Shown here: one piece after another, positions 1 to 29,288 of the stretch | How positions within the stretch are numbered: position 1 is the stretch's first letter | Layout: each line of letters opens with the position of its first letter | Virus record (IMG/VR): IMGVR_UViG_3300027971_000171 | Coordinates: 1 to 29,288 of that record | Source of the DNA: a virus | Length of the DNA: 29,288 nucleotides | Strand: one strand, 5' to 3' | Program-made: the position numbers and the translations under genes | The notes under the pieces: model-generated | What the model saw: the letters and a program-made list of their open reading frames with translations, nothing else | Database searches by the model: none | What the model was told of the DNA's origin: nothing

Positions 1-372
1 GAAGCTGGATACATTGTTCGTCAAAAAGGTAAACAAAAATATCTAGTGACTGGCGCAACAAGTGGTTTAACAGCACAGTGCTATACAGCTAACCTTGCTA
101 ATACAGCATTGACACCAAACACAATGCGTGTTCTAGCTACATATGCTAATAGCTCTACACAAACAGTTCAAAGTCTTTCTGACCACAATACTTGGTTGTT
201 TACAGCGGATTCTGGTCCAGTTGCAACAGGCAACATTGTATCTCCAGGACAACCAACTGGTAATCTAGGATATATCAATGCGGCGCCAGCTTATGCTACA
301 TTCAATAGTGCGGAAACTGCTAACACAGCTAACGCTCAGCCTTATCCGATTGTAACGATTGCGAGTGCATAA
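1..372 (+). CDS. C-terminal part of a probable virion structural protein (5' partial)
   Basis: An open frame runs from the first base of the window to a TAA at 370-372, so only the last 123 residues are seen and the true start lies outside. The readable part begins EAGYIVRQKGKQKYLV and is then rich in Ala, Thr, Asn, Ser and Gly with no charged clusters, which is typical of phage capsid-decoration, neck or fibre proteins. There is no catalytic motif. The next gene starts 1 nt after its stop, suggesting translational coupling. I do not recognise the exact family. The structural assignment rests on composition and on the phage-structural neighbourhood. Confidence 0.6.
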   Translation, partial: EAGYIVRQKGKQKYLVTGATSGLTAQCYTANLANTALTPNTMRVLATYANSSTQTVQSLSDHNTWLFTADSGPVATGNIVSPGQPTGNLGYINAAPAYATFNSAETANTANAQPYPIVTIASA

Positions 373-373
373 A

Positions 374-682
374 ATGGCTACGAGTAGAGCATTGCAAGTT
401 CAACCTGAAACAGAAATAGCTGTTTTACAAGTTCAAGTTAAGAACATCGAAGAAAAAGTCGGTGAGATTAAGGACAATGTAAAACAGCTACATGATGCTT
501 TGGATAAGAACGCTGAAGAAACCAGAGCAATGCTCAAGTCAATGCGTGACGAAGATAATGCCGCACATGATAAGTTATCCAGCAAAGTTTCTGCATTAGA
601 GAAATGGCGCTGGATGATGATGGGAGCAGGTGTTATTGTAGGTTCAATTGGCTTTGAAACATTTGCAAAATTGCTAAAATAA
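374..682 (+). CDS. Small coiled-coil protein with C-terminal membrane segment (XhlA/holin-accessory-like)
   Basis: This is a 102-aa protein. Residues about 15-75 are highly charged and heptad-like (repeated VKNIEEKV, VKQLHDAL, SKVSALEKW), giving a predicted coiled coil. Residues about 78-100 (WRWMMMGAGVIVGSIGF, then AKLLK) form one hydrophobic membrane segment preceded by KW and ending in Lys. This coiled-coil-plus-tail-anchor layout matches the haemolysin XhlA family, which acts with holins in some phages; the match is by architecture only. The ATG at 374 is chosen over an upstream in-frame GTG at 359 because it lies 1 nt after the previous stop. No Shine-Dalgarno is seen, so coupled translation is likely. 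A strong terminator follows immediately. Alternatives are a holin or another small membrane-anchored phage protein. Confidence 0.55.
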   Translation: MATSRALQVQPETEIAVLQVQVKNIEEKVGEIKDNVKQLHDALDKNAEETRAMLKSMRDEDNAAHDKLSSKVSALEKWRWMMMGAGVIVGSIGFETFAKLLK

Positions 683-709
683 AAAAAGACTGCTTAGGCA
701 GTCTTTTTT
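681..709. terminator. Bidirectional rho-independent terminator
   Basis: GACTGC (688-693) pairs with GCAGTC (698-703) around a TTAG loop, flanked by seven A (681-687) and six T (704-709). The stem therefore works on both strands. It lies between the convergent small membrane-protein gene and the NUDIX gene. The NUDIX stop codon (694-696) sits in the hairpin loop, so the two transcripts overlap by only a few bases. Confidence 0.9.
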
Positions 710-1110
710 GTTAGTGTGTTTAGTTTTTCTTGTACTATATCAAAGTTGACAGTGCTAAACAATCCTGGATGTAATGGTTTAGGATACTGACTTCCACCTA
801 CCCAAGCATAACCACAATGTTCTTCATTTAATATGGGGACAAATTCATTTTCTACTTCACAAAAAAAGGTATGATAGGTAAAGGTATTATTAATGAATTT
901 TTGTATTGGCACTAACTTCCCATTTGGTGGAAAATATCCTACTTCTTCTTCACACTCTCTTATCATACCCTCTAGTAGAGTTTCGTTTTCTTCAATTTTT
1001 CCACCAGGAATGCCCCAGTTGCCAGGATTTTTGGCATCAGTTCTAAGCATGTAAAGATAACGATTGGTTTTTCTACTGTAAAAGAAAACACCCGCAGAAG
1101 TATTACTCAT
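694..1110 (-). CDS. NUDIX hydrolase
   Basis: The 138-aa protein carries a complete NUDIX box (GX5EX7REUXEEXGU) at residues 37-59. G37, E43, R51, E52, E55, E56 and G58 are all present; the glutamates bind the catalytic metal. NUDIX enzymes cleave nucleoside diphosphates linked to another moiety, such as oxidised dNTPs, ADP-ribose, capped RNA or nucleotide sugars. The substrate here cannot be read from sequence. The preceding WGIPGG is the usual pre-box motif. I chose the ATG at 1110; an in-frame TTG at 1125 would add five residues (MINYY) but has no better ribosome site. It is the last gene of the leftward gp14-gp15 unit, so it is probably expressed late. T4-like phages often carry NUDIX proteins (T4 NudE), but orthology is not claimed. 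Confidence 0.9.
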   Translation of the reverse strand: MSNTSAGVFFYSRKTNRYLYMLRTDAKNPGNWGIPGGKIEENETLLEGMIRECEEEVGYFPPNGKLVPIQKFINNTFTYHTFFCEVENEFVPILNEEHCGYAWVGGSQYPKPLHPGLFSTVNFDIVQEKLNTLTKKTA

Positions 1111-1128
1111 ATAATAATTTATCAAAAA

Positions 1129-2499
1129 TTAAATTACTATAGAATAATCTCCCTGGTCATACCAACCTTCATATGATTTCATCCAAGTATCTTCAACAAA
1201 TCTATATTGGATAGATGTTGATAGATTGGTCACATATTGCACTTGAGTATTAGTTTGACTATCAAACGCTACAAACCATTCCATTGTAGTTGAATCAAAC
1301 TCAATGATATCATTGGCATTTGCTACAAGGTTACCCCAAGCAACAGTGCTGTCACCTGGACTACCTATGTTTTCAACAATCAAATATCTAACACCATTAA
1401 TAGGTCCGGGTAAACCTGAGTTTGGTCCTGTAAGCTGTGGGTTAATCACACTGTTTACTGGGTCTAGTGTATTTTGCGGCAATGTGTCTGGGTCGATGCT
1501 GTAAATTAAAAATCTATCATCACTTGGATTAGGAACTATTGTACCTACAATATCATGATCCATATATGGATTTTGCAACCAAATTTGACTGATACCGGGT
1601 CTTACTGTACCATATACGTTCAATACACTAGACCAGTATACATCAGTCTGTGGGCTAGGTGGTAAATCTAAATTTACATTGCTTGGATAAAATGCATTAT
1701 CCGCAGGTAGTATTTGTAATTGATTACCTAATAATAATAATTTATACCCATATGGGGTAATTTTTTGTCTAGTGCCTAATAACAAATCGTCATCTTGTAT
1801 GTCAGTCAATGCAGTACCTTTAAATATGCTTGCAATGATTTTTTCAATAACACCCATCTTTTTAAGTTTACTTGCAGTACTTATCCATACGGGCATATAG
1901 AATTTCCAAGTCATTACGTCAATTGGATTACCAGTACCTTGAGGGATAGTACGACTACTAAATGTCAAGCCATCTTGAAAAACTGCACTCAGTGAAGTCC
2001 AATCAATAAAGTTATCTGTACTCTGTATCTCTAGTGCAGGATTAAACAATGTACCTAACTGTTCAATCAGTTCTAATTTTTGATTATAGTTGGTAGTCCA
2101 AAAGTCTACATTGATTCTTAGTGTATATGGAACTGGCATTAATCGTTCAACAGTAAATGCTTGACCTTGTGTAGTCTCATATTGCTGTGTTTCTGGATTA
2201 TATGCTCTTTGACGTACTTGTATGTTATCAACGTAAGTAGGGTCTTGTGTCCATTTTTGATTGTATTCTAGTCCACTAATATAATATGTAATTAGAGGTG
2301 CACTAGGTAAATTACTAGCAGAGTTATTTGCAATCACAGTAGAAGCCTGTCTACTACTATCACCGTACATAATAGGTACACGTACTAGTATTGGATGACC
2401 TGCAGGGTCCTTACCTTTAGTAACATACCAATTACTGAATATTTTTGCAAATTGAATTAAAAATCTGCGAATCTGATTGTCGTAAAAAAACTGTGCCAT
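1129..2499 (-). CDS. 15: Proximal tail sheath stabilisation / neck protein, gp15-like
   Basis: T4 gp15 caps the tail end and joins it to the head through the neck. The N-terminus (AQFFYDNQIRRFLIQFAKIF, then WYV and RVPIMYGDSSRQAS) matches the start of T4 gp15: short aromatic beginning, RRF/RRY, FSN, then RVPI(T/M)YG. A middle stretch about MPVPYTLRINVDFWTTNYNQ, about residues 121-140, fits the family's central strand region. At 456 aa it is much longer than T4 gp15 (272 aa). The extra residues are mainly C-terminal (about 280-456) and include a conserved-looking module ending KSYEGWYDQGDYSIVI. It lies 9 nt downstream of gp14, as 14-15 are adjacent in T4, supporting the call. The function of the C-terminal extension is unknown. 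Confidence 0.8.
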   Translation of the reverse strand: MAQFFYDNQIRRFLIQFAKIFSNWYVTKGKDPAGHPILVRVPIMYGDSSRQASTVIANNSASNLPSAPLITYYISGLEYNQKWTQDPTYVDNIQVRQRAYNPETQQYETTQGQAFTVERLMPVPYTLRINVDFWTTNYNQKLELIEQLGTLFNPALEIQSTDNFIDWTSLSAVFQDGLTFSSRTIPQGTGNPIDVMTWKFYMPVWISTASKLKKMGVIEKIIASIFKGTALTDIQDDDLLLGTRQKITPYGYKLLLLGNQLQILPADNAFYPSNVNLDLPPSPQTDVYWSSVLNVYGTVRPGISQIWLQNPYMDHDIVGTIVPNPSDDRFLIYSIDPDTLPQNTLDPVNSVINPQLTGPNSGLPGPINGVRYLIVENIGSPGDSTVAWGNLVANANDIIEFDSTTMEWFVAFDSQTNTQVQYVTNLSTSIQYRFVEDTWMKSYEGWYDQGDYSIVI

Positions 2500-2508
2500 A
2501 TATAATCT

Positions 2509-4209
2509 TTATGTTCCTGGTGGTATTGCGTCCGGTGACAATGTTAAAATACTTGATAACGGTTGTCTTTGTGGTACATACGTACCGTCTGTAAGTTTTG
2601 TTTCTGCATGATTATTAATAAAGCTAGACAATTGTGTTTTACTAGAATTACTAAAGCCAGTTTCAGTTCGTATGTTGGTAGAGATGCGAACCCATAGTTT
2701 ACCATCCCAACGATATAATATCTGTGGCAAGTAATCAATGCGTAAGAAGTAATCTCCAACTTGAGGATTTTGTGGGAAACTTATTCCTGCCCCTGTAGGG
2801 AATCCATTTGGTGCTTGACCATCACCACTCATATATGCAGTTGTGTAACCAAATGTTCTTGGACTGCTACGAGCGATATATTGGAATCGTGGATCACAGT
2901 CAGCACGATAATCCATTGTGTTAGGACCATATGGTTCTGTACCTGTAAATCCGGGTGCTTCTGGGTTTTGGTCAGCGGTTGCATAAGTGTTGTCAGCAGT
3001 ACCATATGGACCTTTAACTTCACCAATTGGGGTCAGTGCTAATATTTGATTACCACTTACAAAACCAGAGCCAGTTCCGCTTTCAGCCATTTCTGGTGCT
3101 AGTACTAATTTTTCTATACTTACTGCATTAAAGAAGTCTAACTTATCAAAGCCCATGTCAGCAGTCATATCCCAAATACTTTTAACAGTTGCTTTTGGAA
3201 TTCTAATTACTGGTGCGGGAGCATACATGGGTGATTGCATTACTCCAACAGTTCCTGTATTAGGAACTACTCCAGCTATAGGAGGTGCGGGATTATTATA
3301 TTGTTTAGAAGGTACGTTGTTACTTATGTACTCGCCGTATGTTGGAACAATGTATAGGTCATTTGTATTGTATCCCGACTTAGGAACTATTCGCTGTGCT
3401 TCTGCTAGTGCCGCATCATTAATTTTAATATTTTTATTGTATGTAGCAAGAATATCTTTAAGGTTGCTATTAGTATCTAATTCCCAATATGCAGGATCAG
3501 GTGGCATAGTACCTGCAGGTACGTCAGCTATTGCTTTGTAGTTTTTATCACCGAATGTAATTACATAGCCTTCTGGATAAGGTTTACTATTATCCCAAAT
3601 ACCTAAATAATTATCTTGCTGATTTGGTTCACTTAATATCTGACTAAATTCTTCACTATCAACTAATGGTTCACATTTAATACGCCACAAGTGCGGGAAC
3701 CATGTTGGACTAAAACCTTCACTTGCATAATTAGCATCGGTAATTTGCATGAAGCGTTTTAATGCATATTGTATTTTTTCATCTAATGGGTTATAATCTA
3801 TTAAATGCGGTAACTCAATCACATCCCCGACCATTAGTTTTCTTCCAACCAATTCAATCATATCATTGTAATGAACGGTGATGAAAATAATATCATTATT
3901 TAAAAATAATCCAAACTGACTTAAATCAAAATCTAAATTCTGTACATTATAATGCCCGCGCAAACGATATATATTTGGATCATATGAACGGTCACGGTTT
4001 TCTAAGAATAACAAATCTTGAATATTAGTTGGTGATAACACATCATATTCAGGTTGGGTATAATCAACCGATGGACCTTGATTAGTTGGACCTAAATACT
4101 TGTGTACATACAAGTCTGTTGAGCCAGCCGTAAACATTTCTGATATAGTTCTATCAAAAAAGTTATAGTCATTAGTTTTATTGGGGCGCCAAAGGCTAAG
4201 TCGTGGCAT
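2509..4209 (-). CDS. 14: Neck protein, gp14-like, with inserted modules
   Basis: T4 gp14 assembles with gp13 at the head portal so the tail can join. The N-terminus (FFDRTISEMFTAGSTDLYVH, residues 17-36) with the PNIYRLRG and DIIFITVH segments is typical of gp14 relatives. The core LMVGDVIELPHL at 125-136 introduces the structural fold, followed by YASEGFSPTWFPHLWRIK. The protein is 566 aa against 256 in T4. Residues 201-243 (IWDNSKPYPEGYVITFGDKN and following, ending PPDPAYWEL) have the W...Y..G..V...G..Y.A...P...W pattern of small CBM5/12-type carbohydrate-binding modules. Residues 483-515 (VGDYFLRIDYLPQILYRW, then WVRIS) resemble an insert in the sheath. The ATG at 4209 follows an AAGG ribosome site and a late-type motif 20 nt upstream. 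The gp14 call is good; the module assignments are inference. Confidence 0.75.
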   Translation of the reverse strand: MPRLSLWRPNKTNDYNFFDRTISEMFTAGSTDLYVHKYLGPTNQGPSVDYTQPEYDVLSPTNIQDLLFLENRDRSYDPNIYRLRGHYNVQNLDFDLSQFGLFLNNDIIFITVHYNDMIELVGRKLMVGDVIELPHLIDYNPLDEKIQYALKRFMQITDANYASEGFSPTWFPHLWRIKCEPLVDSEEFSQILSEPNQQDNYLGIWDNSKPYPEGYVITFGDKNYKAIADVPAGTMPPDPAYWELDTNSNLKDILATYNKNIKINDAALAEAQRIVPKSGYNTNDLYIVPTYGEYISNNVPSKQYNNPAPPIAGVVPNTGTVGVMQSPMYAPAPVIRIPKATVKSIWDMTADMGFDKLDFFNAVSIEKLVLAPEMAESGTGSGFVSGNQILALTPIGEVKGPYGTADNTYATADQNPEAPGFTGTEPYGPNTMDYRADCDPRFQYIARSSPRTFGYTTAYMSGDGQAPNGFPTGAGISFPQNPQVGDYFLRIDYLPQILYRWDGKLWVRISTNIRTETGFSNSSKTQLSSFINNHAETKLTDGTYVPQRQPLSSILTLSPDAIPPGT

Positions 4210-4229
4210 AATTAATTTACCTTATCACT

Positions 4230-4237
4230 TATTTATC
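4230..4237 (-). promoter_or_regulatory. Late-type promoter motif GATAAATA for gp14-gp15-NUDIX
   Basis: The minus strand reads GATAAATAAGTG, one base from the T4 late promoter TATAAATA, 20 nt before the gp14 ATG, with an AAGG ribosome site between. The same octamer precedes other virion genes in the window. No sigma70-like -35 is needed for T4-type late promoters. Confidence 0.6.
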
Positions 4238-4269
4238 GTAAATATGCGTGACACTATATATCCGAAAAT

Positions 4270-4298
4270 TTGACAACAAATCGAAGGTGTGCTACAAT
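4270..4298 (+). promoter_or_regulatory. Sigma70-type promoter for the 4329-7483 operon
   Basis: A perfect -35 hexamer TTGACA (4270-4275) is followed, after exactly 17 bp, by TACAAT (4293-4298, five of six matches to TATAAT). Transcription would start near 4305, leaving a short leader with a GGAG ribosome site (4319-4322) before the ATG at 4329. This is a host-polymerase promoter and implies immediate-early expression. It is divergent from the late motif at 4230-4237. Confidence 0.85.
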
Positions 4299-4328
4299 GT
4301 GTCTACAGTTAACAATTTGGAGTAATAT

Positions 4329-5498
4329 ATGGCTCGCAAGCAATCAGATGACCATTTTATCAAAGCACTAGACCCACGGGACGCAGACACAAAGTATTTT
4401 GGGTCTGAACCATCGTTCCCCACGCAACCCGAAGGTTCTGAGCGAAATGTGGCTTTGGCAAATGGGTTCACTTGGTATCATCGTTTTTATGGCAAAAAAG
4501 AAGCTAAAGAACTATTGTGCCAATATTTGGAATTCAGCAATCGCACCAATGACGCAAAAAACCTGCGTAAACTAAATGATTCAGAATTCATGCTAACACT
4601 TTGTTGGTTGGCACGTATGAAATTGCGTGGTTTGGTATTGACCGATGCTGAAGAAGCAACATTAGAAAATGAAATTGCCCGATTAGTGCAAGCACTTGCT
4701 AAACCCGAAGTACGTGAAAGTACAACCGGTAAGGTCGCAAAAGTTGTAGTTGAAGTTGCACGTCCCAATATTCAAGAAATCATGCGTGAAAAGGCAAGAG
4801 AAGCCGCCGGTGAACTTGAAGGAGTGTTTGATGATTATTACAATACTGGAAAAACAAATTCTAAAGTTGTTGATGTACTTGTTGGCTTTAATGTTATGCC
4901 ACAACACATTCCATTGATTGTTGATATTTGGAAAAAGAAACAAGCAGAGTTTGAAGAATTAGTAGATACAAAGGATAGTGAACTAAAGGAGGCTTATCAT
5001 AATTTAGGTAAGATTCAATTACGCAACATTCTTAAATTCATTGAACAAGTACTAAGTGACCTTAATAGCTATATTAGCATTAAGAAAGCTAACAAGGCTC
5101 CTCGCAAAAAGAAAGCAGTACCTGTAGAAAAAATTGTTGCTAAACTTAAATACTTGAAAGTGTTTAAAGATGCTACTACTAAGTTAGATTTGATTAGTGT
5201 GCATCCAACTAAGTTGCATGGTGCAAGCGAGGCTTGGGTTTACGATACTGCAAAACGTAAACTACATCACTATGTTGCCGATGAATACACAAAAACCTTT
5301 CAAATTAAAGGTAACACACTATTAGGATTTGATTCTACAAATAGTGAAATGAAAACATTACGTAAGCCCGGTGAGCAAATCAAAGAAGTAATGGGTAGTA
5401 AGCCCGCGGCACGTAAGTATTTTAAAGAAATTAAAGCAGTATCAGCAGTACCTAATGGTCGATTTAATGAGAACATGATTATTTTGAAAGCGTTTTAA
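4329..5498 (+). CDS. Conserved-looking phage protein of unknown function, probably early
   Basis: This 389-aa soluble protein is the first gene of the sigma70-driven operon, with GGAG 6 nt before the ATG. It is Lys-rich (several KK and RKKK clusters, such as residues 259-263) and mostly helical by pattern. Residues about 40-130 are a charged helical region (FYGKKEAKELLCQYLEFSN, then WLARMKLRGL). Residues about 205-260 look coiled-coil-like. The C-terminal 120 residues are more beta-like (HPTKLHGASEAWVYDTAKRK, HYVADEYTKTFQIKGNTLLG) and end in NENMIILKAF. No nuclease, kinase or polymerase motif is visible. The basic character and early promoter would suit a nucleic-acid- or host-binding role, but that is speculation. 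I do not recognise the family. Confidence 0.7.
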   Translation: MARKQSDDHFIKALDPRDADTKYFGSEPSFPTQPEGSERNVALANGFTWYHRFYGKKEAKELLCQYLEFSNRTNDAKNLRKLNDSEFMLTLCWLARMKLRGLVLTDAEEATLENEIARLVQALAKPEVRESTTGKVAKVVVEVARPNIQEIMREKAREAAGELEGVFDDYYNTGKTNSKVVDVLVGFNVMPQHIPLIVDIWKKKQAEFEELVDTKDSELKEAYHNLGKIQLRNILKFIEQVLSDLNSYISIKKANKAPRKKKAVPVEKIVAKLKYLKVFKDATTKLDLISVHPTKLHGASEAWVYDTAKRKLHHYVADEYTKTFQIKGNTLLGFDSTNSEMKTLRKPGEQIKEVMGSKPAARKYFKEIKAVSAVPNGRFNENMIILKAF

Positions 5499-5499
5499 A

Positions 5500-5679
5500 A
5501 TGGACACTCACGACCGAATGACAGAACTAATGGTACTAATTGACAATTCAATTAAGTTAACTGACGATAGGAATGAAATGCTAATGCTAGCATGTGCAAT
5601 GTTACAGCGTACAAAGGAAATCTTTGACGCTACATTAGGTAAAGAAGGTAGAAAAGAAATGTTTAAGGATTTAGTATGA
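5500..5679 (+). CDS. Small acidic/helical protein of unknown function
   Basis: This 59-aa ORF (MDTHDRMTELMVLIDNSIKL..., ending MFKDLV) starts 1 nt after the previous stop, and its TGA overlaps the next ATG (ATGA). It is Met-, Leu- and Asp-rich and looks wholly alpha-helical with no Cys or membrane segment. The tight packing on both sides in a run of same-strand genes is the main evidence that it is real. The function is unknown; small helical proteins at this position are often early host-takeover factors, but nothing in the sequence proves it. Confidence 0.65.
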   Translation: MDTHDRMTELMVLIDNSIKLTDDRNEMLMLACAMLQRTKEIFDATLGKEGRKEMFKDLV

Positions 5680-5852
5680 AAGATAAAATTATTAATTGGG
5701 TTACAGTAAACCGTAAAAAAATTGCATATACTGTTGCAGGACTTAACATCCTAAGTGGATTAAGTCTATTGTCTACTGGGCAAAATGCTAATGGTTGGGC
5801 ACAGATTTTTCTAGGAAGCATTATTGCACTTGATGCATCAACAATGCCATGA
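5676..5852 (+). CDS. Small membrane protein (two predicted membrane segments)
   Basis: The 58-aa protein begins MKDKIINWVTVNRKKIAYTV. It has a hydrophobic stretch at about residues 16-35 (IAYTVAGLNILSGLSLLSTG) and a second at about 40-53 (GWAQIFLGSIIALDA), joined by a short polar turn (QNANG). This is a helical hairpin for the inner membrane, with the basic N-terminus probably cytoplasmic. It overlaps its neighbours by 4 nt on each side (ATGA junctions), as expected for a translationally coupled operon. It could be an early membrane-modifying or superinfection-immunity protein; a holin role is less likely given its place in an early operon. The family is not recognised. Confidence 0.6.
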   Translation: MKDKIINWVTVNRKKIAYTVAGLNILSGLSLLSTGQNANGWAQIFLGSIIALDASTMP

Positions 5853-6469
5853 AACTTGACATAGACAAATACAACAGGATAGTTGTATTTGGTTCAAGTG
5901 ACACATATGGGGCTCATCTAGTAGATTGCGATCCTGATACTCAGACTGAAATACGGCCCAGTGAGTATGCTTGGCCAAATATTTTAGGTGAAAAATTTAT
6001 TAAGCCGGTAAAAAATCTTGCCACGCCCGGTGCATCTAATAGGGAAATATTATTATCAATTTTAACAAGTGACATTTGTGAAACGGACCTAGTATTAGTA
6101 TGCTGGTCTTTTGTTAACAGGACCTATATTGTAGATGATACACAATCATTGATTAGGATTTATCCACATTTAAAGACTAGTGAAGCTGAACAGTTTTATA
6201 GATTGTACGATATCAATAATTTAGTATATAATACCTTTTTAGATATTTCACATGCAAATTTATTCATCTTAAATAACAAATGCAGTGTTTATAATTTTTA
6301 CACAGACCCGTTACTAAACATGTATAACAACCCTGTGCAAATAAGCAACCCTTTACTTTATATGAATAAGGTCAATTTGACAATTGATAGGGCAACAGAT
6401 AATAAACATCCGGGATTAAAATCACATGTAAACATTGCAAATTGGGTGTATAATATATTAGATGAGTAA
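5849..6469 (+). CDS. SGNH/GDSL-like hydrolase (first of a tandem pair)
   Basis: The 206-aa protein has an SGNH-type layout. A first strand leads to FGSSDTYGAHL (residues 14-24), with Ser17 in the position of the GDS serine. Block II-like NLATPGASN follows near residue 58-66. A hydrophobic strand LVLVCWSF precedes the middle region, and DNKH (184-187) provides the C-terminal Asp-x-x-His. SGNH enzymes remove acyl groups from sugars, lipids or peptidoglycan. It lies in the early operon, overlaps the next gene by 8 nt and shares several positions with it (AW.N near residue 43, NL...G.S), indicating an old duplication. GSSD rather than GDS is unusual, so activity is uncertain. There is no signal peptide, so the product is probably cytoplasmic or virion-bound. 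Confidence 0.65.
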   Translation: MKLDIDKYNRIVVFGSSDTYGAHLVDCDPDTQTEIRPSEYAWPNILGEKFIKPVKNLATPGASNREILLSILTSDICETDLVLVCWSFVNRTYIVDDTQSLIRIYPHLKTSEAEQFYRLYDINNLVYNTFLDISHANLFILNNKCSVYNFYTDPLLNMYNNPVQISNPLLYMNKVNLTIDRATDNKHPGLKSHVNIANWVYNILDE

Positions 6470-7034
6470 AAAAATATTGATTTGCGGAGATAGTTTTTCG
6501 GCACCGTGTACCGATGATTTTGCTTGGACCAATTTGATTAAACAAGATTTTAAAGTAACCAATTTGTCTCAGCGGGGATGTAGCGAGTATAAAATATACA
6601 AACAATTATTGTCACAGGACATTCGCAAGTACGATTATATTATTGTTTCTCACACAAGTCCCTATAGATTACATACAACAGAAAATCCCATTCACATCAA
6701 TAACCAATCACACACAGAATCTTGTTTCATTTACAATGACGTAAAAGAACATGCTAATACCAATGAAGAACTTGTTCCATTAGTTAATTTTTTTGAAAAG
6801 TATTTTGATTTAGAATATGCAGAGCATATTCATAATTTAATCCTAAAAGATATAGAAAAACTATGCCCTAACAATACATTACATTTATCACATTTAGAAT
6901 GGAAAAATTTATATAGATTTTCAAATCATATAGATTTCAATAATGTTTTTCTAAACCATAGAGGTATAGCAAATCATTATGACAATGAAGGTAACAAAGT
7001 AGTTTTTAACACAATTAAAGAGAGATTATCATGA
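6462..7034 (+). CDS. SGNH/GDSL-like hydrolase (second of a tandem pair)
   Basis: The 190-aa protein opens with a strand and the classic ICGDSFS motif (residues 7-13, nucleophile Ser11). FAWTNLI, then VTNLSQRGCSEYKI (block II-like Gly/Ser), the strand YDYIIVSHTSPYR and a C-terminal NHYDNEGN follow; His172 is the probable catalytic base. An Asp three residues before the His is not seen, so the C-terminal dyad differs from the canonical DxxH. Spacing of the FAW and NLS...G motifs matches the upstream gene, supporting paralogy. The gene overlaps its neighbours at both ends (8 nt and 4 nt). The substrate is unknown; acetylated or acylated host surface sugar is a reasonable guess for a phage. Confidence 0.65.
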   Translation: MSKKILICGDSFSAPCTDDFAWTNLIKQDFKVTNLSQRGCSEYKIYKQLLSQDIRKYDYIIVSHTSPYRLHTTENPIHINNQSHTESCFIYNDVKEHANTNEELVPLVNFFEKYFDLEYAEHIHNLILKDIEKLCPNNTLHLSHLEWKNLYRFSNHIDFNNVFLNHRGIANHYDNEGNKVVFNTIKERLS

Positions 7035-7483
7035 CACAATCAATAGATTTAAACAAATATCAAAAATTCGTAGAGGCCGTTACTAGTCAACCTAGTAATG
7101 ACTTAACTACTTTCATAGATACCTGTGATAGACTTGACGCTAACTATGAATTAGATTTAGCCGACAATCAAATGAAACATGGACCTGATGTTAACATTCC
7201 TTTGTTAATTACAGCGTGTTTTGGATTAGCCGCAGAAAGTGGCGAGTTTATTGAAGTGCCCAAGAAAATACTTTTTCAAGGAAAAGCACTTAATGACGAA
7301 GCCGTTTTTCATATGAAGCGAGAACTAGGTGATGTTATGTGGTATTGGATTAATGCATGTAGGGCATTGAACCTAGACCCCAATGAAGTAATTGCTGAGA
7401 ATATTCGCAAGCTAGAGTCACGATATCCCGGTGGAAAGTTTGACGCATTTTACAGCGAGAACCGCAAAGACGGCGATTTGTAA
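7031..7483 (+). CDS. mazG: MazG-like nucleotide pyrophosphohydrolase
   Basis: The 150-aa protein carries the all-alpha NTP-pyrophosphohydrolase signature: E69-S-G-E72 (GLAAESGEFIE) and, 26 residues on, E98-L-G-D101 (RELGDVMWYW). This is the ExxE...ExxD Mg2+ site of the MazG/dUTPase-2 superfamily. Family enzymes convert (d)NTPs to monophosphates and pyrophosphate; in cyanophages MazG prefers dGTP/dCTP. It is a single-domain form, with a family-typical KLESRYPGGKFDAFYSENR tail. It is the last gene of the early operon, overlapping the SGNH gene by 4 nt, with an AAGAGAG ribosome site. It would supply dNMPs or adjust nucleotide pools together with the dNMP kinase and NUDIX protein nearby. Confidence 0.9.
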   Translation: MTQSIDLNKYQKFVEAVTSQPSNDLTTFIDTCDRLDANYELDLADNQMKHGPDVNIPLLITACFGLAAESGEFIEVPKKILFQGKALNDEAVFHMKRELGDVMWYWINACRALNLDPNEVIAENIRKLESRYPGGKFDAFYSENRKDGDL

Positions 7484-7490
7484 AAGCAAT

Positions 7491-7523
7491 ATGTTCTTAG
7501 ATAAATACAATATCTAGGAACAT
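7491..7523 (+). promoter_or_regulatory. Late-type promoter inside a hairpin that hides the gp13 ribosome site
   Basis: ATGTTCTTAGATA (7491-7503) pairs with TATCTAGGAACAT (7511-7523) around a 7-nt loop: 13 consecutive pairs, one of them G-U. The late-type octamer GATAAATA occupies 7500-7507 and the ribosome site TAGGAA lies in the right arm, 2 nt before the ATG at 7526. RNA read through from the early operon would fold and hide the site. RNA starting just after the octamer would lack the left arm and leave it free. This is the known arrangement of T4 genes e and soc. Confidence 0.75.
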
Positions 7524-7525
7524 AT

Positions 7526-8323
7526 ATGTCAACATCACCAATAGCTAACCCACTATCAACTCCTTCTGGTTTAACACTAGATGAGTTAAAATCAGCATTA
7601 TTTAACAATGTAGCCTATCGTTTGGGCCAGGGTATCATTGACCTAGAGTTAGATCCTCAGCATTATGAAGCCGCATATAACTACGCTATTAAAGTTTATC
7701 GTCAAAGGGCACAAGCGGCAACTGAAGAAGCATACACATTAATGACGGTAGAGAAAAATGTAGATACATATACACTACCACAACAATTTATTAATGTAAG
7801 AAATATTTTTCGCAGGACAATTGGATTAGAAACAGGTCCAGGAGCTACGTCTTTTGATCCTTTCTCTAGCGCAATTTTAAACACGTACTTATTAAATTAT
7901 AATTATGCAGGTGGTATGGCAACATACGATTTTTATGCAGGTTATGTTAAACTGGCTGCACGTATGTTTGGTGGTTATGTAACTTATACTTTTAACCCTG
8001 TAACAAAAGTGTTACGAGTAGTGCGTGACTTCAAAGGTACCGGTGAACAGATATTGATTTGGGCTGACGTACAAAAGACCGAAGAAGTTTTATTACAAGA
8101 TCCGGGAGCAGGTGTATGGATTGGGGACTTTATCTTGGCTAATCTTAAATTAATTATTGGTGAAGCACGTGAGAAGTTTGGGACTATTGCTGGCCCGGGC
8201 GGAGGTACTAGCTTAAATGGTACGGCTATGAAGGCTGAGGGTAAAGCCGCAATGGAGCAATTGCTTGATGAATTAAAACGCTATGTGGATTACAGTCAAC
8301 CATTAACTTGGGTACAAGGTTAA
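7526..8323 (+). CDS. 13: Neck protein, gp13-like
   Basis: T4 gp13 binds the portal and, with gp14, closes the head after packaging. This 265-aa protein begins with a short proline-rich stretch (ANPLSTPSGLTLDEL) and then a helical core with YRLGQGIIDLELDPQHYEAA (residues 32-51), a pattern of gp13-type head-tail connectors. A YTLPQQF strand at about 79, VRNIFRRTIG and a strand-rich middle (GGYVTYTFNPVTKVLRVVRD) follow. The C-terminal helices (IIGEAREKFGTIAGPGGG, ALNGT-type MKAEGKAAMEQLLDELKR) end in SQPLTWVQG. The T4 protein is 309 aa. It stands alone between the early operon and a sigma70 promoter, away from gp14/gp15 on the other strand. It could instead be another connector, so confidence is moderate. 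Confidence 0.65.
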   Translation: MSTSPIANPLSTPSGLTLDELKSALFNNVAYRLGQGIIDLELDPQHYEAAYNYAIKVYRQRAQAATEEAYTLMTVEKNVDTYTLPQQFINVRNIFRRTIGLETGPGATSFDPFSSAILNTYLLNYNYAGGMATYDFYAGYVKLAARMFGGYVTYTFNPVTKVLRVVRDFKGTGEQILIWADVQKTEEVLLQDPGAGVWIGDFILANLKLIIGEAREKFGTIAGPGGGTSLNGTAMKAEGKAAMEQLLDELKRYVDYSQPLTWVQG

Positions 8324-8332
8324 CCTAATCTC

Positions 8333-8361
8333 TTTACTTTTTCATACTCTTGTAATATAAT
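8333..8361 (+). promoter_or_regulatory. Sigma70-type promoter for dNMP kinase
   Basis: TTTACT (8333-8338, four of six matches to TTGACA) is followed after 17 bp by a perfect TATAAT (8356-8361). Transcription near 8368 leaves a short leader with AGGAG (8375-8379), 7 nt before the ATG at 8387. It indicates early, host-type transcription independent of the late gp13 unit. Confidence 0.8.
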
Positions 8362-8386
8362 CACATTATGTTACAGGAGTTTTTTT

Positions 8387-9046
8387 ATGATTATTGGAAT
8401 CACAGGTCTAATCGGTTCGGGCAAAGACACAATTGCTGACTATCTTACAACGTATCATGGTTTTAAACGAATTAGTTTTGCGGCAAGTCTTAAAGATGCA
8501 GTAGCACATGTCTTTGGTTGGGAACGTGAGTTGCTAGAAGGCACTACAAAAACAAGTAGAGAGTGGCGAGAGCAAGTAGATGTTTGGTGGAGTAATCGTT
8601 TAGGTATGGAAATTACTCCTAGATGGGTGTTACAATATTGGGGTACTGAAGTTTGCCGCAAAGGCTTCCATGAAGATATTTGGGTAGCTAGTTTAGAACA
8701 TAAATTACTTTCAGCTAAAGATGATATTGTTATTACTGATTGTAGATTTCTCAACGAGGTCAATGCTATTAAAATGGCAGGCGGTACTACAATACGAGTT
8801 TTTAGGGGTGAAAACCCTGTATGGTACGAATCAGCAGTAGCATTCAACAAAGGTCCAAATGGCAATATGAATTGGGCCGTGAGTAGAAAAATGCTTGAAG
8901 ACAATAATGTTCATGCAAGTGAATACTCAAGTGTTGGAATTGATTACGACTATTATGTAGACAATAACGGTACTATCGATGAGTTACACAATACTATTCA
9001 ACGTATTATTAATAATCAATCTCAAGGTCACCACGCTTCCAGTTAA
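8387..9046 (+). CDS. 1: Deoxynucleoside monophosphate kinase (T4 gp1-like)
   Basis: The 219-aa protein phosphorylates dNMPs to dNDPs for DNA replication. The Walker A P-loop GLIGSGKDT lies at residues 7-15, followed by ADYLTTYHGF and KRISFAASLKDAVAHVFGWE, which match the T4 gp1 family, including the YWGTEVCR and DCRFLNEV blocks (the latter a Walker B/lid region near residues 118-128). The length is near the 241 aa of T4 gp1. It pairs functionally with MazG upstream: MazG yields dNMPs and this enzyme recharges them. It has its own sigma70 promoter and an AGGAG site. Its last 38 bp overlap the opposing HNH-like gene. Confidence 0.9.
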   Translation: MIIGITGLIGSGKDTIADYLTTYHGFKRISFAASLKDAVAHVFGWERELLEGTTKTSREWREQVDVWWSNRLGMEITPRWVLQYWGTEVCRKGFHEDIWVASLEHKLLSAKDDIVITDCRFLNEVNAIKMAGGTTIRVFRGENPVWYESAVAFNKGPNGNMNWAVSRKMLEDNNVHASEYSSVGIDYDYYVDNNGTIDELHNTIQRIINNQSQGHHASS

Positions 9047-9356
9047 CTTCTTTTTTCTTAATTACCTCTACGCAATTTAAACATATACTGCGTAGGTTGG
9101 TGTGTAACGTATTTTCTAATTTGCCATCAATGTGAAATACTGTTATTTGACTAGGGAATAAACTTTTAAAACCACATAAGTCACATGTGGTTTTTTTCTT
9201 GTAGCCATTATTAGCCCAAGTTGATTTTCTAGGCTTTAGACTATTCTTTTTCCTACCGCATTCATCACATATACTCCTATAGTGAGTTATGCCATTACGT
9301 TTGTAATTAACGGCACACACGTTTTTATTGCATGAGTTGCAGATAGGTCTAGTCAT
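9009..9356 (-). CDS. HNH-like zinc-binding protein
   Basis: The 115-aa protein has three paired-cysteine sites: C6/C9, C30/C33 and C58/C61. An HNH-like C-terminus follows: HIDG (75-78), then Asn82, Asn87 and C92/C95. This matches the HNH endonuclease layout of a zinc ribbon followed by H...N...N/H. Such proteins occur as free-standing homing or DNA-processing nucleases in T4-like phages. The usual double His (DHI/DHxxP) is replaced by FHIDG, so cutting activity is uncertain. It points against its neighbours and overlaps the dNMP kinase end by 38 bp, as for an inserted mobile gene. A late-type octamer lies 4 nt before its ATG with no ribosome site. Confidence 0.7.
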   Translation of the reverse strand: MTRPICNSCNKNVCAVNYKRNGITHYRSICDECGRKKNSLKPRKSTWANNGYKKKTTCDLCGFKSLFPSQITVFHIDGKLENTLHTNLRSICLNCVEVIKKKEVNWKRGDLEIDY

Positions 9357-9360
9357 AAAC

Positions 9361-9368
9361 TATTTATT
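9361..9368 (-). promoter_or_regulatory. Late-type motif AATAAATA 4 nt before the HNH-like gene
   Basis: The minus strand reads GCAATAAATAGTTT directly before the ATG at 9356. The spacing matches the motifs at 15069 and 15880 and would start RNA at about the start codon. AT-rich sequence makes chance occurrence possible, so confidence is low. Confidence 0.35.
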
Positions 9369-9386
9369 GCTATAACCTTCGAAGGC

Positions 9387-9415
9387 ACGGTAATACCGTC
9401 TTTTTTATTTTTTTT
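9387..9415 (+). terminator. Probable rho-independent terminator before the sheath gene
   Basis: ACGGT (9387-9391) and ACCGT (9395-9399) form a short stem with an AAT loop, followed by C and then TTTTTTATTTTTTTT (9401-9415). The stem is only 5 bp but the T-run is long. It would stop transcripts coming through dNMP kinase before the late sheath promoter. Confidence 0.6.
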
Positions 9416-9423
9416 AATAAATA
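9416..9423 (+). promoter_or_regulatory. Late-type promoter motif for tail sheath
   Basis: AATAAATA lies right after the terminator T-run, 55 nt before the sheath ATG. The leader holds a small hairpin (AGGTT 9437-9441 / AACCT 9445-9449) and an AAGGA ribosome site (9465-9469). Confidence 0.5.
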
Positions 9424-9478
9424 ATAGTATGCATTCAGGTTGTAAACCTCATAATCTTACATAAAAGGAAAAAATAAA

Positions 9479-12400
9479 ATGGCATTAACATCACCAGGCG
9501 TAGAAGTAACGATTATTGACCAAAGTCAATATCTTCCAGCCGCAACAAGTTCAGTTCCGCTAGTAATCATTGCAACAGCACAGAACAAATCTAATCCTTC
9601 TGGTACTGGCGTAGCGCCAGGTACTACATTAGCTAATGCAGGCAAATTATATTTAGCATCAAGTCAAAAAGATTTAGTGGATACTTATGGTACACCATTC
9701 TTCTATACGACTACAAATGGTACACCAATTCAAGGTTATGAATTAAACGAATATGGTTTATTAGCCGCATACAGCGCATTGGGCGCTTCAAATCGTTGCT
9801 ATGTACTACGTGCTGATATCGATTTAGCAAGTTTAGTTGGTACAACAAGTCGTCCAAGTGGCGCACCTGATAACGGAACATACTGGTTAGATACCACATC
9901 TAGTACATGGGGTATATACGAGTTCAATGCTTCTACTGGTCAATTCGAATTATACACTCCTATTGTTATCAGTGATTCGGCTCAATTGTCAGGCCAAGTA
10001 CCTTCAAATTCTATTGGTAATATCGGAGATTATGCAGTAAATGCAATACCTATTCCATTCAGTGCACCAAATGTATATGGTCAATATTTTTACAAAACCT
10101 CAGATAATGTTTGGGTAACAGTTGGTTCTACTGATTGGTGTAACGATTGGCCTGCAATTCAGGGCACAACATCAAATCCTACATTAACAGCGGGTAATAC
10201 AATTACAATAAGTGTTAATGGTAACTTTTCATTTACCGTAGCAGTTCCTGCAGGTCCTAATAATACTGTAGCCGGTCTTGCAACTGCAATTAATAACTTA
10301 GGATATACATATGTTAGCGCAGAGGCTATTTCAGGTAAGCTAGTTATATATTCTTCACAGCCAGCACCCGCAAATACTAATAGACCTTATCTAAGAGTTG
10401 TTAGTGGTACAGGTACATTATTAGGTGATTTAGGATTAACAGCTGGTTATTATTATCAGCCGGTTCTAGCATTTGGTACAGCGGCACAAATGCCATTATG
10501 GAGTGCAAGTCAATCACAGCCAGCACCAACTGGTTCAGTATGGATTAAAGTTGGAAGTTCTGGTAACGGTTTAGTTCCAGTTGTATCAGAATATTCATCG
10601 TTAACACAGTCATGGACAGCATTATCAACTTCTTTGGCTACTGCTGATTGGACAGTTGATGTTACCTTAGATGCAACAGGTGGACAAGCAATCCCAGCAG
10701 GCTCTGTCTATGCACAATATGGCTTTGATGGTGGTTTCAATCAAGGACCTGTGTATTTATGGGAACGTTTAGCTACAGGTCCTACAGTAATCACAGGCAC
10801 AACTACAGATTGGACATTATCTGGCCTTGTTGAAAGTCCAACTACAATGGGAATCAAAGTAAGTATACCAGGTTCGTCTTCACTTAGTAACTATTACAAC
10901 ATGACTATCCAAAATGGTATGACACCTACACAGTTTGTAACGTCATGGGCGGCGGCAGGTGCCCCTTATACTACATGTGCAGTTACAACTGACGGTGGAA
11001 TTCAAATAACACACACTGCTGGCGGTGAGATTTTATTATTTGACCAAATTTTAACTGGTGTAAATCAAGGTATACCTAGCGGTGTATTATCACAGATTGG
11101 TATTGTAAAGGGTACAACAACTGGAGTAAAATATGGTGTTTCACGTGAACAAAGTTTCTCAATTACTCCAGATAGTACTAGTGGTACAGGCGATAATGCT
11201 GTTATTACTATAGCTCCAATATATGGTAAATATAACTTAATTGGCACCGGTGTATCTGTTGGTGGTACAGGTTATGCAGTTGGTGACACACTAACATTCT
11301 TAGGTACTCAATTGGGTGGAACAAGTCCTGCAAATGATTTAGTATGTGTTGTTACTGCTGTAACAGGTGGTGTTATTGATGCAGTTACATATGTGAGCGG
11401 AAATCCTTTACCGCAACAATATGCAACACAATTAAGCAATTGGGTTCCGTTAACATATACTGCTAACGAAGGTGCTCCAGTAGCATTACCAACAGATAAA
11501 ACAAACTGGTTCTATTCAGTTGTTGACGAAGTTGATATCATGGTTAACTACAATGGAGCCTGGAAAGGTTATCGTAACTTAAATTACGATAGTTCAGGTT
11601 TCCCATCAGCTACCGGTAGTAACACCACTGATCCAAATGGTCCTATTGTTTCTCCATCTGAGCCAACTACACAAAGTGATGGTACAGATTTAGCATATGG
11701 TGATATTTGGATTGACACAAGCGATATAGAATTATATCCATTAATCAATCGTTGGCAATCAGTGAGCGGCTCAAATACATGGGTAAGACTAGATAATTCT
11801 GCATCAAATAGTTCTGCAGGTGTATTATTTGCTGATGCACGTTGGGGTACTTCAGGAAATATCAACCCAGTTGATGATCCTATCCCAACAATCACTAGCA
11901 TGTTGACAAGTAACTATGTTGACTTAGACGCACCGGAAACAAGTCTATATCCAAATGGTGTATTATTGTTTAATACACGCCGTTCAGGATATGTTGTAAA
12001 ACAATTTACAACAAATTATTTCACAAGTGCTAACTATCCTAGTGCAGGTACATATAACCCGGCTGCACCAACTAACATTAATAACTTACCAGAGTTCAGT
12101 TATACGTGGGTAACAGTAAGCGGTAATCAAACAGACGGTGCACCTTGGATGGGTAGATATGCTCAACGTAACATGGTTGTTCAATCATTAAGTAGTGTTG
12201 TTGATACGAATACAGATATTCGTGACGAAGACAATTTCTTTAACTTGATTGCATGTCCATATTATGAAGAACTACAACCTAACATGGTTGTTCTAAATGC
12301 AGACCGTGGTGATACAGGTTATATTCTTGGTGATACCCCAATGGGATTAAGAGCAAATGCAACAGCAATTCAAGCATGGGCTACTAACGCCGCAGGCGCT

Positions 12401-13093
12401 CCAAGAACTGATGAAGAAGGTTGTGTAACACGTAATACTTACTTGGGTCTATTCTATCCAAGTGGATTGACTACTGACTTACAAGGTAACTTGGTTGCAG
12501 TACCCCCAAGTCACATGATGTTGCGTACATTCTTAAGAAATGACAATATCAGTTATCCATGGTTAGCGGCTGCAGGTACACGCCGTGGTATTATTGATAA
12601 CGCTACAAATATTGGTTACTTAGATAGAACAACAGGTGATTTCATCACTACTAAGACTAATATTGGCATACGTGATACATTGTATGTTAACTTTATTAAT
12701 CCATTAGTGTTCTTCACTGGTGTTGGATTACTAAACTTTGGTAACAAAACAAGTTACAATTCATCAAGTGCATTAGATAGAACTAACGTTGCACGACTAA
12801 TTGCTTATGTACGTAGACAATTAACATTGGCAGCAAGACCGTTCATATTTGAACCTAACGATGCATTGACACGTAATCAAATTGCAGGTGTCGTTCAAAC
12901 ATTGATGGTAGATTTAGTTGCTAAACGTGGTATCTATGACTATCTAGTTGTATGTGATGAAAGTAATAATACACCAGCCAGAATCGACAGAAATGAATTA
13001 TGGATTGACGTTGCACTTGAACCAGTTAAGGCAGCAGAATTCATCTACATTCCAGTTAGAGTTCTAAACACAGGTGAGATAGCATCATTATAA
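9479..13093 (+). CDS. 18: Contractile tail sheath protein, gp18-like, greatly enlarged
   Basis: The sheath surrounds the tail tube and contracts to drive it into the host. The N-terminus (TSPGVEVTIIDQSQY, PLVIIATAQNKSNPSGT) is the standard T4-type sheath start. The C-terminus (residues about 960-1204) contains RTDEEGCVTRNTYLGLFYPS, LVFFTGVGLLNFGN, VARLIAYVRRQLTLAARPFI, FEPND and RIDRNELWIDVALEPVKAAE. These are sheath core elements that bind neighbours and tube. At 1204 aa it is nearly twice T4 gp18 (659 aa). The extra residues lie between, about 120-800, and are Gly/Thr/Ser-rich strands with repeated YWLDTTS, VWIKVGS and DIWIDTSDIE motifs. These are probably outward-facing domains. Its start is supported by AAGGA at 9465-9469. 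Confidence 0.95.
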   Translation: MALTSPGVEVTIIDQSQYLPAATSSVPLVIIATAQNKSNPSGTGVAPGTTLANAGKLYLASSQKDLVDTYGTPFFYTTTNGTPIQGYELNEYGLLAAYSALGASNRCYVLRADIDLASLVGTTSRPSGAPDNGTYWLDTTSSTWGIYEFNASTGQFELYTPIVISDSAQLSGQVPSNSIGNIGDYAVNAIPIPFSAPNVYGQYFYKTSDNVWVTVGSTDWCNDWPAIQGTTSNPTLTAGNTITISVNGNFSFTVAVPAGPNNTVAGLATAINNLGYTYVSAEAISGKLVIYSSQPAPANTNRPYLRVVSGTGTLLGDLGLTAGYYYQPVLAFGTAAQMPLWSASQSQPAPTGSVWIKVGSSGNGLVPVVSEYSSLTQSWTALSTSLATADWTVDVTLDATGGQAIPAGSVYAQYGFDGGFNQGPVYLWERLATGPTVITGTTTDWTLSGLVESPTTMGIKVSIPGSSSLSNYYNMTIQNGMTPTQFVTSWAAAGAPYTTCAVTTDGGIQITHTAGGEILLFDQILTGVNQGIPSGVLSQIGIVKGTTTGVKYGVSREQSFSITPDSTSGTGDNAVITIAPIYGKYNLIGTGVSVGGTGYAVGDTLTFLGTQLGGTSPANDLVCVVTAVTGGVIDAVTYVSGNPLPQQYATQLSNWVPLTYTANEGAPVALPTDKTNWFYSVVDEVDIMVNYNGAWKGYRNLNYDSSGFPSATGSNTTDPNGPIVSPSEPTTQSDGTDLAYGDIWIDTSDIELYPLINRWQSVSGSNTWVRLDNSASNSSAGVLFADARWGTSGNINPVDDPIPTITSMLTSNYVDLDAPETSLYPNGVLLFNTRRSGYVVKQFTTNYFTSANYPSAGTYNPAAPTNINNLPEFSYTWVTVSGNQTDGAPWMGRYAQRNMVVQSLSSVVDTNTDIRDEDNFFNLIACPYYEELQPNMVVLNADRGDTGYILGDTPMGLRANATAIQAWATNAAGAPRTDEEGCVTRNTYLGLFYPSGLTTDLQGNLVAVPPSHMMLRTFLRNDNISYPWLAAAGTRRGIIDNATNIGYLDRTTGDFITTKTNIGIRDTLYVNFINPLVFFTGVGLLNFGNKTSYNSSSALDRTNVARLIAYVRRQLTLAARPFIFEPNDALTRNQIAGVVQTLMVDLVAKRGIYDYLVVCDESNNTPARIDRNELWIDVALEPVKAAEFIYIPVRVLNTGEIASL

Positions 13094-13129
13094 TAAACTA
13101 AGATGACCCCGAAAGGGGTTGTCTGTTTA
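13094..13129 (+). terminator. Stable intergenic hairpin between sheath and tube genes (no clear T-run)
   Basis: ACCCC (13106-13110) pairs with GGGGT (13115-13119) around a GAAA loop. The stem can extend outward by further pairs (GU/UG, AGA/TCT, then TAAAC/GTTTA after a 2-nt bulge) to 13094-13129. The hairpin is not followed by a T-run. It could be a weak terminator, or an RNA-stability or processing element that keeps tube mRNA in excess. Confidence 0.5.
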
Positions 13130-13135
13130 GAATAA

Positions 13136-13143
13136 GATAAATA
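13136..13143 (+). promoter_or_regulatory. Late-type promoter motif for tail tube
   Basis: GATAAATA lies 22 nt before the tube ATG, with an AGGAG site (13152-13156) in between. It directly follows the sheath-tube hairpin, so tube transcription can restart independently. Confidence 0.65.
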
Positions 13144-13165
13144 AGATTAACAGGAGATATATAAA

Positions 13166-13798
13166 ATGGCAACAGCCTCACAATCATTGTACAACATGAC
13201 AGTAGCATCTGATAACGCCGGCGGCAATCAGGGCTTATTAATGCCCAAACTACAATTCAGATTTAGAGTTAACTTTTTGAATTTTGGTACAGGCGGTGCA
13301 ACATTAGAATTGACTAAACAAGTTATTGATTGTTCAAGACCACAAGTACAGTTTCAAGAAATTACATTACCAATTTACAACTCAACAATGTATTTGGCAG
13401 GTAAAGCACAATGGCAAACAATGTCTATCAACATTCGTGATGATGCATCTGGTTCCGTATCTAAGTTGGTTGGTCAACAATTACAGAAACAAATGGACTT
13501 TGTTGAGCAAGCATCTGCGGCAACTGGTCAAGATTATAAGTTTGAAACAAACATTGAAATCTTAGACGGTGGTAACGGAACAGCGGCACCAGTAGTTCTT
13601 GAAACTTGGGAATTATATGGTTGCTTTGTACAAACAGCTAACTATAACACATTAAACTATGGTACTAACGAAGTAGTTACAATTTCATTGACCTTACGTT
13701 TCGATAACGCAATTCAATCACCAATTGGATCAGGCGTTGGCGCAACTATTGGTAGAACAGTTGGATCAATTGCTACTGGTATTGGTAGTTCCATCTAA
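13166..13798 (+). CDS. 19: Major tail tube protein, gp19-like
   Basis: The tube forms the channel for DNA inside the sheath. The 210-aa protein (T4 gp19 is 163 aa) has MPKLQFRFRVNFLNFG at residues 27-42, a typical first strand of tube proteins. CSRPQVQFQEITLPIYNSTM follows, then the WQTMSINIRDDASGSVSKLV strand pattern and KFETNIEILDGG. A C-terminal beta segment (ETWELYGCFVQTANYNTLNY, TISLTLRFDNAI) ends in a Gly/Ile/Ser tail. It lies right after the sheath, as 18-19 in T4, with AGGAG 9 nt before the ATG. The assignment is secure from order and pattern. Confidence 0.92.
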   Translation: MATASQSLYNMTVASDNAGGNQGLLMPKLQFRFRVNFLNFGTGGATLELTKQVIDCSRPQVQFQEITLPIYNSTMYLAGKAQWQTMSINIRDDASGSVSKLVGQQLQKQMDFVEQASAATGQDYKFETNIEILDGGNGTAAPVVLETWELYGCFVQTANYNTLNYGTNEVVTISLTLRFDNAIQSPIGSGVGATIGRTVGSIATGIGSSI

Positions 13799-13821
13799 TG
13801 AATAATTAGAGGAATTAATCC

Positions 13822-15066
13822 ATGTCTGGATTTTTTCAAAATTTACTAAAAGACGCTGCCGGAACATTTTTCGGCAGCGATTACCTTCGTGATTATACTC
13901 ACGCAAGTAAAACTTTTAGAACCAATGGATATCAGTACGCACCAAAGTTCAAATATCTATTTCATGTTTATTTTGACATAAACACTCAAGCATATAATCA
14001 AAACGTAAACACTAACACAAACTTTGGTTTGGCTGTAAAAACAGCTAAACTACCTAGTTTTACTTTTGATACTGCTCAATTAAATCAATATAATCGTAAA
14101 AGAATTATTCAAACTAAAATCAAATACGATCCTGTTAACATAACTTTTCATGATGATAATGGTACTGCTACAGGCACTCCTACTGCTGGTGGTGCAATAA
14201 GAAGTTTATGGAAAGCATATTATAATTATTATTACGCAGATGGCAACAATGCACAAGTAATCTTTGCTGGTGCAAGAGGTGGAAAAAATCCAAATGTAGG
14301 TGGACCAGCAGGTCAAGGCGGTACAGCCGCATCAGCTAATAGTGCAACATACAATAGTAGAAATCAATATCAACCTAGTATAACAGGTAATTCAACTTGG
14401 GGATATATAGGTGATACAAATGTACCAAGTGATTCAGGTGGACAAAAGATTCCTTTCTTTAAAAATATTACTGTGTTTGGTTTTAATCAACACAACTTTG
14501 TTGCCTACACTCTTATAAATCCTATTATCACTAGTTTTAGCCATGACACATATGACTATTCACAAGCTAGTGGCATAATGGAAAACCAAATGACATTAGA
14601 GTATGAGACAGTAGTATACAATGAAGGCTCATTGAGCGGTACTACTCCGAGTGATATTGTTACTGGATTTGGTTTAGATGCAAACTACGACAGAACATTA
14701 AGTCCTATTGCAAGACCAGGTAGTCAGCAAACAATTTTAGGTCAGGGTGGTTTAGTAGACGGAGCTAGCGGTGTGTTGAATAATTTAGCCAATGGTAATA
14801 TTTTAGGTGCAGTACAAGCGGCTGGCACAACCTATAACACATTTAAAAATACAAACCTAAAACAACTTGCAAAAAGCGAACTTACAGCAGGTATTATAAA
14901 TGCAGTACAACAAACACCAAATAGAAATCTAAATGTTTCTACTCCTATATTTGGTGCTACGCCTACCAATGCAGGTACATTTAATGCACCAATAAAAGCG
15001 CAAGCATCCCCACAACAATTATCAAGTACTCCATATGCAGGTAAATCAAATACTGGTCCAAACTAA
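13822..15066 (+). CDS. Tail tube-like virion protein (possible gp54/gp48-type tube initiator)
   Basis: The N-terminal half (residues about 40-280) repeats the tube-protein plan: FKYLFHVYFDINTQ, VKTAKLPSFTF, NRKRIIQTKIKYDPVNITFH, then a Gly/Ala/Asn-rich insert (about 155-195). Later strands (NITVFGFNQHNFVAYTLINP, MTLEYETVVYNEG) match the end of tube domains. The C-terminal 120 residues are Ala/Gly/Asn/Thr-rich and low in structure. At 414 aa it is larger than T4 gp54 (320 aa). T4 baseplates use two tube-fold proteins (gp48, gp54) to start tube growth, and this gene follows gp19 directly. Orthology to either is not proven. It has AGAGGA before the ATG at 13822. It could also be a neck or tail-completion protein. 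Confidence 0.6.
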   Translation: MSGFFQNLLKDAAGTFFGSDYLRDYTHASKTFRTNGYQYAPKFKYLFHVYFDINTQAYNQNVNTNTNFGLAVKTAKLPSFTFDTAQLNQYNRKRIIQTKIKYDPVNITFHDDNGTATGTPTAGGAIRSLWKAYYNYYYADGNNAQVIFAGARGGKNPNVGGPAGQGGTAASANSATYNSRNQYQPSITGNSTWGYIGDTNVPSDSGGQKIPFFKNITVFGFNQHNFVAYTLINPIITSFSHDTYDYSQASGIMENQMTLEYETVVYNEGSLSGTTPSDIVTGFGLDANYDRTLSPIARPGSQQTILGQGGLVDGASGVLNNLANGNILGAVQAAGTTYNTFKNTNLKQLAKSELTAGIINAVQQTPNRNLNVSTPIFGATPTNAGTFNAPIKAQASPQQLSSTPYAGKSNTGPN

Positions 15067-15068
15067 TA

Positions 15069-15076
15069 GATAAATA
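15069..15076 (+). promoter_or_regulatory. Late-type motif GATAAATA 4 nt before the 15081 gene
   Basis: The octamer ends 4 nt before the ATG at 15081 and overlaps the end of the previous gene's 3' region. There is no Shine-Dalgarno in the gap, so an RNA from here would be nearly leaderless. Confidence 0.5.
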
Positions 15077-15080
15077 ATGT

Positions 15081-15440
15081 ATGGCTAAGATATTAGATAC
15101 TCGCAACAATATGGATCAAACAGTTAGAATTTTTGATTCATTCTATTCCTTTAACCTGGTTGTACCGGGTAATCAATATGATATTGTACATAGTTATTTT
15201 ACAAGTGTCTGTGCTACAAAAACTATTGCTAATAATTTCACCGCAGTAATGTTTAGAATAGCACAAGATACTGGTATTCCTGTACTTGACTTGTTGGATC
15301 AAATAAAAGGCAAGTCTAAAATGGAACTCAACCAAGTACTTGCTTATTATCTAAATAGTTTTAAAAGTAAAACTTCATTATATGGTATAGCAATTATACC
15401 CAAATCAAATCAACCGGTAGCACGTAACATCGTGTTATAA
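15081..15440 (+). CDS. Conserved small T4-like protein, probably virion assembly
   Basis: The 119-aa protein contains VRIFDSFYSFNLVVPGNQYD (residues 16-35), a helical FRIAQDTGIPVLDLLDQI middle and QVLAYYLNSFKSKTSLYGI, ending ARNIVL. I recognise this as a type of small protein found near the head and tail genes of T4-like phages, but I cannot name a function. It has no catalytic motif, Cys cluster or membrane segment. It starts 4 nt after a late-type octamer, with no ribosome site, and ends 2 nt before the gp4-like gene. Its position between tail-tube-type and head-completion genes suggests a late structural or assembly role. Confidence 0.65.
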   Translation: MAKILDTRNNMDQTVRIFDSFYSFNLVVPGNQYDIVHSYFTSVCATKTIANNFTAVMFRIAQDTGIPVLDLLDQIKGKSKMELNQVLAYYLNSFKSKTSLYGIAIIPKSNQPVARNIVL

Positions 15441-15442
15441 TC

Positions 15443-15880
15443 ATGGGTAATTGGGCACAAGGTATCTTCACCCCTAAAAACCCGCAAAAATATGTAGGGA
15501 AACATAAACCTAAATATAGGTCAGGATGGGAACTTACATTCATGACTTTTTGTGATACGCATAACAATGTTACTCATTGGGCTAGCGAAGCATTATCAAT
15601 ACCCTATCGTCATCCATTAGATGGTAAAGTACATAATTATATTCCTGATTTTTTTGTAGTCTACCAAAATAAATATGGCAAATCAATAGCTGAAGTTGTT
15701 GAAATAAAACCAAAAAAACAAAGCCTTATTGAAAGTCGTGGCGCAAGTGCAAAAGACAAAATGGTTGTTGCAATTAATCATGCTAAGTGGCAAGCAGCCA
15801 TGGCATATTGCAAGGCACAGGGTTATACCTTTAGAGTAATCACTGAGGATGACCTTTTTCGAAACGGTTCACGAAAGTAA
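15443..15880 (+). CDS. 4: Head-completion nuclease, gp4-like
   Basis: T4 gp4 is needed late in head completion before the tail joins. This 145-aa protein opens FTPKNPQKYVGKHKPKYRSG, the standard gp4 start (TPKNPxKYVG...YRSxWE). The PD-(D/E)xK-type site is visible: E30 in the SGWEL helix, D69 in IPDFFVVY, and E87-I-K89 in VVEIKPKKQ. This fold is shared with TnsA-type endonucleases. A KWQAAMAYCKAQGYTFRVIT end follows, typical of the family. It has no evident Shine-Dalgarno and starts 2 nt after the previous stop, so it is probably coupled. Its TAA overlaps the hairpin before the small-terminase gene. Confidence 0.9.
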   Translation: MGNWAQGIFTPKNPQKYVGKHKPKYRSGWELTFMTFCDTHNNVTHWASEALSIPYRHPLDGKVHNYIPDFFVVYQNKYGKSIAEVVEIKPKKQSLIESRGASAKDKMVVAINHAKWQAAMAYCKAQGYTFRVITEDDLFRNGSRK

Positions 15881-15892
15881 ATAAATACTTTC
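15873..15892 (+). promoter_or_regulatory. Late-type motif inside a 7-bp hairpin at a stop-start junction
   Basis: GAAAGTA (15873-15879) pairs perfectly with TACTTTC (15886-15892) around an AATAAA loop; the ATG at 15893 follows at once. AATAAATA spans 15880-15887, and the gp4 stop codon (15878-15880) lies in the left arm. RNA from this motif would start at or near the ATG without the left arm. No Shine-Dalgarno is visible. Confidence 0.5.
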
Positions 15893-16372
15893 ATGAATAA
15901 AAAATTAGAAGAATTATTTGAATTACCTCAGCATGAGATTGATAATCTAGCTGTTCCTATTCCTGATAACGCAGACTTAGTTATCACAGAAACATTAGAT
16001 AACATTGAAAAGATTGAGAATGCATTACCTCAGGTTCGTGGATTGGACATGGCTGACGGGGAAATGGATGAACTTGCTGGACTAGCAACAAGCAGTTACA
16101 AAGACTTAATGGATTTGGGTATGCAAGTTGATAGTAGATTTGCTAGTGAAATATTTAATAGTGCAAGTAGTATGTTGGGACATGCTATTACTGCTAAAAC
16201 AGCTAAGATAAACAAGAAATTAAAAATGATTGAATTGCAGTTGAAAAAAGCACAACTAGACCAAAAGATAAGCAAAACAGAAGATATCCCAAACACTCCT
16301 TTAGGTGAGGGTAAAACGCTAGACCGTAATGAGTTACTCAAGATCCTCTCCACTAAAACAAATGAAAAATGA
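15893..16372 (+). CDS. 16: Probable small terminase subunit, gp16-like
   Basis: The 159-aa protein (T4 gp16 is 164 aa) is helical and acidic at the N-terminus. A central segment DELAGLATSSYKDLMDLGMQ (about 62-81) leads to SRFASEIFNSASSMLGHAIT. A Lys-rich coiled coil, KINKKLKMIELQLKKAQLDQ (about 104-123), follows. In T4 gp16 the central domain makes the ring that stimulates the large terminase. The size, the helix arrangement and the tail with a short basic coiled coil fit that family, and the phage-like ASSMLGHA...KLKMIELQLKKA layout is what I associate with T4-like small terminases. The large terminase is not in this window, so the call stays moderate. Its TGA overlaps the next late motif. 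Confidence 0.6.
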   Translation: MNKKLEELFELPQHEIDNLAVPIPDNADLVITETLDNIEKIENALPQVRGLDMADGEMDELAGLATSSYKDLMDLGMQVDSRFASEIFNSASSMLGHAITAKTAKINKKLKMIELQLKKAQLDQKISKTEDIPNTPLGEGKTLDRNELLKILSTKTNEK

Positions 16373-16378
16373 TAAATA
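16371..16378 (+). promoter_or_regulatory. Late-type promoter motif GATAAATA
   Basis: The octamer overlaps the stop codon of the small-terminase gene and lies 19 nt before the ATG at 16398, with AGGA (16387-16390) as ribosome site. Confidence 0.6.
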
Positions 16379-16397
16379 ATTAATACAGGAATAAAAA

Positions 16398-17021
16398 ATG
16401 AAAAGCCTAAAACAATACATAGTAGAAAGTGTTCATACATACAATTACACTATCAAAATTGCCGGCGAAATTGACAAGAACTTCTTAGATATGTTTAAAT
16501 ACAATCTAAACAAGTTTGATCCAGTCAAGATTAGCGACCCGGTACGTACTCCTATTCAAAAGAGTCCATATGGATTCCCGAATTTAGAGAATGAAGCTAT
16601 ATCAATCATTAAAGCTGAGTTTAGATACCCAGCCACAGAACCAATGATTCAGCAGATTGCACAGTTACTAGGTTACAATGTTAACATGGTACGTGTAGTT
16701 GGTACTGATTTTGATGATAGCATTGATAGTGAACAAGTAGGATATGAAAATGAAATGAGTCATAGTCCATTACTAAATCATGGTGAATTAGAAGAACAGC
16801 CTGGTGCTAAAGAAGCAAGTAAAGCATATGGTGATTCATATTTACAATCAATTAAAGACCAGGCTAAGGGTTCTAAAATTGATACTCCATACGCAGGCAA
16901 GAAAACTCCGGATGCGTTTGATCCATTCAAGCCATATCTAGATGATAAAAAATTGGGAGATAAAAGCCCAATGACACAAATTACAAGACCACCGAAGCCA
17001 AAAACTGGCGCAATGGTTTAA
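16398..17021 (+). CDS. Probable prohead core / internal head protein
   Basis: The 207-aa protein starts MKSLKQYIVESV: a short amphipathic leader followed by IVE, which fits the (I/L)xE cut site of the T4 prohead protease gp21. Many T4-type core proteins carry such leaders. Residues about 14-100 form a compact acidic-basic domain (YNYTIKIAGEIDKNFLDMFK, FGFPNLENEAISIIKAEFRY-like strand-helix-strand). The remainder is low-complexity and disordered, rich in Lys, Pro and Asp (GKKTPDAFDPFKPYLDDKKL). It follows the small terminase and lies before the large core-like gene in the same late block. It could alternatively be a minor virion protein. The protease in this phage was not seen in the window. 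Confidence 0.5.
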   Translation: MKSLKQYIVESVHTYNYTIKIAGEIDKNFLDMFKYNLNKFDPVKISDPVRTPIQKSPYGFPNLENEAISIIKAEFRYPATEPMIQQIAQLLGYNVNMVRVVGTDFDDSIDSEQVGYENEMSHSPLLNHGELEEQPGAKEASKAYGDSYLQSIKDQAKGSKIDTPYAGKKTPDAFDPFKPYLDDKKLGDKSPMTQITRPPKPKTGAMV

Positions 17022-17038
17022 TTATTAAGGAAAATAAA

Positions 17039-19540
17039 ATGGATTTCAAAAGTTTATTAAAATCATTAGACCAGTTAAATGAGGCAGAAACAACACACAC
17101 TAAAACTGGCTTAGTTCACAAGGGTGATTATGGTCGTCAGTTTGACACTGATGACGAAGGTAATCCTGTAGTTAAAAAAGAAAAAAGTACAGAGCCTAAA
17201 AAGCGTGGCGCACCTGTAAAAGCCGATAAGCCATTAACAGGTAAAAACGATCCTAAGAAACAAAAAGTAGGTGACATTTTTGGCCGTACTACTGGTGAAG
17301 TACCAAAAGGTAAAAAAGGTATGCAACACACTCCAATGAAAGATGCTGATAAAGAAGAAAAGAAAGCTGAAAAAGCTGAAAAGAAAGCATCACTAAAAGA
17401 TTGGATTGAAACAGTTGATAGCAACATGATTGCAGAAGCAGGTCTAGCCGTGCAACCAATTGGTAAACCAGGTCAAAATTTTATGATTAAAGACCCAGCT
17501 AATCCATCAGCATCAGCAATTACAACTAGCAATCCAGCAGTTATAGATGCCGCTAAAAAGGGTGAATTATCAATGCAAAAACCAGGTGCAACACCAAGTA
17601 GCACTCAAGTTGGTGCAATGAAAGAAGACGAATTAGATGAAAAAATTGAAGGTGGTATTAAATTAAATCCTGAGAAAAAGGGTATGTTTGATGGTAAAAC
17701 TAAATCAGAGTTAATGTCACAATATAACAAACTAAAAGCAAGTGGCCCACATAAATTGGGTAGTTCAGAAAGCACTAAAATGAAAGAATTAGCATTTGCT
17801 ATTCGTGCTAAAAGTGGTTGGGGTAAAGTTAAAGAAGCTGAAGCACCACAAGGCGCACAGTCAAGCCCGATTAGTAATGGCGGACGCAGTGACACATTCT
17901 TAGAAGGTCGTACAAAAGCTGACGATAAAGCTGAAAAAGCAGGTAAGAAAGTTACTAAAGATTTAGAATACGATATGAAACATAAAGGTAAAGATGACAA
18001 TAAGGCTGAAAAGGCTGGAAAGAAAGTTACCAAAGACATTGAGTATGATGAAAAGAAAAAGAAAAAAGCAGTTAAAGAAAACAGAGACCATCATTTAAAA
18101 GCAGCCTATCATGAAGGTAAAGCACATGGTTTAAGCAAGCAGCCATATAACTGCCGTCATGATGATATGGAAGAAGCAAGACAATACCACGAAGGTTACA
18201 AGTGTGGTCTTGATGAGTGCTATGGTCAAATGCCGATATTAGGTCGTACAAGAGTTGGTGAAATGGGACCAGGCTCAGAAGTTGATGATATGGCTAGTTT
18301 TGGTGCTCATACACCTGAATTAGATGAAATGGATAAAACTGCTTACATGAAACAACAGGCAATTAAGACACCAGGTGATACATTCAAAGCGTTTGGTCAG
18401 ACAATGCATGATAAAGATGTATTAGATGAATTTGCGTTTGAATCATTAGATAATCAATTAAATTCACTATTAAGTGAAGGTTTAACTGTTAGTATCAGCA
18501 AAGGTCAACAAGGCGCTCCTGATTCAGTAAGTGTAAATGCACAAGACAGTGAAGCTGATATGTTATTAGACATTATTAAACAAGCTGGTTTAGGCGTGTT
18601 TGGTGGTGAAGATAAGGCAGTGGTAGATAGCCCAGTTGGTTCACGTGCTATCGGTGGCATTGAAGTAGTTGATGACCATGATGGCATGATGTCATTAATG
18701 AAAAGACTAAGTGGTCAAGAACAAAGTTCACATGACTATGAAAAAGAAGAAGGTCATGGCCATGACCATGCAGAACACGGCCATGAAACTTGCAATGAGT
18801 GCGGTATGTACGAATGTGAATGCCCAAGTGATAAAGAAATGGTCGATGAAGTAGAATCAGAAGACCAAATGACTTATAAAGTTGCTGAAGAAGGTCAGCC
18901 ACAGAATCCACCAGACAACGGTTCTGCAAACTCAATAAATGATGAGCAAGGTAATGCAGCCGCTAATCAAGCATTAGCTACAGCAGATGCCGAACAAAAT
19001 GCTGATACTAAGCAAGTAAATGTATCTGAGGAAGAGGAAGAATGTCCAACATGTCATCACAAAAAATGTGAATGTGACGAAGAAAAAGTAGAAGAATCAT
19101 TTACATTCGAAAGTCTTTACAAGAAATTAACATGGTTGTCAGAAGAATCAACTAGTGAAAAAGATGATAAGGCAGAAAGAGCCGCTAAAAAAGTTGCTAA
19201 GGATATCGAATATGACGAAGGTCATAAAGGTAAAGACGATAACAAAGCAGAGAAGGCTGGCAAAGAAGTAAAGAAAGATATTGAATACGATGACAAGAAA
19301 GATAAGAAACTTGACGAGTGGGCAAATGATGCAGGTCCAGGCAAATCAGTATCAGATACTACATTTGAACAAGACATTGATTTTATGACTAAAATCATTA
19401 GTGGTGGTTTGAACAAGCCTAAGTCAACTGGTCAAACAACAATTCCTGTTATTGCTGGTCAAGGCAAGCGCACAGGTGTGAGCGAATCAAAAATGTTAAA
19501 TGAATCAGTTAGTGATTGGAAAAAATTAGCTGGTATTTAA
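17039..19540 (+). CDS. Large multi-module probable prohead core/internal head protein
   Basis: This 833-aa, Lys/Glu/Asp/Gly-rich, mostly disordered protein has short leader MDFKSLLKSLDQLNEAE (an LNE site near residue 15) and ends LNESVSDWKKLAGI, features of T4-type core proteins cut by gp21-like protease. Modules in order: a basic KKRGAPVK stretch near 57-64; a LNPEKKGMFDGKTKSELMSQ domain near 207-260; AEKAGKKVTKDIEYDE repeats at about 297-345; a YHEGKAHGL...YHEGYKCGLDEC domain (about 349-392) resembling ribosome modulation factor; a His-rich stretch and CNECGMYECEC at about 570-595; CPTCHHKKCEC at 668-678; a second copy of the repeats at about 707-758. It follows AAGGA and precedes a strong terminator. 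The role is inferred, not proved. Confidence 0.5.
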   Translation: MDFKSLLKSLDQLNEAETTHTKTGLVHKGDYGRQFDTDDEGNPVVKKEKSTEPKKRGAPVKADKPLTGKNDPKKQKVGDIFGRTTGEVPKGKKGMQHTPMKDADKEEKKAEKAEKKASLKDWIETVDSNMIAEAGLAVQPIGKPGQNFMIKDPANPSASAITTSNPAVIDAAKKGELSMQKPGATPSSTQVGAMKEDELDEKIEGGIKLNPEKKGMFDGKTKSELMSQYNKLKASGPHKLGSSESTKMKELAFAIRAKSGWGKVKEAEAPQGAQSSPISNGGRSDTFLEGRTKADDKAEKAGKKVTKDLEYDMKHKGKDDNKAEKAGKKVTKDIEYDEKKKKKAVKENRDHHLKAAYHEGKAHGLSKQPYNCRHDDMEEARQYHEGYKCGLDECYGQMPILGRTRVGEMGPGSEVDDMASFGAHTPELDEMDKTAYMKQQAIKTPGDTFKAFGQTMHDKDVLDEFAFESLDNQLNSLLSEGLTVSISKGQQGAPDSVSVNAQDSEADMLLDIIKQAGLGVFGGEDKAVVDSPVGSRAIGGIEVVDDHDGMMSLMKRLSGQEQSSHDYEKEEGHGHDHAEHGHETCNECGMYECECPSDKEMVDEVESEDQMTYKVAEEGQPQNPPDNGSANSINDEQGNAAANQALATADAEQNADTKQVNVSEEEEECPTCHHKKCECDEEKVEESFTFESLYKKLTWLSEESTSEKDDKAERAAKKVAKDIEYDEGHKGKDDNKAEKAGKEVKKDIEYDDKKDKKLDEWANDAGPGKSVSDTTFEQDIDFMTKIISGGLNKPKSTGQTTIPVIAGQGKRTGVSESKMLNESVSDWKKLAGI

Positions 19541-19557
19541 TTATATCTAGCAATTAT

Positions 19558-19586
19558 AAAATACCCGGGTTACCGGGTATTTTTTT
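19558..19586 (+). terminator. Strong rho-independent terminator
   Basis: ATACCCGG (19561-19568) pairs with CCGGGTAT (19573-19580) around GTTA, extended by AAA/TTT pairing, and is followed by a T-run to 19586. It ends the late unit that closes with the large core-like gene, before the fibre promoter. Confidence 0.92.
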
Positions 19587-19608
19587 GGATACTTGTTTCT
19601 TAAAAAAC

Positions 19609-19616
19609 GATAAATA
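19609..19616 (+). promoter_or_regulatory. Late-type promoter motif GATAAATA for the fibre operon
   Basis: The octamer lies just after the terminator and 26 nt before the fibre ATG at 19643. The leader has only weak TAGG ribosome-site matches. It would drive the fibre, endolysin and following virion genes. Confidence 0.65.
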
Positions 19617-19642
19617 CTTTATGATTAGGTTAGGTATATAAC

Positions 19643-22600
19643 ATGGCACAACAAAATATAGATTTTGGATCATTCCCCGATGATCCATCCGCTGATGCAA
19701 TTAGAACAGCTTTTACAAAGGTACAAAATAACTTTAACCAGTTGTTTGGTGCTAATGCAAATTCAGCAGTACTTTCAATTAATAGAACACCCGGGGCCGG
19801 CGTTACTGTTAATTTCCCTACAGGTAATGTTGTAATATCAGCAAACATTGCATGTTTAAACCTATCTACTACATCACTAAGAATGGGTATTGGGTCTGAC
19901 AATACACGAAGCAATGTAACAGTTACTAGTTCTAGTCAAACATTAAATCTTGATATTAATCCAAATTTAGTTCAATCAAATTATTTTGCCGCAGTAAGCA
20001 ATGGATTATCAAGTTTCAACGGTATACTAACTGCAAATTCTAACAGCCAACCTAACATCACTTCAGTAGGCAATTTAACTGGTCTAAATGTAACCGGTAA
20101 TGCATCTTTTACTGGTTCTAATGTAAGTATCAGCAATGTAGCGAACTTACATATTCCCGGCGGTAGCGCAGGCTATGTATTAGCAACTACTGGAGCTGGA
20201 AATCTATTTTGGTCTTCTATCTCTACTGGTAACGGAACGCCAGGTGCTCCTCTAACAAGTGTACAATTCAATGACACAGGTGGATTTGGTGGTAGCGCAA
20301 ACTTTACATTTGATAGTGCAAACAATGTACTAACTCTTAATGGTAATATTGAAGCAAACAATATTATTGCAAATACTTTAGTTACACCTATCACTAGTAA
20401 TAGTATTACAGTAAGAGGACAACTTTTCGTAGATTGGCTAGACGGTAACGGACAGCCATTCCCAGGGGCAGGTATCGTAGCTAGTACAGCTAACATTTAT
20501 GACATAGGAACATCAGCTAACCGATTTGCTAATGCATATCTTAGCGGCAACATCACATCAGGTAATGCTGTTTTAGGTAATCTAGCAACTGCTAATTATT
20601 TCTCAGGCGACGGATCTTTATTAAGTAATTTAAGTTTAGGCAATGCAAGTGTTGGTACTGCTAATTTTGCAAATTACGCAGGCAATATAACAGTAAGTAG
20701 TCAACCCAATATAACAAGCCTAGGTAATTTAACAGGATTAATTGTTAACGGAACAGCAAACGTAACAGATTTTAATGCTTCAGGTAACATGGTAGTTGCT
20801 GGTAACTTAACAGTTCAAGGCAATGCAACGTACTATAACATAACTTCATTCAACGTTGAAGACCCTATCATATCAGTGGGTGGTGGTGTTAATGGTGCAC
20901 CATTAACATCTAATGATGGTAAAGACCGAGGAATAGAATTAAAATATTATACAACGACTCCGGTATCGGCATTTATGGGATGGGATACAGGTAACAGTGA
21001 ATTTGCATTTGGTAGTAATGTAACTATCAGCGCAGGTGAACTTGTAACATATAACAGTTTGGGAAATGCTCGTGGTTTAACTTGGTTAGGTAACATTAAT
21101 GGTAATTTTGCTGATATCGGAAATGCTAATTTAGGTAACACAGCAAATGCTAATTACTTCATTGGCAATTTACATGGTACTGCTAATACAGCAAGCATTG
21201 CAAATACAGTATCAACTAATGCACAACCTAACATTACAAGTGTTGGTACGTTAACCTCACTAGCAGTTACTGGTAATACAACTAGTGGTAATTTTATTGG
21301 TGCATTAGCTAATGGTAATAGTAACATTAGCATTGCCGCAGACAGTAACATTAATCTTAATGCTGTAGGTGTTAGCATAGCCAATATCACTGGCACAGGT
21401 ATTAACGTAGCAGGTACAGGTAATTTCACCGGCAACTTATCAGCAAGTGCATTGTATGGCCCATTATCTAATGGTAACAGTAATGTAAATATTGCTACAG
21501 CAAATGGTAATATAGTAATAACAGCAGTTGGCAACTCAGTATTAACTGTGTCAGGTACTGGTGCAAACATTACAGGTACAGCAAATGTTACCGGTACTGC
21601 AAACGTAGGTAACTTAAACACTTATATTGCAAACGCTTCATATCTAAAAGGTGATGGTAGTAATATTACTAACCTTAATATTACAGCAGGCACAAGTATT
21701 GTTAATGGTACAAGCAACGTAAGCATACCTGCATCAAATGGTAATGTAAACACCGTAGTCGCAGGAAACACTACATTAGTAGTTACTGGTACTGGTGTAA
21801 ATGTAGCAGGTACACTGAATGCTACCGGAATAATTACAGGTAATGGTAGTGGATTAAGTTCAATTGCTGGTGCTAACGTAACCGGTAATGTGGGAAATGC
21901 ACTGAATGCATATGCAGTAGCGGGTGGAAACGTTAGTGGTACAGTAGCAAATGCAACATATGCAGTAACAGCGGGTACAGCTTATTCAGTAAGCGCAGGT
22001 AATATATCAGGTACAGTAAACTTAGCTAACTATGCAACAACAGCCAACGCGGTAGCAGGTGCAAACGTTTCAGGTCAAGTAGGAAACTCATTAGTGTCTG
22101 GTACAGTTTATACTAATGCTCAACCTAACATTACTTCAGTTGGTACATTAACAAGTTTAGCTGTAACAGGTAATATAACAAATGGTAATGTTACTGGTGG
22201 TAATTTAGTAAGTGCTAATTATCTAACCGGCACATTAACAACTGCCGCGCAACCAAACATAACAAGTGTTGGTACATTAAGTTCACTAACCGTTACAGGT
22301 AATATCACTAGTGGTAATGCTAACTTGGGTAATTTAGCTAAAGCTAACTTCTTCCAAGGTGATGGTGGTTTATTAAGCAACTTAACTATATCAGCCGGTA
22401 GTTCAATTGTTAATGGTAATAGTAACGTAATTGTAACTGCAAACGGTAATGTTAATACATCAGTAGCAGGCAATGCAAATATATTAGTTATAACCGGTAC
22501 AGGTGCTAACGTAAGTGGAACATTTAATGCCTCAGGTAACATCACTGGTGCTAATATTACAGGTAACCATTATGGTGCAGGCAATAACTTATCAAACATT

Positions 22601-23392
22601 CAAGGTGGTAACGTAAGTGGAGCAGTAGCAAGTGCTACGAGTGCAACTACAGCAGGTACAGTAACAACAGCGGCTCAACCTAACATTACAAGTACAGGCA
22701 CATTGACAAGTTTAACTGTAAGTGGTAATGTGTCAGGCGGCAATATTACTACTGCAGGTCAGTTAGTGTCTAGTATTGCAAACGGAACTCCTCCAATCTT
22801 ACTTAATTCACGTACAAGAATTGCAAACTTAAATGCTGATTACATAGATGGTTATCAACCTTCATTGACCGCAACAGCTAATACTGCGGCAATTCGTGAT
22901 TCGAATGCTAGTATTACTGCTAATATATTCATAGGAAGTATTGCAGGTGCAAACGTAACTGGTACTGTGTCCAGTGCAACTACAGCGGCTACTGTAACAA
23001 CTAATGCACAACCTAATATTACAAGTGTTGGTACACTAACAAGTTTAAGTGCAGGAAACATTACGACAAGTCAGTTCATACTTCATTCTGTAACTACTGG
23101 TATAAGTGCATTTGGAACAAATCAAGCAACTGCAACAACATTAACAAAAGAAATCAATATAGTAAGTACAGTTACTAGTGGACAAGGTGTAGCATTGCCA
23201 ACAGCGGTAGCAGGTATGGTATTATACATTACTAACACTAGTGCAAATAGTTTATTAGTATATCCAGCTAGTGGTGGAACAATTAATACATTATCAGCTA
23301 ATGCAGCCTTGACACAAGCCGCAGGTGCAACACTACAATTTATAGCACCTACAACAACTCAGTGGTACTCAGTTGGTGCAACATACTCATAA
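19643..23392 (+). CDS. Long repetitive tail fibre / adhesin-like protein
   Basis: The 1249-aa protein starts AQQNIDFGSFPDDPSADAIR, TAFTKVQNNFNQLF, the usual virion-anchoring start of phage fibres of this kind. The body is a beta-rich Asn/Thr/Gly/Val/Ala repeat array. QPNITSxGxLtsLxVxGN occurs seven times (residues about 134, 352, 527, 826, 869, 1011, 1122), and NGNSNVxI/TGTGxNVAGT units recur several times. Such arrays form trimeric beta-helical shafts that reach and bind host surface sugars. The C-terminal about 100 residues (LLVYPASGGTINTLSANAAL, FIAPTTTQWYSVGATYS) are less repetitive and are the likely capping or receptor end. No chaperone or collagen Gly-X-Y repeat is seen. The many antisense frames inside it are products of its composition. 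Confidence 0.85.
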   Translation: MAQQNIDFGSFPDDPSADAIRTAFTKVQNNFNQLFGANANSAVLSINRTPGAGVTVNFPTGNVVISANIACLNLSTTSLRMGIGSDNTRSNVTVTSSSQTLNLDINPNLVQSNYFAAVSNGLSSFNGILTANSNSQPNITSVGNLTGLNVTGNASFTGSNVSISNVANLHIPGGSAGYVLATTGAGNLFWSSISTGNGTPGAPLTSVQFNDTGGFGGSANFTFDSANNVLTLNGNIEANNIIANTLVTPITSNSITVRGQLFVDWLDGNGQPFPGAGIVASTANIYDIGTSANRFANAYLSGNITSGNAVLGNLATANYFSGDGSLLSNLSLGNASVGTANFANYAGNITVSSQPNITSLGNLTGLIVNGTANVTDFNASGNMVVAGNLTVQGNATYYNITSFNVEDPIISVGGGVNGAPLTSNDGKDRGIELKYYTTTPVSAFMGWDTGNSEFAFGSNVTISAGELVTYNSLGNARGLTWLGNINGNFADIGNANLGNTANANYFIGNLHGTANTASIANTVSTNAQPNITSVGTLTSLAVTGNTTSGNFIGALANGNSNISIAADSNINLNAVGVSIANITGTGINVAGTGNFTGNLSASALYGPLSNGNSNVNIATANGNIVITAVGNSVLTVSGTGANITGTANVTGTANVGNLNTYIANASYLKGDGSNITNLNITAGTSIVNGTSNVSIPASNGNVNTVVAGNTTLVVTGTGVNVAGTLNATGIITGNGSGLSSIAGANVTGNVGNALNAYAVAGGNVSGTVANATYAVTAGTAYSVSAGNISGTVNLANYATTANAVAGANVSGQVGNSLVSGTVYTNAQPNITSVGTLTSLAVTGNITNGNVTGGNLVSANYLTGTLTTAAQPNITSVGTLSSLTVTGNITSGNANLGNLAKANFFQGDGGLLSNLTISAGSSIVNGNSNVIVTANGNVNTSVAGNANILVITGTGANVSGTFNASGNITGANITGNHYGAGNNLSNIQGGNVSGAVASATSATTAGTVTTAAQPNITSTGTLTSLTVSGNVSGGNITTAGQLVSSIANGTPPILLNSRTRIANLNADYIDGYQPSLTATANTAAIRDSNASITANIFIGSIAGANVTGTVSSATTAATVTTNAQPNITSVGTLTSLSAGNITTSQFILHSVTTGISAFGTNQATATTLTKEINIVSTVTSGQGVALPTAVAGMVLYITNTSANSLLVYPASGGTINTLSANAALTQAAGATLQFIAPTTTQWYSVGATYS
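20044..23060 (+). repeat. Seven-copy DNA-encoded repeat QPNITSxGxL in the fibre gene
   Basis: Near-identical units (such as CAACCTAACATTAC) start near 20044, 20698, 21221, 22117, 22246, 22672 and 23005. Each is preceded by Thr/Ala/Asn and followed by L-T-S-L and V-T-G-N. The later copies (21221 onward) are closest to each other, suggesting recent duplication within the gene. Confidence 0.8.
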
Positions 23393-23403
23393 GGAAAAAT
23401 ATT

Positions 23404-24024
23404 ATGGTAACAATAGATTTATTGACACATATGTGTCCAAGAACAAAACAAAGTATACTTGAGGGATATTTAGAGCCACTAAACACTGTAGCTGAATACT
23501 ATGACATGAATGTTAATCCAGCACGATTGGCAGGATTCTTAGCACAAACAGCACACGAAAGTGGCGGTTATACTGCTATTAAAGAAAATTTAAATTATAG
23601 TGCTAAAGGGTTGATGGGAACATTTAAAAAGTATTTCCCAACTGAAGATTTAGCAAATCAATATGCAAAAAAGCCAGAAAAGATTGCCAATCGTGTTTAT
23701 GCTAATAGAATGAAAAACGGTGATGAAGCTAGTGGTGATGGTTATCGTTTTTGTGGTCGTGGATTAATTCAATTGACAGGTCGTGATAACTACACAAAAT
23801 TTGCCAATGATTTAGGTATGAGTATTGAAGATACGATAGCTTATTTAGAAACACCAAATGGTGCTGTAGCAAGTGCTGGATGGTTTTGGGACAACAACAA
23901 ATTAAATCAATACTGTGACAGTAAAGATTTTGTAATGTTAACTAAGCGTATTAATGGCGGTACTATTGGATTAGAAGATAGAAAGCATCACTATGAAATA
24001 GCGATGCATTACTTGCAAGGTTAA
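23404..24024 (+). CDS. GH19-family endolysin (chitinase-like muramidase)
   Basis: Phage GH19 enzymes cleave peptidoglycan glycan strands to release virions. The 206-aa protein has FLAQTAHESGGYT (residues 45-57), with Glu52 as the likely catalytic acid. KENLNYSAKGLM follows, then YRFCGRGLIQLTGRDNY (114-130), the hallmark FxGRGxxQLTGxxNY block, and GWFWDNNKLN with ITKRINGG-like KRINGGTIG. The ATG at 23404 follows AAGGA (23391-23395). An upstream in-frame start at 23362 would lie inside the fibre gene and is rejected. No signal peptide is seen, so export needs a holin; the only holin-like candidate in the window is the gene at 374. It could also act on the virion, but the start right after the fibre favours late lysis. 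Confidence 0.92.
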   Translation: MVTIDLLTHMCPRTKQSILEGYLEPLNTVAEYYDMNVNPARLAGFLAQTAHESGGYTAIKENLNYSAKGLMGTFKKYFPTEDLANQYAKKPEKIANRVYANRMKNGDEASGDGYRFCGRGLIQLTGRDNYTKFANDLGMSIEDTIAYLETPNGAVASAGWFWDNNKLNQYCDSKDFVMLTKRINGGTIGLEDRKHHYEIAMHYLQG

Positions 24025-24025
24025 A

Positions 24026-26506
24026 ATGTCACAACCAATTTGGAATAGCACTTCAGGCTCTATAGGAACTTACCCATATGGAATAAGCATGACATATGCA
24101 TTGTCGGCAAGTCCAGTAAGTCCTGCCATCAGTGTTACTTACACATTGTTAGCAGGTACATTGCCTACTAATTTAACATTAAATTCGACAACAGGTATTA
24201 TTAGTGGTACACCAACATTAGTAACAGAACCAATTACTACTACATTTGCAGTACGTGCTACTGATAATTTAGGTAATATACGTGATAGAACTTTTAATAT
24301 AACAATCACTGGAATAGCAGTTCCGCAATTCACTACACCTGCAGGATCATTATTGAGTACACAGGATAGTATTTGGACTCAAATACAAATTGCGTACAGC
24401 AACCCAGATAGTAATAATCCAGTTATAGTAGAGTTGCAACAGGGTTTATTACCACCTGGACTTGAACTTTCTGCTACCGGAATGATTCAAGGGTATCCTG
24501 AGCCACCTGTTATAAATCTAACACTACCTTTAATAACAACAGTTGCATTATCAAGTGAGGCTTCAACAGATTACATATATTGTTTAAGTGTTACGGGATT
24601 TACAATTGGTAGACCAGTAGTGTTTGCTAATACCTTTGGAGATTTAGTAGCAGGTGAAACTTACTATGTAAAATCAATTGACACAACGTTAAATGCATTT
24701 TCAATTTCTTCCTCACAAAATGGAGGAACATTACCATTAACAGATGCGACCGGCACGATGAGCGTTAGTTTACCACCAGTGTCAGTTGGTCAACCTACAA
24801 TCACTACTTATAATTTTACACTTAGACTACTAAGTCCTTTAGGTGGAAATATTATTGGTTACTCAATAACAGTAATTAATCAAAATACTCCTGTCAATCA
24901 GGGTGGCCCGGGTAATCCCCCAAACACTAGAGTTCCTACTATCCTAAATACAAGACCATTAACTATTACTGTTGATAATATGGATCCATACTATGGATAC
25001 TATATATTACCTCCTGTGCCCACAACGCAAAGCGCATTCATGGGAACTTATGAGAGTAATAACTATATTGCCTTTAAGGTTATTGGATATGATTTTGACG
25101 GCAATACATTACAATACATATACTCAAACTTGCCTGCAGGATTAACAGGAGATCCAAATACAGGTTGGATAACCGGTACTATGATATTATCAACACCGGG
25201 TATTAATAAATATTCATTCTCCGTAAGTGTTAGAAAAACAGGTAACAATAATATCTCTAGCGTTAATTTTAATTTTTCGTTTTATCTAAGTTTAGATATT
25301 ATTGGAAACATTGTTTGGGTTACCCCTGCTAATTTAGGAGAAGTATATAACGGTACTATAAGCACATTAAGTGTTTTAGCAGTTTCCGATACTTCATTAG
25401 AATATAGAATTGTATCAGGTACATTACCTCCTAATTTAACTTTACTAAGTAATGGCGAACTTACAGGATTTATAGCGGATCAGCCTACCAATCAATTATT
25501 ATCATATGGTGATACAACAGACTTTACGTTTACAGTGCAGGCATATTCACCTACGTTTAGTGTAGTGCAATCAAACAAAACATTTACAGTTACAGTATTA
25601 CAAGAGTTTAGTCAGCCAACAGATACTCTATACATTAAGGCAGCACCTTCATTAAATGATAGAAGTATCATTAATTCTTTATTAACAAATACACAACTTA
25701 TACCCACAGATTCACTATATAGGGCTGATGATATATATTTTGGAAAAGCAACTGATGTTGTATATGAACATGCATATGGTATATATGCCAGTGACATTCA
25801 ACAATATCTTGCCGCAGTCACACAAAATCATTATTGGAGAAATATAACACTTGGTGAATTAAAAACTGCTGTAGCTAAAAATAGTAATGGCGAAATTATT
25901 TATGAAGTAGTTTACAGCGAAGTTATAGACAATTTAATAAATCCACAGGGTCAAAGTGTTCCTATGAGTATATATTGGCCAACTCCAATTGATTTGGGAT
26001 TAGGCCCTTGGTATACAAGTGTAACAAATGTTTTCACAAGTTATATAGAATTATTAAATCAAAAATATTATACTAGTTTAACACCTGGTTTCGCTAGACA
26101 ATTGTACCCAAATAGTTTATACAACATGCGTACCCGTGTGGGAGAAGTTGTAGGACAAGTTTATAATAGTAGTCTATTACCTCTTTGGATGACTAGTCAG
26201 CAAGCAAACGGTAGTACATTAGGTTATACACAAGCATGGGTAATATGTTATACTAAACCAGGTCTAGCAGATGCCATTAAAACTAATATTGAAGCTAACT
26301 GGCCATATACATTAAATCAAATTAATTTTCAAATTGATAGATTTAGCGTGAACAAAAGTGCTACGTATGATTATGATAATAATCTTAATCCAGCGGCATG
26401 GACAGGATTACCTAGCGCAAGCCCCACACCTGATCCACTAGACAGTAAAGATTTTTATGTATTGTTCCCTAGACAAACAATTTTACCAGACGAAACTCAA
26501 TACTAA
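24026..26506 (+). CDS. Large virion protein with Ig-like (He_PIG-type) repeats and a conserved C-terminal domain
   Basis: The 826-aa protein starts 1 nt after the endolysin stop, with AAGG upstream. Four stretches match putative-Ig (He_PIG) repeats: GTLPTNLTLNSTTGIISGTP (about 44-63), GLLPPGLELSATGMIQGYP (about 137-156), NLPAGLTGDPNTGWITGT (about 367-386) and GTLPPNLTLLSNGELTGF (about 465-485). A module near 180-245 (FGDLVAGETYYVKSI...NAFSIS) is shared with the next gene. The C-terminal 300 residues are distinct (LYIKAAPSLNDRSIINSLLT; ANWPYTLNQINFQIDRFSVN) with no enzyme motif. Ig-like repeats in phage proteins usually give weak binding to host sugars. The precise virion site is unknown. Confidence 0.75.
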   Translation: MSQPIWNSTSGSIGTYPYGISMTYALSASPVSPAISVTYTLLAGTLPTNLTLNSTTGIISGTPTLVTEPITTTFAVRATDNLGNIRDRTFNITITGIAVPQFTTPAGSLLSTQDSIWTQIQIAYSNPDSNNPVIVELQQGLLPPGLELSATGMIQGYPEPPVINLTLPLITTVALSSEASTDYIYCLSVTGFTIGRPVVFANTFGDLVAGETYYVKSIDTTLNAFSISSSQNGGTLPLTDATGTMSVSLPPVSVGQPTITTYNFTLRLLSPLGGNIIGYSITVINQNTPVNQGGPGNPPNTRVPTILNTRPLTITVDNMDPYYGYYILPPVPTTQSAFMGTYESNNYIAFKVIGYDFDGNTLQYIYSNLPAGLTGDPNTGWITGTMILSTPGINKYSFSVSVRKTGNNNISSVNFNFSFYLSLDIIGNIVWVTPANLGEVYNGTISTLSVLAVSDTSLEYRIVSGTLPPNLTLLSNGELTGFIADQPTNQLLSYGDTTDFTFTVQAYSPTFSVVQSNKTFTVTVLQEFSQPTDTLYIKAAPSLNDRSIINSLLTNTQLIPTDSLYRADDIYFGKATDVVYEHAYGIYASDIQQYLAAVTQNHYWRNITLGELKTAVAKNSNGEIIYEVVYSEVIDNLINPQGQSVPMSIYWPTPIDLGLGPWYTSVTNVFTSYIELLNQKYYTSLTPGFARQLYPNSLYNMRTRVGEVVGQVYNSSLLPLWMTSQQANGSTLGYTQAWVICYTKPGLADAIKTNIEANWPYTLNQINFQIDRFSVNKSATYDYDNNLNPAAWTGLPSASPTPDPLDSKDFYVLFPRQTILPDETQY

Positions 26507-26509
26507 ATA
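26502..26509 (+). promoter_or_regulatory. Weak late-type motif ACTAAATA
   Basis: ACTAAATA overlaps the stop codon of the previous gene and lies 18 nt before the ATG at 26528, with a GGAA site near 26516-26520. It deviates from (A/G)ATAAATA at one or two positions, so it is a low-confidence promoter. Confidence 0.3.
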
Positions 26510-26527
26510 CACTATGGAACATAAAAA

Positions 26528-27802
26528 ATGAGCAATATTAACACTAATCCAATCAATGTAAATTATCCTGTACCCGGCGTGAATAATAATAGCCAGGGGT
26601 TCCGTGATAACTTTACATCTATTGTAACTAATTTAAATACTGCGGGTACAGAAATTACCGATTTGCAGAATAATGTAGTAGTAAAAAATGCACTAACCAA
26701 TACCACTGTAAACAATGACATGGCTAATACACTAATTAGCAATGCTAGTACCAGGGGTTTTAGGGCAACTACTTATAATTTGGGTAACGCATTAAGCGGA
26801 ACAGTATTAGTAAACGTTGCATTGGGTGACGTACAATATGGTACAGTAGCAGGAAATACTACAATTAACTTTGGTAGTTGGGCACCTACTGGAACCCAAA
26901 GTAATGTTACATTACAACTAAGCGTTTCTAATGCAAACGCATTTATTAGTTTTTCTGGTAATGTTTTAAACGGTAATAACTTTGGTAGTAGCACATTAGA
27001 AAATGTCAGTAACATTGGCAATTTAGTAACAGTCAATGCACCAAATGGTGTAACACAATTAAATTATCTTATTAGTTCTTTAGATTGCGGTAACACACTT
27101 TCAATATCACCAGTAAACAGACCAAGACAATCAACACAAATACAACAAAGACTTATTTCACCTAATGGTTTTCAAGGTGATGTAAACGGTGATGTGGCAG
27201 TTGGTCCATCGTTTGACCAAATAGCTATTTCTAATACTACAACAACTTCTAACATCTTTACTACAACAGGTAACACAGTTCAATTGTATACTGATTTGCC
27301 TGTCGTATTTACAGGTACTACATTTGGTGGACCAACAGCAGGTCAAACATACTATGTACGTAATGTTGTAAGTAGCAATACATTTACTGTTTCATCAACA
27401 TTGGGTGGAGCAAATCTATCATTAACTACTGCAAATGGTACAATGTATGCTAATCCAGTTGGCTATGTTTATATTGCTACTGATACTTACAACTCTACAG
27501 TATATGCAAGAAGTGTATTGTCTACCACAGTAACTACCAATGTAATCACATTAGGTGCACCTGATACTACAAGTTTAACTGTTAACTCGCCAATCATATT
27601 TGATGGTAACATAGGTGGATTAATTGCTAACACAGTTTATTACATTAAAACAATTTCTAGTCCAAACATCACAGTTAGTCAATCACGTTCAAATGGTGTA
27701 GCAGATTCAACAGTGGTATTAAGTTCTAACTCAACTGCTACTACAGCTAACATATATGTTGGTAGTGATATTTGGAAAAGAATTCCATTACAATCTTGGT
27801 AA
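26528..27802 (+). CDS. Virion fibre-type protein
   Basis: The 424-aa protein begins SNINTNPINVNYPVPGVNNN, SQGFRDNFTSIVTNLNTAGT, EITDLQNN: an N-terminal module seen at the start of phage fibre or appendage proteins, related in style to the 19643 fibre start. After a beta-rich Asn/Gly/Thr middle there are two copies of a YYV/YYI module: FGGPTAGQTYYVRNVVSSNT (about 265-285) and GGLIANTVYYIKTISSPNIT (about 363-382). One more copy is in the preceding gene. The C-terminus ends YVGSDIWKRIPLQSW, a Trp-rich end usual for adhesin-type modules. No hydrolase motif is seen. It is in the same block as the other fibre genes, ending 3 nt before the next gene. Confidence 0.7.
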   Translation: MSNINTNPINVNYPVPGVNNNSQGFRDNFTSIVTNLNTAGTEITDLQNNVVVKNALTNTTVNNDMANTLISNASTRGFRATTYNLGNALSGTVLVNVALGDVQYGTVAGNTTINFGSWAPTGTQSNVTLQLSVSNANAFISFSGNVLNGNNFGSSTLENVSNIGNLVTVNAPNGVTQLNYLISSLDCGNTLSISPVNRPRQSTQIQQRLISPNGFQGDVNGDVAVGPSFDQIAISNTTTTSNIFTTTGNTVQLYTDLPVVFTGTTFGGPTAGQTYYVRNVVSSNTFTVSSTLGGANLSLTTANGTMYANPVGYVYIATDTYNSTVYARSVLSTTVTTNVITLGAPDTTSLTVNSPIIFDGNIGGLIANTVYYIKTISSPNITVSQSRSNGVADSTVVLSSNSTATTANIYVGSDIWKRIPLQSW

Positions 27803-27805
27803 AAA

Positions 27806-28057
27806 ATGGGACACCCTTTCATCAGCGATTTATCACATAAGACTTTTGAAGAATTGCAAGAAACAATTACCAGTTTGAATAGTAAACTTACATTTGCTTA
27901 TCGCACTGGTAATGGACCATTAATAAGTCAAATTCAAATGGCATTGTCAAGCTATAGAGAAGAAAGCAGTAAAAAAATGGATGAGTTACTTAAAAAGCAA
28001 AACATTCAAACAAACGTAAATATACAAAAAGAGGACAAACTTTGGCAACAAAAATAG
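27806..28057 (+). CDS. Small helical conserved phage protein of unknown function
   Basis: The 83-aa protein is helical throughout (HKTFEELQETITSLNSKLTF, MALSSYREESSKKMDELLKK) with no Cys or membrane segment, fitting a coiled-coil assembly protein. I have seen proteins of this style next to the following gene type in T4-like phages, but no function is known to me. It starts 3 nt after the fibre-type gene and overlaps the following gene by 16 nt, so translation is probably coupled. The Lys-rich C-terminus (KQNIQTNVNIQKEDKLWQQK) is probably disordered. Confidence 0.65.
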   Translation: MGHPFISDLSHKTFEELQETITSLNSKLTFAYRTGNGPLISQIQMALSSYREESSKKMDELLKKQNIQTNVNIQKEDKLWQQK

Positions 28058-28641
28058 AACGTGACTTTAAATTCATGGCAGCGGTTCATTTTGAAAAAAA
28101 ATTCATTATGAATATCTATGAAATAAAGCTAGGTATGGAAGTTGAAACTGATTCAATAATTGAACAAAATATTGCGATGGAGAGAATCATTTATTTTTTA
28201 GGTGAATCTTTATCTGATTGTGTTTTTGTAGAATGTACAGACACAACTGCAATTGATAATTACACCAAAGCTGGTCTTAAAGTTTGCACTATCCCTGAAG
28301 AACCATATGACCAAATCATAACAATGTTATTGATACTAAAATTCAATGTCATTACTGAAGGTAGGCTAAGTGTATATGATATTGAACTTAAATCCGAATT
28401 AAGTGATGATGTAAAGTTCATCTATGATGTTGAAACTGCTATGCTGAATCCCTTTGACAAAAAGGGTTGGTGGCTAGACAAATCACCCACAATAGCTAAT
28501 ACTGTTGCAAAAAGCAACAAAAAAGAAAAAATAGTAAAATTGGTTAAAGCGGTGGATTGGAAATCTATTGGTTTAGAATGGGTAAACAAAACCGAATCCG
28601 CAGATATTTTGGAATTAAAAGCGGAATCAGACAAGCCATAA
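28042..28641 (+). CDS. Conserved-looking protein of unknown function, TTG start
   Basis: The 199-aa reading begins at TTG (28042), 7 nt after GAGG (28031-28034); no ATG occurs before residue 12 (FMAAVHFEKK). The N-terminal two thirds alternate strands and helices (FIMNIYEIKLGMEVETDSII, RIIYFLGESLSDCVFVECTD). They contain ITMLLILKFNVITEGRLSVY, a hydrophobic strand-rich core, then a Lys-rich tail (SNKKEKIVKLVKAVDWKSIG). No catalytic motif is recognised. The gene overlaps the 83-aa gene by 16 nt. It is followed by a sigma70-type promoter, so it is the end of this late unit. The function is unknown. Confidence 0.65.
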   Translation: MATKIERDFKFMAAVHFEKKFIMNIYEIKLGMEVETDSIIEQNIAMERIIYFLGESLSDCVFVECTDTTAIDNYTKAGLKVCTIPEEPYDQIITMLLILKFNVITEGRLSVYDIELKSELSDDVKFIYDVETAMLNPFDKKGWWLDKSPTIANTVAKSNKKEKIVKLVKAVDWKSIGLEWVNKTESADILELKAESDKP

Positions 28642-28644
28642 CAG

Positions 28645-28673
28645 TTGACTTCTTCAACACAATGTAGTATCAT
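28645..28673 (+). promoter_or_regulatory. Sigma70-type promoter for the polymerase-III-alpha-motif gene
   Basis: TTGACT (28645-28650, five of six to TTGACA) and TATCAT (28668-28673, five of six to TATAAT) are 17 bp apart. The expected start near 28680 is the A of the next gene's ATG. An in-frame TAG at 28665-28667 rules out an earlier start, so the mRNA may be leaderless. Confidence 0.7.
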
Positions 28674-28679
28674 TGCAAT

Positions 28680-29186
28680 ATGCGTACTGATATCTATGGT
28701 CAAATAATACTGAACGAAAATGATTTATGTGAATTGTATTTGCGTGACCCACTTCGTACAATCAAACAAGCATACACCGAAACTAAGATTGAGCTAAGTG
28801 ATATTTTAGTTGTAGATGACCTACCCAAATTAATTGAATACATAGACCCAAAACTGAGTGTTGATTCATTTGATGAATTAAATCAAAATCTATGGCATAT
28901 GCCAGAAGAATATCTATCTATGGATATTGCTAAATGGGTATTGGATCAATGTAAAGACGAAATAGAATTGCAACGTGCAGGGGAAGAACTATTATTGTTC
29001 CAAGACCGAGGCATGTTTACTTTATTAAAGTATTTAAAATATTTGGTAGACGCCATGAGAACACATAACATTGTTTGGGGTGTAGGTAGAGGAAGTAGTG
29101 TTGCTAGTTTTATATTGTTTTTGATTGGGATTCATAGAATAAATAGTTTATACTACGATTTATCAGTTGATGAATTTTTAAAATAA
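28680..29186 (+). CDS. Small protein with DNA polymerase III alpha-type GRGSS motif
   Basis: The 168-aa protein ends with a block (residues 134-168) containing GVGRGSSVASFILFLIGIHR, INSLYYDLSVDEFLK. This corresponds to GRGSAAGSLVAYxLGIT...DPLxYDLxFERFL of bacterial DnaE/PolC, a nucleotide-contacting palm segment. The protein stops where the DnaE catalytic aspartates (PDxDxD) should come, so it cannot be a complete polymerase. The N-terminal part (RTDIYGQIILNENDLCELYL, DVDS-type acidic helices) has no second motif I recognise. It could bind nucleotides, compete with the host replicase or regulate replication; this is inference. A sigma70 promoter lies immediately upstream, with no ribosome site, consistent with early expression. 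Confidence 0.7.
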   Translation: MRTDIYGQIILNENDLCELYLRDPLRTIKQAYTETKIELSDILVVDDLPKLIEYIDPKLSVDSFDELNQNLWHMPEEYLSMDIAKWVLDQCKDEIELQRAGEELLLFQDRGMFTLLKYLKYLVDAMRTHNIVWGVGRGSSVASFILFLIGIHRINSLYYDLSVDEFLK

Positions 29187-29196
29187 GGAGAATAGT

Positions 29197-29288
29197 ATGG
29201 CAAGTGTATACAGAACAGCACAAGGTAAAATGTTAGACATGTCTGCATTACGTGCGAAAAATGAAAAAACCAGAGCAGTAGGTAATGT
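29197..29288 (+). CDS. Start of a conserved small T4-like protein (3' partial)
   Basis: The frame reads MASVYRTAQGKMLDMSALRA, KNEKTRAVGN and runs off the window. The ATG follows a strong AAGGAG (29184-29189) at 7 nt. The YRTAQGK...DM..L..KNE..RAVGN opening is a pattern I associate with small conserved proteins of T4-like phages, of no known function. It lies 10 nt after the polymerase-motif gene, so it shares its transcript. Confidence 0.65.
   Translation, partial: MASVYRTAQGKMLDMSALRAKNEKTRAVGN

Follow-up and report, generated by a model that had tools for sequence, protein, structure and literature searches.

Gene layout at the gp13 locus

The DNA analysed here, hereafter the window, is a 29,288-base fragment of a T4-like phage, and the features of its gp13 locus are collected in Table 1. 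The gp13-like gene starts at 7526, 42 nt after the end of the MazG-like gene (7483), which closes an upstream operon on the same strand. Its product has the profile expected of a late (virion) gene: it matches the head-tail adaptor family phrog_211, and mass spectrometry detected its homologue CBB_201 in virions (PMC5259590). The close relative G001 encodes a late sigma factor (phrog_12791, E 4.5e-73), and G003 a near-identical protein; this evidence comes from the genomes of relatives, the window itself being a fragment.

The upstream operon, recognised from its layout, is presumed to be early, and a candidate early promoter precedes it, in a region where the number of matches to the early consensus is not above that in shuffles. 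A terminator scan found no strong terminator-like site before 7526, only weak matches that all lie inside genes; in the initial annotation, the operon (4329-7483) ran up to gp13 without a terminator.

Table 1. Coordinates of features at the gp13 locus; positions refer to the window unless a locus is given
Feature	Position	Strand	Basis or remark
DNA fragment (window)	29,288 bases		IMG/VR virus record IMGVR_UViG_3300027971_000171, T4-like phage
Candidate early promoter TTGACA-17-TACAAT, TG before -10	4270..4298	+	Best consensus match of the region, 11/12; pattern match only
Upstream operon, six abutting or overlapping genes, presumed early	4329..7483	+	ORF layout; timing inferred
MazG-like pyrophosphohydrolase gene, last of upstream operon	7031..7483	+	Pfam MazG E 2e-8; phrog_229 E 1e-45
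Hairpin left arm	7489..7503	+	15-pair stem; only in read-through RNA
Late-promoter octamer GATAAATA	7500..7507	+	Left arm and loop; -13 to -6
Hairpin right arm	7511..7525	+	Holds Shine-Dalgarno; ends at ATG
Predicted late RNA start (+1)	7513	+	Inferred from octamer position
Shine-Dalgarno AGGAA	7516..7520	+	5 nt before ATG at 7526; sequence
gp13-like neck protein gene (head-tail adaptor Ad2), 265 aa	7526..8323	+	phrog_211 E 9e-24; tblastn to annotated neck proteins
Mirror hairpin, 16 pairs	8346..8380	+	TATAAT 8356-8361 in left arm, AGGAG in right arm, then T run before ATG
Deoxynucleoside monophosphate kinase gene	8387..9046	+	phrog_139 E 2e-50; Pfam DNMK
Copies of ~390-nt RNA	L003:4565-4972; also L077, L168, L176, L143, L151, L156, many of L292-L371		Not in window

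Structure of the gp13 hairpin

The hairpin before gp13 has 15 pairs (7489-7503 with 7511-7525), one of them G-U (U7497-G7517), and a 7-nt loop. The initial annotation had paired 7491-7503 with 7511-7523 and placed the late-promoter octamer within the hairpin at 7500-7507; both points hold, with 12 Watson-Crick pairs and U7497-G7517 in that part of a stem that extends to 15 pairs, and with GATAAATA at the octamer position. The ribosome site had been put 2 nt before the ATG; the distance is 5 nt, and 2 nt is that of the arm end at 7523. Folding of the junction had been proposed as a check, and the segment 7470-7560 does fold stably (-22.6 kcal/mol, z -6.1, with 0 of 200 shuffles equally stable).

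No other stem of at least 13 pairs with a loop of 3-12 nt occurs in the window, and when the whole window was shuffled with its dinucleotides preserved, 7 of 60 shuffles contained such a stem somewhere. The stem alone is thus not astronomically rare, whereas finding it together with a late promoter and a ribosome site is.

Opening energies and calibration on T4

In T4, the late octamer occupies positions -13 to -6 (PMC2988020), and we therefore placed the late RNA start at 7513. The cost of freeing the ribosome-binding region (7515-7528) is 14.4-17.7 kcal/mol when the RNA starts at 7300-7480 and drops to 0.8-0.9 kcal/mol when it starts at 7510-7515. When the left arm was shuffled (200 times), the mean opening cost fell from 17.1 to 3.4, with a maximum of 10.2.

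We took the early-minus-late opening cost as a score at each NATAAATA or NCTAAATA site with a nearby ORF (ATG or GTG start). The gp13 site, at 17.0 kcal/mol, came first of the seven in the window, the other six scoring 0.1-2.6; the sites covered were those with an ATG at least 18 nt from the octamer start, so that closer ones (e.g. 15069 and 15880) were left out. At 15868-15898, AATAAATA stands in a shorter hairpin that overlaps the ATG of a 159-aa gene at 15893, with no clear ribosome site.

Applied to T4, the score ranked highest e (14.0), I-TevII (12.6), a second promoter of e (11.2), 26 (10.1), segB (9.9), I-TevI (9.3) and 49 (8.7). The sites of gene e were assigned from the sequence; the identities of I-TevII, 26, segB, I-TevI and 49 were checked. 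Control by a hairpin over the ribosome site has been reported for e, 49, 26, I-TevI, I-TevII and segB (PMC3014915, PMC2988022). The initial annotation had invoked this logic for T4 e, soc and I-TevI, and both the literature and the energy score bear it out for e and I-TevI, while soc was not recovered by the score (0.3).

Five related genomes were scored, including the contigs G001, G003 and G004, from which loci L024, L061 and L013, respectively, derive. gp13 ranked first in three of the five: G001 (14.7, of 42 sites), G004 (14.5, of 19) and GAP32 (17.6, of 43). It was second of 42 in RaK2 (9.3) and seventh of 48 in G003, with a weak score of 4.5.

Several other hairpins were seen in these genomes. 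A second hairpin with a late promoter inside it precedes a structural-looking gene of 177-181 aa in G001 (113936-), G003 (49281-) and G004 (7902+), with arms that differ among the three. Directly before an ATG, a late leader hairpin with GAAG in its loop has the arms AAGTGTAA/TTACACTT at G001 80889- and G003 11982-, replaced by AAGTGTAT/ATACACTT at G004 44400+. In GAP32 (JN882285.1, 235876) and RaK2 (NC_019526.1, 139442), GATAAATA lies within a long hairpin whose right arm contains GGAG, with a T run as well, and the genes that follow have similar N-termini in both phages.

The structure of the gp13 hairpin, the nesting of its signals, the opening energies and, as described below, its conservation through compensatory changes make it highly probable that it is a translational timing switch like those of T4 e and I-TevI. 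RNA reading through from the upstream operon, presumably in early infection, would carry both arms and fold, and the fold would hide the Shine-Dalgarno sequence and most of the gp13 start region, preventing translation. Late RNA, by contrast, is predicted to start near 7513; because this start lies in the right arm, the left arm would be missing and the 13-nt leader open, and gp13 would, judging from the computed accessibility, be translated freely.

Conservation and covariation among uncultured relatives

Scans with gp13 yielded 160 loci, many of them common to both scans, which were reduced to 74 unique junctions. A first scan with Muenster gp13 as query had yielded two loci only. The score reached at least 6 in 63 of the 74 junctions (median 13.4), and 51 beat all 100 shuffles of their left arm. 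The octamer GATAAATA is invariant or nearly so among the relatives. At L053, L055-L057, L061, L064-L066 and L079, some 180-250 nt of extra DNA lie between MazG and the gp13 hairpin, and at L061 (G003) part of the left arm has decayed. Against a timing switch speaks that, at L023, L045 and L189, the hairpin is kept behind genes that resemble late structural genes.

RNAalifold returned no consensus structure for a 48-row alignment of the junctions, in which loop lengths vary and hairpin-less rows are included; for this reason, the pairs of the named structure were counted directly. Changes on both sides were found in 10 of its 15 pairs, and doubly changed cells numbered 78, compared with 47.7 in shuffles. 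The covariation score was 0.257 (0.07-0.09 for slid partners), and 73.5% of cells were paired (36-51% with slid partners). The compensatory changes in both arms that the initial annotation had proposed to look for in related phages are therefore present.

These data also bear on whether the palindrome is a DNA operator, for instance one through which the late promoter would be autorepressed, as in the case of I-TevI. The palindrome does overlap the late promoter; however, the arm sequences vary widely while their complementarity is kept, and G-U is commoner than A-C in the core pairs (columns 14-18), 42 to 6, as expected for pairing in the message strand, a bias that fixed G residues favour. 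We regard an operator as very improbable indeed.

A different alternative is that the hairpin is mainly an intrinsic terminator of the early operon with a late promoter inside it, the hiding of the ribosome site being a by-product. T runs follow the right arm in L049, L073 and several RaK2-like phages (among them GAP32, BF and XaC1), and the hairpin before the kinase gene downstream carries one too. The window has no T run, though, and only two of the 74 junctions (the same L049 and L073) have at least four T between the ribosome site and the ATG. Moreover, no part of the outer helix is better conserved than the pairing of the Shine-Dalgarno sequence (columns 15 and 16, paired in 46 and 47 of the 48 rows), which argues against a mere terminator. 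We consider this explanation very unlikely. As the main role of the hairpin in the window itself, intrinsic termination was rejected: the core stem is followed by ATATATG, and the terminator scan did not call the site.

A structured RNA before gp13 in some relatives

In 7 of the 74 junctions, gp13 is separated from the upstream genes by a conserved RNA of ~390 nt, and none of the seven reaches a score of 6; among the junctions that lack it, 63 of 67 score at least 6. The consensus fold of the seven sequences has an energy of -72 kcal/mol, with compensatory changes in 29 of 81 pairs. A search of Rfam with this RNA gave no match, even at E up to 1, and no tRNA was found in the hairpin-less loci searched. 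A 17-base motif of the RNA occurs in 94 stretches in IMG/VR, and gp13 is the next gene downstream in 61 of 80 loci; at L307, L314, L323, L353 and L366, copies of the RNA have neither gp13 nor MazG nearby.

Where the RNA is present, 7 of 32 unique junctions score at least 6 (Fisher 3e-13), a raw P that overstates the link between insertion of the RNA and loss of the hairpin because the gp13 tree, with about nine changes of this trait, offers only two well-supported independent pairs. In almost all random pairings these two point the way predicted, their number being too small for significance. The initial annotation had held that related phages keeping the promoter without the inverted repeat would speak against the switch. 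Such relatives do exist, but mostly where the structured RNA stands between the early operon and gp13, an arrangement that agrees with a timing switch and does not refute it.

The replacement of one structure by another, together with the position of a long intergenic stem after MazG, could also be read as the mark of an RNA-processing or stability element at an operon boundary, serving an RNase cut (host or phage) or protecting the upstream 3' end. Such an element would leave unexplained why the octamer and the Shine-Dalgarno sequence stand in opposite arms in relative after relative, and why the arm sequence is free to vary provided that pairing is kept; we therefore give this explanation little credence.

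Cultured RaK2-like jumbo phages

Homologues of gp13 with ~35% identity were found by tblastn in RaK2-like phages. In ten of these (GAP32, Munch, 121Q, RaK2, BF, XbC2, Hallingskeid, CBB, Muenster and XaC1), gp13 is separated from a co-directional upstream operon by a hairpin that has an octamer in its left arm and the Shine-Dalgarno sequence in its right; the scores are 10.5-19.6. Their arm sequences are unrelated to those of the window. The left-arm octamer is TATAAATA in Munch only, and the other phages have the variants CCTAAATA/TCTAAATA; since the late motif published for CBB is ATAAATA (PMC5259590), the CTAAATA variants cannot be taken as established late promoters. Scores are 0.7-6.2 in four phages whose upstream gene runs on the opposite strand and 6.8 in PA5oct, where it is co-directional.

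A mirror-image hairpin before the kinase gene

Directly after gp13, the gene for a deoxynucleoside monophosphate kinase is preceded by a hairpin that mirrors the first (Table 1). Its opening cost is 14.1-14.5 in RNA reading through from upstream and falls to 3.6 when the RNA starts near 8368; 70 of 92 unique kinase junctions score at least 6. Adjacent early and late genes may, on this evidence, be insulated reciprocally, a notion akin to that of PeSLs, which are motifs combining an early promoter with a terminator stem-loop in T4-like phages (Comeau 2014, Arbiol 2010, as cited in PMC4503421). As far as they are described there, PeSLs resemble the gp13 hairpin in joining a promoter to a stem-loop between genes and differ from it in that the latter has a late promoter, a ribosome site in the stem and, in the window, no T run; on the same description, the kinase hairpin comes nearer to a PeSL.

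More tentatively, and at somewhat less than even likelihood, gp13 may sit between two reciprocal switches. The late promoter and its hairpin would silence gp13 in early read-through RNA, and the early-type promoter with its terminator-like hairpin (8346-8380) would silence the kinase in late read-through RNA. The early and late genes interleaved on this strand would in this way be insulated in both directions, and in some relatives the ~390-nt RNA would stand in for the first switch.

Relation to known switches and significance

The arrangement at gp13 matches that of T4 e, 49, 26, I-TevI, I-TevII and segB, with the octamer inside the left arm or beside it, the Shine-Dalgarno sequence in the right arm, a late start inside the hairpin (here a predicted one) and the same energy signature. 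It differs from the T4 cases in its target, a gp13-like neck gene, and in its arm sequences, which are unrelated; several of those cases have been tested in the laboratory, whereas the gp13 switch is predicted from sequence and computed folding. We found no report of hairpin control of gene 13 in the literature searched. The mechanism is known from T4, while gene 13 as its target and the depth of its conservation appear to be new.

As cultured hosts exist (for GAP32, CBB, 121Q and RaK2), the prediction is directly testable, and the energy score provides a simple finder of such switches in any T4-like genome. A timing switch at gp13 would bring to a virion neck gene a device known from only a few genes of T4. 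It would be one kept by compensatory change across a large group of uncultured phages and present, with unrelated sequence, in cultured RaK2-like jumbo phages.
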